This document shows positions 1 through 64,000 of a stretch of 64,000 bases of DNA, in pieces. This DNA is from Paludisphaera mucosa (GTDB lineage: Bacteria; Planctomycetota; Planctomycetia; Isosphaerales; Isosphaeraceae). Location: positions 1,974,808 to 2,038,807 of the forward strand of contig NZ_JARRAG010000001.1 of assembly GCF_029589435.1 (NCBI RefSeq). Reading direction: 5' to 3'. The notes beneath the pieces were generated by a model that made no database searches, had not been told where the DNA came from, and was given only the letters and a program-made list of their open reading frames with translations. Position 1 is the first letter of the stretch, and each line of letters begins with the position of its first letter. Both the position numbers and the translations under genes were made by a program.

Positions 1-238
1 GCACCCAGATCCGGCCGTTCGCGGCCCGAGCGGCCGAGAGCACTTTCAAACCTTCGGGCAGCTTCGACCGGTCGACGAAGTCGAACGAGGGCGAGGGCCG
101 GCTCACGCCCTCGGGGAGGGAGGCGCCCTTCGCATACCTGGTCGCGACGAGCTGCGGATAGGTTGCGGACGTCGCGCGGCCCGGCGCAGACGCCAGGAGG
201 AGCCCGGCGAGCACGGGCGCGAGGATGTTCCTGCACAA
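1..238 (-). CDS. Secreted protein of unknown function, N-terminal part (cut by window edge)
   Basis: Reading the minus strand from a TTG at 238 gives 79 codons running off the left edge. The N-terminus is a classical signal peptide: Cys-Arg, a hydrophobic core (ILAPVLAGLLLASA), then an Ala-x-Ser-Ala type cleavage region near residue 25. The mature part begins with a short Tyr/Leu-rich stretch, and the phrase LPEGLKVL is followed by NGRIWV, which could be the first strand of a beta-propeller. A second TTG lies immediately upstream at 241. It is divergent from the lipase-like gene at 435. The family is not recognised from so short a fragment. Confidence 0.6.
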   Translation of the reverse strand, partial: MCRNILAPVLAGLLLASAPGRATSATYPQLVATRYAKGASLPEGVSRPSPSFDFVDRSKLPEGLKVLSAARAANGRIWV

Positions 239-434
239 CAAGGGCGGGGCTCCCGAGGGGGCTGGATCGATCGAGGGGAGACGGTGGGGAGAGGGGCCGG
301 CGGCGACGCCAGGCTGACATGCTAAGGCCCATGGACGATCGATGCAACGACCGGCTCGGCTTGATCCCCGCCGCAGGCTCGGTCATGCTTGGCGATCATC
401 CCGCCGGCCCACCCCTGGAGGTTGCAGAGCGATC

Positions 435-1772
435 ATGAGAGACACCGGACCTCCCGCCCCTGCGTCGAAGACCCTGCCCTGGGCGTGGCTGCTGCTCGCG
501 CTGGTGGGCGCGGGGGCGGCCGACGACCGCGTCGCCGTCGGGGTCGACGCCGAGGGCTGCGTGGCGGTCTCGCGGATCGTCTCGGCCCTGGCCGGCGCGA
601 CGGGGCAGGACGTCAAGGCGCCCGAGGCCGACCTGACGCTCCCCGTGCGAGGGCTGGCCGGCGCCCTGGGTCGTTCCCTGCTCAAAGATTGCCTGGGCGA
701 CGACGTGGGGATCGACTTCACACGCGAGGCCGTGGTCTTCGTCGTCCCACAAGCCCTCGGCCGCGACGGCTCGCGGGCTGAGTGGCGCGAGCGGCTCGCC
801 GCGCTGGCGAAGCGGACGGAGGAGGCGGCGGGCCGGCGCGCCCGACACGCCATGCGGGCCCGGCCGTCGTATCGCCCCAACGACCCGACGCGACCGACGA
901 TCTGCCTGGTCCACGGCCTCAACTCCTCGTCGGGCGGGTTCGTGCATATGATCCCGCACCTGGAGGCCGCCGGATACGGGATCGTGATGTTCGACTACCC
1001 GTTCAACCAGAAGCTCGAGGAATCCTGCGAGGCGTTCCGGGCCGACTGGACGGCGTTCCGCGAGCAGGCCGGCGAGCGTCGGCCGTGGGCGATCCTGGCC
1101 CACTCGATGGGGGGGCTCGTGGCCCGCGACTACGTCGAGGGGCCGGGGCGAGGCGCGGGCGACGTCGATTCGCTGATCCTGATCGCCCCCGTCAACCAGG
1201 GGACCCACGTGGCCCGGCTCCAGCCCTTGCGGCAGATGATCTCCCAGATGTCGGCGGTCCGCTTCAAGCAGACGACCCAGGCCCTCGCCGAGCTGTCCGA
1301 AGGCCCCGGCCGATCGGCCGACGACATGCTGCCGGGGAGCGCGTTCCTGAAGCGGATCAACGCCCGGCCCCCGAACGAGGCGGTCCCCTATCACATCCTC
1401 TCCGGCAGCCTCGGGCTGCTCACGGCCGAGTCCCGAAAGCAGATCGAGGATCAACTCGAACAGTTGTCACGGAACGCCGGACCGTTCGCGATCCTGACCC
1501 GCGTCGCCGCGGGGGAATTCGCGCCGATCCTCGACGAGCTGACCGACGGCACCGGAGACGGGGCGATCAAGATCGAGGCCACGCGGCTGCCCGGCGCGCC
1601 CGATCCCGTCGTCCTCGCCGCCAATCACGCCGAGCTGATCCGGGCCCCCATCCTCTTCGCCGACCCCGGGCCGGTCGTCACCATGCCCTGGATCCTGCGC
1701 TGGCTCAAGGGGGACGGGGTCGGCGAGCCCGCCCCCCCCGCCCCGGCCGAGCCGGCTCCGAAGCCCGAGTAA
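435..1772 (+). CDS. Lipase-like alpha/beta hydrolase, exported
   Basis: A 445-residue protein. The ATG at 435 is chosen because it is followed by a short basic/polar stretch and a hydrophobic core (WAWLLLALVGAGA) that looks like a signal peptide; the reading frame is open further upstream but that part has no such character. The alpha/beta-hydrolase core begins near residue 155 with the oxyanion-type motif LVHGLN. The nucleophile elbow AHSMGG lies near residue 222, and a late Asn-His-Ala-Glu near residue 397 is a plausible catalytic His. This pattern is typical of triacylglycerol lipase/PGAP1-like esterases. The C-terminus is a Pro/Ala-rich tail. Substrate unknown. Confidence 0.85.
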   Translation: MRDTGPPAPASKTLPWAWLLLALVGAGAADDRVAVGVDAEGCVAVSRIVSALAGATGQDVKAPEADLTLPVRGLAGALGRSLLKDCLGDDVGIDFTREAVVFVVPQALGRDGSRAEWRERLAALAKRTEEAAGRRARHAMRARPSYRPNDPTRPTICLVHGLNSSSGGFVHMIPHLEAAGYGIVMFDYPFNQKLEESCEAFRADWTAFREQAGERRPWAILAHSMGGLVARDYVEGPGRGAGDVDSLILIAPVNQGTHVARLQPLRQMISQMSAVRFKQTTQALAELSEGPGRSADDMLPGSAFLKRINARPPNEAVPYHILSGSLGLLTAESRKQIEDQLEQLSRNAGPFAILTRVAAGEFAPILDELTDGTGDGAIKIEATRLPGAPDPVVLAANHAELIRAPILFADPGPVVTMPWILRWLKGDGVGEPAPPAPAEPAPKPE

Positions 1773-1890
1773 GCGGCTCCGGTCCAAGGGCTTGGGTTCC
1801 CGCGCGGCTTCGGATAATCTGGTCAGGCCCAGGGAGAGGCCGCGTCGCGCACGGCCGACCAACCACCTCCGCGCCGAGGACCTGCCGCCC

Positions 1891-3429
1891 ATGTCGCAGA
1901 CCGTCGATACCACCGCCCTCGCCCCGGAACCACCCCCGAAGACCGAGTCTCATCCGCCGGGCCTCTACGCCCTGTTCACGACCGAGATGTGGGAGCGGTT
2001 CAGCTACTACGGGATGCGGGCCCTCCTCACCCTTTATCTGATGAAGGCGATCGGATATCAGGAGGACGGGGCGCTCGAAATCTACGCGATTTATACGGGC
2101 CTGGCCTATCTCACGCCGCTGTTCGGCGGTCGCATCGCGGATCTCTACCTGGGGCAGCGAAAGGCGGTCTTCGTCGGCGGCATCCTCATGGCGCTGGGGC
2201 AGTTCACCCTCATGCGTCCGGATCTCCTGAGCCTGGGTCTCGGGCTGATGATCCTGGGCAACGGGTTCTTCAAGCCGAACATCTCGGTGATGGTCGGGTC
2301 GCTCTACGCCCCCGACGACCTCCGGCGCGACGGGGCCTACACCCTCTTCTACATGGGCATCAACCTCGGGGCGGCGATCTCGCCCTGGGTCACCGGCTAT
2401 CTGGCCAATCAGTTCGGGTGGGGGTACGGCTTCGCCGCCGCCGGCGTCGGGATGATCCTGGGCCTCTTCGTCTTCCTATTCACCCAGCGTACCCTGCAGG
2501 GCGTCGGACTGCCGCCGGGACGCGAAGCCACTCCGAGAGCCACGCTGACTTTCAGGGATTGGATCCAGGTGACGGCCGTGGCCGCGAGCCTGGCCGTCGC
2601 GGTCTACGGGGCGATCGAGGTCTGGCCCACGATCCGTTTCCTTTGGTCGCCCTCCTGGCTTCCAGCGGGGTTCGCCTCCTTTGCGTACAAGGCCGCCATC
2701 CTCGTGGGTATCGTCGTCCTCTTCCTCCTCGCCACGGAGCGCAAGGCGGACGAGGAGATGGAGGCTCTCCACCAACCGTTCACCGCCGCCGACTGGCAGC
2801 GACTCGGTGTGATCGTGGTGATGAGCCTGTTCTCGGTCCTCTTCTGGATGGGCTTCGAGCAGTCCGGCGGAACGCTCAACATTTTCGCCGACCAGAAGGT
2901 GGATCGCGTGGTCTTCGGACGCGAGGTCACGACCGAGGTCTTCCAGTCGATCAACCCAATCTTCATCATCGTCCTGGCTTCCGCCTTCGCCGCGCTCTGG
3001 ACCAGCCTGGCCCGTCGGGGCGTTCGGATCCCGTCGGTGGCCAAGCAGGGAGTGGGGCTGATGTTGCTGGGGCTCGCGCTCGTGGTGATGTACTACGCCG
3101 AGCAACGCGCGGGCGTCGTCGGCCGGGTCTCCCCTTTGTGGCTGGTCGCCGTCTATTTCATTTTCACGGTCGCCGAGCTGTTCGTCTCGCCGATCGGCCT
3201 GTCGTTGGCGAACAAGCTGTCCCACCCGCGGATCGCATCGTTGATGATGGCCTTCTGGTTCCTCTGCACGGCGGCGGCGAATTACATGGCCGGAATCGTC
3301 AAGTATGAGATAGTCCAACCGAACGGGTACAACCTCTGGATCTTTCTCGCGGCCATGTCGTTCTTCCCCGGCCTCCTGCTGCTGGCCCTGACGCCGGTCC
3401 TGGTGAAGATGTCGCACGGGCGAGTTTGA
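1891..3429 (+). CDS. Proton-dependent oligopeptide transporter (POT/PTR2 family MFS)
   Basis: A 512-residue polytopic membrane protein. The N-terminal motif ERFSYYGMRALL and the following Leu/Tyr-rich helix are the POT family signature, and the length and roughly 12 hydrophobic segments fit the family. It should import di- or tripeptides using the proton gradient. The ATG at 1891 places the signature about 35 residues in, as in relatives; an upstream in-frame extension is rich in Arg/Pro and unlikely. The next gene on the same strand, 31 bp on, is a secreted S9 peptidase, so the pair reads as a peptide-utilisation unit. DtpT-like subgroup assignment is not possible by eye. Confidence 0.92.
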   Translation: MSQTVDTTALAPEPPPKTESHPPGLYALFTTEMWERFSYYGMRALLTLYLMKAIGYQEDGALEIYAIYTGLAYLTPLFGGRIADLYLGQRKAVFVGGILMALGQFTLMRPDLLSLGLGLMILGNGFFKPNISVMVGSLYAPDDLRRDGAYTLFYMGINLGAAISPWVTGYLANQFGWGYGFAAAGVGMILGLFVFLFTQRTLQGVGLPPGREATPRATLTFRDWIQVTAVAASLAVAVYGAIEVWPTIRFLWSPSWLPAGFASFAYKAAILVGIVVLFLLATERKADEEMEALHQPFTAADWQRLGVIVVMSLFSVLFWMGFEQSGGTLNIFADQKVDRVVFGREVTTEVFQSINPIFIIVLASAFAALWTSLARRGVRIPSVAKQGVGLMLLGLALVVMYYAEQRAGVVGRVSPLWLVAVYFIFTVAELFVSPIGLSLANKLSHPRIASLMMAFWFLCTAAANYMAGIVKYEIVQPNGYNLWIFLAAMSFFPGLLLLALTPVLVKMSHGRV

Positions 3430-3460
3430 ACGAGATTCGCATCGACGGAGGAAACGCATC

Positions 3461-5491
3461 GTGAATCGCTGGATCACAGGAGCACTCGTGGCGACCTCGC
3501 TCGCGGCGAACTCGGCGGCGGCCGACAAACGGCCGATGACGATGGACGACCTGCTGGCCGTGATTGCGGTCGGCGACCCCCAGATCTCGCCCGACGGCGG
3601 GTCGGTCGTGTACACCGTCTCGGAGTACGACAAGGAAGCCGGCAAGTCCAACGGCAGCCTCTGGATCGTTTCGACGGGCGGCGGCGAGCCTCGCAAGCTC
3701 ACCTCCGCGCCGGGGTCGAACAACCACCCCCGCTGGAGCCCCGACGGCAAGACGATCGCGTTCGTCTCCTCGCGATCCGGCTCGTCGCAGATCTGGCTGC
3801 TGCCGATCGACGGCGGCGAGGCCCGGCAGCTCACCAAGCTGCCGATCGACGTCGACGGCCCGCTCTGGTCGCCCAAGGGGGACAAGATCGCCTTCGCCGC
3901 CCAGGTCTACCCGGGCAAGTCGCCCGCCGAGACGGCCGCCAAGGACAAGGAGAAGGAAGACGCCAAGAGCAAGGTCCGCATCTACGACCAGCTGATGGTC
4001 CGCCACTGGAACGCCTGGGACGAGGGGAAGAAGAGCCACCTCTTCGTCGCCGACGCGACCACCGGCGAGGCCGTCGACCTGACCCCCAAGCTGGATGTCA
4101 ACACCCCCCCCGCCCCGTTCGGCGGCTCCGGCGACTACGCCTGGTCCCACGACGGTTCCACGCTGGCGTTCACGGCCGAGCCGATCAAGGACCTGGCGTG
4201 GTCGACCAACACCGACGTCTGGACCGTCCCCGCCGCCGGCGGCGAGCCGAGGAACCTGACCGAGTCCAATCCCGCGGCCGACGGATCGCCGCTCTACTCT
4301 CCCGACGGCAAGTATCTCGCCTACCTCACTCAGGCCAGACCCGGCTTCGAGTCGGACCTGTGGGTCCTTCGCGTCCGCAACCTCGACACCGGCGAGGTGA
4401 TCGACGTCAGCTCGTTCCTCGATCGCCCGGTCCAGGGATTCGCCTGGAAGACGGCCGACAGTCTGGTCGCGTCGATCGACGATCAAGGCTCAGTCCCTAT
4501 CGTGAGCCTGAACGTCTCGGGGAATCGCGACAAGGTCCCCCGGTTGGCCGGCGGGGGCGTCAACGCGTCGCCGTCCGTCGGGCCCAAGGGCGAATCCGTC
4601 GCCTTCGTCCACCACTCGGCCGACAAGCCGGGCGAGGTCTATTTCAGGCAGAAGGACGGCGAGCCTCGGGCCCTGACCTCGCACAACGCCCCCCTGACCT
4701 CGAAGCTCGACCTGTCGCCGATGGAGTCCTTCACCTTCGACGGAGCCGAGGGCGACAAGGTGCAGGGATGGCTGCTCAAGCCGCCGGGGTTCGATCCGAA
4801 GAAGAAGTACCCGGTCGTCTTCCTGATCCACGGCGGGCCCCAGGGCGCCTGGCACGACGAGTGGCACGGTCGCTGGAATTACCCGATGTTCGCGGCTCCG
4901 GGCTACGCGGTCGTGGCGATCAACCCGCGGGGGTCGACGGGCTTCGGCCAGAAGTTCACCGACCAGATCAGCCTCGACTGGACCGGCAAGGTTTACGGCG
5001 ACCTTATGAAGGGGCTCGACCACGCGCTGGCGACATACGAGTTCCTGGACAAGGACAGGATCGCGGCGGCCGGCGGCTCGTACGGCGGGTTCATGGTCAA
5101 CTGGATCTGCGGCCACACCGACCGCTTCAAGGCCCTGGTCAGCCACGCGGGCGTCTTCGACCTGATCAGCATGTACGGCTCGACCGAGGAGCTTTGGTTC
5201 CCGGACTGGGAGTACGGCGGCCCGCCCTGGGTGAAGCTTCAGCACTACATCGACCGTTCGCCCAGCCTCTTCGCCGACAAGTTCAAGACGCCGACCCTGG
5301 TCATCCATGGGGCCCTCGACTTCCGCGTGCCGGACGCCCAGGGCCTCGGCATGTTCACGAGCCTCCAGCGCGTGGGCGTCCCCAGCCGCTACGTCTGGTT
5401 CCCGGACGAGGGCCATTGGATCGCCAAGCCGGCCAACCGGATCGTCTGGTGGGCCGAGATCCACGACTGGCTCGCCAGGTACCTGAAGTGA
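3461..5491 (+). CDS. S9 family prolyl oligopeptidase / acylaminoacyl-peptidase, secreted
   Basis: A 676-residue protein with a GTG start preceded by a strong Shine-Dalgarno (GGAGGAAA, about 6 bases upstream). A signal peptide covers roughly residues 1-21. Residues 30-400 hold repeated Ser-Pro-Asp-Gly blades of a TolB/WD-like propeller. The C-terminal hydrolase domain has the nucleophile motif GGSYGGF near residue 538, an acid in ALDFRVPD near 619 and the His in DEGHW near 650, completing the Ser-Asp-His triad. It likely cleaves short peptides outside the cytoplasm and feeds the POT transporter encoded just upstream. Confidence 0.93.
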   Translation: MNRWITGALVATSLAANSAAADKRPMTMDDLLAVIAVGDPQISPDGGSVVYTVSEYDKEAGKSNGSLWIVSTGGGEPRKLTSAPGSNNHPRWSPDGKTIAFVSSRSGSSQIWLLPIDGGEARQLTKLPIDVDGPLWSPKGDKIAFAAQVYPGKSPAETAAKDKEKEDAKSKVRIYDQLMVRHWNAWDEGKKSHLFVADATTGEAVDLTPKLDVNTPPAPFGGSGDYAWSHDGSTLAFTAEPIKDLAWSTNTDVWTVPAAGGEPRNLTESNPAADGSPLYSPDGKYLAYLTQARPGFESDLWVLRVRNLDTGEVIDVSSFLDRPVQGFAWKTADSLVASIDDQGSVPIVSLNVSGNRDKVPRLAGGGVNASPSVGPKGESVAFVHHSADKPGEVYFRQKDGEPRALTSHNAPLTSKLDLSPMESFTFDGAEGDKVQGWLLKPPGFDPKKKYPVVFLIHGGPQGAWHDEWHGRWNYPMFAAPGYAVVAINPRGSTGFGQKFTDQISLDWTGKVYGDLMKGLDHALATYEFLDKDRIAAAGGSYGGFMVNWICGHTDRFKALVSHAGVFDLISMYGSTEELWFPDWEYGGPPWVKLQHYIDRSPSLFADKFKTPTLVIHGALDFRVPDAQGLGMFTSLQRVGVPSRYVWFPDEGHWIAKPANRIVWWAEIHDWLARYLK

Positions 5492-5499
5492 GGCCGACC

Positions 5500-5528
5500 G
5501 GGGGAGGCGCGAACGCGTCGCCTCCCCC
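5500..5528. terminator. GC-rich hairpin between the S9 peptidase and ABC ATPase genes
   Basis: A perfect 10-bp inverted repeat: 5500-5509 (gggggaggcg) pairs with 5519-5528 (cgcctccccc) around a 9-base loop that itself contains acgcgt. It starts 9 bases after the peptidase stop and ends 21 bases before the GTG of the ATPase gene. There is no following T tract, so it may act as a weak terminator, an RNA 3'-end stabiliser or an attenuator between the two genes. Confidence 0.45.
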
Positions 5529-5549
5529 CCGCCCTCGCGGGAGACGCGC

Positions 5550-6329
5550 GTGATCGAGTTGCGCGACGTGACGCAGCACTACGGGGTGCGGCCGGTCGTC
5601 CGGTCGGTCAGCCTCCGCATCGAGCGCGGGGAGTTGGCGGTGATCCTGGGCCCGAACGGCATGGGCAAGTCGACGCTCCTGGGCGTGATGGCCGGCGTCC
5701 TCTCGCCCCAGGCCGGCAGCGTCCACGTCGACGGCATGCTCCGCAAGGGCGACCCCGAGGAAGAGCTGGCGATCCGCCGCCGCTGCGTCTACCTGCCCGA
5801 CAACCTCTGGATGCCCGAGCAGCACACCGGTCGCGAATACCTGCTCTCGGTCGGCCGGCTCTACGACGTCCACCCCGAGCGGGTCATGGAGCACGCCGAC
5901 CAACTCCTCGACCTCTTCGACCTCAAGGAAAAGGGCGAGAGCCCGATCGTCGGCTATTCGGCGGGCCAGAAGAAGAAGATCGCCCTGTGCTCGGCGCTCA
6001 TCACTGAGGCCCCGATCCTCCTTCTCGACGAGCCGTTCTCCGGCGGCCTGGATCCGGCGGGCCTGCTGACGCTCAAGAAGGTGTTCCAGCACCACGCCCG
6101 CAGCAAGCAGCTCACGATCGTGATGACCAGCCCCGTCCCCGAACTCGTCGAGGAGATCGCCACCCGGATCGTCATCATCCAGGACGGCCGCATCCTGGCG
6201 CAGGGGTCGCTCGACGACCTCCAGCGACTGACGGGATGTCGGGGTAGCCTGAGCGACGTCCTCGAGCGCCTGATCTTCCCCGACACCACGCGGAAGCTCG
6301 CCGAGTACTTCCAGGACTACCGGCGATGA
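5550..6329 (+). CDS. ABC transporter ATP-binding protein
   Basis: A 259-residue ABC ATPase with a GTG start. Walker A is GPNGMGKST near residues 36-44, the signature appears as YSAGQKKKI near 138, and Walker B is LLLDEPF near 157, followed by a D-loop and a His-containing switch region replaced by TSPVPELVEE. The short single-domain form resembles ATPases of ABC-2 type exporters. The stop overlaps the start of the next gene (ATGA), so the two are translationally coupled. No canonical ABC-2 permease is adjacent; the coupled membrane protein is the only candidate partner. Confidence 0.9.
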   Translation: MIELRDVTQHYGVRPVVRSVSLRIERGELAVILGPNGMGKSTLLGVMAGVLSPQAGSVHVDGMLRKGDPEEELAIRRRCVYLPDNLWMPEQHTGREYLLSVGRLYDVHPERVMEHADQLLDLFDLKEKGESPIVGYSAGQKKKIALCSALITEAPILLLDEPFSGGLDPAGLLTLKKVFQHHARSKQLTIVMTSPVPELVEEIATRIVIIQDGRILAQGSLDDLQRLTGCRGSLSDVLERLIFPDTTRKLAEYFQDYRR

Positions 6330-7543
6330 GGAGCCGCCTCCGGCTGGCCGCCCCGTGGAAGGCGCTCTTCACGCTGGCGATCGTCTTCGCCGTCTCGGCC
6401 GCGAGCATCCGTATTTTGCTCCCGCCGGGGGTCGGCCCCGAGTCCTACCGCTTCCCCACGGGGACGCTCTTCTTCGCCGCCGCGGCCTACGGGGTCTATC
6501 GGGCCTGCTACTTCCACCCCTATTTCCGATCCGGATACCGCGCGTGGCTGGCGACGACGCCGTGGACCGTCGACAAGCCCCTCCCTTTCGGGCCGATCGA
6601 GCTGGACTGGCCCGACGTCGTGGTCCTCGGCGCCTTGATCCTGATGTACGCCGTCGTCCCCGATCACCAGTCGGCGCGGATCATCGCCGTATTCCTGTTC
6701 TTCCACGGCCTGTTCCTGACGATCTCCATCTACAACGCGGCGAACCACGTCCCAGCCTACGCGGCGCTCTTCGGGCTCGGGCTGATGGTGCGGCTCTGGC
6801 CCCAGCCGTGGGCCTGCGCGCTCACGGGGGTCGTGGTCTACCTGATCGAGTACGACGGCCTGCGGATCTCGCTGCGGTCGTTCCCGTGGGCCGCCACGGA
6901 TTCGCCGACTCCCGTCGAGGATGCGGAGCGGACGACCTTCGACCCGGCGCGGGCCTCGTGCGGCTGGCCGTACGACCGCCTGCTCAAGGACCCCCAGCAG
7001 GCTCCCGGCGCGCCGGAGACGCGGCCCGAAGCCCCTTTCCGGCCCGCGGGGATCGGCACGAACCTCGAAGAGATGCCCTGGCACCGCCTGCTCGGCACGA
7101 AGCTCGACTATCTCATGTGGAGCCTGCTGCTGGGATGGTGGGCGTCCTGCTTCGGCCCCATCCTGGCCGAGCAGGACCGCTACCCGACTTTCCTTTCGAT
7201 CGCGACGCTCGCCGTCGTGTCGATCTCCTTCATCACCCGACTGTCCCTCTACAAGATGGGCTACGCCTCGCCGATCGGCGAATGGGGACGAATCCGGACC
7301 GGCCGTTGGATCATCCCGGGGCACGACGTCTTCGCCTTGGCCCTCGTCCTGATCCCGATCGCGCCCGCCCTGACCTTCTGGGGCTTGGTCGTCAACGGGG
7401 TTCCGTGGCGGATCGCCGGGCCGATCGCCTTGAGCGTCGCGCTCTTCGTCGCGCTGGCGACGCCGCCGGGGCTGCGACGCTGGCGGCTGGTGGGCCGACA
7501 CCGCCTGGTCCCGGGCCAGGCCCGGAGCGCCGCCGGATCGTGA
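6326..7543 (+). CDS. Polytopic membrane protein of unknown family, coupled to ABC ATPase
   Basis: A 405-residue protein whose ATG overlaps the TGA of the ATPase gene by four bases. By eye there are about eight or nine hydrophobic segments, at roughly residues 12-30, 47-63, 92-108, 115-135, 145-175, 253-270, 287-303 and 335-390. They are interrupted by a long hydrophilic loop (about 190-250) rich in Asp/Glu/Arg/Pro. I do not recognise a named domain. The coupling to an ABC ATPase suggests it is the membrane half of a transporter, but this is inferred from context only. Confidence 0.8.
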   Translation: MRSRLRLAAPWKALFTLAIVFAVSAASIRILLPPGVGPESYRFPTGTLFFAAAAYGVYRACYFHPYFRSGYRAWLATTPWTVDKPLPFGPIELDWPDVVVLGALILMYAVVPDHQSARIIAVFLFFHGLFLTISIYNAANHVPAYAALFGLGLMVRLWPQPWACALTGVVVYLIEYDGLRISLRSFPWAATDSPTPVEDAERTTFDPARASCGWPYDRLLKDPQQAPGAPETRPEAPFRPAGIGTNLEEMPWHRLLGTKLDYLMWSLLLGWWASCFGPILAEQDRYPTFLSIATLAVVSISFITRLSLYKMGYASPIGEWGRIRTGRWIIPGHDVFALALVLIPIAPALTFWGLVVNGVPWRIAGPIALSVALFVALATPPGLRRWRLVGRHRLVPGQARSAAGS

Positions 7544-7643
7544 GGCCCGATTCCGTCCTCACACGGCTTGTCGGACGTCCCCTCGATCTGGCAAGATCCT
7601 CGGTGTTTCGTGCGCCTTGGGGCTTTTCGAGGACGACCCGAAG

Positions 7644-9293
7644 ATGACCGCCACGCCTCCCGCCGGACAGCGACCGATCAGCGAAGTGGCCCGCGATCTC
7701 GACATCGCGCCCGACCACCTGGAGCCCTACGGGCGCGACAAGGCGAAGGTCCATCTCGACGTCCTCTCCTCGGGCCGCAAGCCGGGCAAGCTGATCCTCG
7801 TCTCGGCGATCACCCCCACGCCGGCCGGCGAGGGGAAGACGACGACCTCCATCGGCCTCGCGCAGGGCCTGCATCGGATCGGCAAGCGCGCGGCCCTGGC
7901 GCTGCGGCAGCCGTCGATGGGCCCGGTGTTCGGCCGCAAGGGGGGGGCGACGGGCGGCGGCCTCAGCAAGGTCGAGCCTTCCAACAAGATCAACCTCCAG
8001 TTCACCGGCGACTTCCACGCGATCACCGCCGCGCACAACCTGCTGGCCGCCGCCATCGACAACCGGCTCTACTTCCGCGACCTCGACCTCGATCCGACCC
8101 GCATCCTCTGGAAGCGGGCGCTCGACATGAACGACCGCTCGCTGCGGCGGATCGTCGTCGGCCTCGGCGGTCATTCCCAGGGGGTCCCGCGCGAGAGCGG
8201 GTTCGACATCACAGCGGCCAGCGAGGTCATGGCCATCCTCTGCCTCTCGGAGTCGCTCAGGGACCTCCGCGAGCGGCTCGACCGCATCCTGGTCGGCTAC
8301 GCCGGCGACGGCTCGCCGGTCCTGGCCAAGAGGCTGGGCGTCACGGGCGCGATGACGGCGATCCTCAAGGAGGCGATCCTCCCGAACCTCGTCCAGACGA
8401 CCGAGTCGACGCCCGCGTTCATCCACGGCGGCCCGTTCGCCAACATCGCCCACGGCTGCAACTCGGTCCTCGCCACCCGCATGGCGCTCGCCACGGCCGA
8501 CTACGCCGTCACCGAGGCCGGGTTCGCCTTCGACCTCGGCGGCGAGAAGTTCCTCGACCTCAAGTGCCGCTCGGCGGGGCTGAATCCGGCCGTGATCGTC
8601 CTGGTCGCCACGATCCGCGCGCTCAAGATGCACGGCGGCGTCCCCCTGCCCGACATCACGAAGACCGACGCCGCCGCCGTCGAGCGCGGCCTGGTCAACC
8701 TCGCGGCGCATCTCGACAGCGCCGAGCACTTCGGCAAGCCGGTCGTCGTCGCGATCAACCAGTTCGGGACGGATACGGCCGAAGAGGTCGGCGTGGTCGA
8801 GAATTTCTGCAAGGGCCGCAACATCCCCTGCTCTCCCGCTAACGTCTTCGGTGCGGGCGGCGAAGGCGCGATCGACCTGGCCGAGAAGGTCGTCGCCGCC
8901 GCGTCGTACCCCGAGACTCCCTACAAGCCGCTGTATCCGCTGGACTGGTCGGCCGAGAGGAAGATCGAGCAGATCGCCAAGGTCATGTACGGCGCGGCCG
9001 GCGTGAGCTTCCAGCAGATGGCCGAGCAGAAGCTCCGCAAGGCCGAGAAGCTCGGCTACGGCCAGTTGCCGATCTGCATGGCGAAGACGCAGGATTCGCT
9101 GTCGGACGACCCCAAGCGACGGGGCCGTCCACAGGGCTTCACGCTCCACGTCCGGGACATCGAAATCGCCGCCGGAGCGGGGTTCCTGGTCGCCCTCACC
9201 GGCGAGATCATGCGAATGCCGGGCCTGCCCCTGCGGCCCGCCGGCGAGCGTATCGATGTGGACGAGGCCGGCGAGATCACCGGGCTCTCGTGA
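7644..9293 (+). CDS. fhs: Formate--tetrahydrofolate ligase
   Basis: A 549-residue protein matching the usual 550-560 residues of formyltetrahydrofolate synthetase. It makes 10-formyl-THF from formate, ATP and THF in the cytoplasm. The N-terminal ISEVARDLDI block and the P-loop-like TPAGEGKTT (residues about 59-67) are diagnostic, as are the following GLA and LRQPSMGPVFGRKGGATGGG-type segment and the downstream HGGPFANIAHGCNS motif. The ATG at 7644 is preferred over an in-frame TTG nine codons upstream because GAGGA sits 7-11 bases before it. It ends 7 bases from the convergent TlpA-like gene. Confidence 0.97.
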   Translation: MTATPPAGQRPISEVARDLDIAPDHLEPYGRDKAKVHLDVLSSGRKPGKLILVSAITPTPAGEGKTTTSIGLAQGLHRIGKRAALALRQPSMGPVFGRKGGATGGGLSKVEPSNKINLQFTGDFHAITAAHNLLAAAIDNRLYFRDLDLDPTRILWKRALDMNDRSLRRIVVGLGGHSQGVPRESGFDITAASEVMAILCLSESLRDLRERLDRILVGYAGDGSPVLAKRLGVTGAMTAILKEAILPNLVQTTESTPAFIHGGPFANIAHGCNSVLATRMALATADYAVTEAGFAFDLGGEKFLDLKCRSAGLNPAVIVLVATIRALKMHGGVPLPDITKTDAAAVERGLVNLAAHLDSAEHFGKPVVVAINQFGTDTAEEVGVVENFCKGRNIPCSPANVFGAGGEGAIDLAEKVVAAASYPETPYKPLYPLDWSAERKIEQIAKVMYGAAGVSFQQMAEQKLRKAEKLGYGQLPICMAKTQDSLSDDPKRRGRPQGFTLHVRDIEIAAGAGFLVALTGEIMRMPGLPLRPAGERIDVDEAGEITGLS

Positions 9294-9300
9294 GTCTCGC

Positions 9301-11022
9301 TCAGCGAGTGGCGCGGCCCTTGGGCTCGCGCCGCGCGACGGTCGCCCGGGAGCCGTCGTCGAGGTGCTCGGCGATGGCCCGGTCGATGTTCGCCAGTGTC
9401 GCGGCGGTGGCCCCCTGCTCTCTCCGCAGGATGCGGCCCTCGCGGTCGATCAAGATCATGGTCGGATAGAACCAGACCTGCAGCGCCTCGCGGACCGGGC
9501 AGGCGTCGTCCATGCCGACGACCAGGACGGGGTAGTTGATCTTCAAGCCGTCGGCGACCTCCTTGACCTTCGCCGCCCGCTCCGGCTCCTTCGTCCGCTC
9601 GTAGGCCACGCTGACGACCTGGATCTTCTTGCCGCCCAGCCGCGCCTGGATCTCGCTGAGGTGGGGGATCGAAGTGCGGCAAGGCAGGCACCAGGTGCCC
9701 CAGAAATCCAGGAGGATCAGGTCGGCGTCGAAGTCGCGGATCGAGACCAGCTTCCCGCTCGTGTCGTAGAGCGCGAAGTCGGTGATCCGCCGTTCATCCG
9801 GGTCGTAATCGCAATACGGCGTCGTCCGCTCGACCTTCGCCGCAGCGGCCTTCGAGGTCCTGGCCGTAGTCGCGGCCGAGGCGACGACCGGGGCGGCCTT
9901 CGCGGCCCTGGCCGTGGCGACGACCGTGGCCTGAGTCTGGGCGAGGGCCTCGTCGACCGGGATGGAGTCGTTACTTGAGAGGACGTCCGACCAGGTCGGT
10001 CGGGCCTTCTCCGCCGTCGGGACGTCGGCGTTCGCCGGCCGTCGCGAACTCCGGGAGCCTGCGCGGGGTTTCGGTCTGGCCTCCTCCGCGGGCTCGGCGT
10101 CGTCGAGGATCACTGGGCCGAAGCGCTGGCCGCGGCCGCCTTCGATCACGCCGTCGGGCAGGCTGTGCGGTGGCTCGCCGTCGAGGCTCGCGTCGGGCTC
10201 GTCGGCGGGCGGAAGCTCGTCGCTGCGGGCGCTCACCTTGCTGATCTCGCGGGCCGGCGGCAAGGGGTTGTCGCCGTCGTCCTGGGAGTCCGCCGGCTCG
10301 TCGTCCGCGGCGTCCGCCGGCGGGGTGCGAGGGCGGGCGGCCTTCGAGGACCAGGCGGGGGTCGGCTCGTCGAGGTCCTCGGGGAGGGTCTCAAGTCGGG
10401 GCCTGACGGAGTTCGGACTTGCCGCCGTCCGGGGTTCGACGAGATCCGCGTCCTCTGGCTCGGCCGCCCCGTCCTTCTCCTCGGTCCGGCCGACGGATTT
10501 GACGCGGGCGTTCTCGGGGGCCGCGGCGACCTCGACGTCGTCGCCGGTCGCGGCGTCGCGGGGATGGAGGCTGATCCGAACGTCGGTGTCGGGGGCTTCG
10601 GCGGCGGCGCGGCCGGTCATCATCCCCTGCTCGCCCTGATACTCGGCGATCACCGTGTACGACGAGCCGGGACGGACACCCCGGAGCGTGAACGCGCCCG
10701 AACGGTCGGTCGTGGCGTGGACGACCTTGCCGCCCGCAGCCCCGGTGAGGGCGAGGCGGACGACGGCGTTGCGGGCCGGCTGGCCGTCGGCGTCGTAGAC
10801 GCGCCCCGATATCCGGCTCGTCGTCCTCGGCGGATCGGGCAGGACCGTCTCGGCCCGCTCATCGCCGGCGAGGCCCGCGACGACGGGCAAGGGCCTGTCG
10901 CCGACCGAGGCCGTCGTCTTGACGTCGGAGGGCGTCACGGCGCGGAATCCGCCGGTCTGCGAACATCCGACGAGGCCCACGCCCAGGATGAGCAGGCAGA
11001 GGATGCGGTGGGGTATGCGCAT
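9301..11022 (-). CDS. Lipoprotein with CarboxypepD_reg and TlpA-like thioredoxin domains
   Basis: A 573-residue protein. The ATG at 11022 has AGGAGGAGGG about 9 bases upstream and is followed by a lipoprotein signal ending in the lipobox VGCS (Cys about residue 17). Residues about 70-150 form a carboxypeptidase-regulatory-like beta-sandwich (ISGRVYDADGQPARNAVV). A long low-complexity linker rich in Asp/Glu/Pro/Ala follows. From about 430 there is a thioredoxin fold with the redox motif WCLPC in FWGTWCLPCRTS. It is likely a periplasmic thiol:disulfide reductase tethered to a membrane. Redox partners are not visible nearby. Confidence 0.88.
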   Translation of the reverse strand: MRIPHRILCLLILGVGLVGCSQTGGFRAVTPSDVKTTASVGDRPLPVVAGLAGDERAETVLPDPPRTTSRISGRVYDADGQPARNAVVRLALTGAAGGKVVHATTDRSGAFTLRGVRPGSSYTVIAEYQGEQGMMTGRAAAEAPDTDVRISLHPRDAATGDDVEVAAAPENARVKSVGRTEEKDGAAEPEDADLVEPRTAASPNSVRPRLETLPEDLDEPTPAWSSKAARPRTPPADAADDEPADSQDDGDNPLPPAREISKVSARSDELPPADEPDASLDGEPPHSLPDGVIEGGRGQRFGPVILDDAEPAEEARPKPRAGSRSSRRPANADVPTAEKARPTWSDVLSSNDSIPVDEALAQTQATVVATARAAKAAPVVASAATTARTSKAAAAKVERTTPYCDYDPDERRITDFALYDTSGKLVSIRDFDADLILLDFWGTWCLPCRTSIPHLSEIQARLGGKKIQVVSVAYERTKEPERAAKVKEVADGLKINYPVLVVGMDDACPVREALQVWFYPTMILIDREGRILRREQGATAATLANIDRAIAEHLDDGSRATVARREPKGRATR

Positions 11023-11284
11023 ATTCGAGGGCCCTCCTCCTGGGCGGATCGGCGCGGCGACGCTGGCGGATGGTCGCACGCCCGGGCGATCGTCCTTGAT
11101 CGGGCGGGAGGCCGTCACGCCCCGTGGCCGTCTGTCGCTCAATGGGTGCAAATCCCGGCGAGCTCGCCGTCCGGCGGCCGCCGTTGGTCTCTTCTCTCGG
11201 TTTCGGTCGCCCGGCGTCCCGGACTTTAGGCGATTCCGAAAATTTGTCGAGGACAAGCGGCCGAGATTCGAGCCCCGAGGCGCC

Positions 11285-12115
11285 TCAATTCCACTGCGCC
11301 ACGATGGCCCGCGCGCCCGAGAGGAGGGCCTCGACGGTCTCGGCGTCGGCGGCCGTCGGGCGGGATCGGAGGTACGCGACGAGGGGATCGATGGCCTCGC
11401 CCGCGCGGTCGAGCTGGAGGCAGAGCATTCCCAGGTCGCGCTGTTCGAGCGGGTCGGTCGCCACCGCCGCGAGACGACGCTGGACGACATGGGCGGAGGC
11501 GAAATCCTCCTGACCGACGTAGATCGACTTGAGGTTCCGCAGCATCCGGGCCACGACGGTCGCCGGCGAGCAGGCTGCCAGCCGGGCCTCGGGGAGCGGA
11601 CCGGGCTTGCCGGTCAGTTCGGCGATCCGCCGTTGGCAGGCGTCGGGGTCGAGCAGCTCGCCGCCGTGGAAGGGGTCGACGAACGTGGATTCGCCGTCGT
11701 CGAGCCTCAGCAGGAAGTGCGCGGGGGAGTTCACGGGGCCCAGGCTCACGCCGAGGCGTTCGGCGATCGAGCCGTAGAGGATCGACAGGCTGATCGGGAT
11801 GCCCGTCTTGCGATCGAGGACCTCGTCGAGAAAGCTGTTGCGAGGGTCGAAGTAGTCTTCGGTATTGCCCGTGTAGCCTTCCTCGATGAACAGGACCCAA
11901 TTGATCTGGCCGAGCACTTTTCGGGCGGAGGCCCCCTCCCGGCGACGAAGGCGCACCCGCTCGGCGAGGGCGTGGATCCGGCCGAGACAGGCCTCGACGT
12001 CCAGGCCGGGATGGAAGTCGCGGGCGATCTCCAGGGCCACGCGCGCCAGGTCGGGCCGGGGGTCGCCGGCGACCACGCGGTCGAATTCAGGGCTCGACGG
12101 ATCGGTCGATCGCAT
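11285..12115 (-). CDS. SirB1 / transglutaminase-like protein with TPR-like tail
   Basis: A 276-residue cytoplasmic protein. The core carries the SirB1 family pattern: NWVLF.EEGYTGN followed by DYFDPRNSFLDEVLDRKTGIPISLS, then a central Ser-Pro-Ala-His-Phe (NSPAHFLLR), which corresponds to the transglutaminase-like region. The C-terminal 90 residues are helical with TPR-like character (REARLAACS ... LRNLKSIYV). Members are widespread but their biochemical role is unclear. The start ATG at 12115 is 21 bases after the stop of the upstream transporter gene, so the two may be co-transcribed. Confidence 0.85.
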   Translation of the reverse strand: MRSTDPSSPEFDRVVAGDPRPDLARVALEIARDFHPGLDVEACLGRIHALAERVRLRRREGASARKVLGQINWVLFIEEGYTGNTEDYFDPRNSFLDEVLDRKTGIPISLSILYGSIAERLGVSLGPVNSPAHFLLRLDDGESTFVDPFHGGELLDPDACQRRIAELTGKPGPLPEARLAACSPATVVARMLRNLKSIYVGQEDFASAHVVQRRLAAVATDPLEQRDLGMLCLQLDRAGEAIDPLVAYLRSRPTAADAETVEALLSGARAIVAQWN

Positions 12116-12136
12116 GCGTCCGCCTCCCTTTCCGGT

Positions 12137-13102
12137 TCAACCCGCCACCCGTTGCTTGGGGGCCGCGACCTCCGCGGCGCCGGCGACTTCCACGTTCGGC
12201 CGGTTGGGCTCGGCCGCCGGCCTGGTCTTGGGCGTGCGGGCCGCACGCGACGTCACCCAGGCGGTCGGCCCCACCACCATCACGAACCCCAGCAGGCCGG
12301 CGGGCGTCAACTGCCGGCCTTGCAGGCAGACGTCGAAGCCTAACCCGAAGACGACCTGAGTCAAACTCAACACCGCGATCTTCGCCGGCGGCCCGGACGC
12401 GTAGGCCTTGGTCAACAGCACCTGGCCGGCCGTCCCCGACAGGCCCACCCCCAGCAAGAGCCACATCGACGAGGCGTCCAGAGCCGTGATCGGAGTGTTG
12501 AGCGGGTGGACGAAGATCAACCACAACGCCAGGACGAGGCTGGCGAGCCCCGAAAAATGCGCCACCACCGCGCGGGCGTCGACGTCCTTGAGGCGGTGCA
12601 GTCCCAGCATGGCGACGGCCGTCGTGACCGAGGCCACCAGCGCGATGAAGACGGCCCAGGAATCCCCCACCGTCCCATGAGGCTGCTGGATGAGCACGAC
12701 CCCGAGGACGCCGCAGACCACGCACGCCAGGTCCGTAAGCCGCCCGCCCCGACGGCTATGGACGAACGTCGTCAGGACGATCCAGAGCGGATAGGTATTG
12801 GTGAGAGTGAGGACGTCGGCGACGGGGAGTCGGGTCAGGGCGTAGAACGTGCACGCTACGCTCAACGTCCCGGCGATGCTCCGCCACCACAGCGTCCGCG
12901 GCTTCCAGACCACCAACTTCGCGCCGCCCGCAAGGGCGAGCGCCGTCGAGAAGACGAACGTGCTGAAGATCCGGATGAAGGCGATGAGCAGCCAGTCGCA
13001 TCGCGAGCCCACGGCGTGGGTCATCGCGCCCATGGACGCGAAACAGAATGCCGCCGAGATCATCCAGGCCGCGGGCAGAAGGCTGTTCTTGCGCTGAATC
13101 AT
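12137..13102 (-). CDS. EamA/DMT superfamily transporter
   Basis: A 321-residue membrane protein with about ten hydrophobic helices arranged as two EamA-like halves. The first half starts AAWMISAAFCFASMGAMTHAVG; the second includes LLLGVGLSGTAGQVLLTKAYASGP, with the characteristic small-residue-rich last-helices pattern. This is the architecture of drug/metabolite transporters of the RhaT/SamT type. Substrate cannot be told from sequence. The C-terminal 35 residues are hydrophilic and Pro/Ala/Arg rich. It is followed closely by the SirB1 gene on the same strand. Confidence 0.88.
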   Translation of the reverse strand: MIQRKNSLLPAAWMISAAFCFASMGAMTHAVGSRCDWLLIAFIRIFSTFVFSTALALAGGAKLVVWKPRTLWWRSIAGTLSVACTFYALTRLPVADVLTLTNTYPLWIVLTTFVHSRRGGRLTDLACVVCGVLGVVLIQQPHGTVGDSWAVFIALVASVTTAVAMLGLHRLKDVDARAVVAHFSGLASLVLALWLIFVHPLNTPITALDASSMWLLLGVGLSGTAGQVLLTKAYASGPPAKIAVLSLTQVVFGLGFDVCLQGRQLTPAGLLGFVMVVGPTAWVTSRAARTPKTRPAAEPNRPNVEVAGAAEVAAPKQRVAG

Positions 13103-13236
13103 CGAAATCCAAGAGGCCGGGCCGTCGGATCAGCGGCGGACCCGGTTCCAGACGAACGTCGGACCGAGGGTCGTGGTCGACACAAGTCTATCAGGTCCCT
13201 CCCGGCTTGTGACGGGCAAACCTAGAGTTCGGGCGT

Positions 13237-16200
13237 TCACCGGTTCATCGGCTCGCCCGGTTTCGCGAACGAGACCACGAAACGCCTGCCCGAAGCCCCC
13301 GGATTGCCGCTCACGGTCAGATGATTCACCCCCTTTACGAGGGTCGCCGCAAATTGTTCCGGCGCCTCCTTCCCCTCGGAGGTGACTGGAAGAACTACCT
13401 GGCCGTTCAACGCCACCTGGATGGGCCCGTCCGATTCGACCACCAGCAAGGCCCGTCGGGCCGTATCCGAGGGAAACTCGGCGTGGGCAACCGTCACGGC
13501 GGCGAGGGCAGGGTTCGGCGTCGCCGCCAGCTCCACCACGCCTTCTCTCGACTCCGCGCCTCGCGTCCATCGCACCGCCTCGCCCTGAGGACCGGGATAC
13601 GATCGAGAGGGGTCGATCGAGCCATCCGGAGCCATCCAGTCGAAGGCCTGCGGCGGCATGGGGCCGAGGAGGCGCCAGTTCCGGACGGGTTCCAGGCGGG
13701 CGAGGACGCGTTCGAGGGCCAGCGCCGCGTCGGGCGATCGGCCTCCCTTGGCCGCTAGACGACGCAAGTCGGGTTCGACCCGGTCTCGGATCGCCAGGAG
13801 GGCTCCGAGGCTCCCTCGGCGGAGCGAGGGGTCGGGGTCGTCGAGGGCTGCGACGTAGAGCGGAAGGGCGCGCGGGTCGGGGAGAGAGCAGAGAGCGGCC
13901 AGGATCGCGGTCCGGTCGTCGTCGCGGGTCGAACCGGCCTTTTCGACGAGCCGCGGGACGGCCTCTCGGAGTTTGAGCGGACCGGCGGCCAGAAACGCGG
14001 CACGGCGGACGTCGGAATCCTCGTCGTCCAGGCGAGCGAGCACCACATTCTTGACGTCCGCCGGCAAGGGGCGAGACGGGTTGAGGCTCATCACCGCGGC
14101 GGCCCGGACGAGCGGCGAGGCATGGTGGAGAAATCCAGCCAGGTCGTTCGGCGGGAGGAATCCGTCGCGCGCCAGCGCCGGGAGGGCCTTGGCGACGAGG
14201 GTGTCTGGCGCGTCCTCCTCGTAAAGGATCGTGAGACGAGCCCGCACGACGTCGCGACCGCGGAGCCGGTTCAGCGCGTCCAAGGCTGCGGACCGTACGG
14301 CCTCGGGTCGTTTGGAATCGACGACGATCGGCAGCAGGAGCCGCGTCGAGGCCGCGTCGTTCAGCGCTCCGAGGGCTTCCACCAACGCCGCCTGGTTGTC
14401 ACCGTCCGGCTCCTTCGCCAGGGCTTCGCGAAGCAGAGGCCCGGCCGGTGGACCGACCGCCTGGAGGCCGAAGACGGCCTGATATCGGACCGAGGCGTCC
14501 GCATCTCCCAGGCCTTGCTCCAGCCCCTTGAGCACCGCGGCCATGCCGGCCGGCTCCCACGGCTCCGTTTTCTTCGGGCGTGGGCCGGCCAGGGGTTTGG
14601 GACCGTACCACGCCCCCGACCAGTCGGGATAACGACGATACTGGCCCGCCAAGCAGGCCAGCATCCGACCCCGGACGGCCGGCTCCGGGGTCCTCGGAAG
14701 GGCGTTGACCAGGGCTTCCACAATGGAAGTCGACCAGGACTCGTCGGCCAGCAGCAGCGCGGCCTCGCGACGCCTCGGGTCGATCAGTGCGGAGACCAGC
14801 GCCTCGAGGTCGTCGCAGCCCAACTCGAGGATCGCCCGCCGGATCGTCCAGGCGGCGTAGCGATCGCCGTCCCCGAGAGAGGCCAGGAGCGCCGGGACGA
14901 CCGCCCGATCGCCGAGTCGGCCCAGCGCGATCGCGGCCTCGCGGCGCACGGCCGGGTCGCGGTCCGACAGCAACTTCGCCAGGCCGTCGCGTGACGCGAG
15001 GTCCCTCCGGATCCCAGCACTCCGCGCCGCGTGCAGTCGAAGCTGGGGGCTCGCATCCAGTAACGCGGCTCGGATTGCCTCACCTCCTGGTGCGGTGCCG
15101 GTGCGGTCGAGGGCCCAGAGCGCGTGCAGACGTCCCGACAGCGGCTCAGGCCGGTTCAATCGCGCGATCAACGGCGCGACCGCGGCGGGTCCGGCCGCTT
15201 CAAGGTGATCCTGAGCGTCCAGTCGGCGCGACCGGGAGGGCTGATCGAGCTCTCCGACCCACGTCTCGATCGTCCCGTCGCGCGGCGGCACTACTACGGA
15301 TTCGGGTTCCGAGGACTCATCGAGGAGACGGTAGATCCGCCCCGTCGCCTGCTCATTTCCTCCTCCGGTCGAGCCTGCATCGACAAGCCAGAATCCCCGC
15401 TGGTCGGCCGCGATGCTGCGTGGGTGGAAGTCGGGGACTCCGCCGCGGGTGACCAGGGGCGTCCGCGTGACGAGTGACGAGCCTCCCCCGGCCTTATGCA
15501 TCACGTTGCGGAAGACCGTCTGGGCGTCCGGATCGCACGCGGCGAATTCGCCGAGTATCGCCGGCCCCGCGTCGAAGAAGGCCCCCTGCCCCGACCGACG
15601 TCCCTCGAACTTCGAGATCGGCGGCAACGCGCGGAATTCGGCCGAGACGAATTCGTAAGGATAGCCGTACCGCCCGCCCACGATCGGCTGGTGCAGACGC
15701 TGCCCCCACCTCGGCTCGTCGACGGCGCTGAAGGCGAAAAGGTCGTCGTTGGACGCGATCGCCAGGCCCGTCGGCCGAGCGTCGCCCGTCGAGACGATTT
15801 CGAGTTCCGATCCGTCGGGTCGCACGCGGACGACTCCGCCGCCTTCCATGCGAATCGTCGCACCGGCCTTCCCGACGGCACCGGGGATCCCCTTATCGCC
15901 GACCGCAACATAGAGGAAGCCGTCCATCCCCCGCCGGATCGCAAGCGCCCCGTGTTCATCGGCCGATCCGGCCTCCGAGGCGACGCTCAGGCCGTTGACG
16001 AGGTCGCGCCGGCCCTCGGCGCGGCCATCGCCGCCGGGGACGTGAAAAGCGGAGAGCGTCGGCGTGTGGACGACGAAGACCTCGTCACCGATTCGTTCCA
16101 GCCCGTTCACGGGGTTGAGGTCCTCCGCGAACGTCGAGACTCGGCCTGCCGCGATCCGTAGGACGGCGCCTCGAGATTTCGACGACGCGGCGTCGAAATA

Positions 16201-16389
16201 CCCGCCGACGTAGACCTCGCCGGCCCGCCCCGCCGTCGCGGTCGTCGGCGCGAATTTCGATGGCGTGCGGGCCTCGAGCGTGATGGTCCAGCCATCGGCC
16301 GCCGCAGGTGTCTCCGGAGGGGAGGCGATGGCCTTCGGGGCCATTGCCGCGAGGGATAGGAACACGGTCAAGCCGATCGATCCCCGCAT
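13237..16389 (-). CDS. Secreted beta-propeller dehydrogenase-like protein with HEAT repeats
   Basis: A 1050-residue exported protein. The ATG at 16389 is chosen over a GTG three codons upstream because the Shine-Dalgarno (GGGAGG) lies about 9 bases before the ATG but directly abuts the GTG. After the signal peptide, residues about 30-370 are a propeller of the PVC membrane-bound dehydrogenase type (GLAIASNDDLFAFSAVDEPRWGQ). Residues about 380-850 are HEAT repeats with recurrent Arg-x-Ala-Ala patterns. The C-terminal 150 residues look like a beta-sandwich. No CxxCH haem motif is present, unlike the common PVC-type haem-binding relatives. Confidence 0.8.
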   Translation of the reverse strand: MRGSIGLTVFLSLAAMAPKAIASPPETPAAADGWTITLEARTPSKFAPTTATAGRAGEVYVGGYFDAASSKSRGAVLRIAAGRVSTFAEDLNPVNGLERIGDEVFVVHTPTLSAFHVPGGDGRAEGRRDLVNGLSVASEAGSADEHGALAIRRGMDGFLYVAVGDKGIPGAVGKAGATIRMEGGGVVRVRPDGSELEIVSTGDARPTGLAIASNDDLFAFSAVDEPRWGQRLHQPIVGGRYGYPYEFVSAEFRALPPISKFEGRRSGQGAFFDAGPAILGEFAACDPDAQTVFRNVMHKAGGGSSLVTRTPLVTRGGVPDFHPRSIAADQRGFWLVDAGSTGGGNEQATGRIYRLLDESSEPESVVVPPRDGTIETWVGELDQPSRSRRLDAQDHLEAAGPAAVAPLIARLNRPEPLSGRLHALWALDRTGTAPGGEAIRAALLDASPQLRLHAARSAGIRRDLASRDGLAKLLSDRDPAVRREAAIALGRLGDRAVVPALLASLGDGDRYAAWTIRRAILELGCDDLEALVSALIDPRRREAALLLADESWSTSIVEALVNALPRTPEPAVRGRMLACLAGQYRRYPDWSGAWYGPKPLAGPRPKKTEPWEPAGMAAVLKGLEQGLGDADASVRYQAVFGLQAVGPPAGPLLREALAKEPDGDNQAALVEALGALNDAASTRLLLPIVVDSKRPEAVRSAALDALNRLRGRDVVRARLTILYEEDAPDTLVAKALPALARDGFLPPNDLAGFLHHASPLVRAAAVMSLNPSRPLPADVKNVVLARLDDEDSDVRRAAFLAAGPLKLREAVPRLVEKAGSTRDDDRTAILAALCSLPDPRALPLYVAALDDPDPSLRRGSLGALLAIRDRVEPDLRRLAAKGGRSPDAALALERVLARLEPVRNWRLLGPMPPQAFDWMAPDGSIDPSRSYPGPQGEAVRWTRGAESREGVVELAATPNPALAAVTVAHAEFPSDTARRALLVVESDGPIQVALNGQVVLPVTSEGKEAPEQFAATLVKGVNHLTVSGNPGASGRRFVVSFAKPGEPMNR

Positions 16390-16594
16390 CGCGAGCACCC
16401 TCCCTGGGCTTCCGCGGTCTTCGACGCCGCGTCCGAACGCTCTGGCGAGCGGCGGCCGCTTCGATCAAAATAGGCGCGCCGGGTCGCGGCGGGATGTTAC
16501 CGCCTTTCCGGATTCGCCTCAATCGTAAGAAAACCCGCCGGCCGCGCGAGCTGTCGCGACGCCCGCGGGTCCGATCCAGACGAGGAGTACGCCC

Positions 16595-16969
16595 GTGTCT
16601 TCGAGTCCCGCCGTCCCTTCGGCGTCCCGCGACGGGGCCGCGCCGCCCGCCGGCCGGTTCAACAACCCGAGCTACCCCGCACGGACGCATTTCGGCGAGC
16701 GGCCTGCGCTCGAGGCGAGGCTGAAATCGTGCGACGACAGGCTTGGCGCCGTGCGCCGGAAGCTGGCCTTGCTGACCAATCATTCGCGGCGACCGGAGTA
16801 CGAAAAGCTCGTGATTCAGATGCAAGGGGCCCGCGACCAGCTCGCCGAGGCCGTCTACCGGATTCCGCGCGAGGCGGCCGGCCTCTATCACGAGGACCGG
16901 GAGCGGCTGGAGGTCGCCGAGCGATCCTTCGCCTGGCTCCTCCGCCGTTGGGAATCGATCTCCTCTTGA
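16595..16969 (+). CDS. Small charged helical protein of unknown function
   Basis: A 124-residue protein with a GTG start preceded by GAGGAG about 8 bases upstream. The first 45 residues are Ser/Pro/Ala-rich and probably disordered. Residues about 45-120 are strongly helical and charged, with regular Leu/Ala spacing (ALEARLKSCDDRLGAVRRKL, then DQLAEAVYRIPREAAGLYHEDRER), consistent with a two-helix coiled coil. Two Cys-free segments and one Cys near residue 50 are seen. Codon use matches neighbouring genes. It faces the giant exoprotein gene convergently, with a hairpin between them. No family recognised. Confidence 0.65.
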   Translation: MSSSPAVPSASRDGAAPPAGRFNNPSYPARTHFGERPALEARLKSCDDRLGAVRRKLALLTNHSRRPEYEKLVIQMQGARDQLAEAVYRIPREAAGLYHEDRERLEVAERSFAWLLRRWESISS

Positions 16970-16994
16970 TTCCGATCCCCAACGCTAGAATCAC

Positions 16995-17031
16995 GACGCC
17001 CCGCGCCAGCCCGAGCCGGTCGCGGGGCGTC
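16995..17031. terminator. Hairpin between convergent genes
   Basis: A perfect 11-bp inverted repeat: 16995-17005 (gacgccccgcg) pairs with 17021-17031 (cgcggggcgtc) around a 15-base loop. It lies 25 bases after the small helical-protein gene and 5 bases from the stop of the convergent exoprotein gene, so it could terminate transcription from both sides. There is no clear T tract. Confidence 0.5.
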
Positions 17032-17036
17032 CGTCG

Positions 17037-20000
17037 TTAATCAATGAAGACGCCGCTGACCACCGCGTTGACGCCGGCGGTCCTGGTGACGCGGAAGAGG
17101 ACGTGGCCCGAGACGTTCCAGGTCAGGTAGACGCCGCCGTTGAACGACGCGACGTCCCGCGTGTCGAGGACCTGCCCGGTCGCCGCGTCGACCACCTCGA
17201 TGCGCTGGGCCCGCGCCGAGCCGTCCCAGTCGACGGCGTAGAGCGAGACCCTGTGGGGCCTGCCGTCGGTCAGGTTGACGTCGATCGTGAACGCCGACGC
17301 CGAGTACCAGGTCGAGGCCTGCCGCCTCGCTCCGTCGGCCGTCTCCAGGGCCCGCGGGTCGGTCGTCGTCGCGGCCCAGGTGTAGGCCGCGGCCCCCGAG
17401 GTGGCGACGCTGGCGTAGGACGGCAGCGCCGAGGGGTTGTTGAGCATCAGCTGGCCGGTGCCGCCGTAGGCCCCGATCCAGTCCCCCTTCGTGGCCGCGT
17501 CCCTGCCCGCGTAAACCTGGCCGGCCGGGGCGTCGTCGAAGAAGACGCCGCTGACCACCGCGTTGACGCCGGCGGTCCTGGTGACGCGGAAGAGGACGTG
17601 GCCCGAGACGTTCCAGGTCAGGTAGACGCCGCCGTTGAACGACGCGACGTCCCGCGTGTCGAGGACCTGCCCGGTCGCCGCGTCGACCACCTCGATGCGC
17701 TGGGCCCGCGCCGAGCCGTCCCAGTCGACGGCGTAGAGCGAGACCCTGTGGGGCCTGCCGTCGGTCAGGTTGACGTCGATCGTGAACGCCGACGCCGAGT
17801 ACCAGGTCGAGGCCTGCCGCCTCGCTCCGTCGGCCGTCTCCAGGGCCCGCGGGTCGGTCGTCGTCGCGGCCCAGGTGTAGGCCGCGGCCCCCGAGGTGGC
17901 GACGCTGGCGTAGGACGGCAGCGCCGAGGGGTTGTTGAGCATCAGCTGGCCGGTGCCGCCGTAGGCCCCGATCCAGTCCCCCTTCGTGGCCGCGTCCCTG
18001 CCCGCGTAAACCTGGCCGGCCGGGGCGTCGTCGAAGAAGACGCCGCTGACCACCGCGTTGACGCCGGCGGTCCTGGTGACGCGGAAGAGGACGTGGCCCG
18101 AGACGTTCCAGGTCAGGTAGACGCCGCCGTTGAACGACGCGACGTCCCGCGTGTCGAGGACCTGCCCGGTCGCCGCGTCGACCACCTCGATGCGCTGGGC
18201 CCGCGCCGAGCCGTCCCAGTCGACGGCGTAGAGCGAGACCCTGTGGGGCCTGCCGTCGGTCAGGTTGACGTCGATCGTGAACGCCGACGCCGAGTACCAG
18301 GTCGAGGCCTGCCGCCTCGCTCCGTCGGCCGTCTCCAGGGCCCGCGGGTCGGTCGTCGTCGCGGCCCAGGTGTAGGCCGCGGCCCCCGAGGTGGCGACGC
18401 TGGCGTAGGACGGCAGCGCCGAGGGGTTGTTGAGCATCAGCTGGCCGGAGCCGCCGTAGGCCCCGATCCAGTCCCCCTTCGTGGCATCGTCCTTACCCGC
18501 GTAAACCTGATTGGCCGGGGCGTCGTCGAAGAAGACGCCGCTGATCAGGGCGTTGACGCCGGCCGTCTTCGTGACGCGGAAGAGGACGTGGCCCGAGACG
18601 TTCCACGAGAGGTAGATCCCGCCGCTGTAGGACGAGACGACTTTCGAGTCGAGGACCTGACCCGTCGCCGCGTCGATCAGGTCGATGCGCTGAATGTTCG
18701 AGGGGCCTCCCCAGTCGACGGCGTAGAGCGAGACCTTGTGGGACTTGCCGTCGGTCAGATTGACGTCGATCGTGAAGCCCGAAGAGGAGTACCAGGCCGA
18801 GGCCTGCCGCTTCGATCCATCGGGCGTCAGCAGGCCTCGGACGTTCGTCGTCGTCGCGGCCCAGGTCCAGGCGGAAGCCCCGGAGGTCGTGACCGAGGCA
18901 TAGGACGGCAGCGCCGAGGGGTTGTTGAGCATGAGCTGGCCGGAGCCGCCGTAGGTGCCGATCCAGTCGCCCCTCGTGGTCGTGTCCGCGCCCGAAGGCG
19001 GGGACGGTAGGGCCGCGTCGAAGAACACGCCGCTGACGACGGCGCTGGAGCTGGCCGTCGAGGTGATGCGGAAGAGGACGTGGCCGGAGACGTTCCACGT
19101 CAGATACACGCCGTCGCGGAAGGATGAGATGGACCGCGTGTCGAGGACCTGTCCCGTCGCCGCGTCGACGACGTCGATGCGCTCCGCCCGCCCGTTGCCG
19201 TCCCAGTCGACGGCGTAGAGCGTGGTCAGATGAGACTCTCCGGCCGCGAAATTGACGTCGATGGTGAACGAGGATGCGTACCACGCCGAGGCGATCCGGC
19301 CGCTCGTACTATTCGTCTTCTGGAGCGACTGGAAGTCGGTCGCGGACCGGTTCCAGATGAACGTCGAGGCGTTCGTGAGCGAGACGCTCGCGGATGGTGG
19401 ATACTGGCCGAAATCGCCGGCGATCACCGAGCCCTGGACGCCGTACTGACCCTTCCAGTTCCCGTTCGAAATCATAGACTGGACGAAGGCGGCCTGGGAC
19501 TGCTGGGTCGGCGCGCCGACCGAGATCGCCGCGGTGGAGACGGCCGATCGCCCCTGCGAGTCGACCGCCGTAACCGAGACGACGTAATTGCCGCTCCCGG
19601 TAGGTGCGAAGGCGAATGACTGGGCGGTGGTTGTCGAGATCGAAGTCCCGTCCTTGGTGACGGTCCAGGTGAGCGTGGGGGCCGGCGCGCCCGTGGAGCG
19701 GGCGTCCACCAGGCGGGCCTGGGCCCAGTCGGCCGGGATGGTGACGCTCGCGCCGGAGGGCGTCGTGACCACGAGCGAGAGGCTGGAGACGCCGGTGACG
19801 TCGACGTTGATGGGCAGGGCGGTCCCAGTCTGCATCACCGGCGAGGTGTACAGGACTCGGCCGTCGCCCACGAGTTGGAAAGTGGCCTGCCCCACGTTCG
19901 CGCCGGCCCGATCGTCGATGCCGATGGTCGCCGAGAAGCTCGTGTAGAGCCCCTGGAGCGGGACGACGATGGTCGAACTGCTGGATACGCCCAGGCCCCT

Positions 20001-21857
20001 GGGATAGGTGACGCCGCCGACCTGCAGCCCAGTCACGCCGGTGCTTCCGTTGAAGGCGCCGTTTTTCACGTACGACCCGCCGGCGACCACCGCCGAGGTG
20101 AAGGTGAAGTCGGCGAGGTTCTTCTGGTCGTAGACCTGGAAATCGACCGGCGCGGTCGCCGTGGTGGTGGCCGGCCGCAGGGCGACGGCGATCGCCGCGG
20201 CCTGATCCGCGGTGAGCGAGCCGACGTCGAGGTTCGCCAGCAGCGCGGAGAGGTCGGCCGCGTCGACCTTGCGGTCGTGGTTGAAGTCGCCCTGCTCCCA
20301 CCATTGCTCGACCCGGTTCATGTCCGCGGCGACGATCTGGAAGTCGTTGAAATCCACGTCGCCGTCGAGGTCCGCATCGCCGGGCTGGAGCACCGTGCTC
20401 ATCACGGCGTCCCATCGCTGGCTCCCCGGGGCGCCGACGTAAGGCTTGAGGCCCCAGAAGTCGGTGGTCAGCGTGAAAAGCGTCATGTTGCCGCCGCCCG
20501 CCGCCGTCCAGTTCGAGAGATACCTGCGGTAGGCGTCGTACATCCCGGGGTCTTCGATCGTCGCGGTCTGCACCGCGGCGTTGTTGACGGTCGTGAGGTG
20601 GGCGCCGCCTTCATAGGCGTCGAGCGGAAGGCCGTAGGCGGCCGCCGCCTGGACCTGCGACCGGATCGTCCCCGCCGAGGCGTCGATCTGCTGAATCGTC
20701 GACGCCAGCAGAGCGGCGGGGTCCGTCGTCGAATTCGCCACGGCGGGCGTCGGGCTCACATAGGGAGCGATCGCCACCGACTTGATGTACTGCGTCACGT
20801 CGCCGTAGAGGCGTTGGACGATTTCCAGGCCCGTCCTGGTGTACGTCGGCGAGATCGCCCAGCTGCCGAACACGGGGATGACGCGCGAGAAGTCGGGGCC
20901 GTACTCCTGACGGAAGATGTCGGAGAGACGTTTCGTCTGGAGGGCCGACTCCTGCGCGACCCTGTCCATGTCGTTCGTCGCCGTGACGCGCGTATCGGTC
21001 CTGGCCATGGCGAGGACCTGGGAATACTCGAGGAAAGCCTGGTTCCAGGTCTCGTTGCTGTACTCGAAGTGAACCTTGAGCCCGGCGTTCAGCTCGCTGT
21101 GCAGGAGGTCGGCGAGGTTGCGAACGTAGTCGTCGTCCGCCAGGGCGGCGACCGTGATCCACATGTCCTTCCCGGTCTCGTTGCACAGTTCGATCATCTG
21201 CTCATAAGGGACGTTCGATTTGAAGAAATCGTCCGCGACCGCCCGCTGCGACCAGGTTCGTACGGTGGAGTTGTTCGTGCCCTCCCAGGGCATGAAGCGG
21301 ATGTAGTCGAAGGGCTCGACCGACTTGAGGAACTCGCGCGTGAAGAGCTGGCTGCCGTCGGTCGGGTATCCGGGCGCCCAGATGTGCAGGTCGGACATCG
21401 GGTTCGTCGCGTCCGTCGAGATCACGGACATGAAGAGGTTGCGGGAGGGGTCGGTTATCCCCCCGGCGCCGACGATGACCGTGCCTCGCGTGACCCCGTC
21501 GGCCCCCTTCACCATGGGTGCGGCCAGGACGCCGACGCCCGAGAAATCGACCGACGCCGTCCCCTCGTAACTCACCTGATACACGCCGTCGGGATACTTG
21601 GCGAGAGTCGCGTAGGCGACGGCGGCCGCGAGCGGATAGCCCGTCGTCGTCTTCGGGATGCTCGGATCCGCCGACCATCCCGGGAGCGTGCTGACCTTGC
21701 TCCAGCCGTTCATGACCTGACCGATGTCGGTCCAGATCTCGTCCTGGTCCCAGGGGTAGTTGTGCTCGAGGTTCACGCCTACGCCGCTGAGGAGCGCGCG
21801 TCGCTCCATTTGTTCGAAGCCCGGCCGACGGCCGGGCCTTCGTCCCAGTCTCTTCAT
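17037..21857 (-). CDS. Giant exoprotein: glycoside-hydrolase-like domain, dockerin repeats, NPCBM-like domain and five beta-sandwich repeats
   Basis: A 1606-residue extracellular protein. Residues about 12-25 carry the planctomycete exoprotein motif FEQMERRALLSG after a basic start. Residues about 30-480 resemble a TIM-barrel hydrolase with a possible acid/base Glu in EYSNETWN near 266. Around 490-545 are two dockerin/EF-hand-like loops (DADLDGDVD and DFNHDRKVD). About 570-705 is NPCBM-like (a conserved galactose-binding-like fold). A PKD-like segment follows to about 780. The remaining 820 residues are five 164-165-residue repeats containing AVDWDG and NVSGHVLFR. The last three are nearly identical. 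A GAGG is placed 6-9 bases before the ATG. Confidence 0.88.
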   Translation of the reverse strand: MKRLGRRPGRRPGFEQMERRALLSGVGVNLEHNYPWDQDEIWTDIGQVMNGWSKVSTLPGWSADPSIPKTTTGYPLAAAVAYATLAKYPDGVYQVSYEGTASVDFSGVGVLAAPMVKGADGVTRGTVIVGAGGITDPSRNLFMSVISTDATNPMSDLHIWAPGYPTDGSQLFTREFLKSVEPFDYIRFMPWEGTNNSTVRTWSQRAVADDFFKSNVPYEQMIELCNETGKDMWITVAALADDDYVRNLADLLHSELNAGLKVHFEYSNETWNQAFLEYSQVLAMARTDTRVTATNDMDRVAQESALQTKRLSDIFRQEYGPDFSRVIPVFGSWAISPTYTRTGLEIVQRLYGDVTQYIKSVAIAPYVSPTPAVANSTTDPAALLASTIQQIDASAGTIRSQVQAAAAYGLPLDAYEGGAHLTTVNNAAVQTATIEDPGMYDAYRRYLSNWTAAGGGNMTLFTLTTDFWGLKPYVGAPGSQRWDAVMSTVLQPGDADLDGDVDFNDFQIVAADMNRVEQWWEQGDFNHDRKVDAADLSALLANLDVGSLTADQAAAIAVALRPATTTATAPVDFQVYDQKNLADFTFTSAVVAGGSYVKNGAFNGSTGVTGLQVGGVTYPRGLGVSSSSTIVVPLQGLYTSFSATIGIDDRAGANVGQATFQLVGDGRVLYTSPVMQTGTALPINVDVTGVSSLSLVVTTPSGASVTIPADWAQARLVDARSTGAPAPTLTWTVTKDGTSISTTTAQSFAFAPTGSGNYVVSVTAVDSQGRSAVSTAAISVGAPTQQSQAAFVQSMISNGNWKGQYGVQGSVIAGDFGQYPPSASVSLTNASTFIWNRSATDFQSLQKTNSTSGRIASAWYASSFTIDVNFAAGESHLTTLYAVDWDGNGRAERIDVVDAATGQVLDTRSISSFRDGVYLTWNVSGHVLFRITSTASSSAVVSGVFFDAALPSPPSGADTTTRGDWIGTYGGSGQLMLNNPSALPSYASVTTSGASAWTWAATTTNVRGLLTPDGSKRQASAWYSSSGFTIDVNLTDGKSHKVSLYAVDWGGPSNIQRIDLIDAATGQVLDSKVVSSYSGGIYLSWNVSGHVLFRVTKTAGVNALISGVFFDDAPANQVYAGKDDATKGDWIGAYGGSGQLMLNNPSALPSYASVATSGAAAYTWAATTTDPRALETADGARRQASTWYSASAFTIDVNLTDGRPHRVSLYAVDWDGSARAQRIEVVDAATGQVLDTRDVASFNGGVYLTWNVSGHVLFRVTRTAGVNAVVSGVFFDDAPAGQVYAGRDAATKGDWIGAYGGTGQLMLNNPSALPSYASVATSGAAAYTWAATTTDPRALETADGARRQASTWYSASAFTIDVNLTDGRPHRVSLYAVDWDGSARAQRIEVVDAATGQVLDTRDVASFNGGVYLTWNVSGHVLFRVTRTAGVNAVVSGVFFDDAPAGQVYAGRDAATKGDWIGAYGGTGQLMLNNPSALPSYASVATSGAAAYTWAATTTDPRALETADGARRQASTWYSASAFTIDVNLTDGRPHRVSLYAVDWDGSARAQRIEVVDAATGQVLDTRDVASFNGGVYLTWNVSGHVLFRVTRTAGVNAVVSGVFID
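17047..18531. repeat. Three tandem 495-bp repeats, essentially identical
   Basis: Units 17047-17541, 17542-18036 and 18037-18531 encode the C-terminal three 165-residue modules of the exoprotein. Reading base by base, units 1 and 2 appear identical throughout, and unit 3 appears identical to them until about 18448, after which several substitutions begin. The period is a multiple of three, so copy-number changes keep the frame. Lack of synonymous differences implies very recent duplication or ongoing gene conversion. Confidence 0.9.
18532..19500. repeat. Two diverged units of the same repeat family
   Basis: Two further modules of 492-495 bases lie upstream in the coding sense (18532-19020 and about 19021-19500). 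They keep the same conserved phrases (DWIG.YGGSGQLMLNNPSALPSYASV in one, SFTIDVN, AVDWDG and SGHVLFR) but differ at many codons. They show that the repeat family is old and that only the last three copies were recently homogenised. Confidence 0.75.
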
Positions 21858-22544
21858 ATCATCCTCATAGGGCTAGCAGGTTGCGGATCGTCGCTGAGGA
21901 GCCCTTCGCAGGGCGCAGAGGGGCCGGGAGAGGCCCCGGTCGGCTGTCGTCGTCGACCGAAGAGAGCGCGCAGAAGCGGCCGCACGGAGTCGGCGGATCC
22001 GCTTCATGCATGTAGACACATTTGTAATAGAATTTGATTACAGGTTGGCGACCTACGAGTCTATCAGCAGGTAGCCGGAATTAAAGCATGTCGCATATTT
22101 TGTCGATCCGTGCGTACATTGATCTATTCATAGCGATCGCCACGACGCGAGTGAGCATGGCTGGAGGCTCACAAATCGGGATCTCGGTCGGACATGAGAC
22201 TTAAAGACCTGAAATCGGAATCACCTCAAATAATTTAAACATCATAATTCACCGGTCCTGATCGGACCTCGCCGCCCGATCTCCGCGAGGGTGGAGACGT
22301 CGTCCCGCGGTCCGGAGGTGCGCCGAGGCCTTCCCGCCCGGCCGCGTCCGGAGGATAATTCATCGGGAAGCTGCGCGAGGTTTCGGGGACTCTTCGACCC
22401 GCCCCGGCTCCCTGGTTCGACGTGCGATCGGACGGCGGATCGATCGACGGATCGACCATTTCCCCGGTCGAGGACGGATGCGGGCTTCCGAGTGACGGAA
22501 TTTCTCGGGAACCGCCCGGCCCCCAGGAGCGTCCAAGACTCCAA
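21858..22544. other. 687-bp intergenic region, AT-rich in its centre
   Basis: This region separates the divergent exoprotein (minus) and ECF sigma (plus) genes. Positions about 22010-22250 are clearly AT-richer than the surrounding GC-rich coding sequence, with runs such as tttgtaatagaatttgatta and aaataatttaaacatcata. No convincing ORF with a ribosome binding site and no clean -35/-10 pair was found. It probably holds the promoters and control sites of both flanking genes. From about 22260 to the sigma start the composition returns to GC-rich. Confidence 0.5.
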
Positions 22545-23171
22545 ATGACGCGGAACCTCGACGAAACCAGTCTCGTGCAAGCGTGTCGCGCCGGCCGGAC
22601 CGAGGCCTACGGCGAGCTGGTCGAGCGCTGCCAGGACAGGCTCTATCCGATGTTGCTGCGTCTCCTGGGCTCCCCGGAGGACGCCCAGGATGTGCTCCAG
22701 GATGCGTTCATCCGCGGTTTCGAGAAGCTGGACCAGTATCAGGGGGAGAGCACCTTCTACACCTGGATGTACCGGATCGCCGTGAACCTCGCGATGAGTC
22801 GCCTGCGCAGGCCTCGTCTCCGCCGCCTGCTGCGGCTGCTCGACGCGCATCGAGGTCGGCCCGCTCTCGACCCGCCCGACGAGTCGCCGTCGAGCACTCC
22901 TTCCTATGCGGCCGAGCGTGCGGAGCGTGAGGCGATCGTCGGGGCGGCGCTCGCGGCCCTGGATCCGGACCACCGGGCGGTGGTGGTCCTCAAGGATTAT
23001 GAGGGTCGACGGTACGAGGAGATCGGCGAGCTGCTCGGCGTGCCGATCGGCACGGTCCGAAGCCGTCTCCATCGGGCCCGCCATCAATTGCGGCTTCGGC
23101 TCCAATCGCTGATCGAGGATGAGCGACCCTCACGACCGATCCTCCCCGGCGTGGAAAAGGCCCTCTCCTGA
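22545..23171 (+). CDS. ECF RNA polymerase sigma factor
   Basis: A 208-residue sigma-70 family protein. The ATG at 22545 starts MTRNLDETSLVQACRAG, the usual ECF N-terminus; an upstream in-frame extension is Pro/Gly/Arg rich and looks non-coding. Region 2 includes AYGELVERCQDRLY, then LLGSPEDAQDVLQDAFIRGFEKLDQYQGESTFYTWMYRIA, with the typical core-binding and -10 recognition residues. Region 4 (about 135-185) holds the helix-turn-helix YEEIGELLGVPIGTVRSRLHRAR. It is followed 57 bases later by a putative anti-sigma gene, the usual arrangement for stress-type control. Confidence 0.95.
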   Translation: MTRNLDETSLVQACRAGRTEAYGELVERCQDRLYPMLLRLLGSPEDAQDVLQDAFIRGFEKLDQYQGESTFYTWMYRIAVNLAMSRLRRPRLRRLLRLLDAHRGRPALDPPDESPSSTPSYAAERAEREAIVGAALAALDPDHRAVVVLKDYEGRRYEEIGELLGVPIGTVRSRLHRARHQLRLRLQSLIEDERPSRPILPGVEKALS

Positions 23172-23228
23172 CCCCGGCGCCCCGCGGCGGGCGCCCTCCA
23201 CCGAATCTCAACGACCTCAAAGATCATC

Positions 23229-24272
23229 ATGAGCGACGACCTCGAGACACTGATCTCGGCCTACCTGGACGACGAGCTGACGCCCGAACAACGGCGCGAG
23301 GCGGAAGCGGCGGTCGCCGCCGAGCCGACGAGGGCCGACGAGCTGCGTTCGCTCGGGGCCGTTCACGAGCTGCTCGCCGCACTTTCTCGGCCCGCCGCCC
23401 CCGACATGACGGGAAGAGTGCTGGCGAGGCTCGCCGCATCGCCGTCGCCGACGTGGGGGGACATCCGCGCCTTCCCCGCAGTTCCCGCCCTCCGTCGCGC
23501 AGCGGCTGCGGCCGTGCTGGTCGCCGGATTCCTCGGCGTGCTGGCCGTGGCCCGCTTCCGGGGCGATCGGCGGCCGGATCATCCGATATCGGCACGCCCA
23601 ATCGTCCCCCCGGTCGCGATCGCCGAGCCGGCCGTCGCTCGCGATCCGGTCGCCGTCGTCGATCCCATCGGGCCGCCGACATCGGTCGCCGGAGCGGGAT
23701 CCGGCGTCTTCGACCCGCCCAGCCCCACTTACCCGGCCCGACTCGTCGCTCGCGAGCTGCTGGACCGTCCCGGGCCGTATCGCGTATTCCTGGTCTCGGG
23801 CGTCGACGACCAGGCCAAGGATGCGGAAGTGGCCTCGCTTCTCGGGCTTTCGTCCCACCGCGATTTTTACCGTTTCGACGTGCCGGCGGGGGAAAGTCCC
23901 AGGACGCCGCGCTCGTTAGTCTACGCGGCCGAACTGGACCCGAATGAGCTTTCCACCCTGCGGTCGCGTCTCGCGGCGGCCTTCCCGGGACGTCTCGACG
24001 AGGGGAATTCGGCAGCTTTACTCATGAGCGAGCTGTCGCAGCTCGGCCAGGCGACGACCTTTCGGGCCGATCCGGCGGCCGAGGTCCTCTTTCCCCAGAC
24101 GAAGATGGCTCTCCGGCTCCCCGCCGAGCCTCCTCAACCCGGCGGGCCGCAACGAGGCGAGGGAACGCTCGCGGCCGAAGACCCGGTCCGTCCCGGACAA
24201 GCCTCCCTGGTCGGTCCCCCCGAGCCGTCGTCGGTCGTCCTGATCTGGATGCTCGGAGCCGTTCCGGATTGA
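23229..24272 (+). CDS. Putative membrane anti-sigma factor
   Basis: A 347-residue protein. Residues 1-50 resemble the anti-sigma N-terminal fold (LISAYLDDELTPEQRREAEAAV) that binds the cognate sigma, though the zinc-binding His-x3-Cys-x2-Cys is missing. A single transmembrane helix lies around residues 92-110 (AAAAVLVAGFLGVLAVARF). The periplasmic part of about 230 residues contains a structured segment (YRVFLVSGVDDQAKDAEVASLL) and a Pro-rich end. Position directly after the ECF sigma gene supports the role. What signal it senses is unknown. Confidence 0.8.
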   Translation: MSDDLETLISAYLDDELTPEQRREAEAAVAAEPTRADELRSLGAVHELLAALSRPAAPDMTGRVLARLAASPSPTWGDIRAFPAVPALRRAAAAAVLVAGFLGVLAVARFRGDRRPDHPISARPIVPPVAIAEPAVARDPVAVVDPIGPPTSVAGAGSGVFDPPSPTYPARLVARELLDRPGPYRVFLVSGVDDQAKDAEVASLLGLSSHRDFYRFDVPAGESPRTPRSLVYAAELDPNELSTLRSRLAAAFPGRLDEGNSAALLMSELSQLGQATTFRADPAAEVLFPQTKMALRLPAEPPQPGGPQRGEGTLAAEDPVRPGQASLVGPPEPSSVVLIWMLGAVPD

Positions 24273-24495
24273 TTCCGTCGGGAGCCTCGTCGCATTCGAC
24301 GCAAGCACTCGGCTTTTCAGGAGATGCATCTATTCCTCGGGATGCCGCAGCGATCGATGGCAGGTGGCGGGGACCCGACGGTCGGACGGGAGCAGTCACC
24401 TTTCGCCCCGGGACGGAATGAGTCATACTGTACGTCGGCCCTTGTAAAGCGGGCGTCGAGGCCCGGCAGCGGCTGCGTTCGGAGGACTATCGGTC

Positions 24496-25248
24496 GTGTC
24501 CATGCATCCAGAAGCTCCCGCCAAGAGTTCCACCCGAGTCCTCGTGTCGCTGGCCACGTTCAACGAGGCCGAGAATCTCGAGCCTCTCGTCGAGAGTATC
24601 CGGAGCTACGCGCCCGACGCCTCGATCCTGGTCATCGACGACAATTCGCCGGACGGAACCGGCAAGATCGCCGACGCCCTCGTGGCCCGGCTGAAGGACG
24701 TCGCCGTCATCCACCGAAGCGGCAAGCTGGGGCTCGGGACCGCGACCCTGGAAGCGATGTCGTACGCGATCCGGAACAAGTTCGACTACCTCCTGAACAT
24801 GGACGCCGACTTCAGTCACCCGCCGCGCTTCATCCCTGCGATCCTGGCGGGGATGGCCGATCACGACGTGATGATCGGCTCGCGATACGTGCCGGGCGGC
24901 GGCGTGGAGGGGGAGTTCAACCTCAAGCGCAAGTTCATGAGCACAGGGATCAACGTTTACGCCCGGACCTTCCTGGGGCTGAACACACGCGACAACAGCG
25001 GAGCCTTCCGCTGCTATCGGGTCTCCAAGCTGGCCGAGATCGACGTCACGAAGGTCCGATCCCGGGGATATTCGTTCCAGGAAGAAATCCTCTTCTGGTG
25101 CAAAAAGGTCGGCTGTCGCTTCGGCGAGACGCCCATCCTCTTCGAGAATCGTCGGGCGGGGATGTCGAAAATCAACTCGCGCGAGGCCGTCGCCGCGCTC
25201 TGGATCATCTTCCGCCTGGGCGTGGGCCGCATGGTGGGCCGCGTGTGA
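24496..25248 (+). CDS. Family 2 glycosyltransferase, polyprenol-phosphate mannose/glucose synthase-like
   Basis: A 250-residue GT-A enzyme. It shows the phrases LVSLATFNEAENLEPLV, IDDNSPDGTG and the metal-binding-type NMDADFSHPP, all typical of dolichol/polyprenol monophosphate mannose synthases (DPM1-like). There are no C-terminal membrane helices, as in the short soluble form. The GTG at 24496 is preferred because GGAGGA sits 9 bases upstream; an ATG two codons later is the alternative. It likely makes a lipid-linked sugar for cell-envelope or protein glycosylation. It lies just before an ABC exporter operon. Confidence 0.88.
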   Translation: MSMHPEAPAKSSTRVLVSLATFNEAENLEPLVESIRSYAPDASILVIDDNSPDGTGKIADALVARLKDVAVIHRSGKLGLGTATLEAMSYAIRNKFDYLLNMDADFSHPPRFIPAILAGMADHDVMIGSRYVPGGGVEGEFNLKRKFMSTGINVYARTFLGLNTRDNSGAFRCYRVSKLAEIDVTKVRSRGYSFQEEILFWCKKVGCRFGETPILFENRRAGMSKINSREAVAALWIIFRLGVGRMVGRV

Positions 25249-25303
25249 GTTGGTGGACCCGCCCGGCCGTCCGGGTCGAGCCGCGTGGAGGACGAATCGC
25301 GCG

Positions 25304-26254
25304 ATGATCGAGGTCCATCGGCTTTCGAAGAGCTACGGCCCTGTACAGGCCCTGGATCGCATCTCCTTCGCGCTGGGCCGCGGCGAAGTCGCGGGGCTCC
25401 TCGGCCCGAACGGGGCGGGCAAGACCACCACGATGCGGATCTTGACCACTTACCTCGCCCCGACCAGCGGGCGGGCCGTCCTCTGCGGCCGCGACGTGCT
25501 CGACGAGCCTCTGGAAGTCCGCCGCAATGTGGGCTACCTCCCCGAGAACGTGCCGCTGTACGGAGAGATGCGGGTGCGCGAGCTGCTGGAATTCCGCGCC
25601 CGCTTGAAGGACGTCCCGCGATCGAAGCGGCGGCACTCGGTCTCCGGGGCGATCGCGCGCTGCGGCCTGGGCGAGGTCGAAAACCGCCCGGTCGGCAAGC
25701 TCTCGCGAGGGTTTCGCCAGCGTGTCGGCCTGGCCGACGCGATCGTCCACGACCCGCCGATCCTGATCCTCGACGAGCCGACGGCCGGGATGGACCCGAT
25801 CCAGGTCCGCGAGGTCCGGAGTCTGGTGCGCGAGCTGGGCGAGCGGCACACGGTCCTGCTTTCGACCCATATCATGTCGGAGGTCGAGGCCGTCTGCAGC
25901 CGGGTGGTCATCATCGCCCAGGGGCGGATCGCCCTCGACGCCCCCGTGGCCGAGTTGCGATCCGACGCCGCGCTGCTCGTGGAGGCGCGCGGCCCGGCCG
26001 AGGCGATCCGCAAGCTGCTCATGGCCGTCCCCGGCGTGGCCTCGGTCCGGATCGCGGGCGACCGGGACGGCGTCGCGAGCCTCGAACTCGGGTTGAAGCC
26101 CGGAGAAGATCCCCGCGAGGTCATCGCGATGCGGGTGGCCGCCAATGGCTGGCCGCTCCGGGGCCTGGAGACGCGACGCCGATCGCTGGAAGAGCGGTTC
26201 GTCGAAGCGGTATCGCGGTCGAGCCTCGACGCGCTGGACAGGGAGGCCGGCTGA
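25304..26254 (+). CDS. ABC transporter ATP-binding protein, GldA-like
   Basis: A 316-residue ABC ATPase. The ATG at 25304 has GGAGGA about 11 bases upstream and starts MIEVHRLSKSYGPVQALD, the usual first strand. Walker A is GPNGAGKTTT (about residues 37-46), the signature LSRGFRQRVG, and Walker B LILDEPTAGMDP. A His switch is in STHIMSE. The extra C-terminal 90 residues resemble the regulatory tail of GldA-type ATPases. It is the first gene of a four-gene set: ATPase, ABC-2 permease, GldG-like and DUF4340. Confidence 0.93.
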   Translation: MIEVHRLSKSYGPVQALDRISFALGRGEVAGLLGPNGAGKTTTMRILTTYLAPTSGRAVLCGRDVLDEPLEVRRNVGYLPENVPLYGEMRVRELLEFRARLKDVPRSKRRHSVSGAIARCGLGEVENRPVGKLSRGFRQRVGLADAIVHDPPILILDEPTAGMDPIQVREVRSLVRELGERHTVLLSTHIMSEVEAVCSRVVIIAQGRIALDAPVAELRSDAALLVEARGPAEAIRKLLMAVPGVASVRIAGDRDGVASLELGLKPGEDPREVIAMRVAANGWPLRGLETRRRSLEERFVEAVSRSSLDALDREAG

Positions 26255-26258
26255 CGCC

Positions 26259-27026
26259 ATGCGACACGTCCCGACCCTCCTCGCCCGCGAGCTGGGCGCC
26301 TACTTCCTGAGCCCGACGGCCTACCTGGTGCTCATCGGCTTCCAAGTCGTCGCCTTCCTGAATTTCTGGGAGCTGATCGAGTCCCTCGCCCGGCCCCAGG
26401 TCGAGTTTTCCAGCCTGCGCGACCCGATGAGCGCCTACATCTCGGGGAGCACCCCGTTCTGGTTCGCGGTCCTGGCCGCGGTCCCCGTGCTGACGATGCG
26501 TCTGCTGGCCGAGGAAAGCCGCTCGGGGACGATCGAGACCCTGGCGACGTTGCCGATCACCGAGGGCGAGATCGTCGTCTCCAAATGGCTCGCCGGAGTG
26601 GTGATGTACCTCTTCCTGCTAGTCCCGTTCGCCCTCTACCTGCCTTTCCTGTACTACCAGGGGAGGTACGAGTTCGACACGGGACCGCTCCTAAGCCTGG
26701 GCGTCGGCCTGACCACGATGGGAATGCTATTCATCGCGATCGGCCTCTTCTTCAGCTCGCTGACGCGCAACCAGGTCGTGGCGGCGGTCTGGACGTTCGT
26801 GGCGCTCTTCGTCCTGGTCGTGATGTCGCTGCTGTTGGTGGTCTTCGCGTCCGAGCGGCGATGGTCGGGCTGGGCGGACGCGGCCCGCCACGTGGCGATC
26901 CTCCACCAGATCCACGACTTCGCCCTGGGACGGCTGGACCTTCGGACGATCGCGCTCCACCTTTCGGCCTGCATCTTCGTGCTCTTTGCGACGACCACGC
27001 TCCTCACCGCGAGGCGGGGATGCTGA
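26259..27026 (+). CDS. ABC-2 type permease subunit, GldF-like
   Basis: A 255-residue membrane protein starting 4 bases after the ATPase stop. It has about six transmembrane helices. The first follows ARELGAYFLSPTAYLV, the signature-like start of GldF permeases, and the cytoplasmic EESRSGTIETLATLPITEGEIVVSKW motif is characteristic of ABC-2 permeases. The AUG is chosen because it begins the recognisable MRHVPTLLARELGAYF. It forms the channel half with the preceding ATPase. The next gene starts 28 bases downstream. Confidence 0.92.
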   Translation: MRHVPTLLARELGAYFLSPTAYLVLIGFQVVAFLNFWELIESLARPQVEFSSLRDPMSAYISGSTPFWFAVLAAVPVLTMRLLAEESRSGTIETLATLPITEGEIVVSKWLAGVVMYLFLLVPFALYLPFLYYQGRYEFDTGPLLSLGVGLTTMGMLFIAIGLFFSSLTRNQVVAAVWTFVALFVLVVMSLLLVVFASERRWSGWADAARHVAILHQIHDFALGRLDLRTIALHLSACIFVLFATTTLLTARRGC

Positions 27027-27054
27027 ATCGAACCGTCCCGCCGGGGGCCGCCTC

Positions 27055-28893
27055 GTGACGACGTCTTCCCATGTCTGGTCGTTCCTGGGCCGCCCCGAGG
27101 TCTGGATCGGGCTCGCCGCGGTGGGGAGCTCTCTCGTCCTCTTCTGGAGCCTGCGGGGGGCCCCGCCGGGCTTCTCGGCGGAGGGCGACGACGAGTCGGA
27201 GGCGCCGCCGTCCTCGTATCGCGACCGGGCGATCGCCGGGGCCGCGACCGGACTGCTGATGATCATGATCGGTGCGGGACTGGCCAGCACCTGGGGCGTC
27301 CTCTGGTCGCTCCCGGTCTTCGCGTTCGGCTTCGGCCTGGTGCTCACGCTGATCGTCGTCAACGACCGCTACCGCCACGTCAGCCCCGCCCTCCGGCGGA
27401 CCGTCGCCCTCTCACGCGCGGGCCTCAACACGTCGCTCCTCGCCGGAACGTTGATCGTGGTGAACGTCATCGCCTATCGCTATGGCGGTCACGTAATCGA
27501 CCTGACGCGAGAACGGGCCTACTCACTCTCGAGCCTGAGCCGCAATCAGGTCGATTCGCTGGAACGGCCCGTCGTCTTCCACCTGATCCACGGACGTAGC
27601 GCCCTGGCTCGACGCCAGTACGACCGGGTCTCGCAACTCCTGGAACTTTACCGATCGGCCCGCCCCGACCTCGTCCGCGTCGAGCCGCTCGACCGCGTCG
27701 CCGAACTGTCGCGGGTCGACGACCTAGCCCGGCGAGCCCCTCAGCTCGCGGTGATGCAGGGCGGCGGCGTGCTGATCGAATACGGCGCAGGCGACGACGC
27801 CCGATTCGCCGCGATCAGCAACCAGGAGATGTTCGACAGGCCTTCGGACCCCCGAGGACTCGGTGCCGGCGTTTACGAGTCGGCGTTCAAGGGCGAGGAC
27901 GCCGTGACCTCGGCGCTCATACGTCTTCGCGAAGGGAAGACGTCCAAGGTCGCGTTCACCACGGGGCACGGCGAGTCCGGCTCATCCCGCATCGCCGCCG
28001 AGGGTTCCGCGATCGACGTCTGGCGGTCGCGACTCGCGTCCACCGGTTGCGAGATCATCGACTGGAACCTCTTGCAAGGGCCCGTTCCCGAGGATGTCGA
28101 GCTGGTGATCGTGGCGGGCCCCAAGGAGCCCTTCAAGCCCCAGGAAGCCGCCCGGCTGCGCACCTACGCCGACCGCGGCAAGCCCCTGCTGGCCTGCCTC
28201 GGCAACTCGGTGCCGACGGGGCTCGACGACTTCCTGAAATCGTTCAACCTGGAACTGGGCAAGGGCCTGCTCGTCGACCCACGGCTCAACCTCAATGGCC
28301 AGCTCCGGTTCGTCTTCTGTCTGTTCGAGCCGGCGATCCGCCATCCGGTTTCGAATGGGCTGGGCGGCGATCGAGCGCTGCTCGTCGTCAACGGCGCCCC
28401 GATCCAGTTCGTCGGGACCAAGGGGGCGGCCGACGAGAACGCCGCCTCCGTCAGCCCACGCATGGTCCCCGCGCCGATCGTCCGCAGCGGATCAGGGTCC
28501 TGGGCCGAGTCCGACCCCGACATGCTCCAGCCGGCTTACGACAAGGACAAGGATCAGCGAGGACCGATCATCGTCGCCGCGGCGGTCGCCGAGAAGGCGC
28601 AGGTGTCGGGACGCGAGGTCCTCAAGCCCCGCTTCGTGCTGGTCTCCAGCCGGGCCGCGAGCGACGATTCCGTCCAGGGCCTCGAGCCGACGAACCTCGA
28701 TTTGCTGATGAACGCCGCGAGCTGGCTGCGCGGCCGGGAAGACTCGGTCGGCGTGCCGCCCAAGGTCCACGCGGCCCTGACCCTTACCGCCGACCCCGGG
28801 CTGCGCTGGCGCCTGATCTTGGCACCGACGATCGTCGCGATCGGCTTCGTGGCCGGCGTGGGGGCGCTCGTCTACTACATCCGGCGCGAGTGA
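27055..28893 (+). CDS. GldG-like auxiliary membrane protein of ABC exporter
   Basis: A 612-residue protein. The GTG at 27055 gives MTTSSHVWSFLGRPEV. Residues about 12-140 contain three or four hydrophobic helices. The extracytoplasmic part begins at YGGHVIDLTRERAYSLSSLSRNQ, the GldG signature (a hydrophobic segment followed by D-L-T-x-x-x-x-Y-S-L-S). It then has an uncharacterised ABC-transport-linked domain, and a single C-terminal helix (LAPTIVAIGFVAGVGALVYY). In Bacteroidetes GldG is linked to gliding; in planctomycetes the set is common without gliding evidence. Start site moderately certain. Confidence 0.88.
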   Translation: MTTSSHVWSFLGRPEVWIGLAAVGSSLVLFWSLRGAPPGFSAEGDDESEAPPSSYRDRAIAGAATGLLMIMIGAGLASTWGVLWSLPVFAFGFGLVLTLIVVNDRYRHVSPALRRTVALSRAGLNTSLLAGTLIVVNVIAYRYGGHVIDLTRERAYSLSSLSRNQVDSLERPVVFHLIHGRSALARRQYDRVSQLLELYRSARPDLVRVEPLDRVAELSRVDDLARRAPQLAVMQGGGVLIEYGAGDDARFAAISNQEMFDRPSDPRGLGAGVYESAFKGEDAVTSALIRLREGKTSKVAFTTGHGESGSSRIAAEGSAIDVWRSRLASTGCEIIDWNLLQGPVPEDVELVIVAGPKEPFKPQEAARLRTYADRGKPLLACLGNSVPTGLDDFLKSFNLELGKGLLVDPRLNLNGQLRFVFCLFEPAIRHPVSNGLGGDRALLVVNGAPIQFVGTKGAADENAASVSPRMVPAPIVRSGSGSWAESDPDMLQPAYDKDKDQRGPIIVAAAVAEKAQVSGREVLKPRFVLVSSRAASDDSVQGLEPTNLDLLMNAASWLRGREDSVGVPPKVHAALTLTADPGLRWRLILAPTIVAIGFVAGVGALVYYIRRE

Positions 28894-28926
28894 GGCGCGG
28901 CTCACATCCGACTCGACCGGGGAACC

Positions 28927-31236
28927 ATGCGCAGACCACGATCGACCTACCTCCTGATCGCCCTCTTTTTCACCGCTCTGCTCGCTCTTTGGGGCCTGGA
29001 ACGAGCGGGCGTCCTCACGGAAGCGGAGCGCGACCGGAGGCGCGACCGCGTCCTGCCTGAGCTGATCGACGTCAACGCCGCGAGCGTGCGGCGGCTGGAG
29101 ATCGACCGCGGCGCGGAGCGGCTCGTCTTCGAGCGAGTGGGCCCGAAAAGCTGGCGTCTGGAGCCCATCGGAGTCGACGCACGGACGGACGAGGTCGAAC
29201 GGCTCATCGCCACGCTGAAGGGTCTGCGGAAGTCGCCCGAGGCCGGCGCGATCGACGGCCCGGCCGCGAGCTACGGCCTGGCCCCGCCCGCCGCGACGGT
29301 GAGGGTCTGGACCGGGGACGCCGGGCCGCCCGACGCGACTCTCGAAATCGGCCGGAAGTCCCAGGCGGACCTCTTCGTACGATCCGGCCGGGACGCCGAC
29401 CTCGCCGTCGTCGATCAGAGGATGCTGGCCGTCGTCGATCGTCCCGCCGTCGAGTGGCGCGAGACCGTCCTCGTGCCCGCATCGGCGCTCCCGATCGTGG
29501 CGATGTCGATCCGACGACCCGGGCTGGAGGCGACGGCGGAACGCAAGGAACGCGGAGCCTGGAGGTTGACGACGCCCGTGCGTTTCCCGGCCGACGCCGC
29601 CAGGATCGAGAAGGCGCTCACCGCCGTCACGACGCTTCAGGTCGACCCCGGATCGGGCGGCTTCGTCGCCGATCGCGTCCGCGACTTCACTCCCTATGGA
29701 CTGGAACCGCCCACCGCGACGCTCGAGCTGCGGTCGCCGGCCGCTGGCTCGGAACCCATCATCTTGATGGTCGGCTCGAAGGTCCCGGACCACCCCGAGC
29801 AAGTGTACGTCCGCAAGGGGGGCCGCGACGACGTGATGGCTGTGGACGCCCGATTCCTGGCCGAAATACCCGCCGACCTGAAGGGCTTGCGTAGTCGCTT
29901 CGTCGCCGAGATCGTGCCGACGGAGGCGAGTCGAATCGAGATCGACGCGGCCGGCGGCCCGATCCAGATCGTCCGCGACAAGCTGGGATGGTGGCTGAAA
30001 TCCCCGGTCGAAGGGCGCGCCGATAGGGGCCAGGTGGAAGCGTTGTTGAAAGGCGTGGAAGATCTTCAGGCGTCGGAATTCTTCGACCCCGCGATCCTCT
30101 CCGACTCCGGCGTCGATCCTCCCCTGCGCAGGCTGCGGATCTGGCAGGGCGAAGGCGTCATCCCCGGCCATGCGTCGGAGGAAGCCGAGCCCGCCGTCTC
30201 GCTGGCCATCGGCCGGTACGACGTGCTTCGCAAGGTGGTGTTCGCCCGGGCCGACGGCGACTCGGCGATCCTCGCCCTTCCCGACACGTTCTTGAAGGTC
30301 CTCCCGACCTCGTCGCTCGCCTTCCGCGACCGTGACCTCCCCGCCGTGGCACCCATGAGCGTCTCCAGGTTGACGATCGTCCGTCCGGGCAGGACCACGG
30401 TGCTCGAACCCGATACGGCTGGGGACCCCAACCGCTGGCGGATGGTCCAGCCGGCGAAAGCGGCCGCCGACGTCCGCGCCGTTACCGCGGCGCTGGCTCG
30501 CCTCGCCGAGTTGCGGGCCACCGAGTTCGTCGCCGACTTAAATGGCGACCTCGCCAGGTACGGTCTGAATCGTCCCATCTTCGAGATCCGCTGGGAGACG
30601 GTTCAACCCGCCGGCACGCCCCCGGCACCCAAGAGGCTGCGGATCGGTTCGGCGCTGCCGAACAAACCCTCGATCCACTACGGAACCCTGAGTGATTTTC
30701 CGGCCGTCTTTACGATCGAGGCCGAGAGCCTTCTCCCGTTCGCGGCCGAATTCCACGAGACTCGCGCGCTGTCGTTCCGGCCCCCGACGGTCCGCAGGCT
30801 GATGCTCCGCACCGAGACTCGCAACCTCGCCTACAGTCGACGAGCCCAACGCCTCGGGACGCCCGCCGACTGGTCGGCCGAGAAGGGCACCCCGACCCAG
30901 AGCGTGGACCTCTCGCGATTCGACAACCTGATCGAGGGCCTCTCCGAGCTTCGCGCCGCGCGTTTCGTCCAGTACCAAGGGCCCTTCCCACCCGGTGCGG
31001 GTCTTGAGCACCCTCGATTGAGGATTACCGTCGAATTCGTGGGCGACGCCGCGCCTGTGCGACTCCGACTGGGCTCTAAGTTCCTCGGCGACTGGGTTTG
31101 CGCGGCCGTCGGAGACGAGAATTCAGGACCCGTCTTCCTCCTCCAGGCACCGGTCTGGGAAGACTTGATTCGGGTAGCCGAGGGAGGACTTCCGCCGATC
31201 CCGGACTCCTTCATCGCGCCGGCTCCGAGTCCCTGA
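28927..31236 (+). CDS. DUF4340 domain protein
   Basis: A 769-residue protein with an N-terminal helix (residues about 7-22, TYLLIALFFTALLALWGL) that probably anchors it, followed by repeats of the DUF4340 type. Each repeat has the pattern of a beta-rich segment ending in an LRIG or LEIGRKS strand, as in TLEIGRKSQADLFVRSG. Three or four such units appear along the length. It is the last gene of the exporter operon, 33 bases after the GldG-like gene, and such pairs recur in planctomycetes. Its role in the exporter is unknown. Confidence 0.88.
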   Translation: MRRPRSTYLLIALFFTALLALWGLERAGVLTEAERDRRRDRVLPELIDVNAASVRRLEIDRGAERLVFERVGPKSWRLEPIGVDARTDEVERLIATLKGLRKSPEAGAIDGPAASYGLAPPAATVRVWTGDAGPPDATLEIGRKSQADLFVRSGRDADLAVVDQRMLAVVDRPAVEWRETVLVPASALPIVAMSIRRPGLEATAERKERGAWRLTTPVRFPADAARIEKALTAVTTLQVDPGSGGFVADRVRDFTPYGLEPPTATLELRSPAAGSEPIILMVGSKVPDHPEQVYVRKGGRDDVMAVDARFLAEIPADLKGLRSRFVAEIVPTEASRIEIDAAGGPIQIVRDKLGWWLKSPVEGRADRGQVEALLKGVEDLQASEFFDPAILSDSGVDPPLRRLRIWQGEGVIPGHASEEAEPAVSLAIGRYDVLRKVVFARADGDSAILALPDTFLKVLPTSSLAFRDRDLPAVAPMSVSRLTIVRPGRTTVLEPDTAGDPNRWRMVQPAKAAADVRAVTAALARLAELRATEFVADLNGDLARYGLNRPIFEIRWETVQPAGTPPAPKRLRIGSALPNKPSIHYGTLSDFPAVFTIEAESLLPFAAEFHETRALSFRPPTVRRLMLRTETRNLAYSRRAQRLGTPADWSAEKGTPTQSVDLSRFDNLIEGLSELRAARFVQYQGPFPPGAGLEHPRLRITVEFVGDAAPVRLRLGSKFLGDWVCAAVGDENSGPVFLLQAPVWEDLIRVAEGGLPPIPDSFIAPAPSP

Positions 31237-31354
31237 CGGCCGATCTCCCCAAATCCGACGAAGCACGCCGAATGCGGCCGGCCCTCGTCAGGTCGATCCC
31301 ATGAATACGCCAACCCTCTCAGACCTGGGATAAGCCGCGATCTCGCGAAGCCCG

Positions 31355-31821
31355 TTGCTCGCGACCCGGCTCCGTCCGGGCTATTTGGAGAGCGACGTCC
31401 GACGTGTTCTCAAGGGGAAGAAGATCACGGGGCCCGTCGATCTCCTGGTCGAACTATTTACCTGGAAGGACGGGACGACGCTCGATCCCGAGATCGCCCC
31501 ATCGAATGAAGGCTTCTTCCCGGTTCTCGCGTTCTACCCGTCCACCTTCGAGCTGGCCATGGCCCATTACGGCTATTACAAGGCCATGTCGGCGAACTTC
31601 CCGAAGATGCTCCCGGCGGTCGGACGATACTCCCCGTTTTTTGGAGCGGCGGTTCGTGCTGGTTCGCGATCGATCTCCAGTCCGAGGGCTCCCTCGTGGT
31701 CGTCGACTCGCGAGCTGAGCAGCCGTTCGCCGAGGCCTACGCCTCCTTGCACGACTTCGTCGCGGACATGATCCGGGCCAATGACCAAAACACCCCGATC
31801 CGAGATTTGCAGGTGGGTTGA
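31355..31821 (+). pseudogene. SUKH/SMI1-KNR4-like gene broken by a -1 frameshift at a T6 tract
   Basis: The frame starting at TTG 31355 reads a short SUKH-like protein (RPGYLESDVRRVL, then ELFTWKDGT, FFPVLAFYP) as far as RYSPFF. At the six T's at 31637-31642 the frame changes. The other frame continues as GGSCWFAIDLQ and VVVDSRAEQPFAEAYASLHDFVADMI, with its own TGA at 31819-31821. Together they form a complete SUKH-like pattern (conserved Trp, Phe and Asp). One missing base near the T tract, a sequencing error, or slippage/programmed frameshifting would all explain it. The start is uncertain. Confidence 0.65.
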
Positions 31822-31943
31822 TGGGTTCCTCCGACTCCCAGCCCGAGTCGCCGGCGTCGGCGACGAGGAGCCAGGTCGTCCGAGTTCTCGGTCGTAGGTC
31901 CGGTTCGCAAGGCGGTCTCGCCTCTCGGGTCGTCGAAATTTAG

Positions 31944-31949
31944 TATAAT
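31944..31949 (+). promoter_or_regulatory. Candidate -10 element of the def operon
   Basis: A perfect TATAAT sits 43 bases before the def GTG in an otherwise GC-rich stretch. No good -35 is visible at the right distance, so this is only a candidate for the promoter of def, fmt and the phosphatase gene. Confidence 0.35.
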
Positions 31950-31992
31950 TGAACCAGGTCCCAGTCCATCCGCCCGCGTCGGAGCCCGCGTC

Positions 31993-32610
31993 GTGCTGCA
32001 CATCGTGAAATTCCCACATCCCGCCCTTCGGTACGCATCACGTCCCGTCGATCGAATCGACGACGAGCTGCGCGCCGTCGTCCGCGAGATGTTCACCCTC
32101 ATGTACGAGGCCCGGGGCGTCGGCCTGGCGGCGAATCAGGTGGCGCTGCCCTTCCGCTTCTTCATCCTGAACGTGACGGCCGACCCGGAGCAGAAGGACC
32201 AAGAGCTGGTCTTCATCAATCCCGAGATCGTCAAGCGGCACTCGTGGGACGACGAGGAGGAAGGCTGCCTGAGCCTCCCCGGGCTCTACTCCAAGGTCCG
32301 GCGTCCCAAGAAGATCCGGCTCCAGGCGTTCAACATCGATGGCGCTCCTGTGGATATCGAGACCGACGACCTGTTCGGCCGGGCCATTCAGCACGAAATC
32401 GACCACCTCGACGGCAAGCTGTTCATCGATTACCTCGGCACGCTCGCGCGCCACGGGCTCAAGGGCAAGCTCCGCGAGTTCGAGTCGGAGTTTCGCCGGG
32501 CGCAGGCCGCCGGGACCTACCTTCCGGACGCGGAGATCGTCAAGCATCTGGACGCCCTGCGCGCCCCCACCACCGCCGCAACGGAGTGCCCGGCCTCGGC
32601 CGACGCCTGA
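31993..32610 (+). CDS. def: Peptide deformylase
   Basis: A 205-residue enzyme that removes the N-terminal formyl group from nascent proteins. All three family motifs are present in order: GVGLAANQ (about 42-49), EGCLSLPG (about 91-98) and QHEIDHL (about 133-139), giving the metal-binding Cys, two His and catalytic Glu. The C-terminal extension of about 50 residues is longer than in Escherichia coli. The start is a GTG at 31993. The fmt gene follows 42 bases on, a frequent def-fmt order, so formylation and deformylation are encoded together. Confidence 0.97.
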   Translation: MLHIVKFPHPALRYASRPVDRIDDELRAVVREMFTLMYEARGVGLAANQVALPFRFFILNVTADPEQKDQELVFINPEIVKRHSWDDEEEGCLSLPGLYSKVRRPKKIRLQAFNIDGAPVDIETDDLFGRAIQHEIDHLDGKLFIDYLGTLARHGLKGKLREFESEFRRAQAAGTYLPDAEIVKHLDALRAPTTAATECPASADA

Positions 32611-32652
32611 CCCAATCCCGCCGGGGCGTCGCCCGGGTCGCAGGAGGAAACC

Positions 32653-33615
32653 GTGACCGCTCGTAGCTCGATCGTCATGCTGGGCACCGGCGATTTCGCG
32701 CTCCCCGCCTTCTTGGGGCTCATCGAGGCAGGCTTCCGCATGCTCGCGCTCGTCACCCAGCCCGACCGGCCACAGGGCCGTCGTCAAGAGTTGATCCCGA
32801 GTCCGATCAAGGTGGAAGCCGGAAAGCACGACATCCCCGTCTTCCAGCCCGAACGCGTGAATGAGGACGAGGCCGTCTCCCACATCCGCGAGCTACGGCC
32901 CGACTTCATCATCACCGCGGCTTACGGCCAGATCCTGTCGGCCGAATTGCTGGGCGTCCCCAGGATCGGGTCGCTCAACCTGCACGGTTCCATCTTGCCG
33001 GCCTATCGCGGCGCAGCGCCGGTCGCGCGGGCGATTCAGAAGGGCGAGGCCGAGACCGGCGTGACCGTAATCCAGATGACGCCCCGCGTCGACGCCGGCG
33101 GCATGATCGCCATCGCCCGAACGCCCATCGACCCCGACGAGACGGCGGGCGAGCTGGAAGACCGCCTGGCGAAGCTCGGCGTCTCCCTGCTGATCGATGC
33201 GATCCGCGACGTCACCGCGGGCCGGGCCGAGATCCTGCCCCAGGACCCCGCGCTCGTCACGAAGGCCCCCAAGCTCCGCAAGGAAGACGGCCTCATCGAC
33301 TGGACGCGTCCCGCCCGGCAGGTTCACGACCTGGTGCGGGCGATGCAGCCCTGGCCCCGGGCGACCACGAACTGGACGGCGCATGCCTCGAAGCCCGACT
33401 GGGCTGTTCCCCTGATCGTCCACAGAACCCGGGTCGTGGGCGGCAGCGGTGAGCCTGGGTCCGTCCTGGCGGCTTCGAGCGACGGGCTCGTCGTGGCGGC
33501 CGGCGAGGGAGCCGTCGAACTCGTCGTCCTGCAGACCCCCGGAAAGAAGGCGATGTCCGCGGCCGAGTTCCTTCGCGGCAACCACATTCAGCTCCGAAGC
33601 AAGCTGGGCGTCTGA
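32653..33615 (+). CDS. fmt: Methionyl-tRNA formyltransferase
   Basis: A 320-residue enzyme formylating initiator Met-tRNA with 10-formyl-THF. The GTG start has AGGAGGAAA about 4 bases upstream. Residues 1-190 are the formyl-transferase fold: MLGTGDFALPAFLGL, then NLHGSILPAYRGAAPV with the catalytic Asn-His region, and TPRVDAGGMI. The C-terminal domain (about 205-315) matches the tRNA-binding fold. It lies between def and a metallophosphatase gene, and the fhs gene elsewhere in the window supplies the same folate one-carbon pool. Confidence 0.96.
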   Translation: MTARSSIVMLGTGDFALPAFLGLIEAGFRMLALVTQPDRPQGRRQELIPSPIKVEAGKHDIPVFQPERVNEDEAVSHIRELRPDFIITAAYGQILSAELLGVPRIGSLNLHGSILPAYRGAAPVARAIQKGEAETGVTVIQMTPRVDAGGMIAIARTPIDPDETAGELEDRLAKLGVSLLIDAIRDVTAGRAEILPQDPALVTKAPKLRKEDGLIDWTRPARQVHDLVRAMQPWPRATTNWTAHASKPDWAVPLIVHRTRVVGGSGEPGSVLAASSDGLVVAAGEGAVELVVLQTPGKKAMSAAEFLRGNHIQLRSKLGV

Positions 33616-33639
33616 ATCGAGAGGAGCCTTCGAGACAAG

Positions 33640-34314
33640 ATGCCCGCACGTACGATCGCCGTCGGAGACGTCCACGGTTGCGCCAAGGCCCTGAACACCG
33701 TGATCGACGCGATCCGGCCGACCCCCGACGACCTGATCGTCACGCTGGGCGATTACGTGAACCGCGGGCCCGATTCTCGCGGCGTGCTCGACGCCCTCGC
33801 GGCCCTGCAATCGCGTTGCCGGCTCGTCCCTCTCCTGGGAAACCACGATGAGATGCTTCTCCAGGCCCGCACCGGCCGGCCCACGACGGCCGCGACCGTC
33901 GCCGAGTCCCTTCGCCGCGGTCGTCCCCCGCGCGACTGGACTCGCGAGCTGGCGAGGCTCACGCCCGAGAACTGGGCCTTCCTCGAGAGCTGCCGGTCGT
34001 ACCATGAGACCGAGGACCACCTCTTCCTCCACGCCGCCTACGACCCGGCGCAACCGCTGAGCCGTCAGCCAGACGCGCTCCTTCGCTGGCATTCGCTCCG
34101 CAACGGCATCCCTGGGCCGCATTACTCGGGCAAGGTCGCCGTCGTCGGCCATAGCTCGCAGAAGAACGGCAAGATCCTCAACCTGGGCCACATCATCTGC
34201 ATCGACACGTACTGCCACGGCGGCGGCTGGCTGACCGGTCTCGACGTCCACACCGGCCAGGCCTGGCAGTCCGACCGCAACGGCCGGCTCCGCACGCGAC
34301 GCGGGCCTCGCTGA
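33640..34314 (+). CDS. Metallophosphoesterase, PP1/PP2A-like (calcineurin fold)
   Basis: A 224-residue protein with the phosphatase motifs GDVHG (about 7-11), GDYVNRGPDSRG (about 35-46) and GNHDE (about 68-72), plus later His residues (VVGHSSQ and CHGG). These are the metal ligands of serine/threonine-type phosphatases such as PrpA/PrpE. It starts 24 bases after fmt. A role in dephosphorylating proteins phosphorylated by the many kinases of these bacteria is possible, but substrates cannot be inferred here. Confidence 0.9.
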   Translation: MPARTIAVGDVHGCAKALNTVIDAIRPTPDDLIVTLGDYVNRGPDSRGVLDALAALQSRCRLVPLLGNHDEMLLQARTGRPTTAATVAESLRRGRPPRDWTRELARLTPENWAFLESCRSYHETEDHLFLHAAYDPAQPLSRQPDALLRWHSLRNGIPGPHYSGKVAVVGHSSQKNGKILNLGHIICIDTYCHGGGWLTGLDVHTGQAWQSDRNGRLRTRRGPR

Positions 34315-34324
34315 TCCTCGCGAT

Positions 34325-34346
34325 CGCCGGCATTCCCGGCGTCTTT
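34325..34346 (+). terminator. Small hairpin followed by T-rich tail
   Basis: Six-base arms 34325-34330 (cgccgg) and 34336-34341 (ccggcg) enclose a five-base loop and are followed by tcttt. It lies 10 bases after the phosphatase stop and ahead of pckA, so it could end the def-fmt-phosphatase transcript. Confidence 0.45.
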
Positions 34347-34431
34347 GTGGGGGGCCCTCCGACCCGCTATGATGGAGGGACGGGGCTCGCTCCCATCCTG
34401 AATCACTCGGTCACGCGGAAATCCGACGATC

Positions 34432-36006
34432 ATGAGCGGCAAAACGGCGGAGGTCGTGAAGACTTACGGGCTCGACGCGCAGGGGATTACGCGAAAGGCC
34501 CCTACGCACTGGAACCTCGCCGCCCCCGCGCTCTACGAGCACGCGGTCCGACGCGACGAGGGCCTGATCGCCCATCTCGGCCCGTTCGTCGTCAACACCG
34601 GAGCCTTCACCGGCCGGTCGCCCAACGACAAGTTCACCGTGGACGAGCCCGGCAGCCGCGGGCATATTTGGTGGGGCGAGTTCAATCATCCGATCACCGA
34701 GGCCTCGTTCGACCGCGTCTGGTCGCGGCTGCGCGACTACCTCGCCGACAAGGAGCTGTTCGTCCAGGATTGCTACGGCGGAGCCGACCCGCGGTTCCGG
34801 CTCCCCGTGCGCGTCGTCACCCAGTACGCATGGCACAGCCTCTTCATCCGGGATATGTTGATCCGAGAATTCGACGAGGTCGTCCTGCGCGACTTCCGGC
34901 CCGAGTTCACGATCATCGACGCTCCCGAGTTCGAGGCGGACCCCATGACCGAGGGCACCCGCACGGGGACCTTCATCCTCATCAATCTTGCCAGGAAGCT
35001 CGTCCTGATCGGCGGCACCCGTTACGCGGGCGAGATGAAGAAGTCGGTCTTTTCGATCCTCAACTACCTCTTGCCGCTGCGGAAGGTGCTGGGGATGCAC
35101 TGCTCGGCGAACTACGGCAGGAACCGAGACGACGTCGCCCTCTTCTTCGGGCTGTCCGGGACCGGGAAGACCACCCTCTCCACGTCGCCCGACCGGACCC
35201 TGATCGGCGACGACGAACACGGCTGGAGCGACGACGGCGTCTTCAACTTCGAAGGCGGCTGCTACGCCAAGGCCATCCGCGTCCGCGAGGAGACCGAGCC
35301 CGAGATCTACGAGACCACCAGGCGGTTCGGGACCATCCTGGAAAACGTCGTGATCGATCCCGAGACCCGCCGCCTCGACCTCGACAGCGCCGCGCTCACC
35401 GAGAACACCCGCGCCGCCTATCCGATCACCCACGTGCCGAACGCCGATGCCGGCGGGGTCGCCGGCCATCCCCGGCACATCTTCTTCCTCACGTACGACG
35501 CCTTCGGCGTGCTGCCGCCCATCGCCCGGCTCACCCCGGACCAGGCCATGTTCCACTATCTCGCGGGATATACGTCGAAAGTGGCCGGCACCGAGCGGGG
35601 CGTCACCGAGCCTCAGCTCGTGTTCAGCCCCTGCTTCGGCGGGCCCTTCCTGCCGCTCCACCCCAGAGCCTACGCCGAGCTCCTGGGGGAAAAGATCGAA
35701 CGCCACCACGTCCGCTGCTGGCTGGTCAACACGGGTATCACCGGCGGCCCTTACGGAGTGGGCCGTCGCATCGCGATGCCGATCACCCGCTCGCTCATCA
35801 ACGCCGCGCTCGACGGCAAGCTCGACGACCTCCCGACGGAGGTCGACCCGGCCTTCCACATCAGCCGGCTGACCACCTGCCCCGGCCTCGAGGCCGACAT
35901 GCTCGACCCACGCGCCTCGTGGGCCGACTCGGACGCCTACGACCGGAAGGCCGCGGAGCTTGCCGCCCGGTTCGAGGTGAATCACGACAAGTTCGAGCGG
36001 GCCTGA
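34432..36006 (+). CDS. pckA: Phosphoenolpyruvate carboxykinase (ATP)
   Basis: A 524-residue enzyme converting oxaloacetate and ATP to phosphoenolpyruvate, the gateway of gluconeogenesis. Motifs include the TGAFTGRSPNDKF substrate region (about 60-72), the CSANYG block, the kinase-1a P-loop GLSGTGKTTLS (about 239-249) and the metal-binding region after it. The ATP type is shown by TGRSPNDKF and the P-loop variant. It ends only 4 bases from the stop of the convergent radical SAM gene. Confidence 0.97.
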   Translation: MSGKTAEVVKTYGLDAQGITRKAPTHWNLAAPALYEHAVRRDEGLIAHLGPFVVNTGAFTGRSPNDKFTVDEPGSRGHIWWGEFNHPITEASFDRVWSRLRDYLADKELFVQDCYGGADPRFRLPVRVVTQYAWHSLFIRDMLIREFDEVVLRDFRPEFTIIDAPEFEADPMTEGTRTGTFILINLARKLVLIGGTRYAGEMKKSVFSILNYLLPLRKVLGMHCSANYGRNRDDVALFFGLSGTGKTTLSTSPDRTLIGDDEHGWSDDGVFNFEGGCYAKAIRVREETEPEIYETTRRFGTILENVVIDPETRRLDLDSAALTENTRAAYPITHVPNADAGGVAGHPRHIFFLTYDAFGVLPPIARLTPDQAMFHYLAGYTSKVAGTERGVTEPQLVFSPCFGGPFLPLHPRAYAELLGEKIERHHVRCWLVNTGITGGPYGVGRRIAMPITRSLINAALDGKLDDLPTEVDPAFHISRLTTCPGLEADMLDPRASWADSDAYDRKAAELAARFEVNHDKFERA

Positions 36007-36010
36007 CGGC

Positions 36011-37564
36011 TCAGGTCGGCGGCTTCCCGCCGATGCGGGTCTGCTCGACGAACGCCTCGGTCGCGGCGTCGATCGAACGGCTCCGCCGTCCCTTCGCCGG
36101 GTGGATGTAGAGCGTGTGCGGGTCGACGACCGCCTGGTGCGTCGGCGGCGGCGCCATGGGGTACGCGACCGGGCGCGCATGATCGGCGAGTTGGAGCTCG
36201 GGGTTGAAGACGCTGTTGAATTTCCAGAGCATCTTCAGCGTATTGGTCTGCCCGCGCGAAAGGTTGTTCGCCAAAATGCCGCCGAGGGCCCAGACGGCCT
36301 TCCAGCCTAGATGCTTCCGGTTGAGCACCTGCTGGGTCTTGACCAGCTCGGCGTAGAAATCGTGGAGCGGCATCGCGGTCGGCAGGACCGCGTGCTGGAT
36401 GTCGAACAGCCGATAGTCGCGTGTGGTGAGCCGTCGCGACTCGGTCACCCAGCTCTCGGTGCCGGGATACGGCGTGTTGACGCTGATGTTGACGATCTCG
36501 GGGATCTCCAGGCACCACTTGCGGACGACCTCGAAACGCTCACGGTCCCAGTTCGGGTCGGCGATGATGTTGATCGCCACCATGATCCCCAGCGACCTCG
36601 CGAACTCGAGGGCCTCGAAGTTCTTCGAGAGCGAGACGCGCTTGCGATAGGTCCTCAAGCCTTCCTCGTCGATGGCCTCGACTCCCAGGAACATGTACTG
36701 GAGGCCGAGGGTCTTCCAGAAGCGGAAGACGTCCTTGTTGCGCAGCAGGACGTCGCCGCGGGTCTCCAAGTAATACTGCTTCCGGATGCCCTGTCGCGCG
36801 ACGGCCTCGCCGATCGCCATGCCGTGTTCGGCCTGGATGAAAGCCACGTCGTCGACGATGAAGACCCCGGGCTCGCGGATCGAGGCCAGCTCGCGGACCG
36901 AGGCCTCGGGCGACTTGACCCGATAGCTCCGTCCGTAAAACGTCCAGGCGCTGCAGAACGAGCAGTCCCACGGGCAGCCGCGGCTGAACTCGATGGACGC
37001 GCAGGGGTCAAGGACGCCGATGAAGTACTTGCGACGCCGACGAAGCAAGTCGCGCGCGGGCGTCAGATCGTTCAGGTCGTGCACGAACGCGGGAGCCGGC
37101 CCCGCTCCGTCGCTCGTGACGACGCCGGGCACGGCGAGCAAGGCCGTCGGGTCGCTGTCCGCGGCGGCCTCCACGAGTTTCGCGACGGCGGCCTCCCCTT
37201 CCCCCTTGAGCACGCAGTCGATCGCCCCGTCGGAGTGCATGAGCACGTCTTCGGCGACGAACGAGGCGCTGTGGCCGCCGGCGAAGATGAAGGCGTTGGG
37301 GAGCCGTTCGCGGGTCGCCTTCGCCAGGTCGACGACCTCCGGAATGTTCGCCAGGTAGTTGAGCGAATACGCGACCACGTCGGGTCGCCATGCGTCAATT
37401 TCGCGGAAATAGGCGGCATGGTCCTCGACTTGAAGGTCCATCAATCGCACTTCATGCCCGGCCCGGCGCAACTCCGCCGCGATCGTCTCGATCCCCAGCG
37501 GTTCCAGCCGGAGGAAGACTTTCGTGTACATCAGGGAGCTGGGATGGACGGCCAGGATTTTCAT
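36011..37564 (-). CDS. hpnR: Hopanoid C-3 methylase-like B12-binding radical SAM protein
   Basis: A 517-residue protein of the class B cobalamin-dependent radical SAM methylases. Residues 1-150 resemble a B12-binding fold (FLRLEPLGIE, MDLQVEDHA, GGHSASF). The radical SAM cluster motif is Cys197-x3-Cys201-x2-Cys204 in GCPWDCSFC. Downstream blocks WTFYGRSYR, DDVAFIQAEHGMAIGE, NISVNTPYPGTESW and LWKFNSVF match my memory of HpnR closely. HpnR adds the C-3 methyl to hopanoids in the membrane. No other hopanoid genes are in the window. Another lipid-directed methylase is the alternative. Confidence 0.75.
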   Translation of the reverse strand: MKILAVHPSSLMYTKVFLRLEPLGIETIAAELRRAGHEVRLMDLQVEDHAAYFREIDAWRPDVVAYSLNYLANIPEVVDLAKATRERLPNAFIFAGGHSASFVAEDVLMHSDGAIDCVLKGEGEAAVAKLVEAAADSDPTALLAVPGVVTSDGAGPAPAFVHDLNDLTPARDLLRRRRKYFIGVLDPCASIEFSRGCPWDCSFCSAWTFYGRSYRVKSPEASVRELASIREPGVFIVDDVAFIQAEHGMAIGEAVARQGIRKQYYLETRGDVLLRNKDVFRFWKTLGLQYMFLGVEAIDEEGLRTYRKRVSLSKNFEALEFARSLGIMVAINIIADPNWDRERFEVVRKWCLEIPEIVNISVNTPYPGTESWVTESRRLTTRDYRLFDIQHAVLPTAMPLHDFYAELVKTQQVLNRKHLGWKAVWALGGILANNLSRGQTNTLKMLWKFNSVFNPELQLADHARPVAYPMAPPPTHQAVVDPHTLYIHPAKGRRSRSIDAATEAFVEQTRIGGKPPT

Positions 37565-37946
37565 GGGGGATCCGCGGGGAGTCTCGAAATGGTGAAATCT
37601 TGCCTAGGAGTTTATATCAAGCGAGGCGACATCACGCCAGGATCGATCGCTCGCCTCGTCGCTTCGACGCGACTCGTAACCCCCTGGGCAGTCTTCGCCG
37701 TTTACCCGACCGTCAAGGTCGGCCTCGTCGATGCTCGGCGTCCGAATCGAACGGGGTGAGGTCCTCCTTGCATCGGCCGTGCCGGGCTCGCGTGCGCTTC
37801 AATAGCCGTTCCCATCCGCCTGGCCGATTGTTAAGATCGATCACCTGGAGGCGGACGCCCGGCCGACGGCGTTCCGTCCCTGCATCCGAGGCCGGACGAC
37901 CTGGCCTGACAGTCCGACCGCCCCGCCGCCTGGGAGTTTCCGAGCG
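37565..37946. other. 382-bp intergenic region between divergent hpnR-like and miaB genes
   Basis: No supported gene. The part nearest hpnR (37590-37640) is AT-richer, and on the minus strand it offers a TATAAA-like -10 (around 37612-37617) with no matching -35. The rest is GC-rich. It should hold the promoters of the two divergent genes. A short open frame from about 37590 exists but has no ribosome binding site or homology I can recognise. Confidence 0.4.
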
Positions 37947-39380
37947 ATGGCCGACCAACCGACCTCGCAGCCGCCCAAGAAGCTCTACATCGAGACCGTC
38001 GGCTGCCAGATGAACGTGCTCGACAGCGAGCTCGTCGTAGCCCGCCTGCGCGACGACGGCTACGAACTGACCGACGACATCGACCAGGCCGACGCCATCC
38101 TCTACAACACCTGCTCGGTCCGCCAGCACGCCGAAGATAAGATCTACAGCGCTCTCGGGCGGATCAAGCACCTCAAGAAGAAAAAACCGGGGCTCTCGGT
38201 CGGGGTCCTGGGCTGCATGGCCCAGAAGGACCAGACTCAGATCCTCCGGCGCGCGCCCCATGTCGACGTGGTAGTCGGACCCGGTCAACTCGGCCGAGTG
38301 CCGGAGCTTCTTTTGAAGGCCAAGGCCGAATCGACGCCTCAGCTCGCCGTCAGCCTGGCGCGTACGGCCGGCAGCCGCGATCACGTCACGTCGAGCTTCG
38401 ACAGTTACGACGCCGACCGCGAGCCCGCCGTCCGGCCGAGCCCGTTCCAGGCCTACCTGCGGGTCATGATGGGCTGCGACAAATTCTGCACTTACTGCAT
38501 CGTGCCCTCCGTGCGAGGCCCCGAACAGAGCCGCCCGCCGGATTCGATCGTCGCCGAGGCCCGACTGCTCGCCATGCAGGGGGTCAAGGAGATCACCCTC
38601 ATCGGCCAGACGGTCAACAGCTATAAACACCGGGAGCCGGACGGCCGGACCACGCGGCTTTCCGATCTCCTCGCCCGGCTCCATGACATCGAAGGCGTCG
38701 TGCGGATCAAGTTCATCACGAACTTTCCCAACGATATGACCGACGACCTGCTCCAGGCCGTACGCGACCTCCCGAAGGTCTCGCGTTACATCCACGTCCC
38801 CGCGCAGAGCGGCTGCGACATGATCCTGAAGCGGATGAAGCGGATGTATACGGCCGCCTTCTACGAGGACATGCTGGCCCGCCTCCGCGAGACGATCCCG
38901 GGCTCGTCGGTGTCGAGCGACTTCATCGTCGGCTTCTGCGGCGAGACCGAGGAATCGTTCGATAAGACGGTCGGCCTTCTCGAACGCTCGCGTTTCAAGA
39001 ACAGCTTCATCTTCAAGTACAGCCCCCGCGCCGGCACGAAGGCCGACGGCCTGTTCGCCGACGACGTCGCCGAGGAGGTCAAGCGGCGACGGAATCAGGT
39101 CCTCCTGGAGCTGCAGACTCGGATCAGCCTCGAGGACAACCGTGGGTTCCTGGGTCGCGATCTGGAGATCCTGGTGGAAGGGCCGAGCCGATCGACGACG
39201 CGCAAGGAAGGCTGGGACGGGCCCGACCAGATGACCGGACGGACTCATTGCGACCGGATCGTGGTGTTCTCGGGCCCCCAGAGCCTGACCGGCCTCACGG
39301 CCCGTGTGAAGATCGAGAACGCCAGCGCCGTCACCCTATTCGGGCGCGTCGCGGACGCACAAGTCACGGGTCCGGTTTGA
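37947..39380 (+). CDS. miaB: tRNA-2-methylthio-N6-dimethylallyladenosine synthase
   Basis: A 477-residue methylthiotransferase modifying A37 of tRNAs reading UNN codons. The N-terminal UPF0004 domain carries Cys20, Cys56 and Cys90 for one cluster. The radical SAM cluster motif is Cys177-x3-Cys181-x2-Cys184 (GCDKFCTYC). VPSVRGPEQSR and IGQTVNSY are family landmarks, and the C-terminal 65 residues form a TRAM domain. QNVNSY in most MiaB appears as QTVNSY here. The start ATG is 20 codons before the first Cys, as expected. Confidence 0.95.
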   Translation: MADQPTSQPPKKLYIETVGCQMNVLDSELVVARLRDDGYELTDDIDQADAILYNTCSVRQHAEDKIYSALGRIKHLKKKKPGLSVGVLGCMAQKDQTQILRRAPHVDVVVGPGQLGRVPELLLKAKAESTPQLAVSLARTAGSRDHVTSSFDSYDADREPAVRPSPFQAYLRVMMGCDKFCTYCIVPSVRGPEQSRPPDSIVAEARLLAMQGVKEITLIGQTVNSYKHREPDGRTTRLSDLLARLHDIEGVVRIKFITNFPNDMTDDLLQAVRDLPKVSRYIHVPAQSGCDMILKRMKRMYTAAFYEDMLARLRETIPGSSVSSDFIVGFCGETEESFDKTVGLLERSRFKNSFIFKYSPRAGTKADGLFADDVAEEVKRRRNQVLLELQTRISLEDNRGFLGRDLEILVEGPSRSTTRKEGWDGPDQMTGRTHCDRIVVFSGPQSLTGLTARVKIENASAVTLFGRVADAQVTGPV

Positions 39381-39391
39381 GGGGGGCGCCG

Positions 39392-40117
39392 ATGCCGAGC
39401 CAGCTCCAGGAGCTGGTGGACTGCTGGATGGCCTGGGGCGGCGTCGACCTCGCGCATCGGCCCGATCCGCGGGCCCTGGCGGCCGACTTCGGCCCCGCGG
39501 CGGTCCGACCCGGGGCGTCCCCGGGCGCCATCGCGGGCTGGGAGAACCGCCACGGTTTCCGCCTGCCCCCCGGGCTCCGCTCCTGGCTGCTGCTCTCCGA
39601 CGGGCTCCATCGCGTGGCCCCGCTCATCCACCCGATCTCGGCGATCGGCCCGATGATCCTCTTCGGCCGCATGGACGACCTGCACATCCAGCCCGAGAGC
39701 TGGTTCGAACTGGGCAACCCGAACGTCGAGACGATCTGCATCGACCTGGCCTATCGCTGGCCCGGCGGCGGCTGCCCGATCTTCGTCTCCGGCGACGACG
39801 AGGCGGGCACGAAGCCCCGTATCGTGGCCCGGAGCTTCGAGGAATGGTTCCTCACGCTGCTGAACCACGGCGGCCGGGAATACTGGCTCGAATCCGACTT
39901 CGAGAGCTTTGGGACGCCGTGGGAGGCCCATCGCCGGTTCGCGCCCCAGCCCGAGCTTCCCGATCCCCTACGACCCTTTGCGGCCGAAGTCGGGCCGCTG
40001 GTCCTGGCAGGCCTCGACGAGCGCGAGATCGCCGCGAGGACCGGGCTGACCCACGACGACATCGAAGCGATCGTCCGGTACCTCCAGCACGTTCCGCCCA
40101 ACCTGGCGTCCCCTTGA
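39392..40117 (+). CDS. SMI1/KNR4 (SUKH) family protein
   Basis: A 241-residue protein. Residues about 40-160 fit the SUKH fold: GFRLPPGLRSWLLLSDGL (N-terminal helices, then the turn), a mid-domain beta strand with FELGNPN, and the late FEEWFLTLLN. The C-terminal 70 residues are helical and end with DEREIAARTGLTHDDIEAIVRYL, which resembles a winged or helix-turn-helix-type appended domain. SUKH proteins include immunity proteins of toxin systems, but no toxin gene is adjacent. It begins 11 bases after miaB and ends 25 bases before glnE. Confidence 0.75.
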   Translation: MPSQLQELVDCWMAWGGVDLAHRPDPRALAADFGPAAVRPGASPGAIAGWENRHGFRLPPGLRSWLLLSDGLHRVAPLIHPISAIGPMILFGRMDDLHIQPESWFELGNPNVETICIDLAYRWPGGGCPIFVSGDDEAGTKPRIVARSFEEWFLTLLNHGGREYWLESDFESFGTPWEAHRRFAPQPELPDPLRPFAAEVGPLVLAGLDEREIAARTGLTHDDIEAIVRYLQHVPPNLASP

Positions 40118-40142
40118 CGCTGCGTCTCCGGGGGGCGTCGTC

Positions 40143-43100
40143 GTGAATCTCGAATGGTTCGTCCGCCAGCTGGAATTCCCCGAGCTGACCCGGAAGTGGC
40201 TCCAGGGGCTGGGCGTCCGCGACCTGGACCGCGGGCTCCGCGACCTCGAGGATCTCGCCCGCCACGCCGGCCCCGAGCCTCGGCCCCTGCTCGCCCGGAT
40301 CGCCGGCCAGTTCGACGTTGTCCTGCCCCGCAGCTCCGACCCGGGCATGGCCTTGACCAACTTCGAGCGCTACGTCGCAGCTCTGCCCGATCCGCCGAGC
40401 GGTCTGGCCCAGCTCGCGGCGCGGCCTCGCACGACGGAGACGCTGCTCCAGGTCTTCAGCACGAGCCAGCATCTCAGCGAGCTTCTGATCCGCCGGCCCG
40501 AGCTGATCGACTGGCTCCAATCCGGGGCCGACCGCCGCGACCGTGGGACCCTGATCGCCGACCTCTGGAACACGCTCACGGCGGAGGGCCCGGTCGAGGA
40601 CCCCCGGATCGTCCTGCGCCGATTCCGACTCCGCGAGACGCTCCGCATCGGCTACAACGACATCGTCCGCGGCTTCCCGCTGGAAGTCACCACGGCCGAC
40701 CTCTCTTATCTCGCCGACGCCTGCGTCGAGGCGGCGACCCGGCTGGCGCGAGCGTCCGTGGAGCGCCGCTTCGGCTCGCCGACCTGCGCCGACGGCCGAC
40801 CGGCGCGATTCGCGGTCCTCGGCCTGGGGAAGCTCGGCGGGATCGAGCTGAACTACAGCTCCGACATCGACCTGATCTTCCTCTACGACGAGGTCGGCGC
40901 GACGACGGGGCCGCGTGTCGTCACCAACGCCGAGTTCTTCGCCCGGATGAGCGCCGAGATCGTGCAGCTCCTCTCCGACCACACGGCCCTGGGGATGGCC
41001 TATCGCGTCGACATGCGCCTGCGACCCGAGGGCGAGCAAGGCGTGCTGGTGCAGTCGTTCGACGCGACGATGGGATATTACGTCACCCGCGGCCGGACCT
41101 GGGAGCGACAGGCCCTCATCAAGTGCCGCACGGTGGCCGGCGACCTCGGGCTGGGCGGCGGCTTCATCGAGGCCATCACTCCCTTCATCTATCGGAGATA
41201 CCTGAGCGCGTCGGAGATCTCGGAGATCAAGTCGCTCAAGCGGCGGATCGAGCAACGCACGGTCTCGGCCGGTCGCGCCGAGTTCGAGGTCAAGACCGGG
41301 CACGGCGGCATCCGCGACGTCGAGTTCGTCGTCCAGTTCCTGCAGCTCCTGCACGGCGGCGAATACCCGATCGTACGATGCACGAACACGCTCGACGCCA
41401 TCGATCGCCTCGAGCAGGTCGGATCGCTGACGCCCGAGGAGCGGAGCGTCATGGACGACACGTACCGTTTCCTGAGGCAGGTCGAGCACCGCCTCCAAAT
41501 GCTGTTCGACCGCCAGACCCACGAGATGCCCCGGCACATGGAAGAGCAGCGCACGCTGGCGATCCGCATGGGTTACGTCCCGCTCGGGCCGTTGGAGGGC
41601 CGGGCCGGGCCGGCACAGCGGTTCCTCGCGGACTATCGCAGCAAGACCGAGCTGAATCGGCGGATCCTCAACCACATCCTCCACGAGGCCTTCCTCGACG
41701 GCGAGGGCGACGGGGTCGAGGCCGATCCGATCGTCGACCTGGTGCTCGACCCGCATCCAACGCAGGAACATATTTCCGAGACCCTCTCGCGATACCCTTT
41801 TCGCGATCGGACCGCGGCGTACCACAACCTGATGGCCCTGGCGAAGGAGGACTTCCCGTTCCTCTCACAGGCCCGCTGCCGCCACTTCCTGGCGTCGATC
41901 GCTCCTCGGCTCCTGCAGGCGGTGGGCAAGACCGCCGAGCCCGATCTGACGCTGGCGAACCTGGAGAAGGTGTCGGCCTCGCTGGGGGCGAAGGCCATCC
42001 TCTGGGAGCTATTCAACTTCAACCCGCCGAGCCTCCGGCTCTACGTCGAGCTTTGCGCCACGAGCCAGCTCGTCTCGCGAATCTTGACCAACAACCCGGG
42101 CATGATCGACGACCTGATGGACTCGCTGGTCGTCGACCGCCCCCTCCCCGGCGCGGCGATCAAGGCCGAGCTCGCCGAGCTGACCCGCGGCGCCGTCGAG
42201 GAGATCGGACCGATCGTCTGGAGCTTCCGCAACAAGGAGTGGGTGAGGATCGGGACCCGCGACGTCCTGGCCCGCGAGCCGATCCGCGAGGTGGCGAGGG
42301 AACTGGCGGACGTCGCCGAGGCGATCGTCGGCCAGCTCGCGCGCGACCAGTGGGCCCGCCGAGCCCGGAAGTTCGGCAGCCCGACTCGATCCGCCGACGG
42401 CGGTCGCGACCGCTGGGCGATCCTCGCATTGGGGAAATTCGGCGGGCGTGCGTTGAATTATTACAGCGACCTGGACCTCGTCATCCTGCACGAGAGCGAC
42501 GGCGTGACGAGAGGCGGCGACGAGTCGACGACGAATCAGGAGTTCGTGACAGACGTCTCCCAGCGCCTGCTCAAGGCCATGGGCGGCGCCGCTACCGGGG
42601 GGCTCTATCAGGTGGACACACGGCTCAGGCCCCACGGGGCCGCCGGGCCGCTGGTGAACACCCTGGGCTCGTTCGTCGATTATTTCGAATCCACCGCGCA
42701 ATCGTGGGAACGCCTCGCGCTGACGCGAGGAAGGGTCGTTTTTGCGACCGGGGGATTCGGGCGGCACGTCGACGACGCCATTCGCTCGATCCTGGCCCGG
42801 CCCGTCGATGTGCAGACGCTCGGCCCCGAGATCGCCGACATGCGCCGGAGGCTCGAAGATTCACGCGGGCGGAAGGACCTCAAGCGCGGCATCGGCGGAC
42901 TGGCGGACGTCGAGTTCGTCGTCCAGTACCTGATGCTGGTGAACGCCGCCCTGCACCCCGAGGTGTTGCGCCCCAACACTTGGGAGGCTCTCGACGCCCT
43001 GAAGACCGTCGGCGCCTTGACGCCGAGCCTGCACGACGAACTTTGCGACATCTACAGCTTCCTCTTCGGCGTCGACGCCCGGCTGCGACTGATCCACGAC

Positions 43101-43286
43101 CGCGCCGGGACCGAGCTTCCCGACGACCCCGAGGATCTCACCCGGCTCGCACGACGCCTGAAGTACGACGCCGTCGACCCCACGCTCGCCGTCTCCACGT
43201 TCCTGCTCGACTCGGCCCGCTACACCACTCGGGCCCGCGCGATCTTCCAGCAGATCATCCCCGCGCGTCACACCGACTCGCCCTGA
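40143..43286 (+). CDS. glnE: Bifunctional glutamine-synthetase adenylyltransferase/deadenylylase
   Basis: A 1047-residue two-domain nucleotidyltransferase that adenylylates and deadenylylates glutamine synthetase in response to nitrogen status. Both nucleotidyltransferase centres are visible: GLGKLGGIELNYSSDIDL (about residues 227-244) and ALGKFGGRALNYYSDLDL (about 762-779). Each keeps the Gly-Lys-x-Gly-Gly and the Asp-x-Asp. Each is followed by GlnD-uridylyltransferase-like helices. The start is a GTG at 40143. Length is close to the 940-1000 typical of the family. Confidence 0.96.
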   Translation: MNLEWFVRQLEFPELTRKWLQGLGVRDLDRGLRDLEDLARHAGPEPRPLLARIAGQFDVVLPRSSDPGMALTNFERYVAALPDPPSGLAQLAARPRTTETLLQVFSTSQHLSELLIRRPELIDWLQSGADRRDRGTLIADLWNTLTAEGPVEDPRIVLRRFRLRETLRIGYNDIVRGFPLEVTTADLSYLADACVEAATRLARASVERRFGSPTCADGRPARFAVLGLGKLGGIELNYSSDIDLIFLYDEVGATTGPRVVTNAEFFARMSAEIVQLLSDHTALGMAYRVDMRLRPEGEQGVLVQSFDATMGYYVTRGRTWERQALIKCRTVAGDLGLGGGFIEAITPFIYRRYLSASEISEIKSLKRRIEQRTVSAGRAEFEVKTGHGGIRDVEFVVQFLQLLHGGEYPIVRCTNTLDAIDRLEQVGSLTPEERSVMDDTYRFLRQVEHRLQMLFDRQTHEMPRHMEEQRTLAIRMGYVPLGPLEGRAGPAQRFLADYRSKTELNRRILNHILHEAFLDGEGDGVEADPIVDLVLDPHPTQEHISETLSRYPFRDRTAAYHNLMALAKEDFPFLSQARCRHFLASIAPRLLQAVGKTAEPDLTLANLEKVSASLGAKAILWELFNFNPPSLRLYVELCATSQLVSRILTNNPGMIDDLMDSLVVDRPLPGAAIKAELAELTRGAVEEIGPIVWSFRNKEWVRIGTRDVLAREPIREVARELADVAEAIVGQLARDQWARRARKFGSPTRSADGGRDRWAILALGKFGGRALNYYSDLDLVILHESDGVTRGGDESTTNQEFVTDVSQRLLKAMGGAATGGLYQVDTRLRPHGAAGPLVNTLGSFVDYFESTAQSWERLALTRGRVVFATGGFGRHVDDAIRSILARPVDVQTLGPEIADMRRRLEDSRGRKDLKRGIGGLADVEFVVQYLMLVNAALHPEVLRPNTWEALDALKTVGALTPSLHDELCDIYSFLFGVDARLRLIHDRAGTELPDDPEDLTRLARRLKYDAVDPTLAVSTFLLDSARYTTRARAIFQQIIPARHTDSP

Positions 43287-43331
43287 ACGGCGCAGGGACG
43301 CCGTCGGCCCCCAACCTCAAGGAGACCCGAC

Positions 43332-44150
43332 TTGTCGATCCTCCACTCCTGGCTCGGGCTCGCGTTCCTCACCTGCGTCCCGCCGGACGGCGAACGCATC
43401 GACATGGCTGAGGATGCGAAGCTGTTCATCCCTTCGGGCTGGCATTCCCGCGAAGGGAAGGTCGACATCCTGCTGCATCTTCACGGGACGCCCACGGTGA
43501 CCGAACCGGCGCTCGTGACCGTGGGGTGGAACGCCGTGCTCGTCTCGTTCAATCGAAACGGACTCTCCGCAGCCTACTCGAAGCCCTTCACCGATCCGAC
43601 GCTCTTCCCTCGGCTGATCGATGAGACCGTCAAGGCGGTGGCGGCTCGGCGGTCGGCGGCGCTGAACGTCGGCAATGTGGTGGTCAGCAGCTTCAGCGCG
43701 GGATTCGGCGGCGTGCGTGAGATGCTCAAGACGCCCGCCTCGTTCGACCGTATCGACGCGATCGTCTTGGCCGATTCGCTCTATTGCGGCTACGCCGGCG
43801 ACCCAATCGAGAAGCGTGTGGATCCAGACCTGATGAACGGCTTCGAACGCTACGCTCGCGAGGCGGCGGAGGGTCGCAAGGCCATGATCGTGACCCACTC
43901 TGCACAGGTTCCGCCGGGGTACGGCAGCACGACCGAGACCGCCGACGACCTCATCAAGGTCGCGGCCGTCACGCCCGAGATGGTCGACATTGACTGGGGC
44001 GACAGCTTGCGTCAGACCCGCCGCGCGGCGAAGGGCCGATTCCAGGTCCTCGGCTTCTCGGGCGAGGGACCAGAAGATCACATGCGGCATTTGCGGCGGA
44101 TCGCCGAGGTGTGGAGACGCCTACCAGACTCGATCCCCGGAGGCCGGTGA
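43332..44150 (+). CDS. Small alpha/beta-hydrolase-like protein of unknown substrate
   Basis: A 272-residue protein read from a TTG at 43332 with AAGGAG about 6 bases upstream. A short hydrophobic N-terminus (ILHSWLGLAFLTC) may be a weak export signal. The core shows the beta-strand LHLHGTPT, the nucleophile-like elbow SSFSAGFGG (about 118-126) and a possible acid/His pair in GEGPEDHMRHL near 250. This fits an alpha/beta hydrolase fold, and the motif order suggests an esterase or peptidase, but the Gly-x-Ser-x-Gly elbow is variant (Ser-x-Ser-x-Gly). Convergent with the DUF1080 gene, 15 bases away. Confidence 0.75.
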   Translation: MSILHSWLGLAFLTCVPPDGERIDMAEDAKLFIPSGWHSREGKVDILLHLHGTPTVTEPALVTVGWNAVLVSFNRNGLSAAYSKPFTDPTLFPRLIDETVKAVAARRSAALNVGNVVVSSFSAGFGGVREMLKTPASFDRIDAIVLADSLYCGYAGDPIEKRVDPDLMNGFERYAREAAEGRKAMIVTHSAQVPPGYGSTTETADDLIKVAAVTPEMVDIDWGDSLRQTRRAAKGRFQVLGFSGEGPEDHMRHLRRIAEVWRRLPDSIPGGR

Positions 44151-44165
44151 GCGAATGATTCGCCG

Positions 44166-44822
44166 TCAGGGCTTCGCGGGTTCGGCCTTGAGCTCCCTCA
44201 CTTCGAGGGCTCGGAAGGCGATCGTCCCGCCGTGGTTCTGGAGGCAGACGTTGCCCCTCAGGGGCTTGTCCTTGATCGCGTCGATCCGACTCTGGTCGAC
44301 GTCCTGGATCAGTTTATCGTTGAGCGTCACGCGGATGCGGGGGCCGTCGCACGTGACTTCCAGCGTGTTCCACTCGCCCGCGGGCTTTGCGGCGTTCTGG
44401 CGGGGGGCGACGTAGCGGTAGAGCGAGCCGGTGCTGTGCGTCGTGGGCGGCTTGCCCGCGTCATCCATCAGTTGCAGTTCATAGGAATAGAACGAAGGTC
44501 GCGTGCCGCGTGAATCTTCGGGGTCGAACGCCCGCGTCCGCACGCCGAGGCCGCTGTTGCATCCGGGAGCCATGCGAAATTCGACGTGGAACGTGAAGTC
44601 GGCGAACTCCCGATCCTTGTACCGCAGGAAGCCGAAACCCTTGCCGTGACAGACGAGCAGGCCGTCCTCGACGACCCATACGGGGTGCTTGACGCCGTCG
44701 CGCACGTCATCGACCACGCCCTCGGCGACCCAGCCGGCGAGCGTCTTGCCGTCGAACAAGGAGATCGCCGGTCCTTCTGCGGCCAAGCCGATCAGGCTCA
44801 AGGCGAGCAACACGGTGGTCAT
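44166..44822 (-). CDS. DUF1080 (3-keto-disaccharide hydrolase) family secreted protein
   Basis: A 218-residue protein with a short signal (MTTVLLALSLIGLAAEG). The DUF1080 hallmarks follow: LFDGKTLAGW, then a VEDGLLVCHG-type segment and the FRMAPGCNSGLG-like conserved strand with a final HGGTIAFRALEVREL. The fold is a concanavalin A-like jelly roll; some members hydrolyse 3-keto sugars, but many are unassigned. A second member lies at 54757-55560. It is followed on the same strand by the FAD oxidoreductase gene upstream, 136 bases away. Confidence 0.85.
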   Translation of the reverse strand: MTTVLLALSLIGLAAEGPAISLFDGKTLAGWVAEGVVDDVRDGVKHPVWVVEDGLLVCHGKGFGFLRYKDREFADFTFHVEFRMAPGCNSGLGVRTRAFDPEDSRGTRPSFYSYELQLMDDAGKPPTTHSTGSLYRYVAPRQNAAKPAGEWNTLEVTCDGPRIRVTLNDKLIQDVDQSRIDAIKDKPLRGNVCLQNHGGTIAFRALEVRELKAEPAKP

Positions 44823-44958
44823 GGGTCATCACATCGCGAGAGGATCGCCGAGAGGCGTCGTTCGGCCGAACCGGGACTTGGGATTTCGCCGAGGATCCTA
44901 TCACGAGACGATGCGATATGCGAGACGCTGAGACACATGCCGAGGAGTTCGCACTCAC

Positions 44959-46539
44959 TCAGGCCGACTGGACTCGCCGCGGCACCGCGCGGCCGACGCC
45001 CGGCGTCTGGACGTCGTCGGACGGGCCGTCTTCATGGTATTCGGCGTCGGTGTTGACCTTCCAGGTGTCGTAGCTGCCGTGGCCGAGGATGTTCCGAGCT
45101 GCGAGCAGGGCGGTCATCATCGAATGGTCTTGATTATTGTATTTGTGCATACCGTTGCGGCCAGCCAGCTCCAGATTCTCGAGCTTGGAGAGCCAGTCGC
45201 GGATGACGGCGAGATGTTGCTGATAGACGTCGTCGTAGACCGGGTAGGCCTTGGGCATACGCACGACGCAGCCGTCGATCACGTCCTTCGCGGCGACGAG
45301 TCCCATCGCGTCGATCTCGCGACGCCCGAGCGCGAGCAGGTCGTCGTCGGACATCGTCCAGAGGTCGTCGCCCTCGAAACAGAAGTACTCCAGGCCCAGG
45401 CTGGACTTCGACGGGTCGGGGACGAGGTGCGGCGACCAGTTCTTGAAATTCTGGATCCGCCCAACCTTGACGTTGGGCTCGTGGACGTAGATCCACGTGT
45501 CCGGGAACGTCTCGGCGCGATCGACGATCAGGACCACGGAGAGGAAGTCACGATAGCCCAGCGACTCCGAGGCACTACGGACCTCGTCGGGGGCGGCCGG
45601 GTTCATGGCCCGGATCAATTCGCGGATCGGCAGCGTGGACAGAAAATGGCGGCCCGTATAGCGGTAGGAACGGCCCACAACATCTTTGGCCACGACCGCC
45701 GTCACGGCCGAGCCGTCGTGGTCGATCCGAACGACGCGTCGGTCCATGTGAACCGCGCCGCCAAGTTCGCGGATACGGTCTCGAGCCGTCTCCCACATCT
45801 GCCCGGGGCCGAGGCGGGGGTAGTGGAACTCCTCGATCAAGGTCTTGATTACCTCGCCCTTGCGGGATCCGAGGCCCGACGTGAGGGCCCCGAAGACGGC
45901 ATGGACGAGACTTAAGCCCTTGATCCGCTGGGCCGCCCAGTCGGCCGAGATCGTGCTGGTGGGCATTCCCCAGACCTTCTCGGTGTACGACTTGAAAAAG
46001 GTCTCGAACAGGACGCGGCCGAAGCGATTGACGACCCAGTCCTCGAAGCTCTTCTCGGGGCGGATCGGCCGGAGCTGCGCCATGATATAGCTGAGGAGGA
46101 TTCTCGCCGACCGCATCAGGCCGAGCTTCCACAGGGCGTCGACGGGCTTGAGAGGGTAGTGGAAGAACTTGCGGTCGTAGAAGATGCGGCTCAGCCGCGG
46201 CCGCTTAATGAACTGGTCGCCCAGGATCTCTCGCCACAAGTCGTTGACTTCCTGGCTCTTCGAAAAGAAACGATGGCCGCCGATGTCGAAGCGATAGCCC
46301 TTGTACTCGTCGGTCCGGCTGATGCCGCCGACGAGACGGGGGTCGGCCTCCAGGACGGTGCAGGAGCCACCGTTCTTGGACAGCTCGTAAGCTCCAGTGA
46401 GCCCCGCGGGACCGCCGCCGGCGATCACCGTCTCATAGGCATCGATGACCGCCTCGGAGCCGGGCTCCTCGACGCGCGTCCAGCGATGGGGGACCGCCCC
46501 CGCGCGGGCCGTCGGCGATTGTGGCGAATCCATGCCCAT
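44959..46539 (-). CDS. FAD-dependent oxidoreductase, UDP-galactopyranose-mutase-like
   Basis: A 526-residue protein. The N-terminal Rossmann motif IAGGGPAGLTGAYEL and the following GGISRTDEYKGYRFDIGGHRFF are typical of the family that includes UDP-galactopyranose mutase and amine-oxidase-like flavoproteins. The start ATG at 46539 has GAGGAG about 6 bases upstream. The motif MHKYNNQDHSM near the end lies in the flavin-proximal region. The exact substrate cannot be inferred. The gene is divergent from a small 97-residue protein gene. Confidence 0.85.
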   Translation of the reverse strand: MGMDSPQSPTARAGAVPHRWTRVEEPGSEAVIDAYETVIAGGGPAGLTGAYELSKNGGSCTVLEADPRLVGGISRTDEYKGYRFDIGGHRFFSKSQEVNDLWREILGDQFIKRPRLSRIFYDRKFFHYPLKPVDALWKLGLMRSARILLSYIMAQLRPIRPEKSFEDWVVNRFGRVLFETFFKSYTEKVWGMPTSTISADWAAQRIKGLSLVHAVFGALTSGLGSRKGEVIKTLIEEFHYPRLGPGQMWETARDRIRELGGAVHMDRRVVRIDHDGSAVTAVVAKDVVGRSYRYTGRHFLSTLPIRELIRAMNPAAPDEVRSASESLGYRDFLSVVLIVDRAETFPDTWIYVHEPNVKVGRIQNFKNWSPHLVPDPSKSSLGLEYFCFEGDDLWTMSDDDLLALGRREIDAMGLVAAKDVIDGCVVRMPKAYPVYDDVYQQHLAVIRDWLSKLENLELAGRNGMHKYNNQDHSMMTALLAARNILGHGSYDTWKVNTDAEYHEDGPSDDVQTPGVGRAVPRRVQSA

Positions 46540-46865
46540 GAGCGGCTCCTCGTCCTCGTCCTGAATAGGTGGCCGTAGCGCATGCGACGACCTGAGGCGC
46601 GGATCATCCGCGGCCTATGCTTCCAATCTATCGGCGACGGGCGGACCGAGTTTTGGCATAAATATCGGCCACGGTCAACGCCGATCAAAATCGCTACGAC
46701 CTGTCGGCCTTGACCGGCGACAGCCGATCTTCAGAATGGCCGAACCAATTGGATGGGCCGACGGTCGCTGCCGGTCGGTCGTCAATCGGCGCCCGCCCCG
46801 AGCCTCCCTCCTTCGGACGGGGGGGCGGTTCCCCCGGGCGAAAGTCCCCCAGGAAATCCAAAACC
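46540..46865. other. 326-bp divergent intergenic region
   Basis: It separates the FAD oxidoreductase (minus) from the 97-residue protein gene (plus). A short AT-richer patch (gcataaatatcg) lies around 46656-46668. I found no clear -35/-10 pair and no further gene. The part nearest the small gene is GC-rich. Confidence 0.4.
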
Positions 46866-47159
46866 ATGACTGCCGAACAGTTCGAGACGGTCCTCGAAGA
46901 GATCCGCCGTCGTCAGGGCACGCGTCATCCGCTGGTACAGGTCGCCACGGCGGGCCGCACGATCCGGGGACGCGTCGGCGATCTCGTCGTGGACCGGACG
47001 CAAGCCCGCCACGCCAACACCCCCTACGGCATCGTCACGATGGAACAGCCCGGCCTGGTCCCCGGTCCGCTCATGTTCGTCCAGGTCGCCGAGATTCTCG
47101 AAGACGGCGTCCGCGAGCTTCCCGTCCGCCAGCCCGCCCTCGCCTCCTCCGGCATCTGA
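46866..47159 (+). CDS. Small conserved-looking protein of unknown function
   Basis: A 97-residue protein starting at an ATG. It begins with a helical segment (TAEQFETVLEEIRRRQG), then a beta-rich stretch with TAGRTIRGRVGDLVVDR, and ends in a Pro/Ser tail. The pattern suggests an alpha/beta fold resembling small nucleic-acid-binding or Sm-like proteins, but no family is recognised. There is a strong hairpin after its stop. An in-frame extension upstream of the ATG is Arg/Ser/Pro rich and less convincing. Confidence 0.65.
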   Translation: MTAEQFETVLEEIRRRQGTRHPLVQVATAGRTIRGRVGDLVVDRTQARHANTPYGIVTMEQPGLVPGPLMFVQVAEILEDGVRELPVRQPALASSGI

Positions 47160-47183
47160 TCGACCGGCGTCCTTGCGATCCCG

Positions 47184-47226
47184 ACGAGACCGGCGCCCAG
47201 ACGATCCGTCTCGGCGCCGGTCTCGT
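47184..47226. terminator. Strong nested hairpin between convergent genes
   Basis: Outer 14-bp perfect arms 47184-47197 (acgagaccggcgcc) and 47213-47226 (ggcgccggtctcgt). An inner 5-bp stem (agacg/cgtct) with a 3-base loop gives a near-continuous 20-bp stem with one C-C mismatch. It is followed by tttcg on the plus strand. It is probably the bidirectional terminator for the small gene and the convergent GH57 gene. Confidence 0.7.
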
Positions 47227-47241
47227 TTCGCGCCCCTCGCG

Positions 47242-49674
47242 TCAGGGCCGCCAACCCAGGATGCTCGGCGCAACGCCCAGTCGGACGGCGAACTTCTGAA
47301 AGGTCTGGCGGAGCACGTCGTCGAGCTCGCCGGCTTCCGTCAGGGCGTGATAGGCGTCGAGGAAGAGATTCTGCGACTGCCAGAGATCGGGTTTGATCCC
47401 GAGCACGGCGGCCGCGTCGAGCAGGCGTTCGGCATGGCTCGCAGCGGCGGCCACGTCGGCGCGTCGGAGGTCGCGCATCGAGCGCTGGAGCCCCTCGGAG
47501 AGAGCCTTGCCGAGCACCTCGGCCTTGGGCTTGTAGTTCCATCCCCGGCCGCGCTCGCACAGGTGCTCGATCTTGGCCACCCGTGTTTCGTCGCCCGCGA
47601 TCAGCTCCTCGATCTGTTCCTCGAGGCTGGAGTCGAGAAACGTCATCGCCGCCGCACGGAGCGGGCTGGGGATGGGATGGTTCAGCTTACCGAGGCGGTT
47701 GAGGACCTCCTCATCCTGGTTCGCGAGCCTGGTGAAGGCGCGACGGTAATCCTCAAATCGGTCGGCGAGGACGATCGCGATGATCCGCCGCTGCTCGTCC
47801 CGAAACAGGTCGTCGAGTCGATGTTCGACGCCGGGGAAGTCGTGGTTGAGGAGCGTCAAGACGTCGGCCAACGAGCCCGAGCGATACGTCGCCATCAGCC
47901 TGGAGGCGAACGTCTCGAACCGCGTGGGGTCGTATTCGTGACTCAGGACGGTGTGGAAGTCGAGCCCGCCGAAGTGGACGACGACGAAATGACTTTCGGC
48001 CTTCCGCCATGTCCGTCGCGACCTCCCCACGAGCCGGCCGACGGCCAGGTGGCCCGCGCCGCGAGTCCGGATCGCGACGTCGGAGGCCTCGACCTCGTAG
48101 GCCTGGGCGTCGTCCTTGCGGGAGTCGTCGCCGTTCTGATAGATGAGGCTGATGGCGTGGTGGGCCAGGACTCGGTCGAGGTCGACGACGGCGGGCCGCA
48201 CGCACTGCTCCCAGACGCCGCGGCCGTCGGCGTACTGGGCGACGTTGCTCGGCGCCTTCGCCAGGGCGGCGACGAACTCCTCCTCAAGTTCACGGCCGAA
48301 GTGTCGGGCCATCGAGATCGCCCGCGCCGCGTACTGGAGGCACTGGGTCGTTTCCAGGCCGCTAATCTCGTCGAAGAACCAGCCACATGAGGTGTACATC
48401 AGCATCGAGTCCAGCTGGATCTCCATCAATCGCAGCGCGTCGGTCGTCTGCTGGGCGTCGAGATCGGTGTGGGCGAACTCCTGGAGGAACGTCCTTACCG
48501 TATCGGGATCATATCGATCAAGAATGACCCGGATGTAACCGTCGCGCGCCGCCCAGGGGTCGGGGAAGGAGGCCCGCCCGCGCATGGCCAAGAGATGATC
48601 GAGGTGCTTCTTGAGGCCGTCGAGCGCCGCGCGGAGTGGGGCCCGCCACTTCTGGTGCCAGTCGCCTCGCGTCTTGCATCCGCAATCGGAGCGCCAGCGC
48701 TCGACGCCGTGGGAGCAGCTCCACGAGCTGTTCTCGTGGATCTCCACCTCCCACGCCGGCGGGTGCAGCTCCAGGAACTCGCCGTAATTCGTGAGCCGGA
48801 CGTCGGGGTCCTGGGCGAGCCGCTGCAGGACGTAGGCGAGCGCCATGTCGCCGTGGGCGTGGTGGTGGCCGTACGACTCGCCGTCGGTCGCGATGTGCAT
48901 GAGCTGAGCGTGCTCGCGACGGTCGTCGAACCCGCCCATCAGCCGGGCGTGGAACTTCTCCCCGCGATCCAGAAGGCGTTCGAAGGCGACCTGCTGCGAC
49001 ACGATTCCGTCGTAGAAGAACAGGGCGATCGATCGCCCCGACGGGAGCCGCTGCACGTAGGCCCGGGACGGGTCGACCCCACCGTGATCGCTCCAGGCCT
49101 TCTCGCCGATCCGCCGCCACCGCCTGGCCTGGCGCGGGGCCAGGACGGTGAACTTGACGCCGGCTTCGGCGAGGGCCTCCAGCGAGGCCGTATCGACGGC
49201 CGTCTCCGCCAGCCACATCCCCTCAGGATCGCGTCCGAAGCGGCGCCGGAAATCCTCGACCCCCCAGAGGACCTGGGTCTTCTGGTCGCGGGCCGTCGCC
49301 AGAGGCATGATCATGTGATTGTACGCCTGGCCCAACGCGTTGCCGTGGCCGCCGCGACGTTCGCGGCTGAGGCGGTCGGCCTCGACGATCTTCTCCAGAA
49401 CCTCGGGCGCCGAGGCCGCCATCCAGTGCAAGAGCGTGGGCCCGAAGTTGAAGCTCATCCACGCGTAATTATTTAGGATGTTGATGATCCGGCCCCGGTC
49501 GTCGAGCAGCCGGGCCCGCGAGTTGGGGGCGTAGCTCTCGTGTGAGACCCGCTCGTTCCAGTCGTGGAACGGGGCCGCGGAGTCCTGGATCTCGACTACT
49601 CCCAGCCAGGGGTTCTCGCGGGGGGGCTGATAGAAATGGCCGTGCACGCAGATGTATCGGAGTCGCGACATCAT
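47242..49674 (-). CDS. Glycoside hydrolase family 57 with DUF3536
   Basis: An 810-residue protein. The N-terminal RYICVHGHFYQPPREN is a GH57 motif. The region RDPEGMWLAETAVD (about 150-163) holds the expected nucleophile Glu of GH57, and TDGESYGHHHAHGDMAL (about 264-280) is a further conserved motif with Asp and His. The C-terminal half corresponds to DUF3536. GH57 enzymes act on alpha-1,4-glucans, as amylase, branching enzyme or 4-alpha-glucanotransferase; the specific reaction is not decidable here. No signal peptide, so cytoplasmic, possibly in glycogen metabolism. Confidence 0.88.
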   Translation of the reverse strand: MMSRLRYICVHGHFYQPPRENPWLGVVEIQDSAAPFHDWNERVSHESYAPNSRARLLDDRGRIINILNNYAWMSFNFGPTLLHWMAASAPEVLEKIVEADRLSRERRGGHGNALGQAYNHMIMPLATARDQKTQVLWGVEDFRRRFGRDPEGMWLAETAVDTASLEALAEAGVKFTVLAPRQARRWRRIGEKAWSDHGGVDPSRAYVQRLPSGRSIALFFYDGIVSQQVAFERLLDRGEKFHARLMGGFDDRREHAQLMHIATDGESYGHHHAHGDMALAYVLQRLAQDPDVRLTNYGEFLELHPPAWEVEIHENSSWSCSHGVERWRSDCGCKTRGDWHQKWRAPLRAALDGLKKHLDHLLAMRGRASFPDPWAARDGYIRVILDRYDPDTVRTFLQEFAHTDLDAQQTTDALRLMEIQLDSMLMYTSCGWFFDEISGLETTQCLQYAARAISMARHFGRELEEEFVAALAKAPSNVAQYADGRGVWEQCVRPAVVDLDRVLAHHAISLIYQNGDDSRKDDAQAYEVEASDVAIRTRGAGHLAVGRLVGRSRRTWRKAESHFVVVHFGGLDFHTVLSHEYDPTRFETFASRLMATYRSGSLADVLTLLNHDFPGVEHRLDDLFRDEQRRIIAIVLADRFEDYRRAFTRLANQDEEVLNRLGKLNHPIPSPLRAAAMTFLDSSLEEQIEELIAGDETRVAKIEHLCERGRGWNYKPKAEVLGKALSEGLQRSMRDLRRADVAAAASHAERLLDAAAVLGIKPDLWQSQNLFLDAYHALTEAGELDDVLRQTFQKFAVRLGVAPSILGWRP

Positions 49675-49785
49675 TCGGCTCGTTTTCCGTTGCGGACGCG
49701 CGGCGCCGAGCGTCGACGAAGCGGCCCTGACTAGGATTCAGCGAGGGACGGACGAGGACGCCGGGGAGGGACGGCGGCCGTCGTC

Positions 49786-50784
49786 TCAGGAGCGACGGGG
49801 GAGCATCGGCCAGTCGGAGACGGTCGCGGAGAACGTCGCGCCGTCTTCGAGGCGCTTCCAGGACAGCTCCGCGCCGGGAGAGGCGTGGGAGACGCGGACG
49901 ATCCCCAGGCCGACGGCCGCGTCCCAGCCGGGCGAGAACGCCGCCGAGGACACCGAGCCGACGGCCTTGCCCTCGGCCTCCAGGATCGCCCCCGCAGGAG
50001 GCACCGGATCGCCGGCCCGGAATCGGAGCCCCTTTAAAATCTTGTTCACATGTCCCAGAGCGTCAAGTCGAGCGACCGTCTCCTGCCCGAGATAGCAGCC
50101 CTTCACGAAGCTGATCGCGCGATCGTCGCGGCCGATCTCCTGTGGGAGAGTCTTCTCGGTGATCTCGCGGCCGAAGACCGGCGTCCCGGCCTCGATGCGG
50201 AGGGCCTCGAATTCCTCGGAGTCCAGTTCGACCAGGCCAGCCCCGCGCAGCCCCTCGCCGACCGCGGCGACGTCGCCGAATGAGATCAAGGTGAAACCCG
50301 GCCGGCCGGTCGGCGATTCACGGACGCAGAGGATCTCCAGGCCGTGGACCTGGGTGGCGATCGACGAGAGGTCTTTCCCGTCGGGCAAGGTCGCCCCTTC
50401 GGACTGCAACCATTCCGCCGCACCTGGACCGACGACGTGATACTCGGTCGATCCCGCCGAGACGTCCTCAATCCCGACCTCGTCGAAGATCCCGTACTTC
50501 TGGAGATGGGGCAGGCCCAGGGCGAGGCCGTCGTGGTCCGTCCGCAACAGGATCGAATCGGGCCGGGCGTGGATCGAGACGAAGGCGAGCGTCTTCCCCT
50601 GCGGGCTCGTGACGAACGCCTCGCAGCCCGACCCGACGGGCAGACGTTTCACGTCGTTCGTCGTGAGGTTCTGGAGAAATTTCGCCCGATCGGGACCGGC
50701 AACGTCCAGGCGGACGCGCGAGGATCGATCGATCCATGCAACCCCTTCGTCGGCCGCCCGGTACTGGTCGGAACTCGTGCTCAT
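49786..50784 (-). CDS. ygfZ: YgfZ/GcvT-fold folate-binding protein
   Basis: A 332-residue protein with the YgfZ signature KGCYLGQET near residue 228, together with the GcvT-like beta-barrel end. The N-terminal RVRLDVAGPDRAKFLQNLTTNDV matches the folate-binding barrel of aminomethyltransferase relatives. YgfZ proteins help assemble or repair iron-sulfur clusters using tetrahydrofolate. The start ATG is clear. A minus-strand TATAAT (50862-50857) lies 73 bases before the start. The window's radical SAM enzymes could be its clients, though that is inference. Confidence 0.9.
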   Translation of the reverse strand: MSTSSDQYRAADEGVAWIDRSSRVRLDVAGPDRAKFLQNLTTNDVKRLPVGSGCEAFVTSPQGKTLAFVSIHARPDSILLRTDHDGLALGLPHLQKYGIFDEVGIEDVSAGSTEYHVVGPGAAEWLQSEGATLPDGKDLSSIATQVHGLEILCVRESPTGRPGFTLISFGDVAAVGEGLRGAGLVELDSEEFEALRIEAGTPVFGREITEKTLPQEIGRDDRAISFVKGCYLGQETVARLDALGHVNKILKGLRFRAGDPVPPAGAILEAEGKAVGSVSSAAFSPGWDAAVGLGIVRVSHASPGAELSWKRLEDGATFSATVSDWPMLPRRS

Positions 50785-50856
50785 CGTGGACTTTGGATTA
50801 GCTCAGGGTCGCCGGAGCAAGGAACGCGGGCCCGCCGATCGCGAGCCAGTCGTTCG

Positions 50857-50862
50857 ATTATA
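50857..50862 (-). promoter_or_regulatory. Candidate -10 element upstream of ygfZ
   Basis: On the minus strand the sequence reads TATAAT, 73 bases before the ygfZ ATG, within a GC-rich stretch. The -35 position offers only a weak GAGACG match, so the promoter call is tentative. Confidence 0.3.
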
Positions 50863-50890
50863 GCTCAGACGCCCCTGGACGTCTCCCCGA

Positions 50891-52105
50891 TCAGGCGTCG
50901 GAGTTTCGAGCCTCGGCGCGGACGCGATCGGAGCGGCCGACGACCAGGCAGGAAGGGGACCGCACGGCGAGCCGCCGGACTTCCTCGGGGCGATCGAGCG
51001 GGATCATCGAGAGATCCTCGACCATCCCCGGATCGAGGCGGCTCAGGAGATAGACGTCGGCCCACGCGAGGACGTGCGTCAGCGTCCGCGCGAGCAGGAA
51101 ATCGGGGTCGGACTCGCGGCCGGCGAGGATCTCGTGTGCATTCTCCTCGTCGTCCGCGGCGGCCAGGCGCTGCATGGCCGGCCCGAGCGGACTCTCGACG
51201 CGTGAGAGGACGGCGATCTTGCCCCCGCGCTGGACGAGGCGGCTCGCCGTCGTCAGGCCGGCGACCAGGTCTTGCAGATTCGCCGGGCCTTCAGAGCCGC
51301 CCACCCCGGCGATCACCAGTTCGGCGCGGGCGGCCGGCCGAAAGCTCCAGTCGCGGTCGAGCCTCGTCAGTCCCGCATCGCGTACGTCCTCGCTCTTGCC
51401 CGCCACGAACGCGACCGGACCTCGCGAGCCGGGGACGATCCCGATCTGGAACTGCGACCCCAGGAGCCAGCCGACCTCGAACGCTTCGGCGTCGGCCGTT
51501 AGTGGTGACGCGGCACCAGGCTCGACGTCGTGAAACTGGCGATGCGTCTCACGCGATTCCGCGTCGCTCAGGCCGGGAAAAAGGACGCTCCAGGGGCCGT
51601 GCGGCCCGGCCAACGGGTCCTGCCGCAGAAAGCCGATTGGCAGCACGACATCCGCGTCCGTGAGCGTCCGATTCAGATAGACGCGGCTCTCCTTCGACGT
51701 GGTCGCGAGGTAGGCGAGCCGATCGCGATTCGTTGGGTCATGCACCTCCGTCGCCACGCCTCGCGACACGGAGACGACCGCGCCCACGCGCCGCGAGGCC
51801 TCGACGATCGTGATCGCGTCGGGTTCGACCCCCGCGCCTTCGAGCACTTCGGTCACGACGTCGAGGATCTTCCGGGGGTCGGGCAGATCCGGGTCGAGGG
51901 CGATCGCAACCCGGTCGCCGGGCACCACGTTCTGCCGCAGTGGCGGGTAGTTCCGGGGACGTTCCAGGGCCTCGCGCAGGGCCGACTCAGCATCCTCGCC
52001 CGCCATCCCCACGGGGGGCGTGAAGGCCTCGACCTCGGCATCGTCGACCAATTCCAGGTCGAGCCGTTCGCTACCAAACTCGATCACGTAACGCGACACG
52101 CGCAC
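50891..52105 (-). CDS. Divergent LarA-like (DUF2088) protein
   Basis: A 404-residue protein resembling lactate racemase LarA: the N-terminal VAIALDPDLPDPRK stands where LarA has its Ser-Asp-x-Thr-Arg motif, and the ILPIGF-like and ALFPGLSD blocks lie where LarA carries the cofactor-binding segment. By eye the LarA Gly-Thr-His-Arg is replaced (EASRRV), and the cofactor Lys loop Gly-Gly-x-Lys is not preserved (GPHGPWSVLFPG). The nickel-pincer cofactor may therefore not be used. GTG codons at 52105 and 52099 are candidate starts. Confidence 0.7.
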   Translation of the reverse strand: MRVSRYVIEFGSERLDLELVDDAEVEAFTPPVGMAGEDAESALREALERPRNYPPLRQNVVPGDRVAIALDPDLPDPRKILDVVTEVLEGAGVEPDAITIVEASRRVGAVVSVSRGVATEVHDPTNRDRLAYLATTSKESRVYLNRTLTDADVVLPIGFLRQDPLAGPHGPWSVLFPGLSDAESRETHRQFHDVEPGAASPLTADAEAFEVGWLLGSQFQIGIVPGSRGPVAFVAGKSEDVRDAGLTRLDRDWSFRPAARAELVIAGVGGSEGPANLQDLVAGLTTASRLVQRGGKIAVLSRVESPLGPAMQRLAAADDEENAHEILAGRESDPDFLLARTLTHVLAWADVYLLSRLDPGMVEDLSMIPLDRPEEVRRLAVRSPSCLVVGRSDRVRAEARNSDA

Positions 52106-52212
52106 TCGCTTTCAGCGCATTCGGGAGCCGGCGACGAAGCGTCGGCGCGGCGGGGTCGATCCATTCCAGGAATGATAGGGGGGCGGGCGGAACGTGGTCA
52201 AGCGAAGCGACT

Positions 52213-52228
52213 GCGGGCGTTCGCCCGC
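52213..52228 (-). terminator. Short hairpin after the SDR gene
   Basis: A 16-base near-palindrome directly after the SDR stop: six- to seven-base arms gcgggc and gcccgc around gttc on the plus strand. It is GC-only, with no T tract, so it is a candidate terminator only. Confidence 0.35.
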
Positions 52229-53107
52229 TCAAGCCGCGGGCGCGGCCAGGCCGGTCATGGCCTCGCTCACGTCCCACAGCCGCTTGGCCGCGGCGGCGTC
52301 GTTCGCGGGCCGCGACGATCGAGCCGGCCGGCTCTTCACGAAATAATCGCCCGAAACGTCCGCGACCTCGGGAGAAGTCGCGAGATAGAGCGTCGTCGCG
52401 GCCCCCTGCTCCGGCGTGATCGCGAAGACGTTGGCGAATCCGCGCATCACCCGTCCCTTCCAGGTCTCATTCCGAAAGATCTGCGTATTTACGTAGCCTG
52501 GGTGCAACGCATTCACGGTGATCGGCTGCCCCTTGAGCCGCCGGGCCAGCTCGCGCGTGAAAAGGATGTTGGCGAGCTTCGATTGCTGGTAGGCCCGCCA
52601 GCCGCTAAATCGTCTCCGGCCTTCCAGGTCGTCGAACGACATGCTGACGCCGAAATGGGCGCCGGAGGCGACGTTCACGATCCGCGCCGAGGGCGCGGCC
52701 CGCAGCAAAGGCAGCAGGAGGTTCGTGAGCAGAAACGGGGCGAGGTGATTGACGGCGAAGGTCATCTCGACGCCGTCCACGGTCTCGATCCGTTCGAGAT
52801 AAATCCCGCCGGCATTGTTGACCAGCACGTCGAGCCGTTCGGTACGCTTGCCGATCTCCTCGGCTACGGCGCGGACGGCCGCCTGGGACGAGAGGTCGGC
52901 GGCAAGCGGCTCGACCTCGGCGTCATCCACCTCGGCGCGGATTCGGCGGGCCGCATCGGCGGCGGATTCGGACGACCGGCCCACGAGGAACACGCGGGAG
53001 CCCGCGCCGGCCAGGCTACGGGCGGTTACGAAGCCGATTCCGGCCGTCGCGCCAGTGACCAGGACGGCCTTATCCTTCATCGCGGGAATCGCGGGGTCGT
53101 TGACCAT
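52229..53107 (-). CDS. Short-chain dehydrogenase/reductase, retinol-dehydrogenase-like
   Basis: A 292-residue SDR. The cofactor motif TGATAGIG is at about residues 18-25, NNAGG at about 91-95, and the catalytic YQQSK at about 168-172 with the Ser 13 residues before (VASGAHFG). The start ATG at 53107 has GGAGACGAC about 4 bases upstream; an internal Met near residue 10 is the alternative. Substrate unknown. It follows a cupin gene by 12 bases, so the pair is likely co-transcribed. Confidence 0.9.
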   Translation of the reverse strand: MVNDPAIPAMKDKAVLVTGATAGIGFVTARSLAGAGSRVFLVGRSSESAADAARRIRAEVDDAEVEPLAADLSSQAAVRAVAEEIGKRTERLDVLVNNAGGIYLERIETVDGVEMTFAVNHLAPFLLTNLLLPLLRAAPSARIVNVASGAHFGVSMSFDDLEGRRRFSGWRAYQQSKLANILFTRELARRLKGQPITVNALHPGYVNTQIFRNETWKGRVMRGFANVFAITPEQGAATTLYLATSPEVADVSGDYFVKSRPARSSRPANDAAAAKRLWDVSEAMTGLAAPAA

Positions 53108-53119
53108 GTCGTCTCCGTC

Positions 53120-53485
53120 TCACTCCGGGTCGCGGCGGGCGGAGTCGAGCGTAAAGGCCGGGAGGCAGACGGCCAGATACTCGGCGCCTTCCGCCTCGGG
53201 CGTGCTGTAGCGTACCCACTCGCCGGCGGCGACCTGTACCGCCTGCCCGGCTCGGACTTCGAGGACGCCCTCATGATACTCCACCCGGAGCAGGCCGCGG
53301 AGGACGACCGTATACTCTTCGAACGTCGGAGTCTGCCCTGGTTCGACCCAACCGCCGGGACTCCGCATGTGGGCGATGCTCACGCCCGCCTCCCGGGTGT
53401 TCACGTTCCCGACGTATTCGTCGATCAACTTCGGCTTGGTGCCGGCGGCCTCGACGCGGCTGGGCCCGGCGATCAGGGTGGGCAT
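53120..53485 (-). CDS. Cupin-domain protein
   Basis: A 121-residue single-domain cupin. The pattern G.SIAHMRSPGG, then EEYTVVLRGLLRVEYHEGVLEVRAGQAVQVAAGEWVRYS matches the two cupin motifs, but the first His ligand is replaced and only a few metal-binding residues remain, so the metal site may be altered. It precedes the SDR gene on the same strand. Function of the pair is unknown. Confidence 0.8.
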   Translation of the reverse strand: MPTLIAGPSRVEAAGTKPKLIDEYVGNVNTREAGVSIAHMRSPGGWVEPGQTPTFEEYTVVLRGLLRVEYHEGVLEVRAGQAVQVAAGEWVRYSTPEAEGAEYLAVCLPAFTLDSARRDPE

Positions 53486-53811
53486 GGACGATCCTCGAAC
53501 GGTCGGGAATTGGATGATAGGCGAATGCTACAGACGTCGCGCAGGAGGCGTCAAGCGTCGGCATCGCCAGGGGCTCGACCTCCGGACTGCATACTCGACG
53601 TTGAACGCCTCCCGACGATCCGTGTGCGGTTGCGACGCAGATGATCGAGGGCGCCGGATGCAGGGGTTGAGCGAGCGGTTCTCAATCGAGTGGACTTTTG
53701 CGGGCGACTCATGGATTCTTCGTCCAGCCCGGCCCGAGTAAACTGGGGATCTCCAGTCGCTGCGGAAGTCGCGGCGAAACGCTTGAGACTGCACCTCACG
53801 GGAGCTCCCCC
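53486..53811. other. 326-bp divergent intergenic region
   Basis: It separates cupin (minus) from the sialic-acid-lyase-like gene (plus). I see no convincing gene, terminator or promoter pair. Short open frames here lack ribosome binding sites. Composition is GC-rich throughout, with a slightly AT-richer patch near 53505-53530. Confidence 0.35.
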
Positions 53812-54732
53812 ATGCCAGGGCCGCTGACGGGACTGATCCCCGCCCCCCACACACCTTTCCGCACCGACGGCGGGCTGAATCTGGAGGTCGTCGACCTTCA
53901 GTCCGAGTTGCTTCGCGAGGTGGGCGTGACCACGGTCTTCGTCGGCGGCACGACAGGAGAATGGGCGTCGATGACCCTGGCCGAGCGGAAGGCCGTGACG
54001 GAGCGCTGGTGTCGAACCGCCGGAGGTTCCTTCCAGGTCGCGGCCCACATCGGCGCGAACTGCCAGTCCGACGCGATCGAGCTCGCCCGGCACGCCCGCG
54101 ACGCCGGCGCGGTCGCCGTGGCGGCGATGTCCCCCAGTTTCTTCAAGCCGGCGACGACCCGGGATCTGGTCGAGTTCTGCGCGCCGATCGCCTCCGAGGC
54201 AGAGCCGCTGCCGTTTTACTACTACGACATCCCCGGCATGACGAATGTCCGCCAGGCCATGTCCGAATTCCTCCACGAGGCGCGGTTTCGGATCCCGACC
54301 CTCCGGGGGCTGAAGTTCTCCCACACCGACATCGTCGAACTTCAGGAGTGCGTCCGGCTCGACGGCGGGAGGTTCGACGTCCTCTTCGGCTCCGACGAGG
54401 GCCACCTGGCCGGGCTGGCGCTGGGCGTCCGCGGGGCGGTCGGCAACACGTTCAACTTCGCCGCACCGGTCTATCGACGGATCGAGGCCGCCTTCGCCCG
54501 CAACGACCTGGAGACGGCCCGCCGCGAGCAGGGGAAAGCGATCGATATGGTCAAGGCGCTCCAGGCCTTCGGCTTCATGCCTGCGTCGAAAGCCGTCATG
54601 GCGATGCTCGGGGTCGACTGCGGACCGGTCCGGTCGCCGCTCCGCACCCTCGATCGGTCGGAGAAGCTGGCTCTCTGGGAGCGGCTCTCGGCGATCGACG
54701 TCTTCGCTCGGCCGCTCCGCAAGCCGGAATGA
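53812..54732 (+). CDS. N-acetylneuraminate-lyase-like class I aldolase (DHDPS family)
   Basis: A 306-residue TIM-barrel enzyme. Motifs include GGTTGE (about 45-50), the YYYDIPGMTNV segment around residue 140 with the general-base Tyr, and LKFSHTDIVEL near 168 with the Schiff-base Lys. The Tyr-Tyr-Tyr and Lys-Phe-x-x-Thr-Asp patterns are closer to N-acetylneuraminate lyase than to dihydrodipicolinate synthase. It may cleave sialic-type keto acids or a related substrate. The start ATG at 53812 precedes the conserved LTGLIPAPHTPF. Another DHDPS-family activity is possible. Confidence 0.8.
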   Translation: MPGPLTGLIPAPHTPFRTDGGLNLEVVDLQSELLREVGVTTVFVGGTTGEWASMTLAERKAVTERWCRTAGGSFQVAAHIGANCQSDAIELARHARDAGAVAVAAMSPSFFKPATTRDLVEFCAPIASEAEPLPFYYYDIPGMTNVRQAMSEFLHEARFRIPTLRGLKFSHTDIVELQECVRLDGGRFDVLFGSDEGHLAGLALGVRGAVGNTFNFAAPVYRRIEAAFARNDLETARREQGKAIDMVKALQAFGFMPASKAVMAMLGVDCGPVRSPLRTLDRSEKLALWERLSAIDVFARPLRKPE

Positions 54733-54756
54733 CCGAGCACCGCCCGGGGATGCGAC

Positions 54757-55560
54757 TCATTCGTCGAGCAGCATGATCTCGACCTTGCGGAACTCGACGG
54801 GGTGGGACTCGGCCTGCAGGGCGATCCAGCCGCCCGCGAGGTCCTTCCGGCCATCCTTGATCAGCCGGGCGGACTGAGGATCGTTGGCGTCGAGCTGTGG
54901 CTTCTCGTACTCCATGACCAACTCGCCGTTGACGTAGTTCTTGATCGGACCGAAGCCGTGGCACTCGACCTCCACGGTCACCCACTGGTCCCCTCGAAAG
55001 GTCTTGGACTTCGAGTCGGTGCAATGCTGGGTGATCAGCTTGCCGCCCATCGCGTAGACGGTCCCGGGCGAGCAGACGTTGGCCGTCGGCCGCTCGCCGC
55101 GCTCGCCGCCGCCCAGGAACTGGATCTCGAGCGAGGACGGGAAGTCCTGGTCCTTCGTCATCGTCGTCGGATCCTGGCAATAGAGCATGGCCCCGCTGTT
55201 GCGGACGGCCCAACCCGGCCCGCCGGGACATTGATCGCCCACGAAGCGATACTCGACCCGAAGTCGGTATTTGGAGAACGGTTGATAGAAGAACAAGTGT
55301 CCGAACTCGCCGTCGAACTTGTCCCACTTCTCGTACGTAACCTTGAGGACGCCGTCGTCGACGCGAAAAGTGTCGCGATAGTTCTCGCCGAGCGGACTCT
55401 TGGCGAACTTGGGGATCCAACCCTCCAAATCCTTGCCGTTGAATAGGCTGGTCCAGCGGCCAACCTGGGGCGCGGCCGGGGTCTGGCCCGACGAAGGGCT
55501 GGCGGCGACAAGGACGCCCATGAGCAGTCCGACCGCAAACGAGAGGCGTGACCGACGCAT
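54757..55560 (-). CDS. DUF1080 (3-keto-disaccharide hydrolase) family secreted protein
   Basis: A 267-residue exported protein. The ATG at 55560 has CAGGAGCC about 8 bases upstream and starts a signal peptide (MRRSRLSFAVGLLMGVLVAASPSSG). The DUF1080 landmarks follow: SLFNGKDLEGWIP, then DGVLKV, EYRFVGDQ, and NSGAMLYCQDP, with a final FRKVEIM. It is a concanavalin A-like jelly roll. It resembles the 218-residue protein at 44166 only at family level. It is convergent with the aldolase gene, 24 bases away. Confidence 0.88.
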   Translation of the reverse strand: MRRSRLSFAVGLLMGVLVAASPSSGQTPAAPQVGRWTSLFNGKDLEGWIPKFAKSPLGENYRDTFRVDDGVLKVTYEKWDKFDGEFGHLFFYQPFSKYRLRVEYRFVGDQCPGGPGWAVRNSGAMLYCQDPTTMTKDQDFPSSLEIQFLGGGERGERPTANVCSPGTVYAMGGKLITQHCTDSKSKTFRGDQWVTVEVECHGFGPIKNYVNGELVMEYEKPQLDANDPQSARLIKDGRKDLAGGWIALQAESHPVEFRKVEIMLLDE

Positions 55561-55805
55561 GGCAAAAGGCTCCTGAACCGGGACCAGTCGAGGCGATCGC
55601 GACCCGCTCATCATCGCGCCCTGTTGAGACTTCGTCCAGGGGCCGTCGCGTGACGCCTGATCAAGCATGAACGAACTCACATTCATGCTTTAGATGATCA
55701 CATGCCGATCTCGCCAGTCCGGACGACTTGAATCGAGTCCGTGCTCCGGGCGATAATCGGGCTCGGATCACCACCTAACCTCAATCGAGAAACGGAAATC
55801 GGCCG

Positions 55806-58800
55806 ATGCCCCCCGAGCCGCCGTACGATCGTGACGAGGGATCCGCCACGCCCACCATGGTGGAAGGTGCGCCGCTCGGCGATTGGTCTCACGAGCTGGG
55901 CGAGCGGGACCTGGCGCACATCCGCGAGATCCTCCAGCGGATCGACCAGGAGGCCAGCCGATCGATTCCCACGACCCCCACGACGCTGGCCGCCCTGGGC
56001 CCGTACAGGGATCTGGTCGAAATCGGTCGGGGCGGGATGGGCGTGGTGTACCGCGCCGTCGATCCCGACACCGGCGAAGTCGTGGCGGTCAAGACCCCGT
56101 CTCCGGGCCTGATGATCATCCCCGCCGCCCGACGTCGCTTCCGTTGCGAGGCCGAAGTCGTCAGCAGCTTGAACCATCCGGGGGTCGTCCCGCACCGGGG
56201 CTCGTTCGAGGACGATGGCCGCTGCTACATCGTCAGCGACTACTGCGACGGCCCCGACCTCGACGCCTGGCTGAAGGCGAGGAAGGCGCCGATCCCGCCT
56301 CGGGAGGCGGCCCGGATCGTGAGGGAGCTGGCCGACGCGATCGCCCACGCCCACGACCGGAACGTGCTGCACCGCGACGTCAAGCCGTCGAACGTCCTGC
56401 TCCCGGGATCGCGATTGATCTCCGACGCCGAGGAGCTTTCGCCCCGGCTGACGGACTTCGGGCTCGCCAAGCTGATCGACGACGGCCGATCGCTCGTCGA
56501 GGCCGCCACGGCGACCGGCCTCCTGCTGGGCTCACCGCCCTACATGGCGCCCGAGCAGGCCTCCGGCCGCCGCAAGGACATCGACCGGCGGACAGACGTC
56601 TACGGGCTCGGGGCCGTCCTCTACGAATTGTTGACGGCGCGCCCGCCGTTCCGCGGCGAGAACCCCGCCGAAACCATCCGCATGGTGCAGGCCGACGACC
56701 CTATCCCGGTGCGGGTCCTGAGGCCGGGCGTGCCTCGCGCGCTGGAGACGATCGCCCTCCAGTGCCTGGAGAAGTCGCCCGATCGCCGCTACCAGACGGC
56801 CGACGACTTGCGCGACGACCTGGACCGGTTCCTGGCCGGCCGGCCGATCCTGGCCAAGCCGATCGGCACGATCGAACGTCTCCAACGCTGGTCGCGGCGA
56901 CGGCCCAAGCTCTCAGCGGTCCTGGCGTCCGTGCTGGTGGGGACGCTCCTCGTGATCTCCGTGATCGTCGCGATGAATCACTCGCTCCGCCGCGAGCGCG
57001 ATCGGGCCGACCAGTCGACCTACGCCTCGAAGGTGCCCCTCGCGCGGCGCACACTCGACGCGGGCCAGCTCGGCCGGGCCCAGCTCATCCTCCGCGGCCT
57101 GATCCCCGAGCGCGGCCAGACCGACCGCCGCGAGTTCAGCTGGTACTTCCTCCAGGCCCTCGCGGGGAGCGAGGCCAGGATGCTTCCCGGGCACGCCCTG
57201 GGGCTCGGCAACGCGGCCTTGAGCCCGGACCAGGGCCGCATGGCCTCCGGCAACCTGGGCCGCACGCTGGAAGTCTATGACTTGCAAGCTGACCGCGTGG
57301 TCTGGTCGGAGTCGATCCCCGGGCTCGGCTTGACGGCTCGGCCGGCCTTCTCGCCCGACGGCCGACTCCTGGCGTTCCCTCTCGCGGCCTGGGACGTCTC
57401 GCGAGCCGCGGCCTCGCACCGGATCGAGGTCCGAAGCGCCGATACGGGCGCGATCCTGGCGCGCCGGCCCGTGCCGGGGACGCGCGAGGTCCTCTCGGTG
57501 CACTTCCTCGATGACGATCGCCTGGCGGTCCTCCTGCCGACCGGCGGCCCCGAGGGGCCGTCGACAGCCGAGGTCCATTACTGGTCGAGCCGCCAGGGCC
57601 TGCCGGAGTTTGCAGCACCTGTCGAGTTCGCCGCACACCGGGCGACCTCGCCCGACGGGCGATTGTTTGCGGCGGTCGACGCCGCCGGCCGGCTTGGGAT
57701 CTACGACGTCACCCTCCGCACTTGGCGCCCCCCCTTCCCGGAAGTCGCCCCATGGGCCGCCCTGTACGTCGGGTTCGCCGAGGACGGCCAGCGGCTCGCC
57801 GTCGCCCGCGCCGACCAGCGCGACTTGATGATCTTCGACGTCGCGACGGGACGGCCCCTGAGGCGGCTCCCGGGGTTGGCGTCCGAGATCCTGGAGGTCG
57901 CGTTCCAGCCCGGCGGCGAGGCGATCCTGGTCCGCGATGGTTCCCAGGAGGTCCGGCTGATCGACCCGGCCCGGGGCGTGGACGTCCAGGTCTTCGCGCC
58001 GACCGAGCAGCCGGGCGTCGCGACCAGCCGCATGCGATTCACGCCCGCCGGGGATGCGTTCCTCATCCATCGCTCGGCGTACCAAGGAACCGATCATATC
58101 CAAGTGCGATCGAGCCTCGACGGGCGCATCCTCGGCGAGTCGCCCGGCCGTTACAAGGCGCACGGCGGCGACTGGCTTATCCGGCGGTCCGATCCTCCAG
58201 TCTTGATCTACGGCCTGGGCCGCCTCGCCTGGCGATGGGATTGGTCGAGCACGATCGACGGCAGGCCCGCGGAGCGTTTCCAGGCTCATGCCGACGAAAT
58301 CTGGAAGGTCGCCTACAGTCCGAGCGGGTCGATCCTCGCCACAGCCGCGAACAACGACCACGATCGCCATACGATCAAGCTGTGGGAGGTCCCGTCCAAT
58401 CGGCCGATCCGGTCGTGGGAGGATCTCGACTCCACGGCCTCCGACCTGGCCTTCGCGCCCGACTCGAGCTGGATCGCCACGACCCATTTCGAGAAGCGGC
58501 GCGCCTTGCGGATCCGACCTACGCGCGGCGAGGGGCCGCCGACCTATGTGGAACTGCCGGACGGCGAATGGGGCCGAGCCGTAGATGTCGACCCGGCGGG
58601 CCTGCTCGTCTACGTCGGGGGCGACCGCGGGACCGTGCTCGCCTGGGACGTCAGCCGTGGAGCGACCGCCTGGGAACTCCATCCCCCGCCCGACCCGCCC
58701 GGGGTGAAGTCCCGCGTGCGGATCCACGATTTGGTCGTCGCCCCGGGGGGCCGCCGCCTGGCCGTCGTCGACGACGAGGGCAAGGTCCGCATCCGCGACG

Positions 58801-59270
58801 CGGCGACGGGCGAGCTCGTGGCTTCGTACCAGGGCCCCGCCCCCATGTTCGCCGCGGCCTACAGCCCTGACGGCGACACGCTCGCCGCGGCCGACCAGGA
58901 GGGGGCGATCCACCTCCTCGACGCCCGCACGCTACGCCCGACCCGGGTTATCACCGGCGACGACTGCGACCTCCGCGCCCTCGCCTTCAGCCCCGACGGC
59001 CGCACGCTCGCCGCCGGCGGCGTGGGGCGGATCGTCCGCCTGCTCGACCCGTTCACCGGCGAGGAACTGCTCGCTCTGGGCGGTCACGAGGCCCAGATCA
59101 ACTCGATCACCTTCTCGCCCGACGGGACCACGATGGTCTCGGGCGACCATTCCGGGACGATCCGGTTCTGGCGCGGGCCACGCGCCTCCCGACCCGCCTC
59201 ACGGACGGCGAGCGCCCGCCCCCCCGGGCTTCACCACCAGATCGTCGAACATGCCCTTGTCGTCGAATGA
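55806..59270 (+). CDS. Membrane Ser/Thr protein kinase with C-terminal beta-propeller
   Basis: A 1154-residue protein. The Hanks-type kinase domain spans about 67-345: Gly-rich loop IGRGGMGV (73-80), Lys96, HRDVKPSN (189-196), DFG (217-219) and MAPE (247-250). A single membrane helix lies at about 369-390. The C-terminal 760 residues contain many FSPDG-x-x-LA WD40-like blades (for example AFSPDGRTLAAGG), which would lie outside the cytoplasm. The last 72 bases overlap the convergent downstream gene. Divergent from a DUF1080 gene. Ligand unknown. Confidence 0.93.
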   Translation: MPPEPPYDRDEGSATPTMVEGAPLGDWSHELGERDLAHIREILQRIDQEASRSIPTTPTTLAALGPYRDLVEIGRGGMGVVYRAVDPDTGEVVAVKTPSPGLMIIPAARRRFRCEAEVVSSLNHPGVVPHRGSFEDDGRCYIVSDYCDGPDLDAWLKARKAPIPPREAARIVRELADAIAHAHDRNVLHRDVKPSNVLLPGSRLISDAEELSPRLTDFGLAKLIDDGRSLVEAATATGLLLGSPPYMAPEQASGRRKDIDRRTDVYGLGAVLYELLTARPPFRGENPAETIRMVQADDPIPVRVLRPGVPRALETIALQCLEKSPDRRYQTADDLRDDLDRFLAGRPILAKPIGTIERLQRWSRRRPKLSAVLASVLVGTLLVISVIVAMNHSLRRERDRADQSTYASKVPLARRTLDAGQLGRAQLILRGLIPERGQTDRREFSWYFLQALAGSEARMLPGHALGLGNAALSPDQGRMASGNLGRTLEVYDLQADRVVWSESIPGLGLTARPAFSPDGRLLAFPLAAWDVSRAAASHRIEVRSADTGAILARRPVPGTREVLSVHFLDDDRLAVLLPTGGPEGPSTAEVHYWSSRQGLPEFAAPVEFAAHRATSPDGRLFAAVDAAGRLGIYDVTLRTWRPPFPEVAPWAALYVGFAEDGQRLAVARADQRDLMIFDVATGRPLRRLPGLASEILEVAFQPGGEAILVRDGSQEVRLIDPARGVDVQVFAPTEQPGVATSRMRFTPAGDAFLIHRSAYQGTDHIQVRSSLDGRILGESPGRYKAHGGDWLIRRSDPPVLIYGLGRLAWRWDWSSTIDGRPAERFQAHADEIWKVAYSPSGSILATAANNDHDRHTIKLWEVPSNRPIRSWEDLDSTASDLAFAPDSSWIATTHFEKRRALRIRPTRGEGPPTYVELPDGEWGRAVDVDPAGLLVYVGGDRGTVLAWDVSRGATAWELHPPPDPPGVKSRVRIHDLVVAPGGRRLAVVDDEGKVRIRDAATGELVASYQGPAPMFAAAYSPDGDTLAAADQEGAIHLLDARTLRPTRVITGDDCDLRALAFSPDGRTLAAGGVGRIVRLLDPFTGEELLALGGHEAQINSITFSPDGTTMVSGDHSGTIRFWRGPRASRPASRTASARPPGLHHQIVEHALVVE

Positions 59271-59915
59271 TCCCAGGCCGATCCGACCATTGGCGAAGGT
59301 CTTGTCGTGGGCCGTCATGATCGGCTTCTGAAGGTCGTCGAAATAAAACTCGACGAGCCCGGATTCCGGTTCGCGCACCAGGCGGACCTCGTGCCAGCCG
59401 TCGGTCCACTCCACCCCCTTCGTGCGCGTCTCGGCGATCGACACCCGCGGCTCGCCGTTCACGAGGAAGACGCTGTGCGCATGGGGGTCGGCCTCCTTGG
59501 CCATGTGGACGTAGTAAAAATGCGACGGGTCGACGTATCCGAAGATCAGGCAGAGATCGCGATGGCCGTAGTCCTTGACCGTGGAGCGGACCTTGACCCG
59601 CAGGTCGAACGCCCCGAACTCTTTCCCCTCGGCCAAAGCTATGTTGAGAGGCGAGCGGACTTTGGGCTCGTACTTGCTGACGCCGAACAGCTCCAGCACA
59701 CGGTCGCCGTCCTGGGGATCCTTGGCGATTCGCCAGGCCGAGGCGTCGGTGAACGCCCAGCCGGTGGCTTGATCGCGCTCGAAGTCGTCGCGGAGCAGCG
59801 TCTCCCCGAGATTGCGCGGGGGCTCGTCGAACGGGTCGGGTGCCGCGGAGCCGAGGACCGTCGCGCACAGGACCGCGGCGGCGAACGCCTTCATTCCGGC
59901 TCGGTTCGGTCTCAC
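59199..59915 (-). CDS. Secreted concanavalin-like protein, DUF1080-like
   Basis: A 238-residue exported protein. The GTG at 59915 is chosen because GGGAGGAG lies 8 bases upstream; a Met seven codons later would leave the Shine-Dalgarno 29 bases away. A signal peptide of about 25 residues follows. The body (LLRDDFERDQATGWAF, FDLRVKVRSTV, GHRDLCLIFGYVD, SHFYYVHMAK) resembles laminin-G/concanavalin-like sugar-binding sandwiches. Its last 72 bases run antisense through the end of the kinase gene. Confidence 0.75.
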   Translation of the reverse strand: MRPNRAGMKAFAAAVLCATVLGSAAPDPFDEPPRNLGETLLRDDFERDQATGWAFTDASAWRIAKDPQDGDRVLELFGVSKYEPKVRSPLNIALAEGKEFGAFDLRVKVRSTVKDYGHRDLCLIFGYVDPSHFYYVHMAKEADPHAHSVFLVNGEPRVSIAETRTKGVEWTDGWHEVRLVREPESGLVEFYFDDLQKPIMTAHDKTFANGRIGLGSFDDKGMFDDLVVKPGGAGARRP

Positions 59916-60114
59916 GGTCGAGGCTCCTCCCGCTCAGGGGTTCGAGGTTCGGTCGCCTCGAATTAGACCCGATCCCAAGGCCCGATCAAGGCCCCACCGG
60001 CCAGGGGGCCGAGCCCCGTCGGAGGCGCCGCACCGTCTTGACACGCGCCGCGCGGCGGTCGGATGATGCACCATCGGCCTCGGGCCGACTGTTCTCATCC
60101 TGGAGGCCGGGCTC

Positions 60115-62202
60115 ATGTCGCTTCGACGGCGGTCGATTTCGATATTCACAGGCACTTGCATCATCATGTCCATGACGACGGCTCGCGGCGACGAGGGGAT
60201 GTGGGTCTTCAACAACCTGCCGCTCGAGACCCTCAAGGCCCGCTACGGATTCACGCCCCCGCCCGGCTGGGCCGAGCACCTCCGGTCCTCGGCCGTGCGG
60301 TTCAACAACGGCGGATCGGGCTCGTTCGTCTCGGCCGACGGCCTCGTCATGACCAACCACCACGTCGGCGCCGACACCCTGGCCAAGCTCAGCACGTCGG
60401 ACAAGGACTTCTACAAGACCGGCTTCTACGCGAAGACCCGGGACGAGGAGGCCAAGGCCCCCGACCTGGAGCTGAACGTCCTAGTCGCCATCGAGGACGT
60501 CACGACCCGGGTGAACGCCGGCGTCGCCCCCGGGATGGACGACGCCGCCTCGGCCGCCGCCCGCCGCAAGGCCAGCGCCGAGATCGAGAAGGAGTCGACC
60601 CAGAAGTCCGGGTTGCGGAGCGACGTCGTCACCCTATACCAGGGGGGCCGCTACCACCTCTACACCTACAAGAAATACACCGACGTCCGTCTGGTGTTCG
60701 CGCCCGAGTTCGACATCGCCTTCTTCGGCGGCGACCCGGACAACTTCGAATACCCCCGATACGATCTGGACGTCTGCTTCTTCCGAGCCTACGAAAACGA
60801 CAAGCCGGCCCGGATCGAGCATCACCTGAAGTGGAGCCCCGACGGTGCGAAAGTCGGCGAGTTGGTCTTCGTCGCCGGCCACCCCGGCCGCACCAACCGC
60901 CTGAACACGATGGCGAGCGTCGAGTACCTCCGCGACATCGGATTTCCCGCCCTCCTCGACTGGCTCTTCGCCAAGGAGGCTTTCCTGCTCGAATACGGAA
61001 AGAAGGGCGACGAGGCCTTCCGCCAGGCGAAGGAAGAGCTGTTCTCGATCCAGAACAGCCGCAAGGCCCGAGTCGGCGGCCTCGACGGGCTGAAGAATTC
61101 CACCTTCATGGCCGGCAAGCGCGAGGCCGAGCAGGAACTTCGGGCCCGTGTGGCCGCCGACCCCGCGAAGAAGGACGCATACGGCGCGGCGTGGGACCGA
61201 GTCGCCGAGGCCCAGCAGGTCGCCGCCCGGATCGCCCAGTCAAACCAGTTCCTGGAGCGGGGTCGGGGGCTCGACTCGACGCTTTATCACATCGCCCGCG
61301 ATCTCGTCCGACTGGCGGCCGAGAAGGCCAAGCCCAACGCCGACCGGCTCAAGGAATACCGCGAATCGGCCCTGGAATCTCTGGAGCTGGAGTTGTTCTC
61401 CGAGGCCCCGATCTACCTCGAGTTCGAGCAGGCCAAGTTCGCCTTCGGGCTCGCCTACTGGAAGAAGGTCGCCCCCGACAGCCCGATCGTGGCCCGCATC
61501 CTCTCCGGCCGCACGCCCGAGCAGGCCGCGGCCGAGTTGGTCGGCAAGTCGAAGTTGGCCGACGTCGCGACCCGCCGCAAGCTGGCCGAGGGAGGCCTCG
61601 CCGCGATCGAGGCGAGCGACGACCCCATGATCAAGCTGGCCCTCGCCGTCGACCCCGAGGCCAGGGCGATCCGCAAGGTCCGCGAGGATCAGGTCGAGGG
61701 GGTCGAGGCCGCCAACTACGCGCTGATCGCCAAGGCCCTGTTCGAGGAGTTGGGCGACAAGGTCTATCCCGACGCCACCTTCACGCTCCGCCTGGCCTTT
61801 GGCGCGGTCAAGGGGTTTACGGTCGACGGCAAGGCGATCCCCCCGTTCACGACCATCGGCGGGGCATTCGAGCACGAAAAAGCCCACGGCGCCCAGCCCC
61901 CCTACGTCCTTCCCAAGTCGTGGCACGAGGCCAAGGCGTCGGGCGCCCTCAAGCTGGAGACGCCCCTCAACTTCGTCTCGACGGCCGACATCATCGGCGG
62001 CAACTCCGGCAGCCCGGTCGTCAATAAGGACAACGAGGTCGTGGGCCTGATCTTCGACGGCAACATCCAGTCGCTGGTGCTGGACTTCGGCTACGAGGAC
62101 GCCGTCGCCCGCGCCGTGTCGGTCGACTCACGGGGGATCGTCGAAACGCTCCGCTCGGTCTACCACGCCGATGATCTGCTCAAAGAGCTGACCGCCCGCT
62201 GA
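60115..62202 (+). CDS. S46 family dipeptidyl peptidase (DPP7/DPP11-like)
   Basis: A 695-residue exported serine peptidase. A signal peptide covers about residues 1-25. The catalytic His is in the TNHHVG motif near residue 81, and the nucleophile Ser lies in GGNSGSPVVN near 632, both diagnostic of family S46. The Asp should lie near 220. Such enzymes release dipeptides from peptide N-termini outside the cytoplasm. They fit the window's S9 peptidase and POT peptide transporter. A strong hairpin follows the stop. Confidence 0.95.
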   Translation: MSLRRRSISIFTGTCIIMSMTTARGDEGMWVFNNLPLETLKARYGFTPPPGWAEHLRSSAVRFNNGGSGSFVSADGLVMTNHHVGADTLAKLSTSDKDFYKTGFYAKTRDEEAKAPDLELNVLVAIEDVTTRVNAGVAPGMDDAASAAARRKASAEIEKESTQKSGLRSDVVTLYQGGRYHLYTYKKYTDVRLVFAPEFDIAFFGGDPDNFEYPRYDLDVCFFRAYENDKPARIEHHLKWSPDGAKVGELVFVAGHPGRTNRLNTMASVEYLRDIGFPALLDWLFAKEAFLLEYGKKGDEAFRQAKEELFSIQNSRKARVGGLDGLKNSTFMAGKREAEQELRARVAADPAKKDAYGAAWDRVAEAQQVAARIAQSNQFLERGRGLDSTLYHIARDLVRLAAEKAKPNADRLKEYRESALESLELELFSEAPIYLEFEQAKFAFGLAYWKKVAPDSPIVARILSGRTPEQAAAELVGKSKLADVATRRKLAEGGLAAIEASDDPMIKLALAVDPEARAIRKVREDQVEGVEAANYALIAKALFEELGDKVYPDATFTLRLAFGAVKGFTVDGKAIPPFTTIGGAFEHEKAHGAQPPYVLPKSWHEAKASGALKLETPLNFVSTADIIGGNSGSPVVNKDNEVVGLIFDGNIQSLVLDFGYEDAVARAVSVDSRGIVETLRSVYHADDLLKELTAR

Positions 62203-62207
62203 GCCCA

Positions 62208-62246
62208 CGTCGGAGCTCGGGCCGGAAATCGGCCCGAGCTCCGACG
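62208..62246 (+). terminator. Strong hairpin after the S46 peptidase gene
   Basis: A 17-bp perfect stem (arms 62208-62224 and 62230-62246, centred on ggagctcgggcc/ggcccgagctcc) with a five-base loop gaaat begins 6 bases after the peptidase stop. No T tract follows. It most likely terminates the peptidase transcript. Confidence 0.65.
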
Positions 62247-62382
62247 CGAACGCCACCGGCTCCGCGACCGGGCCGGACGATGCTCTTCCCCGTCCCGACC
62301 GCAGTAGGAGCCGTGCCGATGCGCGGCCGCTCGCCGTTCCCGGTCCTCGCCGACAACTTCGGCCGCACGCCGGAAGGCGAGT

Positions 62383-62778
62383 TCAATCCCGCGATCGTCG
62401 CAACGTTGAAGATCTGGATGGACGGTCTAATCCCGTCCGATCCGAAGCCTGGCCCATGGGACGCCAGCGTTCGGCTCGTTTCACGAGAAGACGAGTTACG
62501 AATGCCTCGTAATCGTCGGCCGAGCGTCGCTTCTTGGGGTCCCAACGGCGGCCCTTCTCCCAGTTGCATCGGCCATGGACCGCGGCGAGGTTCGCCGGTT
62601 CATCGGTCCCTCCGCGGCTTCGCGCGCGGATGTGCTCGAGCGTCGCGCCCGCCCCGGTCGCCGCGTCGAAGGCGATCGGTCCATTGCAGATCAGGCATTT
62701 GCCGACCCAGTCGCCCCCGCGGCGCTCGAATGTGACGTCGCTCTGGGCGGCCAGGTCCAGCTTGTCAGCGATGGTCAC
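62383..62778 (-). CDS. HNH endonuclease domain protein
   Basis: A 131-residue protein. The GTG at 62778 has GGAGG about 9 bases upstream; a longer in-frame extension exists but has no ribosome site and low-complexity sequence. The zinc-binding CxxC (CLICNG), then LEHIRARSRGGTDEPANLAAVHGRCN with the HNH core and a final Cys, match HNH nucleases. It sits alone, with no phage or restriction genes visible, and faces the S46 gene convergently. Could be a free-standing homing or restriction-type nuclease. Confidence 0.8.
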   Translation of the reverse strand: MTIADKLDLAAQSDVTFERRGGDWVGKCLICNGPIAFDAATGAGATLEHIRARSRGGTDEPANLAAVHGRCNWEKGRRWDPKKRRSADDYEAFVTRLLVKRAERWRPMGQASDRTGLDRPSRSSTLRRSRD

Positions 62779-63091
62779 GCGGCAATCCTCCCTCGTTCCC
62801 GGCCATCCGGCTTCGAGCGGCCGGCTCGCGGCGAAGGATGGTCTGAAACGACCGAAATCCATCATGGCATTTTGTCCATCTTAGGGCCGCGCCCGCCAGT
62901 TCATCCAGCCAGGGGGAGAAACGTGGCATGTTGAGGGGGTTCCAGGGCGACTCGGGGCCCCGGTATGAACTAGTGTGGAATTGGGAGGAAGGAACGCTCG
63001 CCGCGGAATCCTCCCCGCCCCGACCGCCGGCGACGAAGCCGTGACGCTCGGGCTTTGAGACAAGACGATCGCGAAGGAGCGGTCCGATCCG
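62779..63091. other. 313-bp divergent intergenic region
   Basis: It lies between the HNH gene (minus) and the PAS gene (plus). No gene is supported. The stretch near 62860-62890 (catcatggcattttgtccat) is AT-richer and may hold a promoter. No clear -35/-10 pair was found. Confidence 0.35.
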
Positions 63092-64000
63092 ATGACTCAT
63101 CACGGTGGATCGAACGAACCTGCCCCCCCCCTCCCCGTCGCGGACGCGAGACGCGGGTTGAGCCCGATCGAGCCGCCGTCGGAGCCGAAGATCCACCCTG
63201 CGCGCGCCTCGAATCCGGGCGAAGAGGATCCCAAGTGTGGCCGCGGCAGGCCGACGAGCGCCGAGCTGGCCAACCGTTACGAGCTGGCGATCCGGGCCAC
63301 CGGCCAGGTCTTCTATTTCTGGGATGCGGAACTCGATCAGATCCTGAAACTGGGCCCGAACTGCGAAGAAATCCTCGGTTACCGGCCCGAGGAGCTGGCC
63401 GGCGGCTTGGACCGTTGGATCGGGCTGATCCACCCCGACGACCGCGCCGGCTTCCTGGCGGTCGTGACGTCGCCCACGAAGTCCGATACGTCGTACCGTT
63501 CGCAGTACCGGCTGCGTCACAAATCAGGACGATACCTGATCGCCCGCGACGAAGGACGGTATCTGCTGAACGCGTCGGGCATGCTCGTGCAGGCCGTCGG
63601 CTTCATCACCGACGTCACCGAGCAAGTCCGGGCGGACGAGCGCCGGCGCCATCGCGAGTCGACCCTGCTCAGCTTCTTCAACGCCGCCCCCGAGTCCCTT
63701 TTCGTGACCGAGATGCTCGATGACGACATCCGCATCCTCTCGATGAATCCGGCGGCGGTCGGCCTCATGGGGCGCTCCGAGGAGAAGGTCCTCAACCACA
63801 CGATGGCGCAGCTCGGATATCCCCGATCGGACATCGAGCTCTGGCTCGGGCGATATCGTGAATGCATCCGCACCGGACGGCCTGGATGTTACGAGTTGTC
63901 CCACGAGACCGCCTCGGGAGCGGGATGGTTCACCGTCACGCTGGCCCCGATCCCCGGGCTGTCGGCGGGCCCCCCGCGCTTCGGCTTCATCGCCGAGGAC
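63092..64000 (+). CDS. PAS-domain sensor protein, N-terminal part (cut by window edge)
   Basis: 303 codons of an open gene that leaves the window. The ATG at 63092 has AAGGAG about 12 bases upstream. After a Pro-rich linker (residues 1-55) the first PAS fold starts at YELAIRATGQVFYFWD and ends with FITDVTEQ, including the typical EILGYRPEEL and LIHPDDRAGF. A short coiled segment (RADERRRHRESTLLSFF) leads to a second PAS (PESLFVTEMLDDDIRI ... AAVGLMGRSEEKV). A histidine kinase or diguanylate cyclase domain likely follows outside the window. Confidence 0.85.
   Translation, partial: MTHHGGSNEPAPPLPVADARRGLSPIEPPSEPKIHPARASNPGEEDPKCGRGRPTSAELANRYELAIRATGQVFYFWDAELDQILKLGPNCEEILGYRPEELAGGLDRWIGLIHPDDRAGFLAVVTSPTKSDTSYRSQYRLRHKSGRYLIARDEGRYLLNASGMLVQAVGFITDVTEQVRADERRRHRESTLLSFFNAAPESLFVTEMLDDDIRILSMNPAAVGLMGRSEEKVLNHTMAQLGYPRSDIELWLGRYRECIRTGRPGCYELSHETASGAGWFTVTLAPIPGLSAGPPRFGFIAED

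Follow-up and report, generated by a model that had tools for sequence, protein, structure and literature searches.

A predicted exported glycosidase-like protein of Paludisphaera mucosa with a C-terminal module array probably renewed by recombination

A gene of the planctomycete Paludisphaera mucosa (17037-21857, minus strand), located in the window, i.e. the whole stretch of 64,000 nucleotides that was analysed, encodes a predicted exported multi-domain protein which ends in five tandem modules, three of them almost identical at the DNA level. The gene is defined by an open reading frame of 1606 amino acids and by its orthologues. We give a probability of roughly 0.7 to the reading that its product is a secreted, glycosidase-like enzyme whose C-terminus carries an array of carbohydrate-binding beta-sandwich modules, and that the array is renewed by recombination.

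Domain layout of the array gene

The five modules of about 149 amino acids, connected by short linkers, are preceded in the protein by the N-terminal start, a domain resembling glycoside hydrolases of clan A (residues 26-490; 20388-21782), a dockerin-like stretch (residues 492-540; 20238-20384) and an NPCBM domain (residues 579-716; 19710-20123), in this order, all encoded on the minus strand. The NPCBM domain was assigned by Pfam above the cut-off (PF08305, E 2.7e-28); the dockerin-like stretch matched Dockerin_1 of the same database below it (E 0.01, 16.5 bits vs the curated cut-off of 22.9). The N-terminus is a planctomycete-type start with the motif ERRALLSG, which we take to be export-related. 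Module 1 (19017-19463), delimited by module matches, is the oldest according to the module tree. It is followed by the older module 2 (18525-18971) and by the near-identical modules 3 (18030-18476), 4 (17535-17981) and 5 (17040-17486), the last of which directly abuts the stop codon (17037-17039).

The Pfam scan of the whole 1606-residue protein detected no wall or membrane anchor family after the array. A surface protein, as proposed in an earlier, sequence-only reading of this DNA, is not indicated by this; the array gene product is a predicted secreted glycosidase-like enzyme, which might be attached by other means. Weak Pfam matches within the repeats (DUF4984, Abhydrolase_4, PepSY and others) were dropped as repeat noise, because no single stretch passes alone or the score is below the cut-off. 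When the whole protein was searched against NCBIfam, the only match was weak and unrelated; the matches to PDB sequences fell mainly in the NPCBM part, and the others were weak.

The N-terminal domain (residues 26-490) was modelled by AlphaFold2 with a mean pLDDT of 87.1, and the model has the barrel fold of glycoside hydrolase clan A. Its closest fold match was GH51 (Z 22.7, rmsd 3.3 over 288), followed by GH79, GH39 and GH5. Enzymes of clan A have two catalytic glutamates, one at the end of strand 4 and the other at the end of strand 7. E269 in YSNETWN and E416 in YEGG are invariant in 13/13 alignment rows, as is the Asn at 268 which precedes E269, and the two glutamates are candidates for the catalytic residues, judged by motif.

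Upstream of the array gene, a divergent ECF sigma factor gene is followed by a gene for a zinc-finger anti-sigma-like protein (22422-24272). This ECF sigma factor may regulate the array gene.

Age of the near-identical modules

At a period of 495 nt, positions 17046-17953 are identical to 17541-18448 without a break (908 nt). By self-comparison at this period, the exact periodicity covers 17046-18448 (1403 nt or 2.83 copies) and the identity stops at 17954/18449; Tandem Repeats Finder reported 4.4 copies with a period of 495 at 17046-19222. The sequence-only reading had described three consecutive identical 495-bp copies, with the third diverging after about 18448, and both the identity and the divergence point were confirmed. 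The order of the copies, however, has to be corrected, since the gene lies on the minus strand: the identical copies are modules 3, 4 and 5 of five, and the copy counted as the third is the first of them in the coding order.

When the unit is started at the module, modules 3 and 4 differ in 1 nt (codon 10), and modules 4 and 5 differ in 5 nt within codons 148-150, at the stop-codon end; the latter pair has one synonymous and one replacement difference, both in the last codons. The nucleotide identity among the three modules is 99.3-99.8%. Pairwise comparison showed the remaining copies to be widely different, as the earlier reading had stated for two older copies of the gene: modules 1 and 2 share 53% of amino acids and 64.4% of nucleotides, and modules 2 and 3 share 76 and 83.2%, respectively.

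Synonymous differences between the copies, a count of which had been proposed in that reading, were determined at fourfold sites. No fourfold site differs between modules 3 and 4 (0/97) or between modules 4 and 5 (0/98), i.e. 0/195 together, so that the young copies diverge at fourfold sites by at most 1.5% (95% upper bound). In the older pair of modules 2 and 3, 16 of 74 such sites differ; at this rate, 0/97 would be found with a probability of about 5e-11. Since fourfold sites are unchanged in the young pairs and not in the older pair, the identity reflects recency, and constraint at the protein level cannot explain it. The notion that a strong constraint at the nucleotide level keeps the copies identical is scarcely credible either. 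It has no support besides the identity itself, the fourfold differences between modules 2 and 3 are found within the same gene, and module 3 shares 30-76% identity with the 71 further rows of the module alignment. A scan of the 64-kb window for exact direct 40-mers lying 60-4000 bp apart gave matches in this array only.

We also consider it improbable that the array is an assembly artefact with a wrong copy number and with identical copies made in part by the assembler. Draft genomes of relatives do break at such arrays (at 4/34 module sites the nearest contig edge is no more than 150 bp away, against an expectation of 0.31), so that the module counts of such genes in drafts are unreliable and can be lower bounds. 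The concern about assemblies raised in the earlier reading is fair to this extent. The phenomenon is not only an artefact, however: exact pairs are present inside a 10.37-Mb contig of the relative G028 (loci L060 and L064), and a pair with 97.7% nucleotide identity is present in a chromosome-sized contig of the same-genus relative G001. The window array, counted as five modules in this assembly, is interior to a 2.36-Mb contig, and its copies can be told apart by changes at either end of the tract.

Orthologues and the origin of the array

The N-terminal 800 residues are 50-61% identical to the products of genes in the five same-genus genomes examined, and these orthologues share neighbours in all five. 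Close matches to the ECF sigma factor, a family-2 glycosyltransferase and an ABC transporter gene were found at the locus in 5/5 genomes and a close match to the downstream HEAT-repeat gene in 4/5; in the remaining genome, a contig edge interrupts the array. The window gene and its G005 orthologue carry five modules, those of G001 and G003 four, that of G002 two and that of G004, which is cut, at least four.

A tree was constructed from the 24 modules of the window gene and the five same-genus orthologues, with one genome per species. One branch (99/95) separated the six first modules and module 2 of G002 from the other 17 modules. The last two modules paired within G001 (100/100), G003 (100/99) and G004 (86/77), and modules 2-5 clustered within G005 (100/99) and within the window gene (87/92), where modules 3-5 formed a cluster of their own (99/92). 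A constrained tree with the six last modules as a single clade, a test posed after a first tree had been seen, was rejected with p-AU of 2e-32 and a cost of 413 log units. The six first modules did not form a clade by themselves in the tree, in which module 2 of G002 joined them; such a clade was present in 4% of the bootstrap trees, but it was not rejected (p-AU 0.116). As the first modules cluster across species and the distal modules mostly within species, the module at position 1 appears to be an old, inherited one, and the distal part seems to have been remade separately in the lineages. Among the five orthologues with at least four modules, the closest pair was the last one in G001, G003 and G004; in the window gene the last two pairs were equally close, and in G005 modules 3 and 4 were the closest. 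The species-specific distal clusters and the unchanged fourfold sites support the recent expansion or gene conversion suggested by the sequence-only reading.

To read the triplication named there as a single step is probably too simple. Modules 3 and 4 differ at 8 positions in a 78-nt leader, which consists of 16 linker codons and the first ten codons of the module, and at none in the other 417 nt. If the differences were evenly spread, all eight would fall within the leader with a probability of 4e-7, a value which applies to a stretch picked after inspection of the data. The leaders probably diverged before the module bodies became identical. Divergent leaders next to identical bodies point to two events or more, or to the homogenisation of a pre-existing array, and not to one triplication.

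Turnover of the tail is recurrent and most likely due to recombination. Homologous recombination between adjacent copies, i.e. unequal crossing-over and/or gene conversion, would repeatedly add, remove and homogenise modules, in this gene the distal ones. We infer that these changes are driven by recombination and not by slippage.

A second array was found in the same genome, at a distance of about 1.5 Mb, in a subtilase gene (Peptidase_S8, E 6e-57) which ends in four module copies with a period of 495 and with one synonymous difference over all four modules. The presence of this near-exact array and the occurrence of the modules in unrelated enzyme classes might indicate that the modules were copied in from a paralogous array elsewhere, by ectopic conversion or with a mobile cassette. 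We regard this as highly improbable, however. The two arrays share 52% of amino acids only, far below the identity within each of them, so that neither is a recent copy of the other, and searches of the organism's own genome found no other close copy. The only further module found there by the module searches is a single, strongly diverged one near the C-terminus of an 827-residue frame (L083, 5467-5922; about C1:1403463-1403921).

Module fold, proposed function and recurrence

AlphaFold2 predicted a beta-sandwich for module 3 with a mean pLDDT of 97.1. The best structural neighbour was a Bacteroides beta-glucuronidase, matched in a C-terminal part (Z 10.8, rmsd 3.0 over 119), and the others included a malectin-like receptor, malectin domains, CBM35 and CBM6 (Z 8.5-9.1 for the last two) as well as those parts of clostridial binary toxins that bind the receptor (Z 8.7-9.9), all with a modest margin, Z of 7-8 being the typical best value of the tool for queries with no clear match. 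The CBM35 structure 2w1w was found by Foldseek with E 2.1e-5 (Z 9.1, rmsd 3.2 over 114). Among the matches listed, TM scores of about 0.4-0.6 and identities of 6-18% indicate a shared fold only. The window module matched no Pfam family at E 0.01, and 72 module members gave two weak Pfam matches, with one member each.

The module is similar to CBM35-, CBM6- and malectin-type modules in its predicted beta-sandwich fold and in being joined to a glycosidase-like domain, but differs from them by matching no Pfam family and by its presence also on proteases. The combination of a glycosidase-like domain, an NPCBM domain and a CBM-like array fits a multivalent carbohydrate-binding tail. We read the array as a renewable tail of this kind, the copy number of which would set avidity. 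Individual modules would bind carbohydrate, more copies would confer higher avidity and the array would keep the enzyme on a polysaccharide or on the producer's own matrix.

Alternatively, the array might be a spacer or stalk, the repeat number of which sets the reach of the N-terminal enzyme. Such an arrangement is known from the Periscope Proteins (SasG, Aap, Rib, Sgo_0707), in which tandem folded domains of more than 50 residues are encoded by near-identical DNA, the repeat number varies among homologues and intragenic recombination was proposed; these proteins have adhesin domains N-terminally and are anchored to the wall at the C-terminus, or by an outer-membrane barrel in Gram-negatives (excerpts of PMC8201768, PMC9704523). 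The window array resembles what these excerpts describe in its tandem modules of 149 amino acids with a predicted fold and in its near-identical DNA. The module number ranges from 2 to 5 across species of the genus, which may be a counterpart of the varying repeat number, and one relative even has 12 modules (L062). Unlike the Periscope Proteins, the window gene of a planctomycete host combines an enzyme-like N-terminal part, which is not a recognised adhesin, with a free C-terminal array: the stop codon follows module 5 directly, and nothing visible holds the far end. The attachment beyond the stalk which characterises the Periscope Proteins was thus not found, and we consider a stalk possible but rather doubtful in comparison with the carbohydrate-binding tail.

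Tandem BACON repeats of crAss-like phages are also arrays of a carbohydrate-binding-type domain, but they belong to a phage protein and the domain is a different one (excerpt of PMC6949934). Protein domain repeats in general often expand by several domains at once and often in the middle of the array (excerpt of PMC1553488). The window array shares internal tandem duplication with these, but single modules look renewed, mostly distally.

The module is present in 14/59 close genomes and in 16/294 genomes of the phylum (even draw, E 1e-10), the window's own genome being included in both counts. In total, 139 module matches were found in the window, the second-array region and 40 fetched regions. 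Matches shorter than 136 amino acids were excluded (for example in L071, L072, L076, L079 and L082), and weaker matches in G003:C57:100857, G004:C75, G005:C6, G005:C15, G031 and G051 also lie outside the counts. Array genes, defined by at least two full-length modules, numbered 38. Eight of them, from 5/10 genomes, contain a consecutive pair with at least 97% nucleotide identity and the other 30 contain none; all arrays with several modules in G016 are diverged. The modules are attached to S8, aspartyl-protease, beta-helix and GH-like parts, and 33 of the 49 module-bearing ORFs of at least 300 amino acids end 0-1 residues past the last module (two of them only through a contig end). As judged from this sequence context, the modules are an attachment common to different predicted exported proteins.

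The length-variable tandem-domain proteins in the parts of the literature consulted are surface adhesins and biofilm proteins, and among the matches listed from open-licence literature, titles and abstract openings described no planctomycete arrays of this kind. In planctomycetes, this DNA signature is seen on enzymes that are predicted to be exported and have a free end, and it recurs in more than one gene and species; the phenomenon would thereby be extended to enzymes that degrade polysaccharides. Tail length and stickiness may evolve quickly. A broader proposal, which we consider unlikely, is that a self-renewing C-terminal adhesion tail is carried by secreted enzymes of this planctomycete family, with a stable module 1 and distal modules constantly replaced by recombination. 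In a population, several exported enzymes would then each occur in different lengths at the same time, which would tune their stickiness. If this were true, it would be a length-variation system without a surface anchor, acting on enzymes rather than on adhesins.

A general C-terminal polarity of expansion was not supported: in 21 arrays of at least three modules, the closest pair by dN was the last in 9, the first in 6 and a middle one in 6, with ties (e.g. the four identical copies in L009) assigned to one pair. A scan for exact 40-mers (60-4000 bp apart) in 671,823 bases of the window and the fetched loci found the longest matches within the module; these loci were chosen for carrying it and the scan therefore gives no background rate of such repeats. 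The only other exact run longer than 400 nt belongs to a different array with a 555-bp period in L046 (2550-4230, on an 86-kb contig of G001), which is exact over 1126 nt and lies in a frame of at least 3845 amino acids with fibronectin-III, NPCBM, cadherin-like and PKD domains.

The twelve-module array of L062 (G028, 3734-9715) has a regional pattern of its own. Residues 58-149 of its copies 3-11 are nearly identical, whereas residues 1-57 are diverse, synonymous sites included: in the nine copies m3-m11 (m12 excluded), synonymous differences amount to 0.159 in residues 1-57 and 0.032 in the rest. Positive selection was considered and rejected, as pN/pS is 1.16 (bootstrap 0.64-2.22) in residues 1-57 and 1.45 (0.57-5.94) in the rest, both intervals including 1. 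Since the synonymous differences are also concentrated in residues 1-57, regional homogenisation suffices without selection. The same trend was seen, in a weaker form, over 23 near pairs of 12 genes. In L071 (6593-8125, G016), in-frame stop codons split the module array of an apparently decayed gene.
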